From Flavobacteriales bacterium UBA6772 (GTDB lineage Bacteria; Bacteroidota; Bacteroidia; Flavobacteriales; Flavobacteriaceae): a DNA stretch of 64,000 bases. Shown here piece by piece: positions 1 to 64,000 of this stretch (the stretch's first letter is position 1; each line of letters begins with the position of its first letter). Position numbers and translations under genes: made by a program. The stretch covers positions 124,001 through 188,000 of the forward strand of contig CAJIYW010000004.1 of the NCBI GenBank assembly GCA_905181765.1. The letters run 5' to 3'. The notes beneath the pieces were generated by a model that saw only the letters and a list, made by a program, of their open reading frames with translations, ran no database searches and had not been told where the DNA came from.

Positions 1-94
1 TCGTTTAGAAAATAAATCTGACGAAAAAGAAGAAATGAAAACTGTAATTATAAAAACAGATTTAGTAGAACGTAATTCTACTAAGAAATCTTAA
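1..94 (+). CDS. C-terminal end of a probable LacI-family transcriptional regulator (partial)
   Basis: An open frame enters from the left edge and runs about 30 codons to TAA, ending in KTDLVERNSTKKS. The pattern of a small hydrophobic strand followed by (T/P)(D/E)L-(I/V)-x-R-(N/E)-S-T is the usual end of LacI/GalR regulators, so I infer that family. Too little is visible to be certain, and no DNA-binding domain is in the window. The HAD phosphatase starts 3 nt after the stop in the same direction, so the two are probably co-transcribed. That would fit a sugar-responsive regulator next to a sugar-phosphate phosphatase. Confidence 0.5.
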   Translation, partial: RLENKSDEKEEMKTVIIKTDLVERNSTKKS

Positions 95-97
95 TTC

Positions 98-907
98 ATG
101 GATTTAAGTAAAGTGAAATTAGTAGTTTCTGATATGGACGGAACCTTACTAAATTCTAAAGGTGAAGTAAGTGCTCTTTTCTTTGATCTTTTTAAAAAAT
201 TACAAAAACAGAACATACTTTTTTGCGCTGCTAGTGGACGACAATACCACAGCATTGTAAATAAATTAGCCACTATTAAAAACGAAATATATGTTATAGC
301 AGAAAACGGAGCAATTGCAAAAAAAGGAGCTGAAGTTTTACTTTTAAAATCTTTAAACACTAAAAAAGTAACAGATATTATTCCTGTTCTGAGAAATATT
401 AAAGACACGCATATTGTTTTATGTTCCCAAGATACTGCCTATATAGAGAGTAAAGACGAAACTTTTATCAACTTATTTCAAGAATATTATAACAATTTTA
501 AAATAGTTGATAATTTAATTGAAATTGCTAAAACTACTTCAATTCTTAAAATTGCCGTATATCATTTTTCATCTTCAGAAGAATTTATTTACCCAGTAAT
601 AAAACACTTAACTGCAGATTATTTAATAAAAATTTCTGGACAAAATTGGTTAGATCTTTCTGACGATAAAGCAAATAAAGGTGATGCTTTGAAGGAGGTT
701 CAAAAGCTATTGGATATTTCTAAAGAAGAAACGATGGTTTTTGGAGATTATCATAACGATATTGAAATGCTGCAAGAAGCCACTTATAGTTTTGCCATGA
801 AAAATGCGCATAGAGACATTACAGCAATTGCAAATTACACTACAGAAAGTAATAATAACTTTGGAGTTGAACGTGTTTTAGAGAAGTTAGTGCAAGTTCA
901 TTCCTAA
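98..907 (+). CDS. Cof-type HAD-superfamily (IIB) phosphatase
   Basis: 269 aa, normal for Cof/YidA-type HAD hydrolases, cytoplasmic Mg-dependent phosphatases acting on sugar phosphates and related small molecules. Motif I is SDMDGTLLNS, with the nucleophile and acid/base aspartates at D12 and D14. Motif II is the SGR at about 46-48, the conserved lysine lies in NKGDALKE at about K194, and motif IV is GDYHND at 216-221. The large middle segment between motifs II and IV is the C2B cap of subfamily IIB. It follows a likely LacI-type regulator end by 3 nt and converges with the nitrilase gene, overlapping it by 4 nt. The substrate cannot be read from sequence. Confidence 0.9.
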   Translation: MDLSKVKLVVSDMDGTLLNSKGEVSALFFDLFKKLQKQNILFCAASGRQYHSIVNKLATIKNEIYVIAENGAIAKKGAEVLLLKSLNTKKVTDIIPVLRNIKDTHIVLCSQDTAYIESKDETFINLFQEYYNNFKIVDNLIEIAKTTSILKIAVYHFSSSEEFIYPVIKHLTADYLIKISGQNWLDLSDDKANKGDALKEVQKLLDISKEETMVFGDYHNDIEMLQEATYSFAMKNAHRDITAIANYTTESNNNFGVERVLEKLVQVHS

Positions 908-1857
908 TCATCATAAGATACCGTACTTTGTCTTTCTCTATTTACATTCAATTTCGTAACATCTGGTCTTGAGTAATGCCCAACAACATCAAAGTTTTGT
1001 CTTTCTTCTAAAACACGATTAAAATCTAAAGTTTCTATAATTAAACCTTCTTTATTAATTACAGGCGCTACCAGCCATTCTCCGTCTGGAGAAGCAATAC
1101 AAGAACCTCCATTTGCTAATACCTCTGGTGCATTTTTTACTATTGTATTATAATGAGGAACTTCTTCAGGGAAATCTGATTTCGCCATTAAGCTAGATAC
1201 AGAAATAACAAAAGACCTAGATTCTCTTGCAATAAATCTAGTAATATCTTTGGTATTATGGTCGCTACCTGGCCAAACGGCAATGTGTAAATTTTCTCCT
1301 AAACCATACAAGGCAGTTCTTGGCAACGGCATCCAGTTTTCCCAACAATTCAATCCACCAAGGGTAAATTCTTTTAAAGTATGTACTTGCAAACCATTTC
1401 CATCTCCAGGAGCCCAAGTTAAACGTTCATCATACGTTGGTTGTAACTTTCTATGCACAGACTTTATGATTCCTCCTTCATTTATATACACCAAAGAAGC
1501 GTAAAGACTATGTCCGCCTCTGTTTTGTGCACGCTCCATAATTCCTAAATAAATAGCAATATTGTGTTCTTTAGCCAAAGAACAAATGGAATCTAACTCT
1601 CCTTTTTCTATAGTTACAGAATTACGAATGTAATGTGCATGAATTTCTTTTTGCTTTTTAGAATTCCATTCTGAAGCATTTGTTAAGGAAGTCCAAAATG
1701 GGTAACCAGGCAACAATGCTTCACCGAAAACAATCAGTTCACAATTTTCTTTTGCAGCTTCTAAAATAGATTTCTCAATCTTTTCTATGGTTTTTTCTTT
1801 GTTTAACCAAACTGGTGAAATTTGTGCTAGTGCTACTTTTAGTAAATTATTTTTCAT
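904..1857 (-). CDS. carbon-nitrogen hydrolase, nitrilase family
   Basis: 317 aa. The Glu-Lys-Cys catalytic triad of the nitrilase superfamily is visible: E46 in VFGEALLPGYP, K137 in HRKLQPTYDER and C171 in GGLNCWENWMP. The Cys-Trp-Glu context and the RLTWAPGDG stretch after the lysine are typical of true nitrilases and cyanide hydratase-like branch 1 enzymes, which hydrolyse R-CN to acid plus ammonia. They argue against omega-amidases or N-carbamoyl hydrolases. There is no signal peptide, so it is cytoplasmic. It starts 3 nt after the stop of the DUF2797 gene and is surely translated from the same transcript. The physiological nitrile is unknown. Confidence 0.9.
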   Translation of the reverse strand: MKNNLLKVALAQISPVWLNKEKTIEKIEKSILEAAKENCELIVFGEALLPGYPFWTSLTNASEWNSKKQKEIHAHYIRNSVTIEKGELDSICSLAKEHNIAIYLGIMERAQNRGGHSLYASLVYINEGGIIKSVHRKLQPTYDERLTWAPGDGNGLQVHTLKEFTLGGLNCWENWMPLPRTALYGLGENLHIAVWPGSDHNTKDITRFIARESRSFVISVSSLMAKSDFPEEVPHYNTIVKNAPEVLANGGSCIASPDGEWLVAPVINKEGLIIETLDFNRVLEERQNFDVVGHYSRPDVTKLNVNRERQSTVSYDD

Positions 1858-1860
1858 TTT

Positions 1861-2652
1861 TTATATTTCTATTGACACTACCAAACCTTCATTGCTCCTC
1901 ACATTAAAAACAGTTTGATCTTCAAAAATTAAATATTGCCCTTTTAAACCTACTAACCTTCCTTTGTAAGAGGGCGTTTTTATTAAATTTAAGCTTTTTG
2001 GCTTCTCAGGATATTTTAAAACTGGAAATTTCAAATGCGTTTCTGCATTGTTTTCAATAAAATACTGCTTTGCTTCTTCTGGTATAAAACCTTTCAGCTT
2101 CTCTCTCCATGCCACCAAGTTTGCATCTTCAATATCATTCTTTAACATTTTACGCCAATTGGTTTTATCGCCAACATGTTCTTTTAAGGCAACTTCAGTA
2201 ATTCCTGCTAAATATCTATTCGGTACTTCTACAATTTCAATAGCTTCATGTGCTCCTTGATCTATCCAGCGTGTAGGCACCTGGGTCTTTCTTGTAACTC
2301 CAACTTTTACGTTGCCAGAATTTGCTAAATACACAATGTGCGGCTGTAATTGTACCGACTTCTCATAGGTTAAATCTCTATCTTCCTCGTCTAAATGTGC
2401 TTTACTTAATTCTGGTCTCATAATCCAATCACCCGCATTTGGAGCATCGAAAAAACAAGATTTACAATACCCTTGCCTATATATTTCTTTTTCTAAATGA
2501 CAGTTTAAACATTCATATGTAACAAAGTTTAAAGAAATTTCTTTATTTATTAGCTGATTCATATTCAGAAAATCAGTTTTCATATCTAAATAATACTGAA
2601 TTTCATCTGCATTCTCCGTCATCATTTTTTTTAGAACTCCTTGGTAAATCAT
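1861..2652 (-). CDS. DUF2797 domain protein with a zinc-ribbon-like CxxC pair
   Basis: 263 aa from the ATG at 2652 (MIYQGVLKKM...). The ORF track runs 21 codons further up to a TTG, but family members begin at the equivalent of this methionine, and the extra part overlaps the divergent gene. Two CxxC pairs, C48/C51 and C63/C66, look like a zinc site. They are followed by conserved text such as HIVYLANSGNVKVGVTR and PTRWIDQGA, the DUF2797 core, which resembles GIY-YIG-type folds in the strand-then-GVT layout (inference). The function is unknown. It lies directly upstream of the nitrilase as the first gene of a two-gene operon. Confidence 0.82.
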   Translation of the reverse strand: MIYQGVLKKMMTENADEIQYYLDMKTDFLNMNQLINKEISLNFVTYECLNCHLEKEIYRQGYCKSCFFDAPNAGDWIMRPELSKAHLDEEDRDLTYEKSVQLQPHIVYLANSGNVKVGVTRKTQVPTRWIDQGAHEAIEIVEVPNRYLAGITEVALKEHVGDKTNWRKMLKNDIEDANLVAWREKLKGFIPEEAKQYFIENNAETHLKFPVLKYPEKPKSLNLIKTPSYKGRLVGLKGQYLIFEDQTVFNVRSNEGLVVSIEI

Positions 2653-2717
2653 CTCACAAATTTTTAGTATTTTTAACTTGGCTTTTAAAACGATAATCGA
2701 TTTACAACCAACCAAAA

Positions 2718-2725
2718 CAAACTTA
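2718..2725 (-). promoter_or_regulatory. -7 promoter element for the DUF2797-nitrilase operon
   Basis: Read on the minus strand this is TAAGTTTG, a match to the Bacteroidota sigma-A -7 consensus TAnnTTTG. It lies 65 nt upstream of the chosen ATG of the DUF2797 gene. No clear -33 TTG is evident. Confidence 0.4.
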
Positions 2726-2734
2726 CGAATTTCT

Positions 2735-4243
2735 ATGGCTTTTCAGATTATCAATTCTATAATTTCTTGGTTTCTAAAGAAACGAAAACACCAAATTGAG
2801 TTGTTTTTAAAATACCCAATTGATGTGCAGAATGAGTTGTTATTAAAACTAATTCATACTGCTAGAAATACCGAATTAGGAAAAGCGAACAAATTTAGTA
2901 GCATAAAAAATCACTCAGATTTTGTAGCAAATGTTCCCATTCAAAAATATGAAACTTTCGAACCTTTGATGGAGCGTTGTCGAAAAGGAGAACAGAATTT
3001 GTTTTGGCCTTCGAACATTGAGTGGTTTGCAAAATCTAGCGGAACAACAAATGCAAAAAGTAAATTTATTCCCGTTTCTGACGATGCTTTAAAATATTGT
3101 CATATGAAGGCCGGTAAAGACATGTTATGTAATTACATAGAAAACAACCCTAATACCCAATTATTTACAGGTAAAGGACTCCGTTTAGGCGGTAGCTCTG
3201 AAGTCTACCAAGATAACGGATCTCATTTTGGAGATTTGTCTGCTATTATTATCGAAAACATGCCTTTTTGGGCAGATTTCAGCTCTGCTCCTAGTCAGGA
3301 AGTTGCTTTAATGAGCGATTGGGAAACAAAAATGGATGCCATTATTGATGAAACCATTGATGAAAATATTACAAGTTTAGCAGGCGTACCAAGTTGGATG
3401 TTGGTATTACTAAACAGAGTTCTAGAACGCAGTGGAAAAGAAAACATTTTAGAAGTTTGGCCTAATTTAGAAGTCTACTTTCACGGTGGTGTAAACTTTA
3501 ATCCTTACCGCGAACAGTACAAAAAAATCATTCCAAAAGCAACGTTCAAATACTACGAAATTTACAATGCCTCTGAAGGTTTTTTTGCCATTCAAGACAA
3601 AGACAAGTCAAAAGAATTGCTCTTAATGTTAGATTACGGTATTTTCTATGAGTTTATTCCAATGAATGAATACAATGGAGAAAGCTCAAAAACAATAACG
3701 CTTGCTGATGTTAAAAAAGACACAGATTATGCTTTAATTATTACTACAAATGCAGGTTTGTGGCGTTACTTAATTGGAGACACCATTCGTTTTACATGTT
3801 TAGAGCCGTATCGAATTAAAATCACGGGACGCACAAAGCATTATATAAATGTTTTTGGTGAAGAACTAAATATAGAAAATGTTGAAGATGCTCTAAAGTT
3901 AGCTTGTGAGAAAACTGCAGCTACCATTTCTGATTATACTGTTGGGCCAATTTTTATGGAAGGTAAAGAAAAAGGAGGCCATGAATGGATAATAGAATTT
4001 ATTGAAAAACCAGCTTCTCTAAACTATTTTTCTGAAGCTCTAGATAATGCCTTAAAATCTATCAATTCAGATTATGAAGCAAAGCGGTATTTGAATATTA
4101 CGCTAATGGCGCCAAAATTACACCAAGCAAAGCAAGGTTTATTTTATAGCTGGTTAAAGAAAAAAAACAAATTAGGTGGGCAACATAAAGTACCTAGATT
4201 GTCTAATTCTAGAGAATTTTTAGAAGAGCTCATAGATTTATAG
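2735..4243 (+). CDS. GH3-family (auxin-responsive promoter-like) acyl-adenylating protein
   Basis: 502 aa from MAFQIINSIISW; the ORF extends 19 codons further up, but that part overlaps the divergent DUF2797 leader and lacks family character. The GH3 fold belongs to the acyl-adenylate/firefly-luciferase group. The ATP-binding SSGTT is at 101-105, followed by NAKSKFIPVSDD, with later landmarks YNASEGFFA, LWRYLIGDTIRFT and KITGRTKHYINVFGEEL. In plants GH3 enzymes conjugate acyl acids to amino acids. Bacterial members are common in Bacteroidota but of undefined substrate. There is no signal peptide. It is transcribed away from DUF2797 and converges with the prenyl synthase. Confidence 0.88.
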   Translation: MAFQIINSIISWFLKKRKHQIELFLKYPIDVQNELLLKLIHTARNTELGKANKFSSIKNHSDFVANVPIQKYETFEPLMERCRKGEQNLFWPSNIEWFAKSSGTTNAKSKFIPVSDDALKYCHMKAGKDMLCNYIENNPNTQLFTGKGLRLGGSSEVYQDNGSHFGDLSAIIIENMPFWADFSSAPSQEVALMSDWETKMDAIIDETIDENITSLAGVPSWMLVLLNRVLERSGKENILEVWPNLEVYFHGGVNFNPYREQYKKIIPKATFKYYEIYNASEGFFAIQDKDKSKELLLMLDYGIFYEFIPMNEYNGESSKTITLADVKKDTDYALIITTNAGLWRYLIGDTIRFTCLEPYRIKITGRTKHYINVFGEELNIENVEDALKLACEKTAATISDYTVGPIFMEGKEKGGHEWIIEFIEKPASLNYFSEALDNALKSINSDYEAKRYLNITLMAPKLHQAKQGLFYSWLKKKNKLGGQHKVPRLSNSREFLEELIDL

Positions 4244-4319
4244 AATTCTTGATTCTAGGTTACTTTTTAAAACAGCTTAAAATACTTGTTTTTAGTAATA
4301 ACTAAGAATAGCAAACAAA

Positions 4320-5297
4320 TTAAACCTTTCGTTCTACAACGTAATCTATCATTGTTTCTAGAGATTTTTTATACTCAGATTCTGGAAAATCTTTTAGTAT
4401 TGCAAGTGCTTTGTTTTTATAATCGTTCATTTTGGTAATTGCGTATTCTATACCGCCATTCTCTTTTACAAAAGCAATTACTTCTTTTACTCTTTTTTTA
4501 TCTTTATTATGTTTCTTTATAGAATTAATTAGCCAAGCTTTGTCGCTCTTAGAACAAGTATTTAAAGTATGAATTAAAGGCAATGTCATTTTTTGCTCTT
4601 TAATATCGATACCTGTTGGTTTGCCTATTTTGGCCTCAGAGTAATCAAATAAATCATCTTTAATTTGAAAAGCAATACCAATATACTCTCCAAATTTGCG
4701 CATTTTACGAATACAATCTTGATTTGCACCAACAGAAGCTGCACCAATACCGCAACAAGCAGCAATTAAGGTAGCTGTTTTCTTTCTAATAATTTCAAAA
4801 TAAACAGTCTCTGTAATATCTAATTTTCTTGCTTTTTCTATTTGAAGTAACTCGCCTTCACTCATTTCACGAACGGCAATTGAAATTAATTTCAATAAAT
4901 CAAAATCGTTATTATCAATAGAGAGTAACAATCCTTTAGACAACATAAAATCGCCTACTAATACTGATATTTTATTTTTCCAAAGTGCGTTTATTGAGAA
5001 AAAATCTCTTCTCATATTACTGTCATCAACAACATCATCATGCACCAAAGTGGCCGTATGAATTAGTTCTACAACGGCAGCACCTCTGTAGGTTCTTTCA
5101 TCAAAACCTCCATTAGAAACCATTTTTGCTACTAAAAAAACAAACATTGGTCGCATTTGCTTTCCTTTTCTACGAACAATATAATACGTAATTCTGTTAA
5201 GAAGCGGAACTTTAGAAAGCATAGAATCTTTGAATTTCTCTTCAAAGAGTTCCATTTCATTTTTAATAGGATGTTTTATAAGTTCTACTGTTTTCAT
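4320..5297 (-). CDS. polyprenyl diphosphate synthase (trans-isoprenyl chain elongation)
   Basis: 325 aa, the usual length for octaprenyl/nonaprenyl diphosphate synthases. It condenses IPP units onto an allylic diphosphate, making the side chain of menaquinone. The first aspartate-rich motif DDVVDD is at 87-92 in ELIHTATLVHDD. The second is KDDLFDY near 212, followed by the GKPTGIDIKEQKMTLPLI strand. GKQMRP at 45-50 is the conserved IPP/phosphate-binding Lys/Arg region. Small residues before the first motif cannot fix product length. It is a single gene with its own -7 box just upstream. Confidence 0.9.
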   Translation of the reverse strand: MKTVELIKHPIKNEMELFEEKFKDSMLSKVPLLNRITYYIVRRKGKQMRPMFVFLVAKMVSNGGFDERTYRGAAVVELIHTATLVHDDVVDDSNMRRDFFSINALWKNKISVLVGDFMLSKGLLLSIDNNDFDLLKLISIAVREMSEGELLQIEKARKLDITETVYFEIIRKKTATLIAACCGIGAASVGANQDCIRKMRKFGEYIGIAFQIKDDLFDYSEAKIGKPTGIDIKEQKMTLPLIHTLNTCSKSDKAWLINSIKKHNKDKKRVKEVIAFVKENGGIEYAITKMNDYKNKALAILKDFPESEYKKSLETMIDYVVERKV

Positions 5298-5304
5298 AGA
5301 ACCT

Positions 5305-5312
5305 CAAAGATA
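5305..5312 (-). promoter_or_regulatory. -7 promoter element for the polyprenyl synthase gene
   Basis: Minus-strand TATCTTTG, a perfect TAnnTTTG element, ends 7 nt before the ATG at 5297. A start site a few nucleotides downstream would leave almost no 5' leader. Confidence 0.5.
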
Positions 5313-5357
5313 TGGGTATTTTCCAATTTGGAAAAGGTCTTTTATATATTTAAACTT

Positions 5358-5393
5358 AAAAAAATAGGCAATCTTTTAAAATTATAAAAGATT
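5358..5393 (-). terminator. possible terminator of rlmN
   Basis: An AT-rich hairpin (AATCTTTTA, four-base loop, TATAAAAGATT) lies 35 nt past the rlmN stop. On the minus strand it is followed a few bases later by a run of seven T. The stem has few G-C pairs, so this is tentative. Confidence 0.35.
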
Positions 5394-5427
5394 AACTACT
5401 AGCAAGTATTCTATATTTTTACAAGAG

Positions 5428-6489
5428 TCAAACATTAACTAAAAACAGTTTAACTTTTGAGTTTGCCAATTGTCCGCAAGCAGCATCGATGTCTTTACCT
5501 CTACTTCTTCTTACATTCACAGTAATATCATGCATTTCTAAATTAGAAATATAGTTATTTATTGCAGAAGAATGTGCTTGCTGAAACACACCATCATCAA
5601 TAGGATTGTATTCTATTAAATTAATCTTACAAGGCACTGCCTTACAAAATGCTACCAAGGCCTTTATATCTTCTTTTTTATCGTTAATACCATCCCAAAC
5701 GATGTATTCATAGGTAATTGCTCTGCCTGTTTTTTCATACCAATATATTAAAGATTCTTTCAAATCTTTAAGTGGAAAAGTGGCATTAAAGGGCATAATC
5801 GATGTCCTAACTTCATCTATTGCAGAATGCAAAGAAACTGCTAGATTAAACTTCACTTCTTCATCTGCCATCATTTTAATCATTTTTGGCACGCCAGAAG
5901 TAGATACTGTAATTCTCTTTGAAGACATTCCTAGACCTTCAGGAGAGGTAATCATTTCTATCGATTTCATCATGTTTTTATAGTTCATTAAGGGTTCTCC
6001 CATTCCCATAAAAACAATATTCGATAATTTATGGTTGAAATACAACCTACTTTGTTTGTCTATAATTACAACCTGATCGTAAATTTCATCCGGATTTAAA
6101 TTCCGCATTCTTTTCAAACGAGAAGTTGCACAGAATTTGCAATCTAAACTACAACCAACCTGACTAGAAACACAGGCCGTTGTTCTCTTTTCTGTTGGAA
6201 TTAAAACAGATTCGACAATTAAACCGTCATGTAATTTAATTCCGTTTTTAATGGTTCCATCCTTACTTTTTTGCATGGAATCTACCTTTATATGATTGAT
6301 AACAAAGTTTGCTTCTAACATTTCTCTGGTTTCTATAGAAATGTTTGTCATGTCTTCAAAAGTATGCAAAGACTTACTCCAAAGCCACTCATAAACCTGA
6401 TTACCACGAAATGCTTGGTCATTATTTTCAACAAAGAAAAACCGTAATTCTTCTTTTGTTAATGCTCGTATGTCTTTCTTTTTATTCAA
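5428..6489 (-). CDS. rlmN: RlmN, 23S rRNA (adenine-2503-C2)/tRNA methyltransferase
   Basis: 353 aa radical SAM enzyme that methylates C2 of A2503 in 23S rRNA and A37 of some tRNAs. The 4Fe-4S cluster cysteines are C113, C117 and C120 in CSLDCKFCAT. The SAM-binding stretch FMGMGEPLMNY follows. The C-terminal DIDAACGQLA carries the conserved cysteine that is transiently methylated. These features separate RlmN from its relative Cfr only weakly, but length, context and the FRGNQVYEWLW start match RlmN. It follows the queA terminator and has its own -7 box, so it is probably monocistronic. Confidence 0.95.
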   Translation of the reverse strand: MNKKKDIRALTKEELRFFFVENNDQAFRGNQVYEWLWSKSLHTFEDMTNISIETREMLEANFVINHIKVDSMQKSKDGTIKNGIKLHDGLIVESVLIPTEKRTTACVSSQVGCSLDCKFCATSRLKRMRNLNPDEIYDQVVIIDKQSRLYFNHKLSNIVFMGMGEPLMNYKNMMKSIEMITSPEGLGMSSKRITVSTSGVPKMIKMMADEEVKFNLAVSLHSAIDEVRTSIMPFNATFPLKDLKESLIYWYEKTGRAITYEYIVWDGINDKKEDIKALVAFCKAVPCKINLIEYNPIDDGVFQQAHSSAINNYISNLEMHDITVNVRRSRGKDIDAACGQLANSKVKLFLVNV

Positions 6490-6534
6490 GGTAGATTGAT
6501 TAAAAAATTAATTGTTTTAAAATAAAACCCATTG

Positions 6535-6542
6535 CAAAAATA
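6535..6542 (-). promoter_or_regulatory. -7 promoter element for rlmN
   Basis: Minus-strand TATTTTTG, a perfect TAnnTTTG match, 45 nt upstream of the rlmN ATG and immediately after the queA terminator hairpin. Confidence 0.45.
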
Positions 6543-6546
6543 TGCA

Positions 6547-6580
6547 TAAAAAAACTGACACTTAAATCAAGCGTCAGTTT
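6547..6580 (-). terminator. intrinsic terminator of queA
   Basis: Hairpin with arms AAACTGACGCTT and AAGTGTCAGTTT on the minus strand (one mismatch), followed by a T tract. It lies about 28 nt past the queA stop. Confidence 0.8.
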
Positions 6581-6608
6581 AAATAGTTGAATTTCACAAT
6601 TCTTATAT

Positions 6609-7658
6609 TTATATAATTAGCATTGCATCTCCATATGTTGAGAATCTGTAGCCTTCTTTAATTGCTACTTTGTATGCATCCATTACAAAATCATACCCTC
6701 CAAAAGCTGCTGCTTGCATTAACAAGGTAGATTTTGGTGTGTGAAAATTTGTAATCATTGCGTTTGCAATATTAAATTCGTGAGGAGGAAAAATAAATTT
6801 ATTTGTCCAACCTTCAAATTCTTTCAATTCTTGTTTCGAAGAAACTGAAGACTCTACAGTTCTCATTACTGTAGTTCCTACAGCACAAATTCTTCTTTTT
6901 TCTTTCTTTGCTTTATTAATCATGGCAGCACTCGCTTCCGGAATAACAATTTGTTCAGAATCCATTTTATGTTTAGATAAATCTTCTACCTCTACTGCAC
7001 TAAAGGTTCCTAAACCAACGTGTAAAGTCATTTTCGCAAAATCTACTCCTTTAATTTCTAAACGTTTTAACAAATGTTTAGAAAAATGCAAACCTGCACT
7101 TGGCGCGGCTACAGCACCTTCATCCTCTGCAAAAATAGTTTGATATCTTTCTTTATCTGAAGCTTCTACTTCTCTTGCAATTGCTTTTGGCAAAGGCGTT
7201 TGGCCCAATTCTAATAACTTTGCTCTAAACTCTTCATAAGAACCATCAAACAAGAAACGTAAAGTTCTACCTCTAGAAGTTGTGTTGTCTATGACCTCTG
7301 CTACTAAACTATCATCTTCACCAAAAAACAATTTGTTTCCAATTCTAATTTTTCTTGCAGGATCTACTAAAACATCCCATAATCTATTTTCAGCATTTAA
7401 TTCTCTTAATAAGAAAACTTCAATTCTAGCACCTGTTTTTTCTTTATTTCCAAACATTCTAGCCGGAAATACTTTGGTGTTATTTAACATCATTACATCA
7501 CCTTCTTCAAAGTAATTAATAACATCTTTAAATTGTTTGTGTTCAATAGTTCCTTCGGCCTTATTCAATACCATTAAGCGAGATTCATCTCTATGTTCAG
7601 CAGGATAAATTGCTAACAATTCTTCTGGTAATTCAAATTCAAAATGGGATAATTTCAT
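6609..7658 (-). CDS. queA: QueA, S-adenosylmethionine:tRNA ribosyltransferase-isomerase
   Basis: 349 aa, full length. QueA transfers and isomerises the ribosyl part of SAM onto 7-aminomethyl-7-deazaguanine in tRNA, giving epoxyqueuosine, the penultimate queuosine step. Recognisable blocks are the N-terminal [23 protein letters not shown], then [19 protein letters not shown], the [14 protein letters not shown] loop, TLHVGLGTF and the C-terminal [17 protein letters not shown]. Other queuosine genes are not adjacent. It has a good promoter upstream and a strong terminator downstream, so it is a single-gene transcript. Confidence 0.96.
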
Positions 7659-7681
7659 ATATTTATATCTTCTAAAAGCTG

Positions 7682-7713
7682 CGAAGATACGATATCGAGA
7701 TAGGCGTTGTCAA
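7682..7713 (-). promoter_or_regulatory. promoter of queA
   Basis: On the minus strand: -33 TTG at 7713-7711, a 21-nt spacer and -7 TATCTTCG at 7689-7682, a common variant of TAnnTTTG. This is 23 nt before the ATG. Confidence 0.55.
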
Positions 7714-7730
7714 GTGTTTCGCCCTTTAAT

Positions 7731-8960
7731 TTAAAGTTCTTCTATTTTAATACCTATTTGTTGCATATCATCCCAAAATTTTTGAAACGATTTTGTAACA
7801 ACTTCTGCATTTAAAATTTTGATAGGAACCTTTAGTGCTAAAGGTGCAAATGCCATCGCCATCCTATGATCATTGTATGTTTTTATAGCAATATTTTCGT
7901 TTATTTCTGATGATCGTTCTAAGTGTAAACTATCATTGGTTACTGATATTAAAGCTCCTAAGTTTGTTAATTCTTCTTTTAAAGCTTCTAAACGGTCTGT
8001 TTCTTTTATTTTTAAAGTGTGTAAACCTGTTAAATTACAAGAAATTCCTTCAGAAAAACAAGTTACTGCAATTGTTTGTGCTATATCTGGTGCATTTTTA
8101 AGATTTATCGCTAAAGTTTCTGCGTTGGTTTTACCTTCTTTTTTTAAGGTAATACAATCTTTCCCAAAAATAGTTGCTACACCAAAATGGGTATAGATTT
8201 CTGCCAAGCAAGAATCTCCTTGCAAACTTTCTTCTTTATAAGCAGATAACTTAATTGAGCTACCTATTGCTGCAGATGCTATAATAGAGTAAAAATAACT
8301 TGCAGAAGACCAATCAGATTCTACTACAACTGTTTGTTTTTGTATTGCTTCCTTCGGAAAAACTTTTATAATATTTCCTTCAAAGCTTGTTTCAATTGCT
8401 AATTGATTCAATAAACTTAACGTCATATTAATGTACGGAATGGATGTGATTTTACCAACCAATTCTATTTCTAAACCCTTTTCTAATTTAGAGGCAATTA
8501 ATAATAAAGAAGAAATATACTGGCTACTTACGTTTCCATTAATTTGAACTTTCTCTTTGATATTATTTTTACCTTTGATTCTTATTGGCGGATACCCAAC
8601 TTTGGCTTCATAAGAAATATCTGCACCTAAATCTTTTAAGGCATTTACTAAAATCTCTATGGGCCTGTTTTGCATTCTTTCAGAACCTGTAAGCACCACT
8701 TCTCTGTCACTTTTTACAGCAAAATAAGAAGTTAAAAAACGCATTGCCGTTCCTGCATGCCCAATATCTACAACCTCATCTTTTGTTGAAAGTGCATGTT
8801 GCATGTGAATAGAATCGTCTGAATCTGATAAATTTTCAATAGAAATTTCTGAAAATAGATTTTGTAAAATCAATAACCTGTTCGATTCGCTTTTAGAACC
8901 AGAAATGGTAATTTCTTCGTTTATTTTGGTATCCCTTAAAACATTTAACAATATGTCCAT
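7731..8960 (-). CDS. aroA: AroA, 3-phosphoshikimate 1-carboxyvinyltransferase (EPSP synthase)
   Basis: 409 aa; slightly shorter than the E. coli enzyme (427), as usual in Flavobacteriia. It joins PEP and shikimate-3-phosphate in the shikimate pathway. GSKSESNRLL at 21-30 carries the PEP/S3P-binding lysine and serine. DIGHAGTAMRFL replaces the textbook LGNAGTxxR loop, and NGNVSSQYISSLLL is the S3P serine pair. ETDRLEALKEEL and KTYNDHRMAMAFA close the active site. HAGTAMR in place of NAGTAxR is typical of Bacteroidota enzymes. It is separated from queA by 72 nt containing the queA promoter. Confidence 0.95.
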   Translation of the reverse strand: MDILLNVLRDTKINEEITISGSKSESNRLLILQNLFSEISIENLSDSDDSIHMQHALSTKDEVVDIGHAGTAMRFLTSYFAVKSDREVVLTGSERMQNRPIEILVNALKDLGADISYEAKVGYPPIRIKGKNNIKEKVQINGNVSSQYISSLLLIASKLEKGLEIELVGKITSIPYINMTLSLLNQLAIETSFEGNIIKVFPKEAIQKQTVVVESDWSSASYFYSIIASAAIGSSIKLSAYKEESLQGDSCLAEIYTHFGVATIFGKDCITLKKEGKTNAETLAINLKNAPDIAQTIAVTCFSEGISCNLTGLHTLKIKETDRLEALKEELTNLGALISVTNDSLHLERSSEINENIAIKTYNDHRMAMAFAPLALKVPIKILNAEVVTKSFQKFWDDMQQIGIKIEEL

Positions 8961-9015
8961 TCTAAAACCTAATTTTATTTCTTATTTTTAAACTTTAATT
9001 CTTTAAATAACCGTC

Positions 9016-12000
9016 ATGAAAAAATACGTTCTTCTCATCATTTTTGCACTATTATCCTTAAACGCCAAAGTTAATGCACAAAAAAATAGTACCAAAGTTT
9101 CTAGCGAATATTTTAGTGCTGTAGAATGGCGAAATATAGGACCCTTTAGAGGCGGAAGAAGTGCAGCAGTTACAGGAGTTTCTGGCAAAGCAAACCTCTT
9201 TTATATGGGTGCAACTGGCGGTGGTGTGTGGAAAACAAATGATGCTGGGAATACTTGGCAGAATATTTCTGATGATTTTTTTGGAGGCTCTGTTGGTGCA
9301 GTTGCTGTTTCTGAATCTGATAATAATGTTATTTATGTTGGAATGGGAGAAAAAACCGTTCGTGGAAATGTTTCTTCTGGAGACGGAATTTGGAAATCTG
9401 AAAACGCTGGGAAATCGTGGAAACATATTGGCTTAAAAAACTCAAGACATATTCCTAGAATGAGAATTCACCCTACAAACCCAGATATTGTTTTTGCAGG
9501 TGTTATGGGAGATTTATACAAACCCACACAAGAAAGAGGTGTTTATAAATCTACTGATGGCGGTACTAATTGGAAAAAAGTATTATTTTCTAATGAAAAT
9601 GCAGGTGTTGTAGATTTAATAATAGATCCTAATAATCCTAGAATATTATACGCAACTACCTGGAATATTCGAAGAACACCTTATAGTTTGTCGTCTGGTG
9701 GCGATGGTTCTGCGCTATGGAAAAGTACCGATGAAGGAGAAACTTGGAGAAATATCTCTACAAATAAAGGATTGCCAGATGGTCTTTGGGGAATTAGTGG
9801 CGTTGCCGTTTCTCCTGTAAATTCTAACATTGTTTGGGCTTTAATAGAAAATAAAAAAGGTGGAGTCTATAAATCTACAGATGCTGGTAAAACCTTTGCA
9901 TTAATTAATTCTGAAAGAAAGTTAAGACAAAGAGCTTGGTATTACACACGTTTGTATGCAGATACGCAAGATGAAAATATTTTATATGTTTTAAATGTAC
10001 GATATCATAAATCTACAGATGGCGGAAAAACATACAAAACATATAATGCACCTCATGGAGATCATCATGACTTATGGATTGCCCCAGAAGACAATCAAAG
10101 AATGATTATTGGAGATGATGGTGGCGCACAAGTTTCTTTTGATGCTGGTGAGAATTGGAGCACTTATATGAACCAGCCTACTTCACAATTTTACAGAGTT
10201 ACCACAGACAACCATTTTCCTTACAGAATTTTAGCAGCACAACAAGACAATTCTACGGTAAGAATTTCCCATAGAACTGCGGGTAGATTTATTACCGAGT
10301 CTGATTGGAGCTCTACTGCCGGTGGTGAAAGTGCACATATTGCAGTAGATCCTTTAAATGATGAGATTGTGTATGGTGGAAGTTATGGTGGCTTGTTAAC
10401 TAGAAAAAATCATAAGACAGGAGAAACCAGAGCAGTAAATGTTTGGCCAGATGACCCAATGGGTCATGGAGCAGAAGATTTTAAATACCGTTTTCAATGG
10501 AATTTTCCAATCTTCTTTTCACCGAATAATAAAAAGAAATTATACGCAGGTTCTAATCATTTACACACAACCGAAAATGAAGGGCAATCTTGGAAATTAA
10601 TTAGTCCTGATTTGACTAGAAACGACCCTAAAACTTTAGGTGCTTCAGGCGGCCCTATTACAAAAGACAATACCGGTGTAGAATATTACGGAACTATATT
10701 TGCAGCTACAGAATCTGCTTTAGAACCCGGTTTAATTTGGACAGGTTCTGATGACGGTTTGGTACATGTTTCAAAAAACAATGGCACAACCTGGGACAAT
10801 GTAACGCCTAAGAAAATGCCAGAATGGATGATGATTAACTGCATTGAAGTAAATCCGTTTGTAAAAGGTAGTGCATATGTTGTAGGTACAAAATACAAGT
10901 CTGGAGACTACAGACCTTATATTTACAAAACAGAGAACTATGGACAATCTTGGAAACAAATTACCAACGGAATTGGAGATGAAAGTTTTACAAGAGCATT
11001 GAGAGCAGATCCTAAAAGAAAAGGATTGTTGTATGCAGGAACAGAGAGAGGAATGTATGTTTCTTTTGATGACGGTAAAAACTGGGAATCTTTTCAGCAA
11101 AATTTACCAATTGTACCCATTACAGATTTGGCTATTAAAAACGATAATTTAATTGCTGCAACACAAGGTAGATCTCTTTGGATTATTGACGATTTAACAC
11201 CGTTGCATCAACTAAATAAAACCATCAGTAAACAAGAAATGGTTTTATATCAACCAAAAAACGCCTATAATATGAGTGGTGGAAACGGTAAAACTTCGAG
11301 AACAGCAGGTACGAACCATGCCGGTGGTGTTGCTGTAAATTATTTCATTAAAAAAGAAAATGAGAAAGATACCATCTCGCTTTCTTTCTATGATGCAAAT
11401 GATAACTTCATTAAAAAATACAGTACCAAACCGAATAAAGAAAAGAAAGAGGAAAAGTTAAAAATGGAAGATGGTAACAATATTTTCTATTGGAACATGA
11501 TGTATCCGGGTGCAGAAAAAGTAAAAGGAATGATTTTATGGTGGGCTTCTCTAAGCGGCCCAATGGCATTGCCAGGAACTTATAAAGTAATATTATCTGT
11601 AAATGGTAAGACCGCAAAGCAAAACTTTACCATTATAAGAAACCCTACTTCAGAGGCTTCTATGAGTGAAATGAAAATGCAGTTCGACTTTATTAATGAC
11701 ATTAACTTAAAAATGACTGAGATTCATAAAGCATTAAAAAAGGTAAAGAAAGTTAGGAGTCAGGTTAATCTTTTAAAGAAATCTATTAAAAATAAAGAAA
11801 AGTACAAAGCGTTGTTAACGTATGCAGATACTTTGGTGAAAAAGATAACGAAGATTGAAGAAACGTTGTACCAAACAAAATCTAAAAGTGGGCAAGATCC
11901 TTTAAACTTTCCAATTCGTTTGAATAACAAATTAGCACATCTAAACTCGTTAACTAGAATAGGTAACTATGCCCCTACACAGCAGGCAATAGATTTTAAA

Positions 12001-12123
12001 AACGATATTACAAAAGAGATTAATACAGAATTGGCAAAGCTAAATGCATTATTTAAAACGAGCGTATCTGCTTTAAACAAGCAAGTGAAAGAAAGCGATA
12101 TTGATTTGATTCAGTTGGATTAA
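9016..12123 (+). CDS. secreted sortilin/BNR-repeat (VPS10-like beta-propeller) protein
   Basis: 1035 aa with an N-terminal signal peptide (MKKYVLLIIFALLSLNAKVNAQ). The mature part has many BNR/Asp-box repeats, for example YKSTDGGTNWKK, WKSTDEGETWRN, YKSTDAGKTFAL and YKTENYGQSWKQ, spread over residues 60-700. It therefore forms one or two large beta-propellers of the sortilin/Vps10 or WD40/YVTN-like glycosyl hydrolase type. Residues after about 770 form a beta domain and then a lysine-rich helical C-terminus. There is no T9SS tail, so it is likely periplasmic or outer-membrane associated. These proteins are annotated as glycosyl hydrolases, but no catalytic residues can be assigned. It is a stand-alone gene ending in a strong terminator. 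Confidence 0.85.
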   Translation: MKKYVLLIIFALLSLNAKVNAQKNSTKVSSEYFSAVEWRNIGPFRGGRSAAVTGVSGKANLFYMGATGGGVWKTNDAGNTWQNISDDFFGGSVGAVAVSESDNNVIYVGMGEKTVRGNVSSGDGIWKSENAGKSWKHIGLKNSRHIPRMRIHPTNPDIVFAGVMGDLYKPTQERGVYKSTDGGTNWKKVLFSNENAGVVDLIIDPNNPRILYATTWNIRRTPYSLSSGGDGSALWKSTDEGETWRNISTNKGLPDGLWGISGVAVSPVNSNIVWALIENKKGGVYKSTDAGKTFALINSERKLRQRAWYYTRLYADTQDENILYVLNVRYHKSTDGGKTYKTYNAPHGDHHDLWIAPEDNQRMIIGDDGGAQVSFDAGENWSTYMNQPTSQFYRVTTDNHFPYRILAAQQDNSTVRISHRTAGRFITESDWSSTAGGESAHIAVDPLNDEIVYGGSYGGLLTRKNHKTGETRAVNVWPDDPMGHGAEDFKYRFQWNFPIFFSPNNKKKLYAGSNHLHTTENEGQSWKLISPDLTRNDPKTLGASGGPITKDNTGVEYYGTIFAATESALEPGLIWTGSDDGLVHVSKNNGTTWDNVTPKKMPEWMMINCIEVNPFVKGSAYVVGTKYKSGDYRPYIYKTENYGQSWKQITNGIGDESFTRALRADPKRKGLLYAGTERGMYVSFDDGKNWESFQQNLPIVPITDLAIKNDNLIAATQGRSLWIIDDLTPLHQLNKTISKQEMVLYQPKNAYNMSGGNGKTSRTAGTNHAGGVAVNYFIKKENEKDTISLSFYDANDNFIKKYSTKPNKEKKEEKLKMEDGNNIFYWNMMYPGAEKVKGMILWWASLSGPMALPGTYKVILSVNGKTAKQNFTIIRNPTSEASMSEMKMQFDFINDINLKMTEIHKALKKVKKVRSQVNLLKKSIKNKEKYKALLTYADTLVKKITKIEETLYQTKSKSGQDPLNFPIRLNNKLAHLNSLTRIGNYAPTQQAIDFKNDITKEINTELAKLNALFKTSVSALNKQVKESDIDLIQLD

Positions 12124-12139
12124 CGTATTACTATAAACC

Positions 12140-12173
12140 AAAAAAAAAGCGACTTTTAAGTCGCTTTTTTTTT
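12140..12173. terminator. bidirectional intrinsic terminator
   Basis: Nine A, the hairpin GCGACTT-TT-AAGTCGC, then nine T. It serves the BNR gene on the plus strand and the small membrane protein gene on the minus strand, whose stop codon lies 1-2 nt beyond. Confidence 0.88.
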
Positions 12174-12174
12174 A

Positions 12175-12423
12175 TTATTTCATTTTCTTATTGGTTACAT
12201 AAATTCCATAAAAGAGACTTAAAAAGGCTTTAAATCCCCAAAAGTTCATCCATTTTCCATTGCTGAAATTTACTTCATTTACCAAATCAAAATTTCCAGC
12301 AAAAATAGCTTCCCAACTATTTAAAAGTAAAGAGATTAAAACAACCATTATAAAAAAAGGAATGGTTACTTTTCTAACGTTGTTCCAAAAAAGCGGTTGT
12401 CTAGTTTTTTCTATAAAAGTCAT
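12175..12423 (-). CDS. small two-TM membrane protein, function unknown
   Basis: 82 aa, not recognised. The charged N-terminus (MTFIEKTRQPLFWNNVRK) is followed by a strong membrane segment at about 20-40 (VTIPFFIMVVLISLLLNSW) and a weaker second one at about 61-76 (FWGFKAFLSLFYGIYVT), ending NKKMK. It starts 1 nt after the stop of the MazG-like gene, so it is translationally coupled to it. Its stop abuts a shared terminator. The tight coupling is the only clue to role. It is likely a real gene because of ribosomal coupling and a clean membrane-protein pattern. Confidence 0.65.
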   Translation of the reverse strand: MTFIEKTRQPLFWNNVRKVTIPFFIMVVLISLLLNSWEAIFAGNFDLVNEVNFSNGKWMNFWGFKAFLSLFYGIYVTNKKMK

Positions 12424-12424
12424 G

Positions 12425-12751
12425 TTATTTTAATTTTTGATTATTATGATGGCGATCGTGATCGCGTTTTGTTTTAATATCTAATTTCTTTTCAAAAGCA
12501 TCTTGTAAATTAATACCTGTTTGATTTGCCAAACATAACACAACAAATAGCACATCTGCCAATTCTTCGCCTAAATCTTTGTTCTTATCAGACTCCTTTT
12601 CACTTTGTTCGCCATAACGTCTCGCAATAATGCGGGCAACTTCACCAACCTCTTCGGTTAATTGCGCCATATTTGTAAGCTCATTAAAGTAACGAACTCC
12701 GTGCTCTTTAATCCAATTATCTACTTGCTGCTGTGCATTCTCTATGTTCAT
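12425..12751 (-). CDS. MazG-like nucleotide pyrophosphohydrolase
   Basis: 108 aa all-alpha NTP pyrophosphohydrolase of the MazG/dCTPase kind, which hydrolyses NTPs or dNTPs to NMP and PPi as house-cleaning. The metal-binding helices are seen as EEVGEVARIIARR (about 31-43) and GEELADVLFVVLCLA (about 62-76), the E-x-x-E...E-x-x-D arrangement. The histidine-rich tail (RDHDRHHNNQ) is common in this subfamily. It is the first gene of a two-gene unit with the small membrane protein, and has a perfect -7 box 35 nt upstream. Confidence 0.88.
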   Translation of the reverse strand: MNIENAQQQVDNWIKEHGVRYFNELTNMAQLTEEVGEVARIIARRYGEQSEKESDKNKDLGEELADVLFVVLCLANQTGINLQDAFEKKLDIKTKRDHDRHHNNQKLK

Positions 12752-12785
12752 AATTCTTGTATTGAAAGATTACCCTTTTAAAAAT

Positions 12786-12793
12786 CAAAGATA
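12786..12793 (-). promoter_or_regulatory. -7 promoter element for the MazG-like gene
   Basis: Minus-strand TATCTTTG, a perfect TAnnTTTG match, 34 nt before the ATG at 12751. Confidence 0.45.
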
Positions 12794-12814
12794 GTTTTTC
12801 TAAAATAATTTCGT

Positions 12815-12843
12815 TTGTTTGTGCATTTAAAAATATAACTTCG
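12815..12843 (+). promoter_or_regulatory. promoter of the SAM methyltransferase gene
   Basis: -33 TTG at 12815-12817, an 18-nt spacer and -7 TAACTTCG at 12836-12843, 41 nt before the ATG. It is divergent from the MazG-like promoter. Confidence 0.45.
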
Positions 12844-12884
12844 TTCCGCACGCTGCATGACTAAGATTAGAAAGCAATACCATT

Positions 12885-13499
12885 ATGAAATTAGAAAAAA
12901 AAGAACATTGGGACCACGTTTATAGAACTAAAAATGCAGACGAAGTAAGTTGGACGCAAGAAAAACCCAATACCTCGCTGAATCTTATCAATTCTTTTGG
13001 AGTACCAAAAACTGCAAAAATCATAGACATTGGTGGCGGAGACAGCAAGCTTGTAGATTATCTACTAGCAGCAGGTTATAAAAACATTACCGTATTAGAT
13101 ATTTCTGCAGAAGCTTTAGAGAAAGTAAAAAAGAGATTGGGGGCAAAGGCAGCACAGGTACATTGGATTGTATGCGACATTACCACCTTTGAAACAGATA
13201 CTATATATGATATTTGGCATGACCGTGCAGCATTTCATTTTCTTACTGCGCCTGCGCAAATACAACATTACATAGCAACAGCTAAAAAAGCGGTAAGTGG
13301 CTTCTTAGCCATTGGTACCTTCTCTAAAAAAGGACCTTTTAAATGCAGTGGCCTAGAAATAATACAGTATAGTGAGACTGAATTAAAAACATTAATGCAA
13401 GACGGTTTTAATGCCCTGAATTGCACTACGGAAAACCATACTACACCATTTAATACCCAACAAAATTTCTTGTTTTGTAGTTTCAAAAGGCTAGGATAA
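12885..13499 (+). CDS. class I SAM-dependent methyltransferase
   Basis: 204 aa with the Rossmann-type methyltransferase core. Motif I is IIDIGGGDSKLVDYLL (about 46-61), motif II is the acidic end of ITVLDIS (about 68-74), and post-motif positions are VHWIVCDITTF and DIWHDRAAFHFL (about 109-125). The opening KKEHWDHVYRTKNADEVSWTQ matches a small bacterial group annotated as class I methyltransferases of unknown substrate, related to thiopurine/tellurite methyltransferases in layout. There is no signal peptide and it is monocistronic. It converges with ygiQ. Confidence 0.85.
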   Translation: MKLEKKEHWDHVYRTKNADEVSWTQEKPNTSLNLINSFGVPKTAKIIDIGGGDSKLVDYLLAAGYKNITVLDISAEALEKVKKRLGAKAAQVHWIVCDITTFETDTIYDIWHDRAAFHFLTAPAQIQHYIATAKKAVSGFLAIGTFSKKGPFKCSGLEIIQYSETELKTLMQDGFNALNCTTENHTTPFNTQQNFLFCSFKRLG

Positions 13500-13565
13500 G
13501 TTCTGGAAAGGATTTAATTAAACGTTTAGTTTCTTTTAATTCCCAAACTAATAAGAACCAAATTT

Positions 13566-15530
13566 TTACCTCCTTTTCTTTTTGGGAGCTCTGCTTACCT
13601 TCTTCTTTCTTTTATTAAAAGGAATAGCATCATCAAAAGTATGTTGTGCTGTTTTATGAGCAGTTTTATTCTTTTTCCAAGAATTATTTTCTGGCAATAA
13701 AACCTGTAATAAATCTGAACGCCCCACTTTATTTAAGGTATTTCGAATCCAATCTTTATTTTCTTTTTTATACCAAAAGAAAAATTTATGTTGGTCTTCT
13801 CTTTCCTGTTTTGTTTTTGGTGTTCTTGTTGGTTTTAATGTATACGGGTGAAATCCTGAATAATAAATTACCGTTGCAACCGTCATGGGTGTTGGTGTAA
13901 AACCTTGAACTTGCTCTAACTGAAAGCCCATATCTTTGGTTTCTGCAGCTAAGTTTGCCATGTCTTCTACTTCACTTGCTGGGTGACTAGAGATAAAATA
14001 AGGAATTAATTGTAGGTTTAATTTCTTCTGAATATTTATTTTATCAAAACGCTCTTTAAACATATGAAAATATTTAAAAGATGGCTTACGCATTAACTTT
14101 AAAACAGGATCTGAAGTATGTTCTGGTGCTACTTTTAAACGCCCAGAGACATGCTTTGTCATTACTTCTTCTGTATAGGCATCCAATTCTTTTGGATCTG
14201 CATTTTTATTAAATTCTGGAACTAACATATCATGTCTAATTCCACTTCCAATAAAAGATTTTTTAATCTTCGGGTGCTTATCTACTGCTTGATATAATTC
14301 TGTTAAAGGCTTATGAGAGGTATCTAAATTAGAACAAACTACGGGAGAGATACAGCTAGGCGCAACACATTTATCACAAATAGACTGTACTTTTCCCTTC
14401 ATCTTATACATATTAGCAGAAGGCCCACCAATATCAGACAAATAGCCTTTAAAATCTGGCATATTTGCTACTTTATCTATTTCTTTTAAAACAGACTCTT
14501 GACTTCTACTAGCAATAAATTTTCCTTGGTGTGCAGAAATTGTACAAAAACTACAACCACCAAAACATCCTCTATGAATGTTAATAGAAAATTTTATCAT
14601 TTCAAACGCCGGAATTGGTCCACGCTTATCGTATTTAGGGTGCGGCAAACGTGTAAAAGGCAAATCGAAAGATCCGTCAATTTCCTTTTCTGTCATCGTA
14701 GGAAAAGGCGGATTGATAACCAATGTTTTTCCTTCTACTTCCTGTAAAATTCTTCGTGCTTTTAATTTATTAGACTCTTGCTCTATTACCTTAAAATTAG
14801 AAGCAAATGTTTTCTTGTCGCCTAAGCAAGCTGTGTGTGAATTAATAGTTACATCTTCCCAGTCTTTTATAACAGGTATTTTTTCTGTTTTCTGATCTAT
14901 TAAAACAGCGGTTTGTTTGATGTTTTTTAAACTAGAAAAAGGCACTCCTTTCTGCAATAATTCTACAATTTCTCGCAAAGGTTGTTCTCCCATTCCGTAG
15001 ACCAACATGTCTGCCTTAGAAGTTTCTAAAATAGTTGGTAATAATTTATCAGACCAGTAATCGTAATGCGTTACACGTCTTAAAGAAGCTTCAATTCCAC
15101 CAATTAAAACAGGCACATCAGGAAACTTTTCTTTTAATATTCTTGAATATACAGAAGTTGCATAATCGGGTCTAAAACCTTTATCACCGTTTGGGGTATA
15201 TGCATCTTTATCTCTACTTTTTTTACTTGCAGTGTAATTACTCACCATCGGATCCATACAACCACCGGTTGCACCAAAAAATAAACGGGGTTTTCCTAAT
15301 TTTTCAAAATCTTGCAAATTATCATTAACACTTGGTTGCGGCACAATTGCGACTCTTAAACCGTAACTTTCTAAAATACGTCCAATTACAGCAGGCCCAA
15401 ATGAAGGATGATCTACATATGCATCTCCACTAAATAAAATAACGTCTAATTCTTCCCAACCACGAATTTTAACCTCCTTGTTTGTGGTTGGTAACCAATC
15501 TGTTAGTTGTAATTTTTTAGAATCTTGCAT
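13566..15530 (-). CDS. YgiQ family radical SAM protein
   Basis: 654 aa from MQDSKKLQLTDWLPTTN at 15530. The ORF's 17 further codons upstream cover a promoter element, so the upstream start is unlikely. The N-terminal region (about 1-300) has the B12-binding-like UPF0313 fold (FGATGGCMDPMVSNYT, GGIEASLRRVTHYDYW). The radical SAM core has the cluster cysteines in HRGCFGGCSFCTIS near 325-338, with later FIGSGIRHD and SGRLKVAPEHT. The C-terminus is lysine-rich (FNKRKKKVSRAPKKKRR). The biochemical role is not established. It is divergent from the CocE-like lipoprotein gene. Confidence 0.92.
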   Translation of the reverse strand: MQDSKKLQLTDWLPTTNKEVKIRGWEELDVILFSGDAYVDHPSFGPAVIGRILESYGLRVAIVPQPSVNDNLQDFEKLGKPRLFFGATGGCMDPMVSNYTASKKSRDKDAYTPNGDKGFRPDYATSVYSRILKEKFPDVPVLIGGIEASLRRVTHYDYWSDKLLPTILETSKADMLVYGMGEQPLREIVELLQKGVPFSSLKNIKQTAVLIDQKTEKIPVIKDWEDVTINSHTACLGDKKTFASNFKVIEQESNKLKARRILQEVEGKTLVINPPFPTMTEKEIDGSFDLPFTRLPHPKYDKRGPIPAFEMIKFSINIHRGCFGGCSFCTISAHQGKFIASRSQESVLKEIDKVANMPDFKGYLSDIGGPSANMYKMKGKVQSICDKCVAPSCISPVVCSNLDTSHKPLTELYQAVDKHPKIKKSFIGSGIRHDMLVPEFNKNADPKELDAYTEEVMTKHVSGRLKVAPEHTSDPVLKLMRKPSFKYFHMFKERFDKINIQKKLNLQLIPYFISSHPASEVEDMANLAAETKDMGFQLEQVQGFTPTPMTVATVIYYSGFHPYTLKPTRTPKTKQEREDQHKFFFWYKKENKDWIRNTLNKVGRSDLLQVLLPENNSWKKNKTAHKTAQHTFDDAIPFNKRKKKVSRAPKKKRR

Positions 15531-15536
15531 AGTTTG

Positions 15537-15544
15537 CAAAAATA
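15537..15544 (-). promoter_or_regulatory. -7 element for ygiQ, nearly leaderless
   Basis: Minus-strand TATTTTTG, a perfect match, followed by CAAACT and then the ATG. With the usual 3-7 nt to the start site, the mRNA would begin at or within a few bases of the start codon. Confidence 0.5.
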
Positions 15545-15719
15545 GGGGTTTTACAGCGAAGATGCACAGAGAAAAACACAAAGATTTATAAAATTTTTTA
15601 GCGGTGAATAATCGCCACTTTCCTTATTTTTTTTACAATAACAGGCAATAAACGTAGGATTTTAGTCATAAAAAAATATTCAAAATCATTTTAACAAAAG
15701 AATTTTCATCAACTCTTTT

Positions 15720-15727
15720 TAGTTTCG
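15720..15727 (+). promoter_or_regulatory. possible -7 element for the CocE-like lipoprotein gene
   Basis: TAGTTTCG, a TAnnTTYG variant, 30 nt upstream of the ATG. No obvious -33 TTG. Confidence 0.3.
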
Positions 15728-15757
15728 TAGCTTTATCGGAATTAATCATAAATCAAT

Positions 15758-17671
15758 ATGAAAAAGTTTCTCATACTAATAGTTCTTAGTTTTTTTCTAT
15801 ACACTTCTTGTAATTCTTCAAAAAAAAACAAAGAGGACACTTATGTCATAGACAATTACACAAAACAAGAAGTAACAATTGCAATGAGAGATGGCACCAA
15901 ATTGCACACTACCATCTATTCTCCAAAAGATACTACTAAAGAATATCCTATTTTAATGCAAAGAACGCCTTATAGTTCTGCGCCTTATGGTGACGAAAAG
16001 ATGAAAACTAAAATAGGACCGAATATTCATTTAATGAAAGAGGGTAATATTATAGTATATCAAGATGTTCGCGGCCGTTGGATGAGCGAAGGCGTTTACG
16101 ACAATATGCGTGCGTACATTCCTAATAAAACTGCAAAAGAAGCTGATGAAGTTTCAGATACCTATGACACTATTGATTGGCTAGTGAATAATGTTAAAAA
16201 TAACAATGGGAATTTAGGTACTTGGGGAATTTCATATCCTGGGCACTATGCAACCGTTTCTACAATAGAAGCGCATCCTGCTTTAAAAGCAGCATCTCCA
16301 CAAGCATGTATTGGAGATTTCTTTTTTGATGATTTTCATCATAATGGCGCATTTCTATTAAGTTATTTTAGAGCTATTTCTTTATTCGGAACTTATAAAG
16401 ACACGCCAACAGATTCTGCTTGGTACTCTTTTCCTAAAATGGAATCTAAAGATCAATATCAATTTTTCTTAGATAAAGGGCCTTTAAAAAACTTAAACGA
16501 ATACTTTCAATACGATAAATTAGACGTAAAAACTGCAGAAAAAAAAGACAGAATTGATGATTATTTCTGGAAAGAAATTGTAGAACATCCTAATTATGAT
16601 TCGGTTTGGCAAAGCAAAGGAATTATTCAGCATTTAGACAAAGTACCTTCTTCTGTGGCCACCATGATTGTTGGTGGTTGGTTTGATGCAGAAGATTTAT
16701 ACGGTCCCTTAGAAACCTATAAAGCCATTGAAAAAAACGGAAAAGACAATTACAATACCCTAGTTTTTGGTCCTTGGGATCATGGGAAATGGGCAAGAGC
16801 TGGAGTAGAAAATTATGTAGGTAATTATTACTTTGGTGATTCTATTTCCTTGAAATTTCAATCGGAAATTGAAACAAAATTCTTTAACCATTTCTTAAAA
16901 GGAAAAGGAGATAAAAATTCTGGTTTACCAGAAGCGTATGTTTTTGATTCTGGTAAAAAAGAATGGAAATCTTATGATGCTTGGCCTCCAGAAAATGTGG
17001 TGAAAGAAGATTGGTTTTTAAATAGAAATCAAAGTTTAGCGAAACAACATGATGGTAAATTAACGCATGAAATTAAATTTACGAGTGATCTGAAACATCC
17101 TGTTCCGTATTCCGAAGATATTAAAACGGTTTTTACGCCAAGAAAATACATGACAGATGACCAACGTTTTGCGGCAAGAAGACCCGATGTGCTGGTTTTT
17201 GAAACCGATATTTTATCCGAAGATTATACCTTAGCTGGAGACATTTTAGCAAAATTAAAAGTTGCTACCACAGGCTCATCAGCAGATTGGATTGTAAAAG
17301 TAATTGATGTACATCCTGATAATTTAGAAGAAACCAATGACAAACTACAAGACCATTTAAAAATGAGCAATTATCATTTAATGGTTAGAAGTGAAGTTTT
17401 ACGAGGACGTTTCAGAAACAGTTTCGAGCATCCAGAACCTTTTATTCCGAATAAAAAAACGGAGGTAAACATTAAACTGCAAGATGTTTTTCACACGTTT
17501 AAAAAAGGACATAAAATGCAAATTCAAGTGCAAAGTACTTGGTTTCCTTTAATAGATTTGAATCCGCAAACCTATGTAGACAATATCTATAAAGCAGATG
17601 AAAAAGATTTTAAAAATCAAACACATACCGTTTTTACAGATTCTTCTATTGAGTTTTCTGTTCTTAAATAA
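15758..17671 (+). CDS. CocE/NonD family hydrolase, lipoprotein (X-Pro dipeptidyl-peptidase-like)
   Basis: 637 aa. The signal peptide ends in a lipobox (LYTSC, C18), so the protein is probably anchored in the outer or inner membrane facing the periplasm. This is an alpha/beta-hydrolase of the peptidase S15/CocE group. Nucleophile S159 is in WGISYPGHYA, after DVRGRWMSEG at 103-112. The acid is probably in GGWFDAEDLYGP and the histidine in GPWDHGKWAR. The C-terminal half is the jelly-roll X-Pro-DPP C domain (residues about 400-630). Activity is likely release of N-terminal X-Pro dipeptides or ester/amide hydrolysis. It is followed 10 nt later by a second S15-type gene, so they form a pair. Confidence 0.9.
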   Translation: MKKFLILIVLSFFLYTSCNSSKKNKEDTYVIDNYTKQEVTIAMRDGTKLHTTIYSPKDTTKEYPILMQRTPYSSAPYGDEKMKTKIGPNIHLMKEGNIIVYQDVRGRWMSEGVYDNMRAYIPNKTAKEADEVSDTYDTIDWLVNNVKNNNGNLGTWGISYPGHYATVSTIEAHPALKAASPQACIGDFFFDDFHHNGAFLLSYFRAISLFGTYKDTPTDSAWYSFPKMESKDQYQFFLDKGPLKNLNEYFQYDKLDVKTAEKKDRIDDYFWKEIVEHPNYDSVWQSKGIIQHLDKVPSSVATMIVGGWFDAEDLYGPLETYKAIEKNGKDNYNTLVFGPWDHGKWARAGVENYVGNYYFGDSISLKFQSEIETKFFNHFLKGKGDKNSGLPEAYVFDSGKKEWKSYDAWPPENVVKEDWFLNRNQSLAKQHDGKLTHEIKFTSDLKHPVPYSEDIKTVFTPRKYMTDDQRFAARRPDVLVFETDILSEDYTLAGDILAKLKVATTGSSADWIVKVIDVHPDNLEETNDKLQDHLKMSNYHLMVRSEVLRGRFRNSFEHPEPFIPNKKTEVNIKLQDVFHTFKKGHKMQIQVQSTWFPLIDLNPQTYVDNIYKADEKDFKNQTHTVFTDSSIEFSVLK

Positions 17672-17681
17672 AATAATTAAA

Positions 17682-19499
17682 ATGAAAAAAATAATTTTAA
17701 CAGTACTTGTTGTTTTTGCTATAAAAACAACCGCACAAGAGAAAGCAATACCTGTTTTTAAAGATGGTGAAGCTCAAATAGTAGCAGCTTTTGCTGATGA
17801 TAGCAAATGGATTCGTACAGATTTGTGGGTAGAAACTACTTTTGATTCGGATGGCGACGGAAATTTAGACAGAATGCATGTAGATGTAACAAGACCTTTA
17901 CAAACAGAAACTGAAGGTTTAAAATTACCTGTGGTGTATGAATCTAGTCCGTATTATTCTGGAGTTGCCAAGGGTGGAAGAGAGTTGTTTTGGAATGTAA
18001 AACATGAGTTGGGGGAAACAGTGCCAAATCCTTTTCATCCAGAAGTTAAAAGAACAGGAAAACGTCCTATTATTTCAAATTCTCAAATTAAAACATGGGT
18101 TCCCAGAGGATATGTTGTTGTGCATTCTTCTTCTCCCGGAACTGGCTTGTCAGATGGCGCGCCAACGGTTGGAGGAGACAATGAATCTTTAGCACCAAAG
18201 GCTGTTGTAGATTGGTTAAACGGCCGTGCAAAAGGGTTTGTTTCTAGAACAGGTAATGAGACTGTTTCTGCTTATTGGTCTACTGGAAAAGTAGGCATGA
18301 CAGGTACTTCTTACAACGGAACTATTCCGTTAGCAGCAGCAACAACTGGTGTAGCTGGTTTAGAAGCTATTATTCCAATAGCACCCAATACTTCTTATTA
18401 TCATTATTACCGCTCTAACGGTTTAGTGCGTTCTCCGGGTGGTTATTTAGGGGAAGATATAGACGTGTTGTACGATTTTATTCATAGTGGAAAAGAAGAA
18501 AATAGAGCTAGAAATAACAAAGTTATTAGAGATACAGAAATGGCTAATGGTATGGACAGAGCTTCTGGAGATTATAACAGTTTTTGGGCAGGAAGAGATT
18601 ATATAAATGATATGCGACCAATGAAGGCAGCATTGTTAATGTCTCATGGATTTAATGACTGGAATGTAATGCCAGAGCATAGTTTCAGAATTTATGAACG
18701 TGCCAAAGAAATGGGCTTACCAACACAAATATATTATCATCAAAACGGTCATGGTGGTCCGCCACCAATGAAAATGATGAACCGATGGTTTACAAGGTAT
18801 TTACACGGAGTTGAAAATAATGTTGAAGCAGATGCAAAAGCTTGGATTGTTAGAGAAAATGACCAAAGAAATGAACCAACCGCATACGCAGATTACCCAA
18901 ATCCAGCGGCAAAACCAGTTACTTTTTACTTAACTCCTGGGGCGCCTAAAGCTGGAAACTTAACTTTAAGTAGTACCACATCTAAAGGAAAAGAAATGTT
19001 AGTAGATAATTATTCTTTTACTGCAGATGCATTAGCACAAGCAGACTTTACAGAACACCGTTTACTATATGTATCTCCTATTTTAAAAGAAGATGTTCAT
19101 ATCTCTGGACGACCAATCATTACCATAAAAGCAGCGAGCTCTAAAAAAGCCGTAAACTTATCTGTGTATTTAGTTTCTTTACCATGGAACAAAGGCAGGA
19201 GAATAAAAATTACTGATAATATTATTACTCGTGGATGGGCAGATTTACAAAATCATACATCTTTAACAGAAGGCACGCCTTTAAAACTAGGTGCATTCTA
19301 TGAAATGACTTTTAATTTACAACCGGATGATCAAATCATTAAAAAAGGACAACAGATAGGTTTAATGATTTTTTCTAGCGACAGTGAGTATACACTGTTA
19401 CCAAAACCAGGAACTGAATTGACCATTGATTTAAAAGGTACTAAATTAATACTTCCAATTGTTGGAGGGGAAAATGCTTTTAAGAAATCTATTGAATAG
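17682..19499 (+). CDS. secreted Xaa-Pro dipeptidyl-peptidase (S15 family)
   Basis: 605 aa from MKKIILTVLVVFAIKTTAQE; the ORF's upstream 28 codons overlap the previous gene and would bury the signal peptide. The peptidase S15 serine motif is GMTGTSYNGTIP, GTSYNG being close to the PepX/X-Pro DPP consensus. Aspartate in HGFNDWNVMPEH and histidine in YHQNGHGGPP complete the triad. A C-terminal beta domain follows. The signal peptide is type I, unlike the lipoprotein before it. Together the pair would clip proline-containing peptides outside the cytoplasm. The 10-nt gap suggests co-transcription. Confidence 0.9.
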   Translation: MKKIILTVLVVFAIKTTAQEKAIPVFKDGEAQIVAAFADDSKWIRTDLWVETTFDSDGDGNLDRMHVDVTRPLQTETEGLKLPVVYESSPYYSGVAKGGRELFWNVKHELGETVPNPFHPEVKRTGKRPIISNSQIKTWVPRGYVVVHSSSPGTGLSDGAPTVGGDNESLAPKAVVDWLNGRAKGFVSRTGNETVSAYWSTGKVGMTGTSYNGTIPLAAATTGVAGLEAIIPIAPNTSYYHYYRSNGLVRSPGGYLGEDIDVLYDFIHSGKEENRARNNKVIRDTEMANGMDRASGDYNSFWAGRDYINDMRPMKAALLMSHGFNDWNVMPEHSFRIYERAKEMGLPTQIYYHQNGHGGPPPMKMMNRWFTRYLHGVENNVEADAKAWIVRENDQRNEPTAYADYPNPAAKPVTFYLTPGAPKAGNLTLSSTTSKGKEMLVDNYSFTADALAQADFTEHRLLYVSPILKEDVHISGRPIITIKAASSKKAVNLSVYLVSLPWNKGRRIKITDNIITRGWADLQNHTSLTEGTPLKLGAFYEMTFNLQPDDQIIKKGQQIGLMIFSSDSEYTLLPKPGTELTIDLKGTKLILPIVGGENAFKKSIE

Positions 19500-19518
19500 C
19501 ACTAAATAAAATAAAAAA

Positions 19519-19980
19519 ATGACCTCTACAGAAATTGCATTACTTCTAAATGTTGATGCAGAAAAAATTACAAGAATTGGAGAAATAATTGGAAAAAAAA
19601 TTCCTGAAAAAGACAATTTTAGTAATTTAAATGAATTTGAAAAAACATTTATTTACTTAGATGTTTTAGAAGATAGCGTTACAAATGGTGGATTTATACA
19701 GTTCTTTTTTAATTCTTCTGGGCAATTCACTCATGAAGTATTTCAAGCATACCTGGCCATTAAAGCAGAAAACACCGTTGATATTCTTACCAAAGCAATC
19801 TACTTATTTCCAGAAATTCCGGTTCCTAAAAACTTAAGAATACGACAACAAATATTAATGGAAAAAGACACTAATATTGACTTATGGGACGAATTAGATA
19901 CTCAATTTTATAAATATGAAGACAATATTATTTCACTAACATTAGAGTATGTTCGAAATAATATTGCTCATTTTGATTGA
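19519..19980 (+). CDS. DMP19 family protein
   Basis: 153 aa. The conserved DMP19/DUF4375 block is visible in TFIYLDVLEDSVTNGGFIQFFFNSSG (about 45-70), including NGGFxQFF(F/W)NSSG. In Neisseria a DMP19 protein was described as a DNA mimic that blocks a DNA-binding regulator, but most family members are uncharacterised. The protein is moderately acidic and has no signal peptide. It starts 19 nt after the X-Pro dipeptidyl-peptidase stop and could be read through from it. It converges with the NTP pyrophosphohydrolase gene 4 nt away. Confidence 0.8.
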   Translation: MTSTEIALLLNVDAEKITRIGEIIGKKIPEKDNFSNLNEFEKTFIYLDVLEDSVTNGGFIQFFFNSSGQFTHEVFQAYLAIKAENTVDILTKAIYLFPEIPVPKNLRIRQQILMEKDTNIDLWDELDTQFYKYEDNIISLTLEYVRNNIAHFD

Positions 19981-19983
19981 AAA

Positions 19984-20370
19984 TTATTGCTCTAAAATTT
20001 TTTTTATATGTGGCTTAAAGTAATTAACTCCTTTTAGAACTTTACCATCTTCTCTATAAATTGGCTTTCCATCTTCTCCTAATTTACTCATATTACTTCT
20101 ATGAATTTCATTAAAAACGTCCTCTATTTTATCTTGCATGCCATGCTCTATAATAGTACCACACAAAATATATAACATATCTCCTAAAGCATCTGCGACC
20201 TCTACTAAATCGTTATTTTCTGCTGCTTCTAAATATTCTTCATTCTCTTCTTTCATTAAATTAAAACGAAGTAAATTTCTGCCCTCATCAATGCTTGCTG
20301 TTGGTCTGTTTTTAATACCAGCGCCAAAAGCTGTATGAAATTCATGTACTGATTTTATTTTATTTTTCAT
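19984..20370 (-). CDS. nucleoside triphosphate pyrophosphohydrolase family protein
   Basis: 128 aa, a second all-alpha NTP-PPase in this window, of the phosphoribosyl-ATP pyrophosphohydrolase-like type. Metal-binding helices are LMKEENEEYLEAAE (about 34-47) and EVADALGDMLYILCGTIIEHG (about 52-72), with an N-terminal VHEFHTAFG and a C-terminal YREDGKVLKGVNYFKPHI loop typical of the group. The likely role is hydrolysis of non-canonical or excess NTPs. The gene follows an SDR gene by 19 nt on the same strand. It is distinct from the MazG-like protein at 12.4 kb. Confidence 0.86.
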   Translation of the reverse strand: MKNKIKSVHEFHTAFGAGIKNRPTASIDEGRNLLRFNLMKEENEEYLEAAENNDLVEVADALGDMLYILCGTIIEHGMQDKIEDVFNEIHRSNMSKLGEDGKPIYREDGKVLKGVNYFKPHIKKILEQ

Positions 20371-20389
20371 TTTTATCTCTTATAAATTA

Positions 20390-21112
20390 TTATAATGTTT
20401 TTTTTAATAACCAGGCAGGAGCTAGTTTTAAAGCCCAAGCAATAAGTTGCCATCTCTTAGAAATATAAGCTACTCTTTTTTTACTTTTAATAGCACTGTA
20501 AATTTGATTTGCTGCTTTCTCTAAAGGAACCATCCAAAAAACAGCTTCCCCTAAAGCCATGGCAGTATCTATAAAGCCAGGTCTAATTTCCGTAATAAAA
20601 ACACGTTTCGATTTTATAGATTTGGTTTTTATATACAAGCTTTCTAGATACGCTTTTTGATATGCTTTAGAAGCAAAATACACAGGTGCAGCACGATTCC
20701 CTCGAATAGAGGCGATAGAAGTAATACCTACCAAATGCCCAAATTGTTGGGCTCTAAACAGGTTATACGCTAAAGTGTATAATTTTGTTACTCCTAAAAC
20801 ATTCGTATTTATAGATTGTTCTTCTTTAGACCATTCTAATTTTGGATTCACAAAACCAACTCCTGAAGATTGCACTATAAGGTCTATTGTTCCAAATTCT
20901 GATACAATTTCAGAAAATATGTTCTCTACTTCTTGAGTATCCTGAATATCATTCTGCTTTACTAAAACTTGCTCTGGAAACTTCTTTTTAAGCGCCTCTA
21001 AAAGCGGCAATCTTCTCCCAGTAATAGCAACTCTGTATCCTTCTTTTACTAAAATCTCAGTTAAAGACTTTCCGATCCCAGAAGTTGCACCAAAAACGAT
21101 GGCGTTCTTCAT
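20390..21112 (-). CDS. short-chain dehydrogenase/reductase (SDR) family oxidoreductase
   Basis: 240 aa classical SDR. The cofactor motif GATSGIGKSL is at 8-17, with basic residues after beta-2 (TGRRLPLL), which favours NADP(H). The catalytic Ser is in VGITSIASIRG and the Tyr-x3-Lys in VYFASKAYQKAYLE (about 149-153). The C-terminal segment (WQLIAWALKLAPAWLLKK) is amphipathic to hydrophobic and may associate with membrane, as in SDRs of lipid metabolism. The substrate is unknown. It is the first gene of a two-gene unit with the NTP pyrophosphohydrolase. Confidence 0.88.
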   Translation of the reverse strand: MKNAIVFGATSGIGKSLTEILVKEGYRVAITGRRLPLLEALKKKFPEQVLVKQNDIQDTQEVENIFSEIVSEFGTIDLIVQSSGVGFVNPKLEWSKEEQSINTNVLGVTKLYTLAYNLFRAQQFGHLVGITSIASIRGNRAAPVYFASKAYQKAYLESLYIKTKSIKSKRVFITEIRPGFIDTAMALGEAVFWMVPLEKAANQIYSAIKSKKRVAYISKRWQLIAWALKLAPAWLLKKTL

Positions 21113-21234
21113 TTTATTTGTAATTTTGTAAAATAAAATATTGATTCATTTGAATAGACAATATATAGAAACTTTACGAAATTTTTAAACTCAAAAAAAT
21201 CTATTCATCAACAATTTACTAAACAATTGAAGTT

Positions 21235-21441
21235 ATGTTTTTAAGTGCTTATTTTACGACTGGTAGAATTATATTTATGATCTTTTTTATTTTAGCTTTT
21301 ATAGTATTAATGACTTACAGCTACAGAAAAGATATAAAAAACCATGAGCGTTATTACAAAGGAGCCGGAAAAAAGGTACTAATTTATGGAGGAATAATTG
21401 TATTAATTTTCGTGGCAATTCGTCTATATACAGGTCAATAA
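21235..21441 (+). CDS. small two-TM membrane protein, function unknown
   Basis: 68 aa. Two transmembrane helices, at about 10-29 (GRIIFMIFFILAFIVLMTYS) and about 46-64 (KVLIYGGIIVLIFVAIRLY), are joined by a basic, tyrosine-containing loop (YRKDIKNHERYYKGAG). The helix, then RKD...YYKG, then helix layout recurs in short proteins of Flavobacteriia, so I believe it is real, but I know of no function. It sits alone between a divergent SDR gene and the convergent tag gene. Confidence 0.6.
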   Translation: MFLSAYFTTGRIIFMIFFILAFIVLMTYSYRKDIKNHERYYKGAGKKVLIYGGIIVLIFVAIRLYTGQ

Positions 21442-21465
21442 TTTACTTTTAGTACTGTTCTATTA

Positions 21466-22027
21466 TTACTTTTCTACATATATAAAACAATCTGTTGTAT
21501 GGTCATTTACCATTCCAATGGCTTGCATATATGCGTAAATTACAGTAGAACCAACAAATTTAAATCCATCTTTTTTTTAAATCTTTAGAAATGGTATCAG
21601 AAAGTTCGGTGGTTGCCGGTACTTCTGCTCTCTTTTGAAATTTGTTATGAATTGGAGTTTCATTTACATAAGACCAAATAAACTTTGAAAAAGAACCAAA
21701 TTCTTGCTGAACTTCCATGAAAACTTGCGCATTATGAATAGCACTTCTTATCTTTAATTTATTCCTTATAATTCCTGTATCTATTAATAAAGATTGAAAC
21801 TTACTTTCTGGGTATATTGCAATTTTTTGATAATCAAAATTATCAAAAGCTTTTCGAAAGTTTTCTCTTTTATTTAAAATAGTAATCCAACTCAAACCTG
21901 CTTGAAAAGTTTCTAAAATTAAGAACTCAAAAAGTGTTGCATCATCAAAAACAGGCTGTCCCCATTCTTTGTCATGATATTCTTCATATAATTTACTATC
22001 AGTAACCCAAAAACATCTTTTTTGCAT
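21466..22027 (-). CDS. tag: Tag, DNA-3-methyladenine glycosylase I (frame interrupted)
   Basis: N-terminal frame (22027 to 21560) gives MQKRCFWVTDSKLYEEYHDKEWG, the standard start of DNA-3-methyladenine glycosylase I with zinc-binding Cys and His, then EFLILETFQAGLSW and ILNKRENFRKAFDNF. It breaks after SKDLKK at a run of eight A (21571-21578). Removing one A restores DGFKFVGST, then VIYAYMQAIGMVNDH, then TTDCFIYVEK and TAA at 21466, about 186 aa, the normal length with the remaining zinc His and Cys. It is either a sequencing artefact or a true frameshift; slippage on A8 could rescue some product. It starts immediately after the M24 peptidase stop. Role: excision of 3-methyladenine. Confidence 0.88.
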
Positions 22028-23344
22028 TTATTCTGTTTTAATTGGTTTTATAGCAACTTGTCTTTCGTTTACATATTCAAAAACACCATCACCAAAAAAG
22101 CCAGCTTCTTCAAGCATAATTCTAATGTCTTTATTCCACTCTTTTATGGCAACTGTAGTATTTAATTCTATAGCATACACTGTATTCTTATGAAGCGCAT
22201 AATCTCCATTAAAAGGAACCCCATTTTGAGAATCCCACATGCCAATTGTCGTGCCGGCACTATGTCCATATTTTCCCAAAGGATGTGTATAAATTGAAGG
22301 CCTCAAACCTTCTTTCCTTCCTTGAATTAAAGATGCTTTTAAAATTTCATTTCCAGTAACTCCAAGACTCATATTACTTGTAAGAATATCTTGAACTCTA
22401 TTTCCTTTTTTAAAAGCTTCTTTCAAAAAAACAGGAACCTCACTTTCGGTCTTTTTTAAAACGTAAGCGTGTTGTTGGCAATCTGTATTTAAACCGATGT
22501 ATGTAATTCCGAAATCGCAATGCAATAAGTCTCCTTTTTGTATTATTTTTTCTTCTTCTCCTTTGGAAAAAGATTCGATATGAGATTTCAACACCTCGTT
22601 ATTTCTTTGAATATCTACCGTTGGATGAAACCATGTTTCTAAACCTAAATCGGTCACTTTTTGACGCATAAACCAAACAACATCTTCTGTGGTGGTTATT
22701 CCTGTTTGAATAACATTTGTCGAAAAAGCTTCGTCTATAATATCATGTGTAATTTTCACCAATTTCTTATAGAGTTTCATCTCCATTTTACTTCTAGTTT
22801 CTAACCAACCAATGGCTAATTTTTCTGCAGAAACTAATCTCTCTTGATATGTCTCAGGAAGGTTTTCTAACAACTCATCAAAACCTGTTTTTACCAATCC
22901 GTCTGCTAACGCGAAGTGTTTAGAAAAATTAATACCAATTTTATCAGGGTTTCGTGAAGCAATAATATCTACCAAAGCTTTCCATTGACTTGGTTCTTTT
23001 TCTTTATCCCAAGAAGACTGTATACTTTTACCAATATTATATCTTGCCACTGCTAATCTTTCAATTATTTTCTCTTTTTTATTTCTATAAAAAACGATGA
23101 TTGTTCTTCTTCTTGCATTTAACCAAGTTGCGGGTAGCATTGTTTTTAAGACAGGGTCTTCATTGTATTCTCTAGATATTAACAACCACATATCTATGTT
23201 TGCATCTTCCATTAAACCTGGTAAAAGGTTCTTGAATCTATCTTCTAAAATTTCATCTTTTAAAAGTGCCCTTTCTTTTTCTGGTAAAATCTGAGCAAAT
23301 GAAATCTGAGTGAAAAATAATAGTACAAATACAATTGTTCTCAT
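22028..23344 (-). CDS. secreted M24 family metallopeptidase (aminopeptidase P-like)
   Basis: 438 aa with a signal peptide (MRTIVFVLLFFTQISFAQ), so exported. The pita-bread metallopeptidase fold has its five usual metal ligands: the Asp pair in LLHCDFGITYIGLNTDCQQ, His in YTHPLGKYGHSAG, Glu in YAIELNTTVAI and Glu in IMLEEAGFF. The N-terminal creatinase-like domain carries NIDMWLLISREYNEDP. M24 proteins with this opening act on peptides, often X-Pro, but some are non-peptidase; the substrate is not resolvable. Its stop is directly followed by the tag start, so the two are co-transcribed. Confidence 0.88.
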   Translation of the reverse strand: MRTIVFVLLFFTQISFAQILPEKERALLKDEILEDRFKNLLPGLMEDANIDMWLLISREYNEDPVLKTMLPATWLNARRRTIIVFYRNKKEKIIERLAVARYNIGKSIQSSWDKEKEPSQWKALVDIIASRNPDKIGINFSKHFALADGLVKTGFDELLENLPETYQERLVSAEKLAIGWLETRSKMEMKLYKKLVKITHDIIDEAFSTNVIQTGITTTEDVVWFMRQKVTDLGLETWFHPTVDIQRNNEVLKSHIESFSKGEEEKIIQKGDLLHCDFGITYIGLNTDCQQHAYVLKKTESEVPVFLKEAFKKGNRVQDILTSNMSLGVTGNEILKASLIQGRKEGLRPSIYTHPLGKYGHSAGTTIGMWDSQNGVPFNGDYALHKNTVYAIELNTTVAIKEWNKDIRIMLEEAGFFGDGVFEYVNERQVAIKPIKTE

Positions 23345-23409
23345 GAATAGTAATTTTAAATACCCTTAAAATTACTGTTAAATCATCTAAAAATCAATTA
23401 ATTTAAAAA

Positions 23410-23418
23410 TAATTTTTG
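23410..23418 (+). promoter_or_regulatory. possible -7 element for the DUF6146-like lipoprotein gene
   Basis: TAATTTTTG, TAnnTTTG with one extra base, 29 nt before the ATG. Confidence 0.3.
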
Positions 23419-23447
23419 CAAATTTACGTATCATAAATATTAAAATA

Positions 23448-23882
23448 ATGAAATTAAGCTCACTGTTTTTGCTTCTAATTTGCATAATATTCTCTTTTGG
23501 GGCGTGTAGTTCAATACCCACAAATAAAACAAAACTACCTAAAGAAGCGGCTGTTTTAATTGCAAATGATAGTTTAGAATATGAAATAATAATTATAGAT
23601 ATTGGTTTTACTGCATACCTAGCAAGTACTGCAAAACCAGAAGGTTTCTATACTCAAGAATACATGGAAAATAGAAATAGCATTTGGGTTGCAAGTTGGA
23701 ATTCAAGAGCTCAAAGTCCTAGCAAGTATAATACTAGAATTTATGAAAATATAATAGATTACCAATCACAAGAAGATTACGGCTATGAAGTAAACTATAA
23801 GCTTTTTAATTACTTTTTATTTGCTCAAATAAAATATAAAATAAATTTAGGAGGTGGATTTAGAAGCGGTAGAATTAATTAA
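23448..23882 (+). CDS. small lipoprotein, DUF6146-like
   Basis: 144 aa. The signal peptide ends in the lipobox FGAC (C20), followed by SSIPTNKT, so this is a lipoprotein. The mature part (DSLEYEIIIIDIGFTAYLASTAKPEGFYTQ..., WVASWNSRAQSP, YGYEVNYKLFNYFLFAQIKYKINLGG) resembles a flavobacterial family that I remember as DUF6146. That assignment is from memory and unverified. No function is known. It overlaps the folA 3' end by 4 nt, in convergent orientation. Confidence 0.72.
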   Translation: MKLSSLFLLLICIIFSFGACSSIPTNKTKLPKEAAVLIANDSLEYEIIIIDIGFTAYLASTAKPEGFYTQEYMENRNSIWVASWNSRAQSPSKYNTRIYENIIDYQSQEDYGYEVNYKLFNYFLFAQIKYKINLGGGFRSGRIN

Positions 23883-24367
23883 ATTTTCTGATATGAGATA
23901 AAACTATAATCAAGTTTATTTTTTTCATCAGCTTTAAAATTCTCTCTAGCTATTTCTTTCCAAATTTTGGAATCTATTTCAGGAAAATAAACATCTGCTT
24001 CAAAATCTTTATGCACCAAAGTAATATCTAATTGTTGCGCTAAGTTTTTGGCAATTGTTTCCTTATAAATTTGAGCACCACCAATTATAAATACTTGTGC
24101 TTCTTCTTTAGACATTTCAATTGCCTGCTCTAAACTGTTCGCAATTAAACACCCCTCTTTAAAATAATTTTTATTTCTAGTAATAATTATTGTAGTTCTA
24201 TTTGGTAAGGGTTTTCCTATAGATTCATAAGTATTTCTACCCATTATTATATAATGACCTGTAGTTACTTTTTTAAATCTTTTTAAATCTGCAGGTAAAT
24301 GCCAAATTAAATCGTTGTCTTTTCCTAAAGCATTGTTAGTGGCAATTGCAGCTATTACAGTAATCAT
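23879..24367 (-). CDS. folA: dihydrofolate reductase
   Basis: 162 aa, the standard length. It reduces dihydrofolate with NADPH, regenerating the cofactor oxidised by thymidylate synthase, whose gene lies 0.7 kb away on the same strand. Landmarks: VIAAIATNNALGKDNDLIWHLPADLKRFKK (Trp and catalytic Asp of the WxxPxD region), HYIIMGRNTYESIGKPLPNRTTIII and VFIIGGAQIYKE. It has its own -7 box, so it is probably separately transcribed. Confidence 0.96.
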   Translation of the reverse strand: MITVIAAIATNNALGKDNDLIWHLPADLKRFKKVTTGHYIIMGRNTYESIGKPLPNRTTIIITRNKNYFKEGCLIANSLEQAIEMSKEEAQVFIIGGAQIYKETIAKNLAQQLDITLVHKDFEADVYFPEIDSKIWKEIARENFKADEKNKLDYSFISYQKI

Positions 24368-24385
24368 AAATTAAATAAATTTTTA

Positions 24386-24393
24386 CAAAAATA
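24386..24393 (-). promoter_or_regulatory. -7 promoter element for folA
   Basis: Minus-strand TATTTTTG, a perfect match, 18 nt upstream of the ATG. Confidence 0.5.
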
Positions 24394-24595
24394 AGAGAAA
24401 TGATTTCAGATTTGACGTTTTTATATCATTTTCATCAAAAAAAATCTAAACACGAAACCGATTTCGGTCAAAAAGACTGAAAATCAAGAGAAAAGAAACC
24501 AAATTATTTTAAGAGTACTTATAATTTATCTAGTGAAAATTTCACAATTAATAATTTCACGCATTCGTTTTATGAAAGTGATAATTCTTTACCAA

Positions 24596-24640
24596 AGCCT
24601 ACATTTCTATAAATTATGTTAGTAATGTAGGCTATTTTTG
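24596..24640 (+). promoter_or_regulatory. inverted repeat adjoining the promoter of the glycogen-binding-module gene
   Basis: Arms AGCCTACATT (24596-24605) and AATGTAGGCT (24623-24632) are perfectly complementary with a 17-nt spacer. The -7 box TATTTTTG (24633-24640) begins directly at the second arm, 24 nt before the ATG at 24665. No plus-strand gene lies upstream, so a terminator is unlikely, and an operator or attenuator-like element is a better guess. The rest of the 24368-24664 gap (about 297 nt) shows nothing else recognisable apart from the folA -7 box. Confidence 0.45.
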
Positions 24641-24664
24641 TTATTAATTTTAACCTACAAAAAT

Positions 24665-24961
24665 ATGGCAATTAAAAAACAATTTTTAAAAAGCAAACCA
24701 ATTTGTAAAGTAACGTTTACTATAGTTGCAAAAGAAGCAAATAATGCAGCAGTAGTTGGTACTTTTAATGAATGGAATGCTAAATCTGCTCCATTAAAAA
24801 AATTAAAAAACGGGTCTTTTAAAGGAACTGTTGATATAGAAGCAAATACCTCTCATGAATTTAAATATTTAATTGACGGCACTTTTGTAAACGAAACGGA
24901 AGCTGATGGATATGCCTGGAATGATTATGCGGGTGGAGAAAACAGTTTAATTACTGTGTAA
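24665..24961 (+). CDS. stand-alone glycogen-binding / isoamylase early-set domain protein
   Basis: 98 aa from MAIKKQFLKSKP; nine upstream codons in the ORF overlap the promoter. The whole protein is one immunoglobulin-like CBM48/AMPK-beta-type domain: CKVTFTIVAKEANNAAVVGTFNEWN, then PLKKLKNGSFKGTVDIEANTSHEFKYLIDG, then ADGYAWNDYAGGENSLITV. The FNEWN and G-x-F-K-Y-L-(I/V)-D-G features are the sugar-binding strands. There is no signal peptide and no catalytic partner. It probably binds storage alpha-glucan or serves as a scaffold (inference). Confidence 0.85.
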   Translation: MAIKKQFLKSKPICKVTFTIVAKEANNAAVVGTFNEWNAKSAPLKKLKNGSFKGTVDIEANTSHEFKYLIDGTFVNETEADGYAWNDYAGGENSLITV

Positions 24962-24965
24962 AACA

Positions 24966-25005
24966 TAAAAAAGGAGCTGCTGTGAAATTCCACAAAAAGC
25001 TCCTT
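24966..25005 (-). terminator. intrinsic terminator of thyA
   Basis: Hairpin with arms AAGGAGCT and AGCTCCTT plus an inner TGTG/CACA pairing, with a T run on the minus strand side, 24 nt past the thyA stop. It may also act on the plus-strand gene ending at 24961. Confidence 0.75.
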
Positions 25006-25028
25006 CTTAGTATTTGATTATAGCACTA

Positions 25029-25853
25029 TTAAATAGCGACTTTTCCTTTAATATGTGCATGTGGATTGTAATCTAGCAATTCAAAATCTTCAAAAGTAAA
25101 GTCTTCAATATTCCTTATTGCAGCATTCATTTTCATTTTTGGTAAAGGTCTAATGTCTCTAGATAATTGCAATTCTAACTGCTCTTTATGATTGTTATAA
25201 ATATGAGCGTCTCCAAAAGTATGAATAAACTCTCCTGCTTCATAACCACAAACTTGCGCCATCATCATTGTAAACAAAGCATAACTTGCAATGTTAAAAG
25301 GAACACCTAAAAAGATATCTGCACTTCGTTGATATAACTGACAAGATAGTTTACCATCTGCAACATAAAACTGAAAAAAAGCGTGACAAGGAGGCAATGC
25401 CGCCTTACCATTTGCAACGTTCTCTGAAAAGCTTACAGAGGTATCTGGCATTACAGAAGGATTCCATGCAGCAACCATCATTCTTCTAGAATTAGGATTC
25501 GTTTTTAGCGTAGTTATAACTTCTTTTAATTGATCTATATCATCACTATTCCAATTACGCCATTGGTGGCCGTAAACAGGTCCCAAATCTCCTTTTTCAT
25601 CTGCCCAAGAATTCCAGATTTTCACACCGTTGTCTTGTAAATATTTAATATTTGTATCTCCTTTTATAAACCAAAGTAGCTCATAAATAATAGACTTTAA
25701 ATGCAACTTCTTAGTGGTAACCATTGGAAAACCAGCACTTAAATCAAATCGCATTTGATACCCAAAAACACTTTTTGTTCCTGTACCTGTCCTATCTCCT
25801 TTTTCGTTTCCGCTTTCTAAAACGTGTTTTACTAAGTCGTGATATTGCTTCAT
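25029..25853 (-). CDS. thyA: thymidylate synthase
   Basis: 274 aa from [26 protein letters not shown] at 25853. The ORF's 27 extra codons run through the previous gene's terminator and are not coding. It converts dUMP to dTMP with methylene-THF, producing the DHF that FolA recycles. Nucleophile C156 lies in [46 protein letters not shown] and DAHIYNNH are the dUMP and folate sites. An insert of roughly ten residues ([12 protein letters not shown]) before the catalytic loop is not in E. coli ThyA but is common in Bacteroidota. Confidence 0.96.
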
Positions 25854-25919
25854 TCTAATATGTAATCGGTTAATTATTTCTTCGGTTATACTTTTTGTAG
25901 TAAACCATTGTAAAAATAA

Positions 25920-25950
25920 AAAAGCTTCTACCATTTTTGGCGAAGCTTTT
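25920..25950 (-). terminator. intrinsic terminator of the nucleoside transporter gene
   Basis: Arms AAAAGCTTC and GAAGCTTTT with a 13-nt loop, followed on the minus strand by a T-rich tail, about 70 nt past the transporter stop. It overlaps the non-coding upstream part of the thyA ORF. Confidence 0.72.
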
Positions 25951-26021
25951 CAAATAATATTTTAAAGTTATTAACGATTTGAAGATAACCTTTTTTAGAA
26001 GTTCCTTGCAGTAATTTACTG

Positions 26022-27550
26022 CTACCCTATAATCATTCCTGCAATTGTTGCAGACATTAAAGAAGCAATTGTACCACCAATTAAGGCTTTCATTCCAAAT
26101 TCTGATAATGTTTTACGTTGTCCTGGCGCTAAAGAACCAATACCACCAATTTGAATTCCTATAGACGCAAAATTCGCAAAACCACACAACATATAGGTTG
26201 CCATAATAATTGACTTGTTATACGTTAAATGCGTTGCACTTGCCACATTTTTTAATTCTGCCAATTGTATATATCCCACAAATTCACTTGCAGCTAATTT
26301 AATACCCAATAATTGTCCCATTAGAGTCATATCTACTGTTGGAACACCAATTAACCACATTAATGGTGCAAAAGCATACCCTAAAATAAATTCTATAGAA
26401 AGTTTATCATAAGCAGTATTTTCGCTGCAATTAAATCATTTAAAGAAGTAATATTACCTATTAAATCTAAACCACCATTTAACATTGCTATAACTGCCAC
26501 AAAAACCAATAACATAGCTCCTACATTTACAGCTAAACGCAAACCCTCTGTAGTACCGTTTGCAATAGCATCTAGAATATTAGAACCTATTTTCTCTTGA
26601 GAAACTGTAACATCTGTATTTACTTCTTCCGTTTGTGGATATAAGATTTTTGAAACTACAATGGCACCCGGAGCTGCCATCACAGAAGCAGCTAACAAAT
26701 GTTTTGCAAAAACTAATTCCAACTCTTTATCTCCACCACCTAAAAACCCTATATAAGCAGCTAGAACAGCACCTGCAACAGTAGCCATTCCACCAATCAT
26801 AACCAAGAGCATTTCAGACTTATTCATCTTCTCTAAATATGCTTTAATTAACAAGGGTGCCTCAGTCTGTCCTAAGAAAATATTTCCTGCAACAGACAAA
26901 CTTTCCATACCAGAAATACCTAAAAACTTAGACAAACCAATTGCTAGCATTTTAACCATCCATTGAATAATACCTAAATAAAATAAGAGCGATGTTAATG
27001 CTGAAAAGAAAATAATTGTTGGAAGTACTTGAAAAGCAAAAATATATCCAAAAGAATCCATGTCTGAAATTAAACCTGCAAACAAAAAGGAACTACCCGC
27101 TTTGGTATATTCTAAAATTTCAATAAAAAGTTTTCCTACTAATTCAAATGCTTTTTGAATAAACGATACTTTTAAAACTCCTATTGCAATAACTAGCTGA
27201 AGCGATAAACCAATGGCTACTCTTTTCCAACTAATTGCTTTTCTGTTAGCACTAAATAAAAAGGCAATAAGTATTAAAGAAAACATTCCTAAAACACCTC
27301 TCCAAAGGCTTGTAAAAGTAAAACTTCCACTTGCAATGATTGTATCTTCTTTTAATTTTTTTTTAGATATATCTTCTTCGTACCCTACTGCTTTAATATC
27401 TGTTGTTGATGAAATTATTTTGGCATCTTGTTTAGGTGAAAAAGAAATTCCTGCTTCTATAGCAGTATTTTCTTTAGATTCTTGCACTATATCTTGTCCT
27501 AAAAATGAAAATGAAACAAAACAAAAAGCAATTAAAAATAAATTTTTCAT
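26022..27550 (-). CDS. concentrative nucleoside transporter (CNT/NupC family), frame interrupted
   Basis: About 509 aa when joined. The start chosen is MKNLFLIAFCFVSFSFLG at 27550, a signal-like first segment; 12 more codons upstream are unlikely. After a periplasmic stretch of about 60 residues, the CNT core has GLSLQLVIAIGVLKVSF, SALTSLLFYLGIIQWMVK, GQTEAPLLIKAYLEKMNKSEM and SVMAAPGAIVVSKIL. The frame breaks at AAAA (26419-26422); adding one A restores NTAYDKLSIEFILGYAFAPL and runs into the second ORF through ATYMLCGFANFASIGIQIGG. Both halves are intact. Role: ion-coupled nucleoside uptake. It lies 13 nt after the DUF151 gene, so the two are co-transcribed. Confidence 0.88.
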
Positions 27551-27563
27551 GTATAAGTTAATT

Positions 27564-28178
27564 TTAAGATTTTTTACTGATTTCATCTCTAATCTTTGCC
27601 GCTAATTCATAATTTTCATCAGCAATTGCTTTATCTAGCTGATCATTTAATTCAGAAACGGATAACTTTGACCCTAAAGATGTGGCATCAACTTCCAATA
27701 GGTCTTCTCCTTCTGAAGAAATTTCTTCTGTTTCAGAAAGATCATTCAACCCTAATTCATCTTCTATTTTCAAAAACACACCCGCCTTATCTAAAATATT
27801 TTCATAGGTAAAAATTGGAGCTTGAAAACGAACTGCAATTGCAATTGCATCTGAAGTTCTAGCGTCTATAACTTCTTCTACCCCATCTTTTTGACAAATT
27901 AGACTAGAAAAGAAAACACCATCTATTAATTTATGAATAATAACTTCTTTAATTTCTATAGAGAAACGATCTGAAAAAGTCTTAAACAAATCATGCGTTA
28001 AAGGTCTTGGTGGTCTAATTTCTTTTTCTAAAGCGATGGCTATAGATTGTGCTTCAAAAGCACCAATAATAATTGGCAAAGTTCTACTTCCTTCCATTTC
28101 ACTTAACACGAGCGCGTATGCACCAGTTTGTGTCTGACTGTATGAAATTCCTTTTATAGTTAGTTTTATTAAACCCAT
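27564..28178 (-). CDS. bifunctional nuclease family protein (DUF151) with C-terminal UVR motif
   Basis: 204 aa. The DUF151/BFN domain spans about 1-135: YALVLSEMEGSRTLPIIIGAFEAQSIAIALE, then RPLTHDLFKTF, then VIDARTSDAIAIAVRFQAPIFT. After an acidic linker a UvrB/UvrC-type helical hairpin follows (SVSELNDQLDKAIADENYELAAKIRDEISKK, about 170-203). Some DUF151 proteins show combined DNase/RNase activity; the UVR motif usually mediates protein-protein contact. There is no signal peptide. It is first in an operon with the nucleoside transporter, hinting at nucleic-acid or nucleotide salvage (inference). Confidence 0.9.
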   Translation of the reverse strand: MGLIKLTIKGISYSQTQTGAYALVLSEMEGSRTLPIIIGAFEAQSIAIALEKEIRPPRPLTHDLFKTFSDRFSIEIKEVIIHKLIDGVFFSSLICQKDGVEEVIDARTSDAIAIAVRFQAPIFTYENILDKAGVFLKIEDELGLNDLSETEEISSEGEDLLEVDATSLGSKLSVSELNDQLDKAIADENYELAAKIRDEISKKS

Positions 28179-28373
28179 ATATCTTTCTGCATAAAAAAAA
28201 CAGCTAATTAAACAAGTATTTGTGGCTACTTTTAAGCTGACAATTTACTAAAAATTATATGGCAAAAAGAGATATTCTTTCTTGAATTTGTTTTTTTTTA
28301 AGAAGAAAAGTCTCTTTGAACCGTAAAGCGATTGTTTGCGCTCTTTTGTTTTAATTAAAAAATGAAATAAATT

Positions 28374-28410
28374 AAAAACCTATCAAAATATAAAATTTTG
28401 ATAGGTTTTT
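28374..28410. terminator. bidirectional intrinsic terminator downstream of etfA
   Basis: Hairpin AACCTATCAAAAT / ATTTTGATAGGTT with an AT loop, A-rich on one side and T-rich on the other, about 50 nt past the etfA stop. The rest of the 28179-28457 gap shows no coding or RNA feature that I can recognise. Confidence 0.75.
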
Positions 28411-28457
28411 AAAATTTTTACTAGTTGAACTCGAGCAGTAACGCTCCGAAAAAACTA

Positions 28458-29414
28458 TTAAGCTGCTTTAAAAGCTTTTAATTTTTCTATTAATTTAGGA
28501 ATTACGTCAAAAGCATCACCCACAACACCATAATCTGCAGCTTTAAAAAACGGCGCTTCTGGATCTGTATTTATAACAACTTTTACTTTGGATGCGTTAA
28601 TTCCTGCCAAATGTTGAATGGCACCCGAGATACCAATTGCAATATATAAATTAGAAGCTACTGGTTTACCTGTTTGTCCAACATGCTCTCCATGAGGCCT
28701 CCATCCTAAATCTGAAACAGGTTTAGAACATGCAGTTGCAGCACCTAAAACAGCTGCTAATTCCTCTATCATTCCCCAGTTTTCTGGCCCTTTTAAACCT
28801 CTACCTGCAGAAACTACAGTATCTGCATCTGCAATAGTAACTTTACCTGTAACTCTTTCTACACTCTCTGATTTCACTCCAGAAACTGCAACTGTTGGAT
28901 CAAAACTTTCTAGAGCTCCAGAAACCATATTTTCATGTATTCCAAAAGAGTTTTTAGCCAAACCAATTACTTTTTTCTCTGCAGATATAACTGTATTTGA
29001 AAATGCTTTATTAGAAAACGCTTTTCTTTTTACTGTAAAAGGACTTATACTAGAAGGTGCTGAAACTGTGTTCGAGGCATAATCAGCTTCTAAAGCCACA
29101 GCTACTAATGGTGATAAATACAAACCATTAATACTAGAGTCTACTACTACAATAGTTGCATTTTCTTTCATTGCAGCTTGTTCTATAACAGATGCATATT
29201 CTTTTGCATTAAAAGTTGATAAACTATCGTTAGATACCGTTAATACTTTTTCTGCACCGTATGTATATAATGCTGTTGCATCTCCTGCGTTAATAGTAAC
29301 AACCACTAAATTACTAGATAATTGTTCTGCAACTTTCTTTCCGTAAGAAACTACTTCAAAAGCAGTTTTCTTAAATTTTCCGTCTGTTGAATCGGCAAAA
29401 ACTAAAACTGACAT
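28458..29414 (-). CDS. etfA: electron transfer flavoprotein subunit alpha
   Basis: 318 aa. The N-terminal Rossmann-like domain (MSVLVFADSTDGKFKKTAFEV) is followed by the C-terminal FAD-binding domain, where AGRGLKGPENWGMIEELAAVLGA, CSKPVSDLGW, EHVGQTGKPVASNLYIAIGISGAIQHLAG and VINTDPEAPFFKAADYGVVGD are the standard ETF-alpha flavin contacts. ETF accepts electrons from acyl-CoA and other flavoprotein dehydrogenases and hands them to ETF-ubiquinone oxidoreductase or quinone. It follows etfB by 103 nt, probably one transcript from the etfB promoter. Confidence 0.95.
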   Translation of the reverse strand: MSVLVFADSTDGKFKKTAFEVVSYGKKVAEQLSSNLVVVTINAGDATALYTYGAEKVLTVSNDSLSTFNAKEYASVIEQAAMKENATIVVVDSSINGLYLSPLVAVALEADYASNTVSAPSSISPFTVKRKAFSNKAFSNTVISAEKKVIGLAKNSFGIHENMVSGALESFDPTVAVSGVKSESVERVTGKVTIADADTVVSAGRGLKGPENWGMIEELAAVLGAATACSKPVSDLGWRPHGEHVGQTGKPVASNLYIAIGISGAIQHLAGINASKVKVVINTDPEAPFFKAADYGVVGDAFDVIPKLIEKLKAFKAA

Positions 29415-29517
29415 ATTTTTTGTTTTTTTTATTTAATCGTTTGTTTGTATTCTTCTGTAATTGCTTCGAGTAACGATTAATAATTACACGTTTTAAAAAT
29501 GCAGCAACCACTACTTA

Positions 29518-30264
29518 CTATATTACTTTAGCCTCATTATGCAATAAGCTAATTAACTCATCTAAATTGTCTGCATCCACAAGCTTTACAGCCCCCTTTG
29601 GTGCTGGTTTCTCGAAAGACTCTATAGATGTTGATGCCTCAGAACCCGTTGCATCTAATACTTGTAAGGGTTTTTTACGCGCCATCATAATTCCTCTCAT
29701 ATTTGGTATGCGCAAATCTTTTTCTTCTACAATACCTTTTTGACCACCAATTACTAAAGGTAAAGATGTAGATAATGTTTCAGTACCTCCATCAATTTCT
29801 CTTTTAGCAGTTACATTTGTACCTTCTACCTCTATTTGTACACAACCGTTTACAAAATTGAAATCTACTAAGGAAGCCAGCATTCCCGGAACCATTTGTC
29901 CATTATAATCTGCAGATTCTTTACCCGCTAAAACTAAATCATAACCTCCGTCTTTTACTACTGCAGCTAATTCTTTTGCCACTAAAAGACCATCTGTTGG
30001 ATTTATATTTATTCTAATGGCATCGTCTGCACCAATAGCCAATACTTTTCTAAGTGTTGACTCTGTTTCCACACCACCCACATTTACTGCAGTTACCTTA
30101 GCTCCTTGTTTTTCTTTAAACCACATGGCTCTTGTCAAACAAAACTCATCATAAGGATTAATTACAAACTGTACTCCGTTTTTATCAAACTCGGTATCAT
30201 TATTTGTGAAATTAATTTTCGAAGTTGTGTCAGGCACATGACTTATACAAACTAATATTTTCAT
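29518..30264 (-). CDS. etfB: electron transfer flavoprotein subunit beta
   Basis: 248 aa, full length. MKILVCISHVPDTTSKINF start, FVINPYDEFCLTRAMWFKE, AVNVGGVETESTLRKVLAIGADDAIRI (nucleotide-binding region), DLVLAGKESADYNGQMVPGMLASLVDF and KREIDGGTETLSTSLPLVIGGQKGI are all typical of ETF-beta, including the ETF signature and recognition-loop region that docks partner dehydrogenases. It is the first gene of etfBA. A perfect palindrome lies over its promoter. Confidence 0.95.
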   Translation of the reverse strand: MKILVCISHVPDTTSKINFTNNDTEFDKNGVQFVINPYDEFCLTRAMWFKEKQGAKVTAVNVGGVETESTLRKVLAIGADDAIRININPTDGLLVAKELAAVVKDGGYDLVLAGKESADYNGQMVPGMLASLVDFNFVNGCVQIEVEGTNVTAKREIDGGTETLSTSLPLVIGGQKGIVEEKDLRIPNMRGIMMARKKPLQVLDATGSEASTSIESFEKPAPKGAVKLVDADNLDELISLLHNEAKVI

Positions 30265-30290
30265 GACTTATAATTTTTTTTTCATATGGT

Positions 30291-30298
30291 CAAAGCTA
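30291..30298 (-). promoter_or_regulatory. -7 promoter element for etfBA
   Basis: Minus-strand TAGCTTTG, a perfect TAnnTTTG match, 26 nt before the etfB ATG. Confidence 0.55.
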
Positions 30299-30312
30299 CA
30301 CCTTTTTTTTAA

Positions 30313-30336
30313 ATTTACTATGCATGCATAGTAAAT
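30313..30336. promoter_or_regulatory. perfect 24-bp palindrome, probable operator of etfBA
   Basis: The half site ATTTACTATGCA is followed directly by its exact reverse complement. It sits 14 nt upstream of the etfB -7 box, covering the place where a -33 element would lie. That position and symmetry suit a homodimeric repressor such as a TetR- or MarR-type regulator. The regulator is not in this window. The remainder of the 447-nt gap (about 30337-30660) contains no gene or RNA that I can recognise. Confidence 0.65.
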
Positions 30337-30671
30337 ATTTTAATTATTTAACATATAAAATAAAAATTTATCTACCTAATTCCTAACCATTTCCGAACTC
30401 TTAATTAAATGGCGCAAGTATTCTATCGAATTTATTTGTTTTTGTTATACCCGCTTTCTAATAATGAGTTCATTCCTTCTGTTATTGGAAGATTTTTCCT
30501 AGATTGTATTTATATAAAATATTTATTTTTCTAACAAACATAAAAATAGTTTTTTTATTTTATATAACACTGAAGCCATACCAATCTTCAGTTTTGTAAG
30601 CAGAATTATATCAAAAATTGAAAAAAATTATTTTATGAAAAATAGATAGTAAAAAACTTCTGCTAATTCCT

Positions 30672-30679
30672 TACTTTTG
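30672..30679 (+). promoter_or_regulatory. -7 promoter element for pdhB
   Basis: TACTTTTG, a perfect TAnnTTTG match, 32 nt before the ATG at 30712. No clear -33 TTG. Confidence 0.5.
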
Positions 30680-30711
30680 CGAAAGAAAAAATAAACTATA
30701 ATTTAGATTCA

Positions 30712-31689
30712 ATGAAAACAGTTCAATTTAGACAGGCAATTTGTGAGGCCATGAGTGAAGAAATGCGCAGAGATGAAAGCATTTATTTAATGGGTGAAGA
30801 AGTTGCAGAATATAATGGAGCTTATAAAGCTAGTAAAGGAATGTTAGATGAGTTTGGTGCAAAAAGAGTTATAGATACTCCTATTGCCGAACTTGGGTTT
30901 GCTGGTATTGCAATCGGTTCTGCTATGAATGGTAATAGACCTATTGTAGAATATATGACGTTTAATTTCTCTTTGGTTGGAATTGATCAAATTATTAACA
31001 ATGCAGCAAAAATCAGACAGATGTCAGGTGGTCAGTTTAACTGTCCTATTGTTTTTAGAGGCCCAACAGCTTCTGCAGGACAATTAGGTGCTACACACTC
31101 TCAAGCATTTGAAAACTGGTTTGCAAACACACCAGGTTTAAAGGTTATTGTTCCTTCTAACCCATATGACGCTAAAGGGTTATTAAAAGCAGCTATTAGA
31201 GATGATGATCCGGTAATTTTTATGGAATCTGAACAAATGTATGGTGATAAAATGGAGATTCCTGAAGGGGAGTATATCATTCCTATTGGAGTTGCAGATA
31301 TTAAAAGAGAAGGTACAGATGTAACCGTTGTTTCTTTTGGGAAAATAATAAAAGAAGCTTACAAAGCGGCAGATGAATTGGCTAAAGAAAACATCTCTAT
31401 TGAAATTATAGATTTAAGAACAGTGCGTCCTATGGATCATGCTGCTATTTTGACATCAGTTAAAAAAACAAATAGATTGGTAGTTTTAGAAGAAGCTTGG
31501 CCTTTTGCAAGTGTTGCCTCTGAAATTACATATAGAATTCAGGAAGAAGCATTTGACTTCTTAGACGCACCAATTAAAAGAATTACAACAGCAGACACGC
31601 CTGCTCCATATTCTCCAGTTTTATTTGAAAAATGGATTCCGAATGCAAACGATGTTATAAAAGCTGTTAAAGAAGTATTATACCTGTAA
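30712..31689 (+). CDS. pdhB: pyruvate dehydrogenase E1 component, beta subunit
   Basis: 325 aa, standard length. It is the beta half of the thiamine-diphosphate E1 enzyme (alpha2beta2): FRQAICEAMSEEMRRDESIYLMGEEVAEYNGAYKASKG with the cofactor-activating glutamate region, IDTPIAELGFAGIAIGSAMNGNRPIVEYMTFNF, VFRGPTASAGQLGATHSQAFENWFA, and the transketolase C-domain IIDLRTVRPMD and LEEAWPFASVASEI. The YNGAYKASKG segment fits PdhB better than branched-chain E1 beta. pdhA and the E2 gene are not adjacent here. It has its own promoter and a strong terminator. Confidence 0.92.
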   Translation: MKTVQFRQAICEAMSEEMRRDESIYLMGEEVAEYNGAYKASKGMLDEFGAKRVIDTPIAELGFAGIAIGSAMNGNRPIVEYMTFNFSLVGIDQIINNAAKIRQMSGGQFNCPIVFRGPTASAGQLGATHSQAFENWFANTPGLKVIVPSNPYDAKGLLKAAIRDDDPVIFMESEQMYGDKMEIPEGEYIIPIGVADIKREGTDVTVVSFGKIIKEAYKAADELAKENISIEIIDLRTVRPMDHAAILTSVKKTNRLVVLEEAWPFASVASEITYRIQEEAFDFLDAPIKRITTADTPAPYSPVLFEKWIPNANDVIKAVKEVLYL

Positions 31690-31703
31690 GAAGATTTTAA
31701 ACT

Positions 31704-31750
31704 AATTAAAAAATCCTTTTTTCTCTTTTGAAAAAAGGATTTTTTAATTG
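31704..31750 (+). terminator. intrinsic terminator of pdhB
   Basis: Long hairpin, AATTAAAAAATCCTTTTTTC and its exact complement with a 7-nt loop, ending in a T run. Confidence 0.85.
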
Positions 31751-31805
31751 ATATATACTTTATATTTCATGCGAAAAGCATTGCGTAAATTCGCAGTCAA
31801 TTGTA

Positions 31806-31835
31806 TTGAAAAACTTAATGAATTCACTATTTTTG
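31806..31835 (+). promoter_or_regulatory. promoter of ppa
   Basis: -33 TTG at 31806-31808, a 19-nt spacer and -7 TATTTTTG at 31828-31835: the full Bacteroidota consensus, 27 nt upstream of the ATG at 31863. It lies inside the ORF-track extension, which argues for the downstream start. Confidence 0.65.
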
Positions 31836-31862
31836 CACCACGCTAAAAAAAATTACAAATTT

Positions 31863-32390
31863 ATGAATCCAAAAGAAAATACAACTTTCGATGTTTTAAT
31901 TGAAATACCTAAAGGAAGTAGAAATAAATATGAATATGACTTTGATTTGAATAAAATTCGTTTCGACAGAATGTTGTTCTCTTCAATGATGTATCCTGCA
32001 GATTATGGTTTTGTGCCAGAAACTTTAGCGTTAGATGATGACCCTTTAGATGTTTTAGTTTTAGGACATGAACCAACTTTCCCTATGTGTGTAATTGAAG
32101 TAAAACCAATTGGAGTTTTTCACATGACAGATGAAAAAGGACCGGATGAAAAAATTATTTGTGTGCCTATTTCAGATCCAATTTGGAATGATAAAAGTGA
32201 TATCTCAGATTTAAACCCACATAGATTAAAAGAAATAGAACATTTTTTTAAAGTATATAAAGATTTAGAAAAGAAAAAAGTAGATGTTGGTGGTTGGGGA
32301 GATGCTAAAGAAGCTACTGAAATTTTTCATGCATGTGTTGAGAGATACAAACAAAGCGACTACAAGAAGACTGATAAATTTAAGATTTAA
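31863..32390 (+). CDS. ppa: soluble inorganic pyrophosphatase (family I)
   Basis: 175 aa from MNPKENTTFDVLIEIPKGSRNKYEYD; 19 codons upstream in the ORF cover the promoter. It hydrolyses PPi to two Pi with Mg2+. The metal and substrate residues are in EIPKGSRNKYEYD, SMMYPADYGFVPET, DDDPLDVLVLGHEP, GPDEKIICVP and KDLEKKKVDVGGWG. It is followed immediately by the membrane pyrophosphatase gene, so soluble and energy-conserving PPi disposal are encoded side by side. A terminator between them makes the two separately controlled. Confidence 0.96.
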   Translation: MNPKENTTFDVLIEIPKGSRNKYEYDFDLNKIRFDRMLFSSMMYPADYGFVPETLALDDDPLDVLVLGHEPTFPMCVIEVKPIGVFHMTDEKGPDEKIICVPISDPIWNDKSDISDLNPHRLKEIEHFFKVYKDLEKKKVDVGGWGDAKEATEIFHACVERYKQSDYKKTDKFKI

Positions 32391-32413
32391 CAAAAAAATA
32401 CCCATATTTTATT

Positions 32414-32448
32414 AACCTCTTAAAATTAACTTTTTAAGAGGTTTTTTA
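32414..32448 (+). terminator. intrinsic terminator of ppa
   Basis: Arms AACCTCTTAAAA and TTTTTAAGAGGTT followed by a T run, about 24 nt past the ppa stop. Confidence 0.82.
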
Positions 32449-32507
32449 TTTCTATTTGATTTTATTACATTTACGACCGTTTTAAACTAATAAAAATAAA
32501 ATAATAT

Positions 32508-34935
32508 ATGGAATCAATGATGATTTGGATGCCAATTGCAATGGCTGTTTTAGGATTAGTATACATGCTAGTTAAAAAATCTTGGGTAATGAAACAAGAT
32601 GCAGGTGATGGAAAAATGAAAGAAATTTCTGACCACATCTATGAAGGAGCACTTGCTTTTTTAAATGCAGAATATCGACTTTTAGCAATTTTTGTAGTTG
32701 GAGCAAGTATTGTTTTAGCTGGAATTGCTTTTTATATGAATAGTAGTTATTTAATTGTAGTTGCCTTTATTATTGGTGCTATATTTTCTGCATTTGCAGG
32801 AAACATGGGAATGAAAATTGCAACCAAAACAAACGTTAGAACTACACAAGCTGCAAAAACGAGCTTGCCAAATGCATTAAAAGTTTCTTTTGGTGGTGGT
32901 ACCGTAATGGGTCTTGGTGTTGCTGGTTTGGCTGTTTTAGGTTTAACCATGTTCTTTATATTTTTCTTTCATTACTTTATGGATGGAGTATGGACTTCAA
33001 CATCAGATATGACTGTTGTTCTAGAAGCATTGGCTGGTTTCTCTTTAGGAGCTGAATCTATTGCTCTATTTGCAAGAGTTGGTGGTGGTATATATACCAA
33101 AGCTGCAGATGTTGGAGCTGATTTAGCGGGAAAAGTACAAGCAGATATTCCAGAAGATGACCCAAGAAATCCAGCAACTATTGCTGATAATGTGGGAGAT
33201 AATGTGGGAGATGTTGCAGGTATGGGGGCAGATTTATTTGGTTCTTATGTAGCAACTGTATTAGCTGCAATGGTTTTAGGAAATTATGTAATTAAAGATA
33301 TGGGAGGAGCAATTCAAGATGCTTTTGGCGGAATTGGACCAATCTTACTGCCAATGTCTATTGCTGGTGTAGGTATTATTATTTCTCTTATCGGAACACT
33401 TCTTAGTTAAAATCTCATCGAATGATGCAAAAGAAGCAGATGTTCAAAAAGCATTAAATATCGGAAACTGGGCATCTATCGCAATGGTTGCTGCAGCATG
33501 TTACGGTTTAGTAACTTGGATGTTACCAGAAACAATGCAAATGGATTTCTTTGGTGAAGGTCTTCAAGATATTTCATCAATGAGAGTATTTTATGCATGT
33601 TTGGTTGGTTTAGTTGTGGGCGCAGGAATCTCTGCATTTACAGAATACTATACAGGTTTAGGTTCTAAACCAATTTTAAAAATAGTACAACAGTCTTCTA
33701 CAGGAGCAGGAACAAATATTATTGCTGGTTTAGCTACTGGTATGATTTCTACATTTTCTTCTGTATTATTATTTGCCGCTGCAATATGGTCTTCATATGC
33801 TTTAGCAGGCTTTTACGGAGTTGCTTTGGCTGCCTCTGCAATGATGGCAACTACAGCAATGCAATTAGCTATTGATGCTTTTGGACCAATTGCCGATAAT
33901 GCAGGTGGTATTGCAGAAATGAGTGAGCAAGACCCAATTGTTAGAGAACGTACAGATATTTTAGATGCTGTTGGTAACACAACTGCTGCAACAGGTAAAG
34001 GTTTTGCCATTGCTTCTGCTGCACTAACTTCTTTGGCTTTATTTGCTGCATATGTAACATTTACTGGAATAGATGGTATTAATATATTTAAAGCACCTGT
34101 ATTAGCAATGCTATTTGTTGGTGGTATGGTGCCTGTAGTATTCTCTGCATTAGCAATGAATGCTGTTGGTAAAGCTGCTATGGAGATGGTAAATGAAGTA
34201 GTAAGACAGTTTAAAGAAATTCCAGGAATTATGGAAGGAACTGGGAAACCAGAATACGATAAATGTGTCGCTATTTCTACCAAAGCATCTTTAAAAGAAA
34301 TGATGTTACCAGGTCTTTTAACAATCGGTTTTCCAATACTTGTTGTTTTGGTAGGTAAATTAGCATATCAAGAAAACAACATGTTGGTAGCTGAAATGTT
34401 AGGTGGATATATGGCTGGTGTTACTGTTTCTGGTGTACTTTGGGCAATCTTCCAAAACAATGCTGGAGGTGCATGGGACAATGCTAAAAAATCTTTTGAA
34501 GCTGGTGTAGAAATTAATGGAGTTATGACATATAAAGGTTCTGAAGCGCATAAAGCGGCAGTAACTGGAGATACAGTTGGTGATCCTTTTAAAGATACTT
34601 CTGGCCCATCTATGAATATCTTAATTAAACTTACTTGTTTAATCGGTTTGGTAATTGCTCCTATTTTAGGGGGACATTCAAATGCCAATTCACATAGTGA
34701 AGAGATTAGAAAAGAAGTACGTGTAGAAATTAAAGGAGATACTTCTGAAATGGCTGCAGCAACAATTACTACGAATGAAACTATAGACGGAAAAACAGTT
34801 ACTGAAAAAGTAGTTATTTCTGGTACTTTAGAAGAAGTTAAGACGGCTATGAAAGAATTAGAGGGATATACTGGAGATATTCAAGTACAATTGAATAATG
34901 GAAAACCAGCACCTCCAGCGAAGGAAAATAAATAA
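32508..34935 (+). CDS. hppA: membrane-bound ion-translocating pyrophosphatase, frame interrupted
   Basis: About 808 aa when joined. It is a multi-pass (family-typical 16 TM) pump coupling PPi hydrolysis to H+ and/or Na+ export. The catalytic loop [28 protein letters not shown] lies in the first [31 protein letters not shown] and [21 protein letters not shown] lie in the second. Ala in GNTTAA, where K+-independent pumps carry Lys, points to the K+-dependent class. ORF 1 ends at IGTLLS*; deleting the A at 33405 gives [17 protein letters not shown] and joins the halves. A soluble charged tail of about 85 residues follows the last TM segment, which is unusual. Confidence 0.92.
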
Positions 34936-34952
34936 TTTTTTATCTTTATATA

Positions 34953-34988
34953 AATAAAAAAGCACCTCAATTGAGGTGCTTTTTTATT
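34953..34988. terminator. bidirectional intrinsic terminator between hppA and pxpC
   Basis: A perfect 36-bp palindrome: AATAAAAAAGCACCTCAA followed by its exact complement. The A/T runs on both sides make it work in both directions. The pxpC stop codon lies inside it. Confidence 0.9.
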
Positions 34989-35829
34989 GTAACACAAACT
35001 GAAACTTGTCTCCTGTCGTTTTCTGTGACAATCTATTTATACTTTCTTCGGATACGTGTAAAACTCTTGGATAACCTCCTGTAACTGGGCAATCTCTCAT
35101 TAATACAATTAATTTCCCTGAAGGTGTTAACTGAACCGTTCCAGGCAATACCGCTGAGGTTAAAATTGAAGGAATATTATTTTCTAAAATTTCATTTAGC
35201 TTGTATCCCATTCTATTTATATCTTTTGAAACACTAAATTCAGTTTCAAAAAGTATCTTCTGTTGATGAATATCTAATGCCTCAAGCTCAGGTCCTTTAA
35301 AACATTCAATAACTTTAGATTCGAAATGATTTTTATTCACTTTAACCAAAGTTCTTGAGGTTTCTAAATCTATTTTTAGATTAGAAATAGACAAATAATC
35401 TCCTGATTTTAAAATAAAATTACTTGTAATATTTTTAAACAAACTTCTACTACCTAACTTTATATCTGTTAGGATTCCTCCTTTAACAGCTAAATAACAA
35501 CGAACTCCAAAATTTACTTTTCCAAAAGATAAAATATCATTTTCTTTAATACTGATTTTAGAATTTAATAAAATAGATTGATTGTTAATCTTTGGAGAAA
35601 AGTCTCCTCCAGAAATACAAATAGTAGTTTTTGATAAAAACTGAAGTTTACAGCCTCCTAAAGTAATTTCAAGAAATGCACAATCTAAAGAATTGTTTAA
35701 AATATGATTCGTTAAACCTGATGAATAAGAATCCATAGCACCAGAAACCGGAACTCCTAAAGAAGCAAAACCAACTCTTCCTTTATCTTGAATGGTTGTG
35801 TAAAATCCTGATTTTAAAACCTTAATCAT
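34984..35829 (-). CDS. pxpC: 5-oxoprolinase subunit C (PxpC, KipA-like)
   Basis: 281 aa. The biotin-dependent-carboxyltransferase-like cyclophilin fold is seen in MIKVLKSGFYTTIQDKGRVGFASLGVPVSGAMDSYSSGLTNHILNN, LEITLGGCKLQF, ICISGGDFSPKIN and VLMRDCPVTGGYPRVLHV. With PxpA and PxpB it forms the prokaryotic ATP-dependent 5-oxoprolinase that opens 5-oxo-L-proline to glutamate. It overlaps pxpB by 8 nt and is the last gene of a five-gene operon. It is somewhat shorter than E. coli PxpC (about 310), but all blocks are present. Confidence 0.92.
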   Translation of the reverse strand: MIKVLKSGFYTTIQDKGRVGFASLGVPVSGAMDSYSSGLTNHILNNSLDCAFLEITLGGCKLQFLSKTTICISGGDFSPKINNQSILLNSKISIKENDILSFGKVNFGVRCYLAVKGGILTDIKLGSRSLFKNITSNFILKSGDYLSISNLKIDLETSRTLVKVNKNHFESKVIECFKGPELEALDIHQQKILFETEFSVSKDINRMGYKLNEILENNIPSILTSAVLPGTVQLTPSGKLIVLMRDCPVTGGYPRVLHVSEESINRLSQKTTGDKFQFVLQ

Positions 35830-36565
35830 TAATTATAGTTTTAAAAAGTTGATATGATTTTTTTGACACTAAAATTTCGAGTTCTAAAAATTCTTTTTTA
35901 GTAATTACACTAAATTTTATTTGATCTCCTGCTTTTGCAAAGCAAGGATTGCTTAATTTCAAATCAAAAAAATTAATTGGAGTTCTTCCCATAATATTCC
36001 AACCACCGGCAGAATTCACAGGATAGACTCCTGTTTGTTCTCCTCCTATTCCAACAGAACCTACCTCAACATTTAATCGTGGATTTGGTTTTCTGTCAAA
36101 AAATAATTTCGAGTTCAATCCTCCTAAATAAAGAAAACCAGGTAAAAAGCCAATAAAAAAGACTGTATAAATGCTTTCTGTATGAGTTTTAATAATTTCA
36201 AGAATCTCTAAATTTAAAGATTGTGACATTTCTTCTAAATCAATTCCAAATTCTAAATCATAACAAACAGGAATTTCCCATAGAAAATTTTGTACCGGTT
36301 TAATCGTAGAATTTAAAGTATAGATAGATTGTAATTTTTCAACTTCTTTATTAAAATCTAAAATGATATCCTTAAAAATTATAGTTAATGAATTATATCC
36401 AATACTATAATCTATATACGATTCGCTCTTTTGAGAATTAATTTTATCCTTAAATTCTAATATATCTTTTAAAATAGCTTCCTCAATGATTGCTTTCCAT
36501 TCTATCAAAATTGCTTTCGCACCAAAAGGTTTATATGTATGACTGTTACCTAACAATAATTCCAT
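35822..36565 (-). CDS. pxpB: 5-oxoprolinase subunit B (PxpB, KipI-like)
   Basis: 247 aa. The carboxyltransferase domain (AHS1/KipI) is recognised from FFIGFLPGFLYLGGLN, KPNPRLNVEVGSVGIGGEQTGVYPVNSAGGWNIMGRTP and the N-terminal AILIEWK. In Bacillus the homologue KipI was first known as an inhibitor of the sporulation kinase KinA, but together with PxpA and PxpC the module is 5-oxoprolinase. It overlaps pxpA by 20 nt and pxpC by 8 nt, indicating translational coupling and stoichiometric production. Confidence 0.93.
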   Translation of the reverse strand: MELLLGNSHTYKPFGAKAILIEWKAIIEEAILKDILEFKDKINSQKSESYIDYSIGYNSLTIIFKDIILDFNKEVEKLQSIYTLNSTIKPVQNFLWEIPVCYDLEFGIDLEEMSQSLNLEILEIIKTHTESIYTVFFIGFLPGFLYLGGLNSKLFFDRKPNPRLNVEVGSVGIGGEQTGVYPVNSAGGWNIMGRTPINFFDLKLSNPCFAKAGDQIKFSVITKKEFLELEILVSKKSYQLFKTIIND

Positions 36566-37277
36566 GATTTTTTAATTCTCTAGACACATATTTTAAAATT
36601 TCAATTGCATTTTTAGTGTCTCCGTGTACACAAAAAGTATCTGCTTTTATTTTTACTTCTTTTCCTGAAACTGTTTTTACTTTGCCTTCTTTTATAATTC
36701 TATGGACATGCTGAAATACCTGCATTTTATCCAATATCAATGCATTTTCATAGGTTCTAGAAACTAATGTTAAATCATCATTATAATTTCTATCAGCAAA
36801 CGCTTCGTACTTAATTTTTATGTTATTTTCTTTGGCGACTCTTTCAATTACAGAATTATAAGGAACATATAAATAAGCATCAATAGTATACTTTTTAATG
36901 GTATGAATAAATAAAATTGCTAACTTTTCATCAACAGCAATAGCATTATATAATGCACCATGCGATTTTATATGATGTAACTTTATATCAAAGAAAGAAA
37001 GCCTATTCATAAATAAATTCAACTGATTCTGTATACTTTCTTTAAAAGCATGATCAGAAATATTTATTAATTTTCTACCAAAATTTTCTTTATCAGGAAA
37101 AGAAGGATGCGCTCCTATTAAAACATTGTTTTTAGTCGCAATCTCAATAGTTTCATCTATTGTGTTTTTATCACCAAAATGTCCACCGCAAGCAATATTG
37201 CAAGAAGTGATATAAGGCATTAATAAATGCTCATTGTTTAAACCTTCACCAACATCACAATTGATATCAATTCTCAT
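36546..37277 (-). CDS. pxpA: 5-oxoprolinase subunit A (PxpA, LamB/YcsF family)
   Basis: 243 aa. The LamB/YcsF signature is clear: DINCDVGEGLNNEHLLMPYITSCNIACGGHFGDKNT, VLIGAHPSFPDKENFGRK, HIKSHGALYNAIAVDE, EAFADRNYNDDLTLVSR and TFCVHGDTKNAIEIL. It is the subunit thought to bind or activate 5-oxoproline with ATP. It starts 1 nt after the Nramp-like transporter stop. The gene order transporter-A-B-C is a compact uptake and catabolism cassette. Confidence 0.94.
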   Translation of the reverse strand: MRIDINCDVGEGLNNEHLLMPYITSCNIACGGHFGDKNTIDETIEIATKNNVLIGAHPSFPDKENFGRKLINISDHAFKESIQNQLNLFMNRLSFFDIKLHHIKSHGALYNAIAVDEKLAILFIHTIKKYTIDAYLYVPYNSVIERVAKENNIKIKYEAFADRNYNDDLTLVSRTYENALILDKMQVFQHVHRIIKEGKVKTVSGKEVKIKADTFCVHGDTKNAIEILKYVSRELKNHGIIVR

Positions 37278-37278
37278 T

Positions 37279-38506
37279 CTATATAAAATTAAATACTTTT
37301 AAAATTCCTTTCGCGCCTAAAAAAATAGAAATTGCTAATATTATAAAACCTAAAATGTTTTGTGTTTTCGTGTTTACAAAATCACCTAAAACATTTTTCT
37401 TATTCATAATCCACAATAAAATTCCCGCAATAACAGGCAATAGCATGCCATTTGCAACTTGAGCAAACTTTATAATTTCAATTGGCTTAATGCCTATAGA
37501 TGCAAATAAAACACCTAAAAACAAAATAACAATCCAAACCATTCTAAATGATTTTGATTTCATATTTCCTTTCCAACCTAAACACCCTCTTGCCACATAA
37601 GCAGCTGCTAAAGGGGCTGTAATTGCAGATGTAATTCCTGCTGCAAATAAACCCAATGCTAAAAAATACTTAGCAAATTCGCCATATAAAGGTGCTAATC
37701 CTTCTGCCAAATCTGCAGCGTTAGAAATATCTTTAAACGGAATTGCAGCAGCAGAAACAATAATTGCCATTGAAACCAATCCTCCTAAAATAATAGAAAT
37801 AATTGTGTCTTTTCTAGCTAATTTTAAATCTGCTGTTTTATTCCAACGTTCCTTAACTAAAGAAGCATGTAAAAACAAATTATATGGCACAACAGTTGTG
37901 CCAATTAAACCAATAATAGTTAGTAAACTTTTCTCTGGAAATCTAGGAATAAACATCCCTTTCAACAGTTCCAATACATTTGGCTTTGTAACAATCGCTG
38001 TTATTAAAAATGAAACACTCATTACTAAAACTAAAGTTACTAGTGCTTTTTCTAAAAATTTATAATTTCCAATATAAAGCAGATATAAATGCAATAACAC
38101 CTATAACTAAACTCATTAAATTGATAGATAAACTACCAATATTTAAAATTAATTTTCCAAATATTGTTTCTAATCCTAAAATCCCTCCACTTATATTTCC
38201 TGCCTCATAAGAAGCATTTCCAACAACAATTGCACCTAAAATTAAGATTGTGACAAACCATTTAAAAAAAGGAATTTTAATCTCTTCTCTAATAACTTCT
38301 GATAATCCTTTTTGAGAAATGATTCCTAATCTTGCAGCCATTTCTTGTAAAACAATGGTGGCTATTATAGAAAGTAACATTGCCCACAATAAATTAAAAC
38401 CAAAATTTACACCTGCTAATGTACAAAGAGTAACGGTTCCTGGCCCAATAAAAGCGGCTGCCACTAGAGTTCCAGGTCCTATATTTTTAAAAATATTTTT
38501 AATCAT
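37279..38506 (-). CDS. Nramp-fold transporter of the 5-oxoprolinase operon, frame interrupted
   Basis: About 408 aa when joined, roughly 11 TM segments. The Nramp fold is clear, but both metal-binding motifs are replaced. TM1 reads AAFIGPGTVTLCTLAG instead of DPGN, and TM6 reads TTVVPYNLFLHASLV instead of a (A/M)PHN-type motif. Other Nramp landmarks (GNASYEAGNISGGILG, AAAYVARGCLGW) fit the YcsG-like branch found with pxp genes. A metal role is therefore doubtful, and a small organic substrate such as 5-oxoproline is plausible (inference). The frame breaks at ISALY/IGNYKF near 38076 (one extra A or two missing bases). It overlaps the M20 gene by 8 nt and abuts pxpA. Confidence 0.86.
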
Positions 38507-39789
38507 TTAAGTAATCTAGTGTTAAAGCTGTCATTGATTTTACTCCTAAGACAAAGCCACTTTCATCAATCACAAAGTCTGGTGTATGGTGGCCAGATGC
38601 GTCTTCTGTTTTTACATCTAAAGATTTTCCTCCCAAAAAGAAGTACATTCCCGGTATTTTTTTTTGGTAAAATGAAAAATCTTCTGCACCTGTAATAGCA
38701 CTTATTTTAACAACGTTTTCAGAACCTGCAATACGTTGCAATGTAGGCAACATTTTTGCTGTCAATTCAATATGATTGTAGGTAATTGGCAGCCCTTTCG
38801 AAATTTCTATAGTAGCCTCTGCTCTGTGTACTTTTCCAATTGCCGACACCATTTCCTTCATTCTATCATTAATGAATTTATTAAAGATCATAATCTAAGG
38901 TCCGTATCGTACCTACTAATTTTGCTCTTTCTGGAATAATATTCGATCGGATTCCTGCATTGATCATGCCTACTGTAATGACGGCGCCTTCTTTTGTTAA
39001 TTCTGCTTCTCTACTAATAATGGTTTGTAAACCTTGTATTATACTTGCTGCCGTTAATATTGGATCTACTCCACTCCAAGGTCTAGATCCGTGTGCTTGT
39101 TTTCCTTTGATATTAATTTCAAAATTTTGGGCTGCTGCCATAATTCCGCCCGACTTGTATTTAATGGTTCCAACATCTGTTGCAGAATTTATGTGCAATC
39201 CAAAAATAGCTTCTACATCGGGGTTTTTTAAAACATTTTCTTTTACCATTAATTCTGCGCCACCTTCTTCTCCTTTTGGAGCGCCTTCCTCTGCAGGCTG
39301 AAAAATAAATTTAACAGTTCCTTTAATTTCGCTCTTCATTTTAGAAAGCACTGCTGCTGCTCCCAATAAAATAGCTACATGCGTGTCATGACCACAGGCA
39401 TGCATTACACCTGTTTTTTTACCATTATATTCAGAGGTTACAACAGATTTAAAAGGTAAATCGTTTCTTTCTGTAACTGGCAGTGCATCCATATCTGCTC
39501 TTAAAGCAACTACTCTTCCAGATATATCTCCTTTTAATAAACCTACAACCCCTGTTTTTGCGATGCCTTCTTGCACTTCTATTCCTAAACTTCTTAAATG
39601 TTTTGCAATATATTTTGCAGTATTAAATTCTCTATTAGATAATTCTGGGTTTTCATGCAAATACCTTCTCCATTCTAGAACTTTAGACTCGATATCATTT
39701 GAGAGTTTGTTGATTTTCTCGTCATTCGTTTGACCAAAAGAATTTAAAATAAAGCCAAAAAACAAAAGAGCTGATACTGTGATTTTCAT
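38499..39789 (-). CDS. exported M20 family amidohydrolase/peptidase, frame interrupted
   Basis: About 429 aa when joined, from MKITVSALLFFGFILNSFGQ (39789), a signal peptide; the ORF's 12 upstream codons are dropped. It is an M20D-type di-zinc amidohydrolase: VALRADMDALPV, MHACGHDTHVAILLGAA, FIFQPAEEGAPKGEEGGAE, FGLHIN and the C-terminal ASGHHTPDF. The dimerisation domain contains KQAHGSRPWSGVDPI. The frame breaks at TIRTLDYD near 38888-38893 and resumes as MIFNKFINDRMKEM. It likely removes acyl or aminoacyl groups from amino acids outside the cytoplasm. It is the first gene of the transporter-pxpABC operon (8-nt overlap). Confidence 0.88.
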
Positions 39790-39910
39790 AGTTTGTCTTG
39801 TTTTAGTTACTGAAAAATAGAGCAATACTGCTAAGTATATGCGCTTTTAATGATTCTTTAAATATATAATTTTATATTGTAAAACTATAATTGTGAATAC
39901 ATAGTATACT

Positions 39911-39918
39911 CAAAAATA
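39911..39918 (-). promoter_or_regulatory. possible -7 element for the M20-Nramp-pxpABC operon
   Basis: Minus-strand TATTTTTG, a perfect match, but 121 nt upstream of the ATG and without a clear -33. The flanking 39826-40025 gap is otherwise featureless. Confidence 0.3.
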
Positions 39919-40025
39919 TTATTCTTTAAAAATAGTGGACTCTTTATTTCCAAAAAAAAATATCTATAATTCATTTTAATCAACGCTATATTAAACGGAA
40001 ACATTTATATTTAATAAAAATAATT

Positions 40026-41678
40026 ATGCTTTTTTCATCAAGAATTTACAAAATAATATATTTATTTTCGATTAGCTTAACCCTTCAATTTAGCTGTTTT
40101 GCACAAGAAACGATTGTAATTTTTGCTATTAATGATCCACACAGTGAAATAGAAAATTTCGCTAAAATCAAACCACTAATTGATGCTGAAAAAGCTAAAA
40201 ATCAAAAAGTATATTTTGTAGCAGCTGGAGATCTTTTTTCAGGAAATCCAATTGTAGATTATCATTTAAATAAAGGATACCCGATGATAGACATGCTTAA
40301 TAAAACCGGACTCGATGTAAGTGTTATTGGTAATCATGAATTCGATTATGGTCAAGCAATACTTAATGATCGCCTTGAGCAAGCAAATTTTCCTTTTATT
40401 TGTGATAATGTCTCGGGAGGAACGGGTAAACTGGGTGATATTAAGGGAAGTGCTATTATAGCAAAAGATAATTTTTCAATTGCGTTTGTGGGTGTAGTAG
40501 AGACTGGAAGTCCGGGAGGATATCCACTAACGCATCCAAAAAAAATTCAAGGTTTATCTTTTACAGAAGGCTTAGATAGTTTTGAAAATTATAAAGATCT
40601 TAAAGTTAATGATGATGTTGACTTAATCGTTGCTCTTACGCATTACGGAGGTTATAAAGATGAAAAAATTCTTGAAAACTACGATTTTGTAGATTTAGTT
40701 ATAGGGGGTCACACTAACCAAGAATATGGGGTTGCGCATGCCAATGGATATAAAGTAATGTCTGGTGGAAATTTAGAGAAAATTTCAAAAACTACTTTAA
40801 CCGTTGCAAATAAACAAATAACAAACTTTGAATTTGAACTTATCAATTTATCAAATTCTGATTTAGCTTCAGACAATGCTTTAGCAGAAGACATTGATGA
40901 GTATTTTAATAACCCAAGCTTTTATACAAATATCGGTTCTTCTTTATCGACATTAACATGGAATTCAACAGGTTGTTTTTATACAGATGCTCTTCAAGTA
41001 ATTTCTAATTCAGATATGGTAATACAAAATTCTGGTGGCATCAGAGATATAATTTATGAAGGTATTATTACACCATTCTCTATTTATTCTATAGATCCAT
41101 TTGGTAATGGTTTTGACACCTATACAATGACTGTCTCAGAACTTAGAAACTTTTTAAATGAATTCCCATCTAGTTTTAGTTATTCGTTAGACACAAGTTT
41201 TAAAGTTCAGAAGAATGTAAACAATGAATTTATATTTTTTAAAGACGACATATTACTTCAAGATAATAGTCAAGTAACATTAAGTCTTAATGACTACATA
41301 TCTAGTGTGTTTCCAAACTTACTCCCAACAAACCCTAGCTATTCTTTTCCTTTAACCACCGCCGATTATATAATTGAATACTTAACAAATCATACAGACC
41401 AACCAATCGATTACCTAGACTGTAATCGAAGAAATTATACTTTGAATATTAATGATGTTGTTAAAGAACCTATTGTTAAAATATATCCATCACACATTGA
41501 AATTAACTCAAAAGAAAATAACTTTAGTGTGGAAATTTATAACATTACCGGACAACTAATTTATAGTACTGCAAATTCAAATAAAATTGACACTCAATTT
41601 TTAACAAACGGCATCTATTTTTTTAAGTTGAACTACAGAAATAGTACTCAATTTAAAGTTCAAAAATTTGTGAAATAG
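40026..41678 (+). CDS. secreted 5'-nucleotidase/metallophosphatase with T9SS sorting domain
   Basis: 550 aa. A signal peptide ends near CFAQE. The calcineurin-type phosphatase domain (about 28-275) has FAINDPHSE, AAGDLFSGN, VIGNHEFDYG, LTHYGGYKD and GGHTNQEY, the dimetal ligands of UshA-like 5'-nucleotidases. The 5'-nucleotidase C-terminal substrate domain follows (IQNSGGIRDIIYEG, DPFGNGFDTYTMTVSELRNFL). The last 75 residues (VKIYPSHIEINS, VEIYNITGQLIYS, FLTNGIYFFKLNYR) are a type A T9SS sorting domain, so the protein is exported across the outer membrane. Role: phosphate and nucleoside scavenging. Confidence 0.92.
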   Translation: MLFSSRIYKIIYLFSISLTLQFSCFAQETIVIFAINDPHSEIENFAKIKPLIDAEKAKNQKVYFVAAGDLFSGNPIVDYHLNKGYPMIDMLNKTGLDVSVIGNHEFDYGQAILNDRLEQANFPFICDNVSGGTGKLGDIKGSAIIAKDNFSIAFVGVVETGSPGGYPLTHPKKIQGLSFTEGLDSFENYKDLKVNDDVDLIVALTHYGGYKDEKILENYDFVDLVIGGHTNQEYGVAHANGYKVMSGGNLEKISKTTLTVANKQITNFEFELINLSNSDLASDNALAEDIDEYFNNPSFYTNIGSSLSTLTWNSTGCFYTDALQVISNSDMVIQNSGGIRDIIYEGIITPFSIYSIDPFGNGFDTYTMTVSELRNFLNEFPSSFSYSLDTSFKVQKNVNNEFIFFKDDILLQDNSQVTLSLNDYISSVFPNLLPTNPSYSFPLTTADYIIEYLTNHTDQPIDYLDCNRRNYTLNINDVVKEPIVKIYPSHIEINSKENNFSVEIYNITGQLIYSTANSNKIDTQFLTNGIYFFKLNYRNSTQFKVQKFVK

Positions 41679-41699
41679 ATTTAAATAAAGTTTATAAAA

Positions 41700-41731
41700 T
41701 AAAAAACACCTCAAAAATGTGGTGTTTTTTA
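41700..41731 (+). terminator. intrinsic terminator downstream of the 5'-nucleotidase gene
   Basis: AAAAAACACC, a 10-nt loop, then GGTGTTTTTT. It is symmetric enough to serve pckA (minus strand, stop at 41753) as well. Confidence 0.85.
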
Positions 41732-41752
41732 TTTAATTATAATGATCGTAAA

Positions 41753-43363
41753 TTAAAATGCATAGCGTTGCGGTCCTCCTCTTCGAATCTCCTCACTAGC
41801 AACTTCTTCAAATTGTGTAAAATTCTCTCTAAAGGCATTCGATAATTTAAAAGCTGTTTTATAATACGCTTCATCATTGTTCCAAGTTGCTCTAGGACTT
41901 AACAGTTCTGCTGGCACACCAGGACAAGTTCTTGGTTGTGCAACTCCAAAAACAGAATGAATGTGATAATCCTCATACTTATAGCTTCCTAAATCACCGT
42001 TTAAAACAGCAGAAATCATTGCTCTCGTATATTTTAATGGCATTCTTCTCCCTACACCATATTGTCCTCCAGACCAACCTGTATTTATTAACCAGACATT
42101 TACGCCTGTCTCTTGCATCTTTTTACTTAACATTTCTGCGTATTTTGTTGGGTGCAAAGGCATAAAAGGTGCACCAAAACAAGCTGAAAAACTAGGTGTT
42201 GGCTCTGTGACCCCTGCCTCTGTACCTGCAATTTTTGCTGTATAACCAGAGATAAAATGGAATGCTGCTTGATTTGGAGTTAATTTAGATATTGGAGGTA
42301 AAACGCCAAAAGCATCTGCTGTTAAAAAAAAAATATTCTTTGGGTTTTCACCTATTGATGGTTTTTGAATATTGTCTATATGATAAATAGGATAACTAAC
42401 TCTTGTATTCTGAGTAATAGAAGTATCTGCAAAATCGATAACGTCCTCTGTATCCAAAACAACATTTTCTAGAATTGCTCCTTTTTTAATTGCTGCAAAA
42501 ATTTCTGGTTCTTGTTCTTCTGATAAGTTAATCACTTTTGCATAACAACCCCCTTCAAAATTAAAAACGGTATTTTCTTCCGTCCAACCATGCTCATCAT
42601 CCCCGATTAAACTTCGATCAGGATCTGTAGAAAGCGTTGTTTTCCCTGTACCAGAAAGTCCAAAGAAAATTGCTGTATCACCGTCTTTACCAACATTCGC
42701 AGAACAGTGCATTGGCAGTGTTTTTTTATAAACAGGTAATATGAAATTTAAAGCAGAAAAAATTCCTTTTTTAATTTCACCGGTATAACCCGTTCCACCA
42801 ATTAAAGCTATTTTTCTTGTAAAATTTAAAATGGCAAAATTATGTTGTCGCGTTCCGTCTACTTCAGGATCTGCCATAAAACCAGGTGCATTTACCACGG
42901 TCCACTCAGGGTCAAAGTCTTTTAACTCTGCCTCTGTAGGTCTTAAAAACATATTGTAGGCAAACATATTACTCCAAGGGTACTCGTTGATAACTCTGAT
43001 ACTTAGCCTGTAATTTTCGTCTGCACAAGCATAAGAATCTCGTACAAAAATTTCTTTTTCAGAAAGATACCCAGTAACCTTATTATACAGCGCATCAAAT
43101 TTTTCTGAATCAAACGGTAAATTAATAGCACTCCACCAAACTTCATCTTTTGTAATAGCGTCTTTTACAATAAATCTATCTTTTGGAGAGCGTCCTGTAA
43201 ACTCTCCTGTATTCACTGCAATTGCACCTAAAGAAGATGCTACTCCTTGTTCTTTTTTTAACGTTTCTTCATGTAACTCACTAGAAGTTAACTGATAACG
43301 AATTGTTGCATTTTTGATTCCTAGATTATTTAACGAAATCGATTTCGTATCTGTATCTACCAT
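41753..43363 (-). CDS. pckA: phosphoenolpyruvate carboxykinase (ATP)
   Basis: 536 aa, full length. It interconverts oxaloacetate plus ATP and PEP plus CO2, the first step of gluconeogenesis. FTGRSPKDRFIV, NMFLRPTEAEL, the kinase-1a P-loop GLSGTGKTTLS at 235-245, the Asp/His site DDEHGWTEENTVFNFEGGCYAK, and SACFGAPFMPLHPTKYAEML are all typical of the ATP-dependent class, not the GTP class. Its own -7 box is 31 nt upstream. Gluconeogenesis fits an organism that grows on peptides and nucleosides, as its neighbours suggest (inference). Confidence 0.97.
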   Translation of the reverse strand: MVDTDTKSISLNNLGIKNATIRYQLTSSELHEETLKKEQGVASSLGAIAVNTGEFTGRSPKDRFIVKDAITKDEVWWSAINLPFDSEKFDALYNKVTGYLSEKEIFVRDSYACADENYRLSIRVINEYPWSNMFAYNMFLRPTEAELKDFDPEWTVVNAPGFMADPEVDGTRQHNFAILNFTRKIALIGGTGYTGEIKKGIFSALNFILPVYKKTLPMHCSANVGKDGDTAIFFGLSGTGKTTLSTDPDRSLIGDDEHGWTEENTVFNFEGGCYAKVINLSEEQEPEIFAAIKKGAILENVVLDTEDVIDFADTSITQNTRVSYPIYHIDNIQKPSIGENPKNIFFLTADAFGVLPPISKLTPNQAAFHFISGYTAKIAGTEAGVTEPTPSFSACFGAPFMPLHPTKYAEMLSKKMQETGVNVWLINTGWSGGQYGVGRRMPLKYTRAMISAVLNGDLGSYKYEDYHIHSVFGVAQPRTCPGVPAELLSPRATWNNDEAYYKTAFKLSNAFRENFTQFEEVASEEIRRGGPQRYAF

Positions 43364-43393
43364 ATCAATATTTATTTATTTTTTAATGAAGTA

Positions 43394-43401
43394 CAAAATT
43401 A
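43394..43401 (-). promoter_or_regulatory. -7 promoter element for pckA
   Basis: Minus-strand TAATTTTG, a perfect TAnnTTTG match, 30 nt upstream of the ATG. Confidence 0.5.
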
Positions 43402-43449
43402 AACAATATTTTAAAATAGAGTTATTAAAATATAAAAATTCTCATTTTT

Positions 43450-43830
43450 TTAATTCTTTCTCATTTTTTTCAGGAATCCTGTTAACATAAATACCCAACC
43501 AAGAATAAAAAATAAGCCCCCAATAGGAGTTATAAACCAAATAGATGCTGCAGTTAGCTTCGTTAATTGAATTGCATAAATAGATCCCGAAAAAAAGAAG
43601 ATTCCAGAGAAAAACAACCAACTAATCGTGTTTTTTTGTTTTGTAGAAAAACCAACATACATATTAACAAATAACAATACAATAACATGATACATTTGAT
43701 AACGAACTCCTGTTTCAAAACTTAATAAACCTTCCGTTGTTAAACTGTCTTTTAATGCATGTGCACTAAAAGCGCCAAAAATAATTGCCAACATTCCTAA
43801 AAAACAAATAATTATATAATTTTTAAACAT
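43450..43830 (-). CDS. DUF423 family small membrane protein
   Basis: 126 aa with four predicted TM helices: 5-25 (YIIICFLGMLAIIFGAFSAHA), about 45-60 (YQMYHVIVLLFVNMYVG), about 70-88 (SWLFFSGIFFFSGSIYAIQL) and about 98-118 (WFITPIGGLFFILGWVFMLTG). GAFSAHALK, GVRYQMYHV, FSGSIY and TPIGGLFFILGW are the DUF423/YwdK signatures. The family is widespread and of unknown function. It is monocistronic, between pckA and the divergent saccharopine dehydrogenase-like gene. Confidence 0.88.
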   Translation of the reverse strand: MFKNYIIICFLGMLAIIFGAFSAHALKDSLTTEGLLSFETGVRYQMYHVIVLLFVNMYVGFSTKQKNTISWLFFSGIFFFSGSIYAIQLTKLTAASIWFITPIGGLFFILGWVFMLTGFLKKMRKN

Positions 43831-43842
43831 TATTAATGGTTT

Positions 43843-43874
43843 TTGTTAAATTTTAAACAATTGATGTATCTTCG
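43843..43874 (+). promoter_or_regulatory. promoter of the saccharopine dehydrogenase family gene
   Basis: -33 TTG at 43843-43845, a 21-nt spacer and -7 TATCTTCG at 43867-43874, 30 nt before the ATG. Confidence 0.5.
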
Positions 43875-43904
43875 TATCTCATACAAAAATACATCATTTA
43901 TCCT

Positions 43905-45250
43905 ATGAAAAATATTCTAATTATTGGCGCTGGAAAATCGAGTTCTGCCCTTGTAAAATATCTTTTAGACACCTCTGAGCAAGAAGCATTATTTATAACT
44001 ATTGCAGATATATCTATAGAAAATGCTAATAAATTAATCAATAAACATAGAAATGCCAAAGCAATAATATTAGATGTATTTGACAAACATCAGCGGAAAG
44101 AGCAAATACAAAAAGCAGATATTGTAATCTCTATGTTACCTGCAAGATTTCATATAGATGTGGCTAAAGATTGTATTACTTTTAATAAGCATATGGTTAC
44201 TGCCTCTTATATTTCTAGTGAAATGAAAGATTTAGACACAGAGGCAAAAAAGAAAGGCTTGGTTTTTATGAATGAAATTGGTCTAGATCCAGGAATTGAC
44301 CATATGAGTGCAATGCAAGTAATCGATAAAATTAAAGATGCTGGCGGTAAAATGCTATTGTTTGAATCTTTCTGCGGCGGAATCGTAGCTCCTGAAAGTG
44401 ATAATAACTTGTGGAATTATAAGTTTACCTGGAATCCTAGAAATGTAGTTTTAGCAGGACAAGGTGGTGCTGCCATGTTTATACAAGAAGGAACTTACAA
44501 ATACATACCCTATCACTAAATTATTTAGAAGAACAGAATTCTTAAAAGTAAATGGATAGTGGCAATTTTGAAGCTTATGCAAATAGAGATTCTTTAAAGT
44601 ATAGAAGTGTCTATGGCTTGAATGATATTCCTACAATGTATAGAGGAACTATTAGAAAAGTAGGATTTTCTAGGGCTTGGGATATTTTTGTTCAATTAGG
44701 AATGACAGATGATTCTTACACTATAGAAGCCTCTGAAAACATGAGCTATAGAGATTTTGTAAATTTATTTTTAGGATATTCTCCTTCAGATTCTGTAGAA
44801 TTAAAATTACGCTCTTACCTTAATATAGAGCAAGATGACGTGATGTGGGCAAAATTAGTAGAGTTAGACCTCTTTAACCCAAAAAAGAAAATTGGATTGA
44901 CAAATGCAACCCCTGCGAAAATGCTGCAGAAAATATTAGAAGATTCATGGACCTTGCAGAAAGATGATAAAGATATGATTGTAATGCAACATCTTTTCGG
45001 TTACGAATTAAACGGTAAAAAACATCAAATAGAAAGTAGTTTTATTGTTTTAGGAGAAAACCAAACCTATACTGCAATGTCTAAAACAGTTGGTTTACCT
45101 GTTGGAATTGCTGCCTTAAAAATTCTAAAAGGAGAAATTAAAACACCTGGTGTTCAAATACCAATTAACAAAGAGGTATACGAACCTATTTTAAAGGAAT
45201 TAGAAAATTACGGTATTAAATTTACCGAGAAAGAAGTACTTAGGCTATAA
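43905..45250 (+). CDS. saccharopine dehydrogenase family protein, frame interrupted twice
   Basis: About 447 aa when joined. The N-terminal Rossmann motif is ILIIGAGKSSSALVKYLL. ISMLPARFHIDVAKDCI and MNEIGLDPGIDHMSAMQVID are hallmarks of saccharopine reductase/lysine-ketoglutarate-type enzymes, which handle lysine or related imino-linked amino acids. The frame breaks at IPYH* by an extra T (44517), giving KLFRRTEFLKVNG. It breaks again at an extra G (44559), giving YGNFEAYANRDSLKYR. After both corrections the protein is continuous to LENYGIKFTEKEVLRL. Both insertions create a stop at once (TAA) or directly (TAG). No partner gene is adjacent. Confidence 0.88.
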
Positions 45251-45267
45251 TCCAATAAGTAGATAGA

Positions 45268-45330
45268 TTCGTGTAATTGCGAGGAACTAATAACTTAATA
45301 AAAAAATTACTTCTTCGCAATTACTTCTTA
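45268..45330. repeat. dispersed palindromic repeat (GTAATTGCGAGGAAC type)
   Basis: GTAATTGCGAGGAA (45273-45286) is matched by its near-complement ending at 45324 (13 of 14 pairs), separated by an AT-rich 24-nt stretch. The GT(A/C)ATTGCGAGGAAC...TTCGCAATTAC pattern is known from REP-like repeats scattered in intergenic regions of many bacteria. Here it lies between two convergent genes and may also form a terminator. Confidence 0.5.
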
Positions 45331-45333
45331 AAG

Positions 45334-46057
45334 CTACATTTTTAGATAAAAATCTTTAGTTAATTGAATATAGTCTTCTGTATATTGATGACGGGCAAGT
45401 TCTATAATTAAATGTGTTTCCTCTAATTCAGTTTCCTGAAAAGAAAATGCCAATAAACTTCTTTTCACTTCTGACTTTTTATTTCCTTGAACTCGGCAAA
45501 CTTTGTTTAAAAACAAATGATGTTCTTTGGCTATATTTATAAAATTCATTTCCTCTTTAAATGGAATAATCGTAGAAAAAATTCCGTTTTCTGATAAAAT
45601 TTTAGAAACACCAACTAACAGTTCTTCAAAAGATAATGAAGAAGTAAAACGTGCCTTATTTCTTGAGACATCCTCACTTTCAAAGTTATCTGTATAAAAA
45701 GGCGGATTCGATACAATTAAATCATAGCGTCTCTTCCTCAGCCGCTATTTCATCTGCAAATTCCTGAAAAGTAGCATTGTAGCAATACAAACGGTCTCCC
45801 CAATCAGATTTTTCAAAGTTTTCAACCGCTTGTTCGTATGCTTTTTCATCTACCTCCACAGCATCAATTGTCATAGCATCAGAACGCTGTGCAATCATTA
45901 GCGCAATAACGCCACTACCTGCACCAATATCTAAAATAGTATTTGGGTACTTATCAACAGAGCACCAAGCACCTAATAAAACGCCATCTGTGCCTATCTT
46001 CATAGCTACTTTATCTTGTTCCACTGTAAATTCTTTAAACTTGAAAGGTTGGACCAT
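45334..46057 (-). CDS. trmN6: TrmN6, tRNA1(Val) A37 N6-methyltransferase, frame interrupted
   Basis: About 240 aa when joined. The N-terminal ORF MVQPFKFKEFTVEQDKVAMKIGTDGVLLGAWC, with SAM motif ILDIGAGSGVIALMIAQR, matches YfiC/TrmN6. It stops after AAEEETL at 45722. Dropping one base at 45730 restores EEERYDLIVSNPPFYTDN, containing the catalytic NPPF, and continues into the ORF ending AEDYIQL-like text at 45334 (QYTEDYIQLTKDFYLKM). Role: m6A37 in tRNA1-Val. A perfect -7 box ends only 4 nt before the ATG, so the mRNA may be leaderless. Confidence 0.87.
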
Positions 46058-46061
46058 TTTT

Positions 46062-46069
46062 CAAAAATA
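46062..46069 (-). promoter_or_regulatory. -7 element of trmN6, predicts a leaderless mRNA
   Basis: Minus-strand TATTTTTG followed by AAAA and the ATG. The start codon is where transcription should begin. Confidence 0.5.
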
Positions 46070-46181
46070 CTACAATTTCCTTTCATTATAGATGTTTGTA
46101 TAGTTTTTGTATTGGTCAAATATGACAGTACAAAACTATATTCTCAGTATTTTTATTAAAAATTTAACTACAATACAAACA

Positions 46182-47739
46182 ATGAAAAAGAGCCTACTAC
46201 TAATTACATTTATATTGAATAGTTCAATGTTTTTTTCACAACAACTGCCCATTGAATTTAATTCTTCTCAAGATAATTTTATTGGTTTCGATGGAAGCAG
46301 TTTTGCAACAAGAAATGACCCATCCGACGGCGCTAATAAAGTTGGAGAATTTTATAACAACGGAACAAATAAAAATCAAGGGTTCTATTTAGATGTATCC
46401 GTGGATACAGATGATCAAAAAATAATAACATTATCTTTTTACTCATTTGACCCTAATAATCATAACATTCTTGTAAAATTAGAAGACCCAAATAAACCTA
46501 ATATACAGGTCAAAGAAACTTTCTCAATTACTGCTGCTCAAAATTGGCAAACAATAACCTTTGATTTCTCTAATGCAAAAAATAGTGTAGACGGAACTGC
46601 AGCAGCTGCTTATGGAATTTATAGTAAAATTGCAATCTTTATTGATTACGATATTGCAACAACAGGAACCTATTTAATAGACGACATATCTAATGGAACT
46701 TCAGCACCTGACCCAAATGTATTAGATGTAATTTATACAGATTTAGTTTGGTCTGATGAATTTAGTTCTGCTGGAGCAATTGATGGAGATAAATGGTTTC
46801 ATCAAACAAAAATTCCAAGCGGTGGAAGTTGGTACAATAATGAAGTACAACATTATACCAATAGAACTCAAAACTCTTATGTAGAAGACGGCAACCTATT
46901 TATAAAAGCTATTAAAGAATCTTTTACAGATCAAGGGCATACAAAACAATACACCTCTGCAAGGTTAAACTCTAAATATGCATTTACTTATGGCCGTGTA
47001 GACGTGAAAGCTAAATTACCTTTAGGAAGCGGTACTTGGCCTGCAATATGGACTTTGGGAAGAAACATTAATGAAGACGGAGGATTTTGGAGCACTCAAT
47101 TTGGAGAAACAAACTGGCCTGCCTGTGGTGAAATTGATATTATGGAACATGGCCTACATAATGATAATGAAGTATCAAGTGCACTGCACACACCATCTAG
47201 TTCTGGAAATACCGAAAACACTTCTAAACAAATATTAGATGATGTTACCAATAGCTATCATATCTATTCAATGAATTGGTCTCCAAATCAAATTACTTTT
47301 TTAATTGATGATGTTGCCTATTACACTTACAAACCCAGTACAAAAAATAATAATACTTGGCCCTTTGACACGGAACAATATTTGTTGTTAAATGTTGCAA
47401 TGGGAGGATATGCTGGCGAAATAGCATCTAATTTTACAAACAGTAGCATGGTTATAGACTACGTTAGAGTATACCAAAACGTAAACACTGCGAGTATAAA
47501 TGAAGATTTTAATTCTAAGTTTTTCTATATATCCGAATCCTGCCTCAGATCTTATTTCAATACATACCAACAAATTAATTGATAAAGTAGAACTATATTC
47601 AGTAATAGGACAATTAGTGCTTGCAGAAGAAAACACCACAAAACGTATTTATACACAGCAAGTTAAACCTGGTTTGTATTTAATGAAAATTTATTCAGAT
47701 GATAAAATTACTACAAAAAAGATACTTATAAAAAAATAA
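46182..47739 (+). CDS. secreted GH16 beta-glucanase (laminarinase-like) with T9SS tail, frame interrupted
   Basis: About 518 aa when joined, starting at the signal peptide MKKSLLLITFILNSSMFFSQ (46182). Residues about 22-170 form a beta-sandwich carbohydrate-binding-like domain. The GH16 catalytic domain follows (DLVWSDEFSSAGAIDGDKW, WYNNEVQHYTNR, GTWPAIWTLG) with the catalytic motif GEIDIMEH (E317, D319, E322), whose extra Met makes it the laminarinase/beta-1,3-glucanase form. One extra T in the run at 47520-47524 shifts the frame. Corrected, it reads SIYPNPASDLISIHTN to MKIYSDDKITTKKILIKK, a complete type A T9SS sorting domain. Likely role: extracellular degradation of algal laminarin. Confidence 0.92.
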
Positions 47740-47781
47740 GAATTCACTATAAGAAAGAAAAAAACTCTTTTAAAAAAATTT

Positions 47782-47828
47782 CTATTTGACAACGTCAACA
47801 GCTTTCTTTTGCAGAAAGGAAGGGATTC
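47782..47828. repeat. direct repeat copy 1 (relic of tRNA-Ser 3' end and flank)
   Basis: This 47-nt block is identical at 46 positions to 47949-47995. It contains the last 16-17 nt of the tRNA-Ser gene (GAAAGGAAGGGATTC on the plus strand) and 30 nt of its downstream flank, including the small inverted repeat TTGAC-AAC-GTCAA. Past it the tRNA sequence is replaced by unrelated bases with a small hairpin (CACTTCGTG). Confidence 0.75.
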
Positions 47829-47900
47829 ACTTCGTGCGTCCCAAATAAAATCTTAACACAAGCATGAAAACTAAAAAGCTTCGCTTTCCTATCTATTTAT

Positions 47901-47940
47901 TTTAAAAAAGATTTAAAAACAAGTTTTTATCTTTTTTAAA
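47901..47940. terminator. bidirectional AT-rich terminator between GH16 and tRNA-Ser
   Basis: TTTAAAAAAGAT-TT-AAAAAC and GTTTTTATCTTTTTTAAA pair over 18 bp with one 2-nt bulge, with T runs on both sides. It would end the rpsP-rimM-tRNA transcript. Confidence 0.65.
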
Positions 47941-47948
47941 ATAAACAG

Positions 47949-47995
47949 CTATTTGACAACGTCAACAGTTTTCTTTTGCAGAAAGGAAGGGATTC
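47949..47995. repeat. direct repeat copy 2 (spans the 3' end of tRNA-Ser)
   Basis: Intact copy; 17 nt lie inside the tRNA gene and 30 nt in its 3' flank. The repeat distance is 167 nt. The placement, with tRNA 3' end plus flank duplicated, is that of attachment sites of tRNA-targeting integrative elements. Confidence 0.75.
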
Positions 47996-48064
47996 GAACC
48001 CTCGATACCGTTACCGTATACTACCTTTCCAAGGTAGCGCCTTCGACCACTCGGCCACCTTTCT
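47979..48064 (-). tRNA. tRNA-Ser (anticodon GGA)
   Basis: 86 nt read on the minus strand. Acceptor AGAAAGG pairs fully with CCTTTCT, followed by discriminator G. The D arm is GCCGAGTGGTCGAAGGC and the anticodon loop CTTGGAAAG gives GGA. A long variable arm of class II type (ATACGGTAACGGTAT) and the T loop TTCGAAT follow. CCA is not encoded. The 5' end overlaps the rimM stop codon by 2 nt, so it is processed from the rpsP-rimM transcript. Confidence 0.96.
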
Positions 48065-48587
48065 AAATATACAAAGCTATTAAACCCTCAGGAGTTTCAA
48101 CTTCTATTGTATTATTTTCTCTATCTACTTTTTTAATAAAGGCATCTACCATCGGAATAAAAATTTCTGTTCCATCTCGATCTATCTCAAAAAGAGGTTG
48201 TGCTGCTTTATCATTTATATGAACAATTTGTCCTACTTCGCCAAAATTTGTATCCACTACAGTAAAACCAATTACTTCATGAAAATAAAACTTATCACCA
48301 GATAATTTTGGCAACATTGTTGAAGGCAAATAAATACCACATTTTAAAATTGAATCGGCCTCTTCATCAGAATAAATATCTTCAAACTGAACGCGTAGCT
48401 GATTTCCCTTATGCAACGAACTTTTTTCAATAAAAAATGGAACCAGATTACTGCCAAATTCGACATAAACTGATTCCATTTCTGTGTACAACTCAGGTTC
48501 ATCTGTATCTAATTTGATAACAACTTCACCTTTAAAACTATATTTTGTAACGATTTTGCCTAAATAAAAACAATCTTCTTTACGCAT
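48063..48587 (-). CDS. rimM: ribosome maturation factor RimM
   Basis: 174 aa. The N-terminal RimM barrel (DCFYLGKIVTKYSFKGEVVIKLDTDEP) and C-terminal PRC-barrel (GDKFYFHEVIGFTVVDTNFGEVGQIVHINDKAAQPLFEIDRDG, then IPMVDAFIKKVDRENNTIEVETPEGL) are complete. RimM binds ribosomal protein S19 and aids 30S head assembly and 16S processing. It sits 19 nt after rpsP as in many bacteria. Its stop codon overlaps the first bases of the tRNA-Ser gene, so all three are one transcription unit. Confidence 0.96.
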   Translation of the reverse strand: MRKEDCFYLGKIVTKYSFKGEVVIKLDTDEPELYTEMESVYVEFGSNLVPFFIEKSSLHKGNQLRVQFEDIYSDEEADSILKCGIYLPSTMLPKLSGDKFYFHEVIGFTVVDTNFGEVGQIVHINDKAAQPLFEIDRDGTEIFIPMVDAFIKKVDRENNTIEVETPEGLIALYI

Positions 48588-48606
48588 CTTCGTATAAATT
48601 TAGTTT

Positions 48607-49149
48607 TTATTCTGCTGCTTTTTCTTGAGCTTCATCGATAGTTTCAGGAGCTGCTTCAACAACTTCTTCAACTGCAACCTCAGCAACAACTTCTTCTACA
48701 ACTGGCTTAGCTGCTTCAATTCTTGCTTCGTTTACTGCTTTTTCTGCTGCAAATGCTGCTGCCTTCGCATCAGATTGTGCTTGAGATAACCCAGCTTCTT
48801 TATCAGAAATCTTTGTAGCTTTTTCTTCTACCCAAGCTGCAAATTTAGCATCTGCTTGCTCTTGAGTTAAAGCACCTTTACGAACACCTCCAACTAAATG
48901 ATTCTTTAACATAGCTCCTTTATAAGATAAAAGGTTCTTTGCAGTATCTGTTGGTTGTGCACCATTTTGTAACCATTGTACAGCTTTATCAATGTTTAAA
49001 TCGATAACTGCTGGGTTTACATTTGGATTGTAAGTACCTAATTTCTCTAAGTATTTACCATCTCTTTTTGCACGAGCATCAGCGGCAACGATCCAATAGA
49101 ATGGTTTCCCTTTTTTACCGTGTCTTTGTAATCTAATCTTTACAGACAT
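48607..49149 (-). CDS. rpsP: 30S ribosomal protein S16 with long C-terminal extension
   Basis: 180 aa. The first 80 residues are ordinary S16 (MSVKIRLQRHGKKGKPFYWIVAADARAKRDGKYLEKLGTYNPN, then DKAVQWLQNGAQPTDTAKNLLSYKGAML). The following 100 residues are an Ala/Glu/Lys-rich, mostly helical, low-complexity tail (AKAAAFAAEKAVNEARIEAAKP, VVEEVVAEVAVEEVVEAAPE). S16 is about 80-90 aa in E. coli; the extension is common in Bacteroidota and of unknown purpose. It is the first gene of the rpsP-rimM-tRNA-Ser unit. Confidence 0.96.
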   Translation of the reverse strand: MSVKIRLQRHGKKGKPFYWIVAADARAKRDGKYLEKLGTYNPNVNPAVIDLNIDKAVQWLQNGAQPTDTAKNLLSYKGAMLKNHLVGGVRKGALTQEQADAKFAAWVEEKATKISDKEAGLSQAQSDAKAAAFAAEKAVNEARIEAAKPVVEEVVAEVAVEEVVEAAPETIDEAQEKAAE

Positions 49150-49218
49150 AATTTGTTAATTTTTTAAGGTTCTCGACCTTGATTATTAATAATCTCACTA
49201 TCTCGTAGTAAGTGGGCG

Positions 49219-49226
49219 CAAATATA
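49219..49226 (-). promoter_or_regulatory. -7 promoter element for rpsP-rimM-tRNA-Ser
   Basis: Minus-strand TATATTTG, a perfect match, 69 nt upstream of the rpsP ATG. The leader could hold control elements, but no clear structure is seen. Confidence 0.5.
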
Positions 49227-49382
49227 CAAATTAATTTAATTCTAGAAACTTTAAATTTACTAATTATCAAGTAGTTAATCTATTTACCTTTTGTTGATAA
49301 GTCCGTATAAATTTACATGCCTAAATCTTTCATGTTTTTGTATTTTTAACTTCCCAAATCATCCATTAAAAATAGCCATTTT

Positions 49383-52300
49383 ATGTACTTAATTTTTGAT
49401 ACAGAAACTACCGGTTTACCCAAAAGCTGGAATGCTCCTATTACAAATACAGATAACTGGCCGAGGTGTGTACAAATTGCATGGCAGCTGCATGATGAAA
49501 TGGGAAATGTACTAGAACATAACGATTTTCTGATAAAACCAGACGGTACAACATTCCTTATGATGCAGAGAGAATTCACGGAATTTCTACAGAATTAGCA
49601 GAAGAGCAAGGTATTTCTTTAGACGAATGTTTGATTTTATTTAATGAAGTTTTAGGTAAAACAAAATTTATTGTTGGTCAAAATTTAAATTTTGATTTGA
49701 ATATTATGGGATGTGAATTCCATAGATTAGGGGTTGAAAATAAAATGACTTCCCTACCAATATTAGACACGTGTACAGAGAAAACTGCTTTCATGTGTCA
49801 GATTCCTGGTGGTCGTGGTGGAAAATTTAAACTACCAACATTAACAGAATTACACAATCATTTATTTGGTACTGGTTTTGGAGATGCGCATAACGCCACT
49901 GCAGATGTAGAGGCAACAACACGTTGTTTTTTAGAATTAGTTCGTATTAGAGAGTTTACAAAAGAGCAATTAGATGTAGCTGAAGATTATTTTAAGAACT
50001 TCTCTGAGACCAATCCAAAACCAATTCAAGTTATTGGTTTAAAACATATAAATCTTAAAAAAGAAAGTGAAAAAATTCGTCAACGTCTTGAGAAATTAAA
50101 GGATACAGCAGATACAAAATCTACTACTGTTGGTTTAGCAGAATTAGAAAATATTCAATTTTCCCACTTACATAATCATACGCAATACTCTGTTTTACAA
50201 TCTACCATGCAAATTGGTAATATTATAAAAGCTGCAGCGAAAGACAATATGCCCGCAGTAGCAATGACAGATACTGCAAATATGATGGCATCATTTCATT
50301 TTGTAAGTGCTATTTTAAGTCATAATAAAACAGCAGCAACTCCAATGAAACCAATCGTTGGTTGTGAGTTTAATGTGTGCGAAAATCATAAAAATAAATC
50401 CCAAAAAGACAATGGTTACCAAGTTGTTTTATTAGCTAAAAATAAAAAAGGATATCACAATTTAGCTAAAATGTCTTCAATTGCCTTTGTAGATGGTTTT
50501 TACTATGTGCCGAGAATAGATCGAGAGGTAATTAAAAAATACAAAGAAGATATTATTGTTTTAACCGGAAATTTATATGGTGAAGTTCCTAGTAAAATTC
50601 TAAATCTTGGAGAAAAACAAGCAGAGGATGCTTTAATCTGGTGGAAAGAAGAGTTTAAAGACGATTTCTATATTGAGCTGATGCGCCACAATCAGCAAGA
50701 TGAAAAAATTGTAAATGAGACGCTATTAAAATTCTCTAAAAAGCATGCCGTTAAAGTTATTGCAACAAATAATACTTTTTATTTAGAAAAAAAAGATGCC
50801 AATGCTCATGATATTTTATTATGTGTAAAAGATGGAGAAAAACAAGCAACACCAATAGGAAAAGGGCGCGGTTACAGATACGGTCTGCCAAACCAAGAGT
50901 ATTATTTTAAGTCTTCAGATGAAATGAAAGCGCTTTTTGCAGATTTGCCAGAAGCGATTATCAACATTCAAGAAATTGTAGATAAAATAGAAATTTTCAC
51001 ACTTGCAAGAGATGTATTATTACCTGCATTTGATATTCCTGAAGAATTTAAAGATGCTGCTGATATAGAAGACAAAGGAAAACGCGGTGAGAATAATTTT
51101 CTAAAACACCTAACATTTGTAGGTGCTAAAAAAAGATACGGAGAAATCACCGAATCGATTAAAGAACGTTTAGATTTTGAATTGTCTGTAATTGAAAAAA
51201 CAGGATATCCTGGTTATTTCTTAATTGTAGAAGATTTTATTCGAGAAGCTAGAAATATGGATGTTGCCGTAGGTCCAGGACGTGGTTCTGCTGCTGGTTC
51301 TGTAGTTGCCTTTTGTTTATGGATTACCAATATAGATCCTATTAAATATGATTTGCTTTTTGAACGTTTCTTAAACCCAGAACGTGTATCGATGCCCGAT
51401 ATTGACATTGATTTTGATGACGAAGGACGCGGGCGTGTAATGGATTATGTAATTAATAAATATGGTGCAAATCAAGTTGCACAAATTATTACCTACGGAA
51501 CTATGGCTGCAAAATCTTCCATAAGAGATACTGCCAGAGTGTTAGATTTACCACTTTTTGAAGCGGATAGAATTGCAAAATTGATTCCCTTAATTAAACT
51601 AAAAAATATTTTTGGGGATGATGCAAAAAGTAAAGGAAAGGTTGCTGGCTTAAGATCTGAAGATAAACAATTAGTTGAAGAGCTAAAAAGTTTATCTTTT
51701 GGAAATGATTTAATTTCTGAAACGATTAATAAAGCAACAATGCTTGAAGGTTCTGTAAGAAATACCGGAATCCATGCATGTGGCGTTATTATTACACCCG
51801 GAGATATTACCAATTACGTGCCAGTTGCTTTGGCAAAAGATTCAGATATGTACGTTACCCAATTTGATAACTCTGTTGTAGAATCTGCAGGTTTGTTAAA
51901 AATGGATTTCTTAGGGCTAAAAACATTGACCTTAATTAAAGACACCGTTAAAATTGTAAAAGCAAAACACAATGTCATCTTAGATCCAGAAAATTTTCCT
52001 TTAGATGATGAAAAAACATACGAGTTGTTCCAAAAAGGAGAAACTGTAGGTATTTTTCAGTATGAATCTCCAGGAATGCAAAAACACATGCGCTCTTTAA
52101 AACCTACTGTTTTTGCAGATTTAATTGCCATGAATGCCCTGTATAGACCAGGACCAATGGAATATATTCCATCTTTTATTAATAGAAAACACGGTACAGA
52201 AGATATTGAATACGATTTACCTGCCATGGAAGAATACTTGGCAGAAACTTACGGAATTACGGTCTACCAAGAGCAAGTAATGTTACTCTCACAAAAGTTG

Positions 52301-53719
52301 GCAGATTTCACCAAAGGTGAAGCCGATGTTTTACGAAAGGCCATGGGTAAGAAGCAAATTGCAGTTTTAGATAAAATGAAACCGAAATTTGTAGAGCAGG
52401 CGGCTGCAAATGGACATGATCCAGAAAAATTAGAGAAAATTTGGAAAGATTGGGAAGCATTTGCTAGTTACGCCTTTAATAAATCTCACTCTACTTGTTA
52501 TGCTTGGATTGCCTACCAAACGGCGTATTTAAAAGCACACTATCCAGCAGAATATATGGCTTCTGTGCTTTCCAATAATATGAATGATATTAAATCTGTT
52601 TCCTTCTTTATGGAAGAATGCAAGCGAATGGGATTGGAAGTTTTTGGTCCTGATTTAAATGAATCTTATTTGAAATTTTCTGTAAATGAAGAGGGTGCTG
52701 TACGTTTTGGAATGGCTGCTGTAAAAGGTGTTGGTGCAGGCGCAGTGAGAGCTATTATTAAAGAAAGAGAAGAAAACGGAAATTTTAATTCAATTTTCGA
52801 TTTAGCAAAACGTATTGATTTACGCGCTGCAAACAAAAAATCTTTTGACAGCTTAATAAAAGCAGGTGCTTTCGATTCTTTTGCAGATACGCACAGAGCA
52901 CAATATTTTTCTACAGATGAAAAAGGTTTGACCTTTTTAGAGCGTGCTATGAAATTTGGAAGTAAATACCAAGAAAATGAAAATTCTGCACAAGTTTCTA
53001 TGTTCGGTGAAGCCTCTACAGTTCAGTTCCCAGAACCAGACATTCCAGAATGTGAAACTTGGGGAACCATGGAACTTTTATCACAAGAAAAAGAAGTTAT
53101 TGGAATTTATATTTCAGCACATCCTTTAGATGATTTTAAAAACGAATTAAAATTTTGTAATGCTTCTTTGAAACACTTTAAAACAGACTTAACAAAATTT
53201 GTGAATATGAACCTAGCTTTTGCAGGTATCGTTACAGATGTGCAACATAGAGTATCTAAGGCAGGAAAAGGGTGGGCTTTATTTACAGTTGAAGATTATG
53301 CAGATAGCAATGAGTTTCGGATTTTTGGAGAGGAGTATTTAAGAATGCAACATTTCTTAATTCCGAATCAGTTTTTATTTATAAGATCGACTATTCAAGC
53401 AGGTTGGACAAATAAAGAGGGCGTTGTTGGAGAACCTAGATTAAAGTTTACAGAAATGAAATTATTACATGACATTATGGATGAACTCTGTAAAAAAGTA
53501 ACCATTCAACTTCCTTTAAATCAGATTAAAGAAGATACCATTCTTAATTTAGAATCCATTCTAAAAAACAAACCCGGTAAACAAGGTTTAAATTTTACTA
53601 TTTGGGATGAAAAAGAGAAATTAGAAGTAAGTCTACCAAGTAGAAATACAAAAATTCACATTACAAATGAATTATTGGCAATTTTAGATAGCCAACTAAT
53701 TAGTTATAAATTAAACTGA
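49383..53719 (+). CDS. dnaE: DNA polymerase III alpha subunit with fused N-terminal exonuclease, frame interrupted
   Basis: About 1445 aa when joined. Residues 1-200 are a DnaQ-like 3'-5' exonuclease: YLIFDTETTGLPK (Exo I), NFDLNIMG (Exo II) and HNATADVEATTRCFLE (Exo III), the Bacteroidota architecture. The PHP domain begins FSHLHNHTQYSVLQ. The polymerase core has GPGRGSAAGSVVAFCL and the catalytic MPDIDIDFDDEGR. Helix-hairpin-helix and OB-fold parts follow (LAFAGIVTDVQHRV). The first ORF ends early; restoring one T at 49547 gives PDGYNIPYDAERIHGIS and joins the ORFs seamlessly. The gene is essential, so the break is almost certainly an error in the sequence. Confidence 0.95.
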
Positions 53720-53772
53720 TTCTAATTAGTAGAATAAAGTAAAAATAAGTGCTCCATAAAAAGATAAATATT

Positions 53773-53780
53773 TATTTTTG
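53773..53780 (+). promoter_or_regulatory. -7 promoter element for the oxidase-HAD pair
   Basis: TATTTTTG, a perfect match, 20 nt before the ATG at 53801. Confidence 0.45.
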
Positions 53781-53800
53781 TTTAATATTTTAAAGAATAC

Positions 53801-55126
53801 ATGAAACAAAATAACAATGGTACTTGGGTAAGTTGGAATGAAAACGTTACTCACAACTACAAATCACTCTATAAGATAACTACTGAAGAAGAACTACAAA
53901 AAGTTATAAAAAATTCAGAAAAAATACGTGTTTTTGGATCGAAGCAGTCGTCAGCAGACATTGCTTCTGGCCTAGAAACATTAGTAGATATTACTACTTA
54001 TAATAAAATACTTTCATTTAATGATTCAGAACACACCGTTACTGTGCAATCTGGAGTAATTTTAGGCGATTTACTAGATGCTATTGAAGCAAAAGGTTGG
54101 TGTATACCTTGTCTGCCAGATATTAATACCATTACTATTGGTGGTGCTTTAGCAACAGGAACGCACGGAACAAGCGGAAAACTGTTATGCGAATACATGA
54201 CAGATTGTAGTATTGTTTTAGCAGATGGTTCTTTAAAAAGAATTAATGAAAAAGATGAAATGATAGATGCCGTAAGAGTTTCTTTAGGAGTACTTGGCGT
54301 AATGTCTGAAATTACTTTTAAATGTGAGCCGATATACACGCTGCACGTAAAAGAAGGTCCAGAAGATGATTCTGAATGGTTGCCAAAAATTAAAGAGCGT
54401 TTACAAAAACACGATTTCCTCAGAATTTTATGGCTTCCGCATACAGACAAAGGCTATGTAATTACTGGCGATAAAATTAATCCTGATACAGAAATTGCAG
54501 AAAACTTAGGACCTGCGTATTTAAGACATCGAAGAACGGCATCAAAAATACTATACAAATATTCGCATATTTTTCCTTGGACTACAGCCATTGCTAACAA
54601 ACTATTGTACAGAGGTTTTTTTAGTAGCACCAAAGAACACAAAGGTTCACTATACCAAGCAACCGTAACAAAATCTCGGGGTTCTACGATAGAATTAGCA
54701 GAATGGACAATTGGCTTAGATAAATTTCCAAAGGTTTTTGAAGAATTGAAAACTGAAATTAATAAATGGAGCAACAAATCATTTATTCACATTCCAATGG
54801 ATGTTCGTTTTGTATACAAAGACAAATCTTGGTTAAGTTATGCTTATGTTGAAGACACGGTAACTATGGGTTGTGTTTCTAGAAACGCAGCTACCGCAGA
54901 CACTTATGAAGCTTTTAAAAGTATTGAAAAAGTGTTTTTAAAATATGGAGGAAAACCTCATTGGGGGAAACGTTTCACCGCCAAAGATGCTGGTATATCT
55001 AAAATTTATAGTAAGTGGGAGGATTTTAAAGTTTTAAGAAAAGAATTAGATCCAACTAATAAATTTTTAAATCCGTATTTAACCGAATTATTAAACGAAA
55101 AAGAAAGAGCGAATGCAGTTGCCTAA
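53801..55126 (+). CDS. FAD-binding alditol/aldonolactone oxidase family protein
   Basis: 441 aa. The N-terminal PCMH-type FAD domain shows VFGSKQSSADIASGLETLVDIT, CLPDINTITIGGALATGTHGTSGKLLCEYM and SLGVLGVMSEITFKC. The C-terminal ALO domain ends in KPHWGKRFTAKDAG, then LRKELDPTNKFLNPYL, whose HWGK lysine is conserved in gulonolactone, arabinonolactone and xylitol/alditol oxidases. There is no signal peptide, so it is cytoplasmic and H2O2-producing if an oxidase. The gene overlaps the following HAD phosphatase by 14 nt. A dephosphorylation-then-oxidation route for a sugar alcohol phosphate is a reasonable guess. Confidence 0.85.
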   Translation: MKQNNNGTWVSWNENVTHNYKSLYKITTEEELQKVIKNSEKIRVFGSKQSSADIASGLETLVDITTYNKILSFNDSEHTVTVQSGVILGDLLDAIEAKGWCIPCLPDINTITIGGALATGTHGTSGKLLCEYMTDCSIVLADGSLKRINEKDEMIDAVRVSLGVLGVMSEITFKCEPIYTLHVKEGPEDDSEWLPKIKERLQKHDFLRILWLPHTDKGYVITGDKINPDTEIAENLGPAYLRHRRTASKILYKYSHIFPWTTAIANKLLYRGFFSSTKEHKGSLYQATVTKSRGSTIELAEWTIGLDKFPKVFEELKTEINKWSNKSFIHIPMDVRFVYKDKSWLSYAYVEDTVTMGCVSRNAATADTYEAFKSIEKVFLKYGGKPHWGKRFTAKDAGISKIYSKWEDFKVLRKELDPTNKFLNPYLTELLNEKERANAVA

Positions 55127-55802
55127 AGGATTTTTATTTGATTTTGATGGTGTTGTGGTAAATAGTATCGAAAGTCACGGTGCTGCCTGGAGCAGTGCTT
55201 TTAAAGAGTTGTTTAATCAAGATATTGCTCCTTTTCCTAAAAGTCATGCAGGTAAATCGCCTATGATTATTGCTGCCTATTTTTGTAGTCTTATTGGTGA
55301 AGAAAAACGGACTGAAGAGTTATATGTTTTAAAAGACAAGCATCTAGATATTCATTTTAAAGTTCCGAAATTATTACCTGGAGTACGAGCGTTTACAACA
55401 CTACTTACCAAAGAGAAGATACCTTACGGAATTGCTAGTAACGCTACCAAACAGTTTTTAAAAAATAGTGTACATCATTTAGAATTAAATTTTCCAATTG
55501 TTTTTGGTGTACAAGATTACGTAAAACCAAAACCTGCTCCAGAGGCATACATTACCTTAGCGAGTGCATTGGGTTTTCATCAAAATGACTTTAAAGATAT
55601 TTGGGTTTTTGAAGACAGTTTAACAGGAACAAAAGCTGCAAAATTAGCAGGAATGGTTCCTATTGGTATTACAACTCAATTTTCTGAAAAAGATTTAAAA
55701 GAAGCTGGAAGTGTTCTTGCATTTCCAACTTTACTTGGAAGCCTACGAGTATTTATTAGAAGATTAAATCTAAATAGTTACCTCTCTAAAAAATGTTTCT
55801 AA
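55113..55802 (+). CDS. HAD family phosphatase, beta-phosphoglucomutase-like
   Basis: 229 aa. Motif I is FLFDFDGVVVNSIESHGAAW (D9, D11), motif II is IASNATKQFL, the lysine is in VKPKPAPEAYITLASALG and motif IV is WVFEDSLTGTKAAKLAGM. The alpha-helical cap after motif I marks subfamily IA, which holds beta-phosphoglucomutase and sugar-phosphate phosphatases. It overlaps the oxidase gene by 14 nt, so it is translationally coupled. Its 3' end overlaps the convergent gldA by 33 nt; the last residues (RRLNLNSYLSKKCF) may be a non-conserved extension. Confidence 0.86.
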   Translation: MQLPKGFLFDFDGVVVNSIESHGAAWSSAFKELFNQDIAPFPKSHAGKSPMIIAAYFCSLIGEEKRTEELYVLKDKHLDIHFKVPKLLPGVRAFTTLLTKEKIPYGIASNATKQFLKNSVHHLELNFPIVFGVQDYVKPKPAPEAYITLASALGFHQNDFKDIWVFEDSLTGTKAAKLAGMVPIGITTQFSEKDLKEAGSVLAFPTLLGSLRVFIRRLNLNSYLSKKCF

Positions 55803-56663
55803 ATCTTTATTCTGAGTAGTTAAACCTAAAATTTTCAAGTTATTCTCTTGTGCTAAATCGAAAATTTTAGAGCGCACATCTTCATCTGAACTAAATGTTA
55901 ATTGCCAATTGTTATCTAATGTGTTTTTTATAGAACTTAAGTTCGATAATTTCTGAAAAATCACCTCATCAAAAGAAATATTAAAAGTAACTTCTATTAT
56001 TTGTTGTTTTGAGTCTTGAAGTTCTTCTAGTTTTTTGTCAACTAAAATTTCGCCCTTTTTAATTATAATTACGCGGTCACAAACAGCTTCCACTTCTTGC
56101 ATAATATGCGTAGAAAACAGCACTGTTTTATTTTTCCCTAATTCCTGAATCAATGCTCTAATCTCTATAATTTGGTTAGGGTCTAAACCAGTTGTTGGTT
56201 CATCTAAAATTAAGACTTTTGGATTGTGTAAAATAGCAGCAGCAATACCTACTCTTTGCTGATACCCTTTAGATAATTGATGTATTTTCTTATTTACCTC
56301 TAAACTTAAACCTACTTTTTCTATACAGTCTTCTATTTGACTTTTAGCTACCTTATAAATAGCAGCTTGAAACTGCAAGTATTCACGCACATACATTTCT
56401 GCATACAAAGGATTGTGTTCGGGTAAATATCCAATTACTTTTTGCGCTGCTATCGGATTTTTTAAAACATCAATTTCATCAACAAATACTTCACCAGAGT
56501 TCGGTTTTATATAACCTGTAATAATTTTCATCATTGTAGACTTCCCAGCACCATTTGGCCCTAAAAACCCAATTATTTGTCCTTTATCTGCAGAAAAAGA
56601 AATGTTATTTAGTGCTTTCTGAGATTTATAGCTTTTAGAAACGGAATTTACGGTTATAGACAT
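55770..56663 (-). CDS. gldA: GldA, gliding motility ABC transporter ATP-binding subunit
   Basis: 297 aa. Walker A GPNGAGKST is at 35-43, the signature LSKGYQQRVGIAAA is near 136-149, Walker B is VLILDEPTTGLDP and the H loop is FSTHIMQEVEAVCD. The opening MSITVNSVSKSYKSQKALNNISFSADKG and the C-terminal domain match GldA, which with GldF and GldG forms a transporter required for gliding in Flavobacterium johnsoniae. gldF and gldG are not adjacent, as usual. Its -7 box ends 4 nt before the ATG. Confidence 0.9.
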   Translation of the reverse strand: MSITVNSVSKSYKSQKALNNISFSADKGQIIGFLGPNGAGKSTMMKIITGYIKPNSGEVFVDEIDVLKNPIAAQKVIGYLPEHNPLYAEMYVREYLQFQAAIYKVAKSQIEDCIEKVGLSLEVNKKIHQLSKGYQQRVGIAAAILHNPKVLILDEPTTGLDPNQIIEIRALIQELGKNKTVLFSTHIMQEVEAVCDRVIIIKKGEILVDKKLEELQDSKQQIIEVTFNISFDEVIFQKLSNLSSIKNTLDNNWQLTFSSDEDVRSKIFDLAQENNLKILGLTTQNKDLETFFREVTI

Positions 56664-56667
56664 TTCA

Positions 56668-56675
56668 CAAATGTA
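56668..56675 (-). promoter_or_regulatory. -7 element of gldA, predicts a leaderless mRNA
   Basis: Minus-strand TACATTTG followed by TGAA and the ATG, the same geometry as trmN6 and the histidine kinase gene. Confidence 0.5.
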
Positions 56676-56768
56676 AGTTTAATAGTAGAATAACGAAAAT
56701 ATGTGGTTTTTAGTTTGCGCTATTAAAAAGGTTTATTCATTGTAAAAAACTAACATGACTAAAATAAA

Positions 56769-56794
56769 AATGACTCAATAAAAATTGAGTCATT
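56769..56794 (-). terminator. intrinsic terminator of the beta-barrel receptor operon
   Basis: AATGACTCAAT-AAAA-ATTGAGTCATT, followed on the minus strand by TTTATTTT, 24 nt past the stop at 56819. Confidence 0.85.
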
Positions 56795-56818
56795 TAAAAA
56801 AGAATCTTTTTTAAGTTT

Positions 56819-59590
56819 TTATAATTGATATCTTACTCTGAAGCTAATAAATCTTGGTAAAATAAAACGTTCATTAACTGTAAATGCAATGATACTCTGA
56901 CTTATATTTACTTGTGAACCTGTTGCTAATAAGTTATTACCTACCAATTCATATTCCCATTTTGCATCTCTATCTTTTCTGTATGCTAATTTTGCATTCC
57001 AAATATTAAATGAACTCTGCTTGTTTCCATCGCGTCTTACTTCGTTAAAAGTAAAATCTGAAGTAAGTGTTACTGAATTCCAAATATATGCATCAAAATC
57101 TATCGATGGTGAATGCGTAACCGTCTTAATATCTGAGGGTCTTGCGCTGTTACTTTGATCTACATAATTTATTCTATAACGCAAAGTAACATTTGGTGCT
57201 TTGGTGAAATTTGTACCAATACTTGCATTCATACCTCTTACTAAACTTTCATTTGTATTCTCTTCCGAGTTAATAAATTGATAGCTTTTATTATATGAGA
57301 AGTTCCCACCAAATCTTGTTCTAATTTTCTTGATGGTTTTACCTAGACCAATAATTGAAGTAAGACTCTCATTATCTAAAGGTGAATTTATATTTGTACT
57401 AGTAGACACAACAGAACGCTGTCCAAAAATTGTATTTCTATTTACCTGATCTGAAGTTTTCTTATAATTTATTGTCGCAAAAACATTACTCGCATTAAAT
57501 AAGTTAAAACTTGAATACCTTAACCTTAAATTATGAAAACTAGCATTTAAAAGTCCAGGATTTCCTGAGAAGAAAGAATTATAACTATTCGCTACAATAC
57601 CCCTTGCTATTTGATTAACGTCTGTAAAATTAACTTCTTGTTTGTAGCTAAAATTTAAACTCTCACTTCTTTTAAACTGCGCTACTACTTCAAATTCTGG
57701 TAAAAATTTAGCAAAGGTATCTTTAAAGGTCTCTGTACCAAATTGGGTATTATTAGAATTATAAGCATGCACTGTAAAACCAGGTGTAAATGTAAAAATA
57801 CCAGATTTCAAACGGTATCTTACCCCCGCGTATATATCTGAAAAACTATAATCAGTATCGTTTGTTGTTTGAGGATTATTAATGTCATCAATAGTTGGAG
57901 TTGGATCAAACTCTACACCATTATCTAAAATCTGAAAAAAACGAGAATTAAAATTCTGTTTACTTAGTATCGTTCCTGTTACAAAATTCAGATTACTTTG
58001 ATCGTTTAAAATATAGTAATAATCTAATTTTGCATCTAACTGATTCGATTTTACACGTCTATCTTGTTCTAAGGTATAAAATTGATTACTTCTATCTAAC
58101 CCTAGAGTTTCTGCTGCATCATCAAACCCATCTTCAAACTCTTCTAAAGAATCTATATCATCTGGGTTATTATTATCTGGATCATTTTCTAAAGAAGCCA
58201 CATAAAAAGGATCTTCATCTTGTAAAATATGTTTTACTTCTAGTGCAAAAATACTTTTTTCACCTGCCGTGTAGAAATAACTAAAATCTTGATTAATTGT
58301 ATAAGGTGTTGCACTTTCAGTCTCTGTAATATTACTTAAAACACGAGAAACTGCAGATTCTCTGACAGATTCACTAGAAAAACGACCAGATACATTGTAG
58401 GTCAATTGATTATTATAATCTTTCTTATAGGTTGTACTTAATCGAAATAAACCCGTATTACTTGTTTGATCTGTTTTATTATCAACAAAATCATCTGGCG
58501 TATCGGGATTTACGTAGTCAATATCGCTAATATTTCTTTGACCGTTACTATTACTAGACCAAATTAAAAAACCACTTAAATCTAATTTTTTATTTGGTGA
58601 ATAACTAATATTTAAAGCAGACAACTTCGTTTCAATTCTGTTTGCATTGTTTGCACCTGCACTTAAAAAACCAATACCCGCGTCTCCTATATTAATATTT
58701 GTACCATTAGAAGGACTTTGGCTTCTAAAACTTCCTCCAAAACTTCTTAAATCTCTTCTACTCAAAACAACATCTCCAAGGTTATTTACATCTCCAATAA
58801 TATTTATGGTGTATTTTGGTGTGTAATAAAATAATTTTGGCTGAAAAAGGTACAAGTCTGTATCTGCAGAATTTCCTGCACCGGCTAATATATCTCCAAA
58901 CCAAAAATTCTTTTTACCTTCTTTTAATTTGATATTTATAGCAACTCTATCTTGGTTATTTTGCACACTACTTAGCTGACTTACATTCGAGTAATTTCTT
59001 AAAACCTGAATTTTATCTACGGCATTAGAGGGAATGTTTTCTGTTGCTAATTTAGTGTCTCCACTAAAAAATTCTTTTCCATCGATCATTATTTTTTCAA
59101 CAGCTTTACCTTCTACTTCAATTTGACCATCATCATTTATTTCTACTCCAGGTAATTTTGCTAAAACATCTTTTAGTTTTCTTTCAGAACCATTTTTAAA
59201 TGAATCTGCATTGTAAATTATAGTATCTCCTTTAATAGTAATGGGCATCTTAGAAATGATCTCTATACCATCTAACATACTATCTTCTAGCATGGTATAA
59301 TCTTTATTCATATTCGTTGTTTTCGTTTTCAAAAATGCACTAATTTCTTTAAAACCGATATAACTAATTTTAATATTATAAACTGTATTTTTTTTAAGAT
59401 CTAATTTAAAATTTCCCTTTGCATCTGTAAAACCATAAGAAGCAATTCTTTTAGCTACGGTATCTAATGCGATAACATTTGCCATTTCTAAAGGAAAATC
59501 TAACGAATCTTTTACAATTCCTCTATATTCTATTTGCGAAAACGCAACTGTAGAAGCAATAAAAATGGCGATGAATACTATTTTTTTCAT
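56819..59590 (-). CDS. outer-membrane beta-barrel / TonB-dependent receptor-like protein
   Basis: 923 aa. Signal peptide MKKIVFIAIFIASTVAFSQ. Residues about 20-105 are a carboxypeptidase-regulatory-like Ig domain (YRGIVKDSLDFPLEMANVIA). A plug-like domain follows (LKDVLAKLPGVEINDDGQIEVEGK, IMIDGKEFFSGDTKLATENIPSNAVDKIQVL). From about 230 there are many aromatic-ended beta strands of a large barrel, ending SFRVRYQL with the terminal hydrophobic residue of an outer-membrane protein. It belongs to the OMP_b-brl_3/TonB receptor group without a SusD partner. It lies 33 nt behind a GLPGLI gene in the same operon. The substrate is unknown; peptide, metal or stress roles are possible. Confidence 0.87.
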   Translation of the reverse strand: MKKIVFIAIFIASTVAFSQIEYRGIVKDSLDFPLEMANVIALDTVAKRIASYGFTDAKGNFKLDLKKNTVYNIKISYIGFKEISAFLKTKTTNMNKDYTMLEDSMLDGIEIISKMPITIKGDTIIYNADSFKNGSERKLKDVLAKLPGVEINDDGQIEVEGKAVEKIMIDGKEFFSGDTKLATENIPSNAVDKIQVLRNYSNVSQLSSVQNNQDRVAINIKLKEGKKNFWFGDILAGAGNSADTDLYLFQPKLFYYTPKYTINIIGDVNNLGDVVLSRRDLRSFGGSFRSQSPSNGTNINIGDAGIGFLSAGANNANRIETKLSALNISYSPNKKLDLSGFLIWSSNSNGQRNISDIDYVNPDTPDDFVDNKTDQTSNTGLFRLSTTYKKDYNNQLTYNVSGRFSSESVRESAVSRVLSNITETESATPYTINQDFSYFYTAGEKSIFALEVKHILQDEDPFYVASLENDPDNNNPDDIDSLEEFEDGFDDAAETLGLDRSNQFYTLEQDRRVKSNQLDAKLDYYYILNDQSNLNFVTGTILSKQNFNSRFFQILDNGVEFDPTPTIDDINNPQTTNDTDYSFSDIYAGVRYRLKSGIFTFTPGFTVHAYNSNNTQFGTETFKDTFAKFLPEFEVVAQFKRSESLNFSYKQEVNFTDVNQIARGIVANSYNSFFSGNPGLLNASFHNLRLRYSSFNLFNASNVFATINYKKTSDQVNRNTIFGQRSVVSTSTNINSPLDNESLTSIIGLGKTIKKIRTRFGGNFSYNKSYQFINSEENTNESLVRGMNASIGTNFTKAPNVTLRYRINYVDQSNSARPSDIKTVTHSPSIDFDAYIWNSVTLTSDFTFNEVRRDGNKQSSFNIWNAKLAYRKDRDAKWEYELVGNNLLATGSQVNISQSIIAFTVNERFILPRFISFRVRYQL

Positions 59591-59623
59591 GTATTATTTT
59601 TTATTAAGTTTCAATAAAATTAT

Positions 59624-60454
59624 TTAGTTTAGTCTTCTACCGCCGCGACCACCTCTGTTTTGAAAACGGGCTTTTAATTCTTCTGTTTTTACTTTTACAA
59701 TTTTATTGTATTCATCTCTCGAAACTTCTTTTCCTTTACTAGGTTCTTCTATTTCTAAAACTTCTTTAGAGCTAATTGCAACTTCTGTACAAAGCATAGT
59801 CATTCTGCCCGCATTTATCTCTAAAATTAACCCTGGTAAACCATAGTATTTATCTGGCCCTGTACTTACCGGAATTTGTGGTGTATACCAAGCTGTGATA
59901 CTTAGCATTTTTTTAGCTGGTTTTACATCTTTTGTCTTTGTAGAATCTTTTTTAGCATTACCTCTTCTACTAAAGATACTTCCCCAATCTATATTCGTAT
60001 CTTCTTTAACGAGCGTAGCTTTATAACAAGTATACTGGCCAATTTTTTTAGTCTCCATACCCATTTCCCATTGCGCTTGCTCCATATTTTCAGTAACTAA
60101 AAAACGTTTACTAAATTGCTCTACATCTTCGATCATTACTAGATCTTTGGTGTTTTTATAAATAGAACCTTGTCCATTACTCCTACCCCAGCTTGGCCCA
60201 GATGCACCAGGTGCTTCCAACTTTACCTCTTCCTTAAAAGAAGATGCAGTTTTATTAAAAGTTAAGGTATACGTTTTTTCTAAAAAACTTTTCATACGCT
60301 GCATTCTTTGCTTTTTCTGCTGCTCCGTCATTTTCCCAAACATACTCATATCCATAGTAGTTTTAGACATATACGTAGCTTTGCCTTGAAAGCTTTTCTG
60401 TGCAAAAGTAATTGATGTAACAAATGTTAAAAAGAATACAAATAGTGATTTCAT
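59624..60454 (-). CDS. secreted GLPGLI family protein (second copy)
   Basis: 276 aa with signal peptide (MKSLFVFFLTFVTSITFAQ). The family name motif appears as KYYGLPGLILEINAGRMTMLCTEV at about 208-231, after ITAWYTPQIPVSTGP and WEMGMETKKIGQYTCYKA. An insert rich in Met/Gln/Lys (MTEQQKKQRMQRMKSFLEKTY) lies near 40-60, and the C-terminus is Arg/Gly-rich (RFQNRGGRGGRRLN). GLPGLI (Porph_ging) proteins are exported and of unknown function. It is a paralogue of the next gene upstream. It has its own promoter and precedes the beta-barrel receptor gene. Confidence 0.88.
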   Translation of the reverse strand: MKSLFVFFLTFVTSITFAQKSFQGKATYMSKTTMDMSMFGKMTEQQKKQRMQRMKSFLEKTYTLTFNKTASSFKEEVKLEAPGASGPSWGRSNGQGSIYKNTKDLVMIEDVEQFSKRFLVTENMEQAQWEMGMETKKIGQYTCYKATLVKEDTNIDWGSIFSRRGNAKKDSTKTKDVKPAKKMLSITAWYTPQIPVSTGPDKYYGLPGLILEINAGRMTMLCTEVAISSKEVLEIEEPSKGKEVSRDEYNKIVKVKTEELKARFQNRGGRGGRRLN

Positions 60455-60475
60455 AATTTTTTTTTAGTTTTCAGT

Positions 60476-60483
60476 CAAAATTA
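60476..60483 (-). promoter_or_regulatory. -7 promoter element for the GLPGLI-receptor gene pair
   Basis: Minus-strand TAATTTTG, a perfect match, 21 nt before the ATG at 60454. Confidence 0.5.
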
Positions 60484-60521
60484 ATAGATTTACAACAGTA
60501 TGACGAGCAACAATTTAATTT

Positions 60522-60538
60522 GTTACACAAGTGTATAA
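60522..60538. promoter_or_regulatory. putative operator upstream of the GLPGLI-receptor pair
   Basis: GTTACACAAGTGTATAA, with arms TACAC/GTGTA around AA, lies about 40 nt upstream of the -7 box. It shares ACAAGTGT, flanked by GTTA and TAA, with the site between the kinase gene and the small secreted protein gene at 61871. A common regulator, probably the neighbouring response regulator, is inferred. Confidence 0.4.
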
Positions 60539-60614
60539 AAATAATACTTACTCGAAACATTAGACATAAAAAAAAATGAAAGGTTTAATTTATAATGAAA
60601 ATAAATAAACAAGA

Positions 60615-61459
60615 TTATCCACCTATCTGTAAGCTTCTTCCATTTCCTAAGTCTAAACCTTTTCTAGCCTTAAATTTTTCCATCATTTCATCTGTCTTTT
60701 GCTTTTGAATTTCAAGAAACTTCTTTTGAGAAACAATCTTTCCTTTTTTAGGTTCTTGAATCGTAATTTTTTTGAAGGGTTTAATATAATTTCTGTACAA
60801 ACTATTATTTTTTTACCATCATTTATTTCTAAAATTAAACCAGGTAAACCTTGGTAATTTCCTGGTCCATTACCCACAGAAATCTTTGGTGCATACCAAG
60901 CTGTAGTAATAATTGTTTCTTTTTGTATTTCTTCTACAGACTTACCATTTTTAAAAGTTATATTTTTATTTTCTACTTCTTTTGAGAACGTAGCTTTGTA
61001 ACACGTATAAGTTCCTATGTTTTTTGTTTCGGATGATAATTCCCATTTATACTCTGGAAGTTTGTCTTTTACCAAAAAGCGTTTTCCCATAATTTCTGTT
61101 TGATTCGAAAAACGTTTCTCCTTAATATTTTTAAAATAGATGCTAGCATTTACAGAACTACCAAACATCATTACAATGTCTCCACCTCCAACTTGAGGTT
61201 TTGGGACATCTAATGTTGTTTCTTCTATATATGACGAAGTTTTTTGATCAAAATTTAAAATAAACGTTTTTTGATTCATTTTATGCAGTTGTGCCTGAAG
61301 TTGCTTTTTCATATCATCAGACATCGTAGAATTTTCATCTTCATCAAACGAAAAAGAAGATTTAATACTTGATTTATAAATAGCTTTTCCTGTAAAATTT
61401 TGTGCATTAATAATCAATGAGCAAAATAAAATTAATGTTGTTAATAATTTAATCTTCAT
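60615..61459 (-). CDS. secreted GLPGLI family protein (first copy), frame interrupted
   Basis: About 281 aa when joined. Signal peptide MKIKLLTTLILFCSLIINAQ, then FTGKAIYKSSIKSSFSF, WELSSETKNIGTYTCYKATFSKE, TTAWYAPKISVGNGPGNYQGLPGLILEINDGKKIIVCTEI. The frame breaks after IILNP at 60776; restoring one T gives NPFKKITIQEPKKGKIVSQ and continues to GLDLGNGRSLQIGG. It is a paralogue of the copy at 59.6 kb, including the shared EPxKGK-V-S segment. The start overlaps the 3' end of the small secreted protein gene by 11 nt, so the two are coupled. Function is unknown. Confidence 0.88.
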
Positions 61460-61817
61460 TTTTTAAATTTTTAGTTACTTTATTTATAAATTTTATTCCT
61501 TTTCTCATGCTTAAAACTAAACTATCAATTTCCCTCGCCTTACCTGCTACTTTATAGCTAAAATCGTAATTCACCTTTAATTTAGCTTTTTGTTTTTCTT
61601 TAGTTTTTAATTTAATTTCTAAAAAAATGTTGCTTTCTGGACTATTTTGTTTAAAAGCTTCTTTAACATCTTGCCAATTAATAGTTGCTAATTCTTTTGA
61701 AGAATCTACAGTAAAACTTAAAGAGTTTACATTCATATAATTTTTACTACTATTCTTATTTTGAGAAAAAATAAGCGAAGAAGCAAAAACACAAATGGCA
61801 AAAATAATTTTAATCAT
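61449..61817 (-). CDS. small secreted protein, function unknown
   Basis: 122 aa, not recognised. Signal peptide MIKIIFAICVFASSLIFSQN, then a mature part of about 100 residues: NYMNVNSLSFTVDSSKELATINWQDVKEAFKQN, SNIFLEIKLKTKEKQKAKLKVNYDFSYKV, LVLSMRKGIKFINKVTKN. The alternating pattern suggests a small beta-rich periplasmic domain. It is the first gene of the GLPGLI/receptor cluster, coupled to the next gene by an 11-nt overlap and divergent from the two-component system, whose control region it shares. I infer that it works with the GLPGLI proteins. Confidence 0.75.
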   Translation of the reverse strand: MIKIIFAICVFASSLIFSQNKNSSKNYMNVNSLSFTVDSSKELATINWQDVKEAFKQNSPESNIFLEIKLKTKEKQKAKLKVNYDFSYKVAGKAREIDSLVLSMRKGIKFINKVTKNLKNED

Positions 61818-61840
61818 AGTTCTTTATTTTAAATTTTGAA

Positions 61841-61848
61841 CAAAGATG
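61841..61848 (-). promoter_or_regulatory. probable -7 element for the small secreted protein/GLPGLI operon
   Basis: Minus-strand CATCTTTG, one mismatch to TAnnTTTG, 23 nt upstream of the ATG at 61817. Confidence 0.35.
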
Positions 61849-61870
61849 AGCCTTAGATGTATTTTACTTA

Positions 61871-61896
61871 GTTAACAAGTGTTAATGAGTGTTAAC
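61871..61896. promoter_or_regulatory. three GTTAA(C/T) direct repeats at exact 10-bp spacing: putative response regulator operator
   Basis: GTTAAC, GTTAAT and GTTAAC begin at 61871, 61881 and 61891, each followed by (A/G)AGT or CTCA. One-helical-turn direct repeats are the usual target of OmpR/PhoB-type regulators. The array lies between two divergent -7 boxes, ending 26 nt before the kinase -7 box, a position suited to activation. Confidence 0.55.
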
Positions 61897-61922
61897 CTCA
61901 TCGTATTATAATATTAACGAAC

Positions 61923-61930
61923 TATCTTTG
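61923..61930 (+). promoter_or_regulatory. -7 element of the histidine kinase gene, predicts a leaderless mRNA
   Basis: TATCTTTG followed by AAAT and the ATG at 61935. No -33 TTG is seen, consistent with dependence on an activator. Confidence 0.5.
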
Positions 61931-61934
61931 AAAT

Positions 61935-63569
61935 ATGAATACTCAAAAATATCAATGGCTTTTTTACTTAATAACAGCTACCATAATAGCGACTATTGGT
62001 GTACAATTCTATTGGAATTATAAAAATTACGAAGAAAATAAGCGACAAGTAACAAACGAAATTCAATTAAGTCTAGACAATGCTGTAGAAGAATATTATT
62101 CTTCTCTTGCAAAAAGTGACTTTTTAACTATTATTGATAACAATAGTAATTCTGTTGCTATTTTTAAAAACCCGCTTAATTTAATTAAAGAGAAATCATA
62201 TAAGAGCAAATCTATTGGAAATATTATAAATAAAATAAAACCAAATAATTCTGAGAAAGAAAAACCGAGAGCATCAATAAACAATCTAAAATTCACTTTT
62301 GATGAAAACTTGTCTAAAGAAAAAATAGATTCTATGATGATTTCGGCAAAAGACTTTGTCATAGAATTCAATTCCAATTTAGATTCATTAAATAACAAAA
62401 AAAAAGACTCCGTTGAAGTATTAAACCAAATTACCGATAAGAAGAAAGGTTTTAACTTAAATTCTGATGGAGCAAATAAAGTAATTAAATATTTTAGGGG
62501 CAAAAAAGCAGCAGATAGCTTAAAATTAATTAAAAATCTAAAACCTATTTTCATCTCATTCTTAGATCAATCCGTAGAGTATGAAAAAATAGATTCTCTG
62601 ATAGAGATACAACTACAAAAAAAAGGAATCGAACTAACAACAAGCTTTCATCATTTAAAAAACGATACCCTTTTTCATCAAACGAAAGATAGTTTATTAG
62701 CTACTGAAAAAAAATATCTTCGGTCTAAATCTACTTTTGTAAAAGATAATGAAGCTTTCAAATTAGTGTATAATAACCCAAGTATCGCAGCTTTAAAAAG
62801 AAGTTCTTTCGGAATTTTCTTATCCTTATTATTATCTTTAGCTGTAATTTCTAGTTTATTTTACCTTTTAAAAATCATTAATCAACAAAAGGAATTAGCA
62901 GCTATTAAAAACGATTTAATCAGTAATATAACGCATGAATTTAAAACACCTATTGCCACTATTTCTGCAGCTATTGAGGCAATTAAAAATTTTAATGTCT
63001 TAGAAGATCCTGAAAAGACGAGTAAATACCTTTCAATGTCCTCTATTCAGATAAATAAATTACATCAAATGGTTGAGAAACTTCTAGAAACGGCTATGTT
63101 AGATAGTGAACAATTAGTGCTAAAAAAAGAAACTGTTGATATCGTTGATATTGCAGAAAAAGTGGTTTATAAACATCAAATATTAGCCCATAAAAAAGAA
63201 CTTTCATTTTTTACAACCTTGCAACCTTGCTATGCAAATGTTGATGTTTTTCACTTCGAAAACGTGATTTCTAATTTGATTGATAATGCTGTAAAATATG
63301 GAGGAAATCAAATAGAAATGAATATAAGTTCAGTTTTAAACACAATAGAAATTACAGTTGTAGATGACGGGAATGGTATTGAAAAAAATCAGAAAGAAAA
63401 GATTTTTGACAAGTTTTATCGCGTTCCAAAAGGAAATACACATGATGTAAAAGGATTTGGAATTGGATTGTATTACTGTAAAAAAATCATCGAAAAACAT
63501 GAAGGAGTCATTGGACTAACGTCAGATAAAAGCAAAACTATTTTTAAAATAACAATTCCAAATGAGTAA
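61935..63569 (+). CDS. sensor histidine kinase
   Basis: 544 aa. TM1 is at about 8-26 and TM2 at about 291-313, enclosing a periplasmic sensor region of about 265 residues rich in Lys, Ser and Asn, not recognised as a known sensor domain. The HisKA domain has phospho-acceptor H334 in NDLISNITHEFKTPIATISAA. HATPase motifs are NLIDNAVKYG (N box), VVDDGNGIEK (G1), FDKFYRVPKG (F box) and GFGIGLYYCKKI (G2). There is no HAMP domain, since TM2 leads into HisKA within 15 residues. It overlaps the response regulator gene by 8 nt. It probably senses an envelope signal and controls the divergent GLPGLI/receptor cluster. Confidence 0.92.
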   Translation: MNTQKYQWLFYLITATIIATIGVQFYWNYKNYEENKRQVTNEIQLSLDNAVEEYYSSLAKSDFLTIIDNNSNSVAIFKNPLNLIKEKSYKSKSIGNIINKIKPNNSEKEKPRASINNLKFTFDENLSKEKIDSMMISAKDFVIEFNSNLDSLNNKKKDSVEVLNQITDKKKGFNLNSDGANKVIKYFRGKKAADSLKLIKNLKPIFISFLDQSVEYEKIDSLIEIQLQKKGIELTTSFHHLKNDTLFHQTKDSLLATEKKYLRSKSTFVKDNEAFKLVYNNPSIAALKRSSFGIFLSLLLSLAVISSLFYLLKIINQQKELAAIKNDLISNITHEFKTPIATISAAIEAIKNFNVLEDPEKTSKYLSMSSIQINKLHQMVEKLLETAMLDSEQLVLKKETVDIVDIAEKVVYKHQILAHKKELSFFTTLQPCYANVDVFHFENVISNLIDNAVKYGGNQIEMNISSVLNTIEITVVDDGNGIEKNQKEKIFDKFYRVPKGNTHDVKGFGIGLYYCKKIIEKHEGVIGLTSDKSKTIFKITIPNE

Positions 63570-64000
63570 GATAAAAGTACTCTTAGCTGAGGATGAAGCG
63601 AGTTTAGGAATGATTGTAAAAGAGAGTTTAGAAACTAGAAATTTCACTGTTTTTCATACAAAAAATGGTGAAGAAGCTTTTGAGGTTTACAGAAAAGAAA
63701 AACCTGATATTTTGGTCTTAGATGTAATGATGCCTAAAAAAGACGGATTTACTTTAGCGAAAGAAATACGTTTAGATGATAAAAAAATTCCTATTATATT
63801 TTTAACAGCAAAATCGCAAACTTCAGATGTATTGGAAGGTTTTAATAATGGAGGTAATGATTATTTAAAAAAACCTTTTTCTATGGAAGAGTTAATTGTG
63901 AGAATTAAATCTTTGTTAAATAGAATAGAAACTAAAACTAATGTTGACGCTATTAAAATAGGAAATTACTCATTTAACTCAACCAAACAAACACTTGAAA
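63562..64000 (+). CDS. OmpR-type response regulator (partial, cut by window end)
   Basis: The first 146 codons are present, beginning ATGAGTAAG inside the kinase stop overlap: MSKIKVLLAEDEASLGMIVKESLE. The receiver domain has the acidic pair E10/D11, phospho-acceptor D53 in ILVLDVMMPKKDG, Thr in IIFLTAKS and Lys in DYLKKPFSMEEL. After a short linker IKIGNYSFNSTKQTLE begins what looks like the winged-helix domain of OmpR/PhoB regulators. The rest lies outside the window. Confidence 0.92.
   Translation, partial: MSKIKVLLAEDEASLGMIVKESLETRNFTVFHTKNGEEAFEVYRKEKPDILVLDVMMPKKDGFTLAKEIRLDDKKIPIIFLTAKSQTSDVLEGFNNGGNDYLKKPFSMEELIVRIKSLLNRIETKTNVDAIKIGNYSFNSTKQTLE

Follow-up and report, generated by a model that had tools for sequence, protein, structure and literature searches.

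It is fairly probable that the divergent gene cluster described here represents a conserved envelope-maintenance module of the Flavobacteriaceae that receives two regulatory inputs, i.e., from the adjacent kinase-regulator pair and from an ECF sigma factor, both of which are predicted to act on GLPGLI-A and the outer-membrane barrel gene. The gene order, the tie between a putative operator and the kinase and the tie between a sigma-type promoter and a sigma gene emerge, like the predicted GLPGLI fold, from the comparative analysis, and the wiring predicted for the module is well supported. The window, i.e., the whole analyzed stretch of 64,000 nucleotides (G000:C4:124001-188000), belongs to a draft genome of 1.93 Mb that is 70% complete. 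At the locus of the barrel, GLPGLI and kinase genes the nearest named relatives are Polaribacter species. Open reading frames and profile searches confirmed the gene set of the initial annotation, consisting of the barrel, two GLPGLI proteins, a small exported protein, the kinase and an OmpR-type regulator, and also its remark that a SusD partner is missing, as the ORF list and Pfam revealed no SusD-like ORF in the region. The features are as follows:

56819..59590, minus strand: outer-membrane barrel protein, 923 aa, with signal peptide, CarboxypepD_reg-like domain, weak Plug and barrel (ORF and Pfam)
59624..60454, minus strand: GLPGLI-A, exported, 276 aa (TIGR01200 158.9 bits, Porph_ging 101 bits)
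60522..60538, no strand assigned: second motif copy of the initial annotation, GTTACACAAGTGTATAA, a match to its own pattern that is unsupported as an operator
60560..60588, minus strand: ECF-sigma-type promoter TTAAACCTTT-N12-TGTCTAA, preceding GLPGLI-A and the barrel gene
60615..61459, minus strand: GLPGLI-B, frameshifted here, with an annotated frame of 60683-61459 (TIGR01200 153.5 bits)
61449..61817, minus strand: small exported protein, 122 aa, matching no known family
61841..61848, minus strand: leftward -7 element CATCTTTG, a variant of TAnnTTTG, 22 bp from the repeat array
61871..61896, plus strand: putative operator GTTAACAAGT GTTAATGAGT GTTAAC, three direct repeats with a 10-bp period
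61923..61930, plus strand: kinase promoter -7 element TATCTTTG, 4 nt before the ATG
61935..63569, plus strand: sensor histidine kinase with two TM segments, a variable exported sensor region, HisKA and HATPase_c (Pfam)
63562..64000, plus strand: OmpR-type response regulator with Response_reg (Pfam), the gene being interrupted by the window end

The regulator gene continues for 239 bases beyond the window and encodes 225 aa in its complete form (L035:9563-10240). On the other side, gldA is the next gene after the barrel gene.

The adjacency of GLPGLI, barrel and kinase genes in related genomes had been offered as a check of the earlier reading and it held. The barrel gene and the GLPGLI gene(s) are divergent from the kinase-regulator pair in all 40 fetched loci (20/20 from the genus and 20/20 from the family), and the same divergent order is found in 77 of 80 named Flavobacteriaceae loci from Polaribacter, Tenacibaculum, Kordia, Aquimarina, Winogradskyella, Flavobacterium, Maribacter and others, the genus, family and named sets overlapping in part. 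Two of the three exceptions are contig ends; the third (L194) has retained kinase, regulator and operator and has lost GLPGLI and barrel. Clear kinase orthologues are present in about 22 of 35 genomes of the same genus and, at E<=1e-60, in 78 of 250 genomes of the family (237 genera). The number of GLPGLI genes per locus varies from one to three, and the small exported protein occurs mostly in Polaribacter and Tenacibaculum. At two loci (L195, L211) the gene for this small protein is found on the other strand, preceding the kinase, and the divergent promoter in front of this small gene is where the operator lies.

The motif copy at 61871 marks the left end of a putative operator, an array that spans 26 bp between two divergent promoters and consists of three 10-bp repeats (GTTAACnagT) in head-to-tail order, and three repeats with this period correspond to the half-sites spaced 10–11 bp apart that characterize operators of the OmpR/PhoB type. 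In the own genome a single array site was found at <=3 mismatches and none in reversed controls. The array precedes the kinase ATG by 64–66 bp in all 20 genus loci. In a scan that scored 105 loci and demanded the repeat core, whose invariance there is thus partly given by construction, the distance from the array to the kinase -7 box (TAnnTTTG) is 26–28 bp in 105/105 loci, and the leftward -7 box lies at a distance of exactly 22 bp in 75/105; the unselected genus and family loci show the same array. The TTTG of the kinase -7 box is separated from the ATG by 4 nt in 85 of the 105 loci, and because the box ends so close to the start codon the kinase-regulator mRNA is probably leaderless. The exact three-repeat pattern occurs in 73/78 kinase-bearing and in 9/172 kinase-less family genomes (Fisher p = 2.3e-46, which overstates the independence of these 250 related genomes, nearly each of which is from a different genus). 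Directly upstream of the kinase and on the kinase strand the exact operator is present in 71 of the 78 kinase-bearing genomes, the remaining seven having no exact match in this place. Position, repeat type and co-loss suggest that the regulator would be the protein that binds the divergent operator. Moreover, it may act as activator rather than as repressor, judged from the position of the site: an array just upstream of the kinase promoter suits activation, and the 22-bp leftward spacing also permits repression.

Three-repeat sites were also encountered away from this arrangement. Several lie close upstream of genes for exported proteins including a CarboxypepD_reg barrel, and in L224, L226, L225 and L233, from different genomes, they precede genes of related small exported proteins by approximately 50 bp. 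In two genera (L221:3101-3247 and L223:3027-3181) such sites are located between genes for aspartyl-protease-like and winged-helix proteins. These latter sites suggest that repeats of this type may be recognized by a further regulator, perhaps one belonging to a second system.

The initial annotation had placed a common operator motif in both internal control regions. The copy at 61871 stands as part of the conserved array; the copy at 60522 does not, as it is missing from the corresponding gap of 16 relatives compared. The motif as originally written matches exactly only at 60522-60538, and with <=3 mismatches it has five matches in the window compared to 5.8 expected. The 60522 site also lies outside of any three-repeat array. 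Two copies of one operator were therefore rejected, the 60522 copy being unconserved and the pattern unenriched in the window, and this copy is probably a chance match. Internal operators are possible in principle, since in one genome (L227) two GLPGLI genes are separated by a site that is truly three-repeat-like.

The gap before GLPGLI-A holds a different element, overlooked in the initial annotation, of the form TTAAACyTTT-N12-nGTCT. With two mismatches allowed this pattern shows no genome-wide excess over a reversed control, and for this reason all counts given here rest on strict matches in fixed positions. In 40 loci 26 strict elements are found on the coding strand of GLPGLI-A and barrel versus one on the opposite strand, and nearly all of the 26 directly precede GLPGLI-A. 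Of 22 genomes, 20 carry the same element upstream of an ECF sigma gene and likewise 20 carry it before the gene next to that one, with zero matches in the reversed control in both cases. This sigma gene is present in 22/22 genomes examined and its product matches Sigma70_r2 with 48.5 bits and Sigma70_r4_2 with 47.7 bits. The gene following it looks like an anti-sigma factor, as suggested by its position and one hydrophobic segment. The element before GLPGLI-A is thus the one found in the promoter of the sigma gene, as would be expected for a member of the sigma regulon. Further matches precede Spy-like exported proteins, DUF1800-looking proteins and another CarboxypepD_reg barrel. Many loci outside of Polaribacter and Tenacibaculum have no strict match, so the predicted sigma input is common and not universal. 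In L072, L078 and L086 a conserved three-gene operon encodes the ECF sigma factor, the anti-sigma-like protein and a third exported protein that has a SREKIKALKxxYLTxxLxLT motif and no Pfam family; the promoter element precedes each of the first two genes.

Genomes that lack the kinase separate the two predicted inputs. Six genomes of the same genus (G010, G014, G019, G023, G029 and G034) retain GLPGLI-A and barrel, and no orthologous kinase was found in them. The three-repeat array is missing in 5/5 of those with a sequenced upstream region, i.e., all but G014. All six have retained the sigma-type promoter, as a strict match in G019, G023, G029 and G034 and one base off in G010 and G014 (by eye). 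A C-terminal remnant of the regulator gene persists in G023 and G029, and GLPGLI-B was lost as well in G029 and G034. These genomes indicate that the operator is retained or lost along with the two-component system, and that the sigma promoter follows GLPGLI-A and barrel.

Both GLPGLI proteins score far above the TIGR01200 cut-off of 50 bits, and the eponymous residues G205-L-P-G-L-I are invariant or nearly so in an alignment of 54 members. The reading frame of GLPGLI-B breaks in a run of seven T (60767-60773), leaving the conserved tail out of frame down to 60615. Three-frame translation showed that GLPGLI-B is intact in relatives, which makes programmed frameshifting unlikely; the frameshift may be a sequencing or assembly error of the draft. 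Another GLPGLI gene of the own genome (G000:C6:113199-113958; L003, L004) also seems broken, with an internal stop and in two pieces. The predicted model of GLPGLI-A, built from the 54-protein alignment, reached a pLDDT of 85.6 and a pTM of 0.81. Its best Foldseek match is the PNGase F-II bowl-like domain (E 2e-7 to 1e-6). A profile search likewise pointed to 7zgn (E 0.043), and the Pfam scan gave a weak match to PF22252. Ependymin-related protein (1.2e-3), LolA (1.7e-3) and then LprF and LppX follow among the structural matches, those to LolA and ependymin being weak (TM-score 0.3–0.5, LolA 0.33–0.45) and to be read as a lead. Several of these weaker matches are lipid or lipoprotein binders. 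The model suggests that GLPGLI proteins probably form LolA/ependymin-type bowls in the periplasm, with a hydrophobic ligand such as a lipid, a lipoprotein or an exported chain.

The barrel protein matches CarbopepD_reg_2 above cut-off with 32.6 bits and Plug with 20.1 bits, i.e., below the cut-off of 23.9 bits for the Plug domain of TonB-dependent receptors. Its relatives score 19.7–19.8 bits or have no Plug match, so that Plug stays below cut-off in every member scanned; one relative matches OMP_b-brl_3. A sequence search of the PDB with the barrel gave no match. An adjacent SusD lipoprotein, by which SusCD pairs are recognized, is absent from the locus. The kinase carries H334 within an invariant ITHEFKTP as well as N447 (alignment), and together with HATPase_c, the receiver domain and the full-length OmpR-type regulator this assigns the pair to the HisKA/OmpR class of two-component systems. 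Its sensor region is very variable in length and sequence among orthologues, which mildly disfavors one small conserved ligand. For the full-length regulator the best named model is RprY (NF051850) with 270.9 bits, and it was rejected as an RprY orthologue because the cut-off is 370 bits. The small exported protein has no Pfam or NCBIfam match; a model from a 19-member alignment has a confident core (pLDDT 81.6) and no fold match in the PDB. In L051 and L156 a tandem duplication has produced a single longer version of it.

From these observations a mechanism can be proposed. The kinase would sense a condition of the envelope or outer membrane and the phosphorylated regulator would bind the three head-to-tail half-sites between the divergent promoters, most likely activating its own operon and the operon of small protein, GLPGLI-B, GLPGLI-A and barrel. 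In some species a wider three-repeat regulon is likely. A general ECF sigma factor would drive the internal promoter before GLPGLI-A and barrel, so these two genes would also follow the sigma-factor response. The GLPGLI bowls may bind a hydrophobic ligand and work with the barrel; signal, ligand, biochemical role and the cooperation of GLPGLI and barrel we infer. The earlier idea of a sensing module that has dedicated exported proteins and a shared operator is upheld by these data. Contrary to what had also been proposed, the module is not fully self-contained, since GLPGLI-A and barrel are probably controlled by a second regulator as well. As a bolder and rather doubtful extension, the GLPGLI proteins might form a large unrecognized class of periplasmic lipid/lipoprotein carriers of the Bacteroidota that exchange cargo with a dedicated barrel and are induced by a private two-component system and an ECF sigma factor. 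If true, such carriers would give the outer membrane a second route of trafficking that is tuned to stress.

The initial annotation had named uptake and envelope stress as alternatives. The latter is favored by the ECF-sigma promoter and the LolA/ependymin-like predicted fold, and direct evidence for uptake was not found. For nutrient uptake, the barrel would be a TonB-dependent receptor for one substrate, with GLPGLI proteins as periplasmic or surface binding partners and a kinase sensing the substrate. The weak Plug match and the receptor-type layout are compatible with this reading, as is the finding that a mutant of P. gingivalis PG0720 (HaeR, with a hemin-uptake regulon; PMC3764172) has altered GLPGLI transcripts (PMC8757827). 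We nevertheless consider uptake unlikely, since the cluster contains neither SusD nor an inner-membrane transporter or a degradative enzyme, Plug fails its cut-off throughout, the other targets of the second predicted regulator, the ECF sigma factor, look stress-related and the GLPGLI fold is predicted to resemble LolA and ependymin. Binding of peptides or glycans, as the PNGase F-II bowl domain might do, in a module handling glycoprotein material would agree with the best structural match and the weak PF22252 match; it is quite improbable, as the cluster lacks a glycan enzyme and the bowl domain itself is dispensable for PNGase activity and has no known function (PMC9522356).

Regarding the sign of regulation, two-component pairs under autoregulation are usually controlled positively, and the 26–28 bp to the kinase -7 box suit an activator just upstream of the -33 region. 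Repression, with the genes coming on when the kinase signal is lost, therefore seems rather unlikely, even if binding at a distance of 22 bp from the leftward -7 box could obstruct the -33 region there and PhoP of Riemerella has positive effects on some GLPGLI genes and negative effects on others (PMC9603813). That two unrelated gene sets merely share a promoter region by chance is hardly credible given the same order across many genera and the joint loss of operator and kinase; the six genomes with GLPGLI-barrel genes and no kinase and the reverse case in L194 are what speaks for it. An envelope-maintenance module under two inputs thus is the reading preferred here. With it the exported GLPGLI family, uncharacterized for a long time, can be given a fold class and is linked to a fixed partner, a defined predicted operator and two likely regulators, and its role becomes directly testable in a laboratory flavobacterium. 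In the Flavobacteriaceae, one sensor kinase can now be assigned a predicted operator, and an ECF sigma factor of wide conservation a predicted promoter element; this large and mostly marine family is seen to keep a kinase-regulator pair fixed beside a small set of exported proteins.

Several known systems show similarities. Riemerella anatipestifer PhoPR (RAYM_RS09735/09740) is likewise an autoregulated two-component system of the Flavobacteriia with an OmpR-type regulator, and PhoP recognizes an ArcA-like TTTAACA motif and has several GLPGLI genes among its direct targets (PMC9603813, PMC5399024). Compared by description, it differs as a global regulator with hundreds of sites, and in the literature on Riemerella PhoPR we found neither GLPGLI and barrel genes described next to it nor an operator with three repeats. 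P. gingivalis HaeSR (PG0719/PG0720) is a two-component system of the Bacteroidota whose regulator mutant lowers the GLPGLI transcripts PG1492 and PG1908 (PMC8757827); again by description, its regulon is global and linked to hemin. Within the limited searchable GLPGLI literature the divergent three-repeat layout was not found described in the work on Riemerella PhoP or PG0720. RprXY of Bacteroides and Porphyromonas supplies the best named model for the regulator, but one that stays below cut-off. Among the structures, the N-terminal bowl-like domain of PNGase F-II (4r4z, 7zgn) is distantly related to GLPGLI-A in sequence; there it is fused to the PNGase, whereas GLPGLI-A is free-standing without an enzyme domain. 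The half-barrels of LolA, LppX and ependymin-related proteins, with a concave sheet and helices, resemble the predicted fold less closely and by model only. Finally, in the ECF regulons of the Flavobacteriia, such as SM6 of F. psychrophilum, a sigma/anti-sigma pair similarly reads its own promoter together with those of envelope genes (PMC9723704). A CGT box and T9SS targets are reported for SM6; the sigma factor described here would read TTAAAC-N17-GTC and have Spy-like proteins, a barrel and GLPGLI among its targets.
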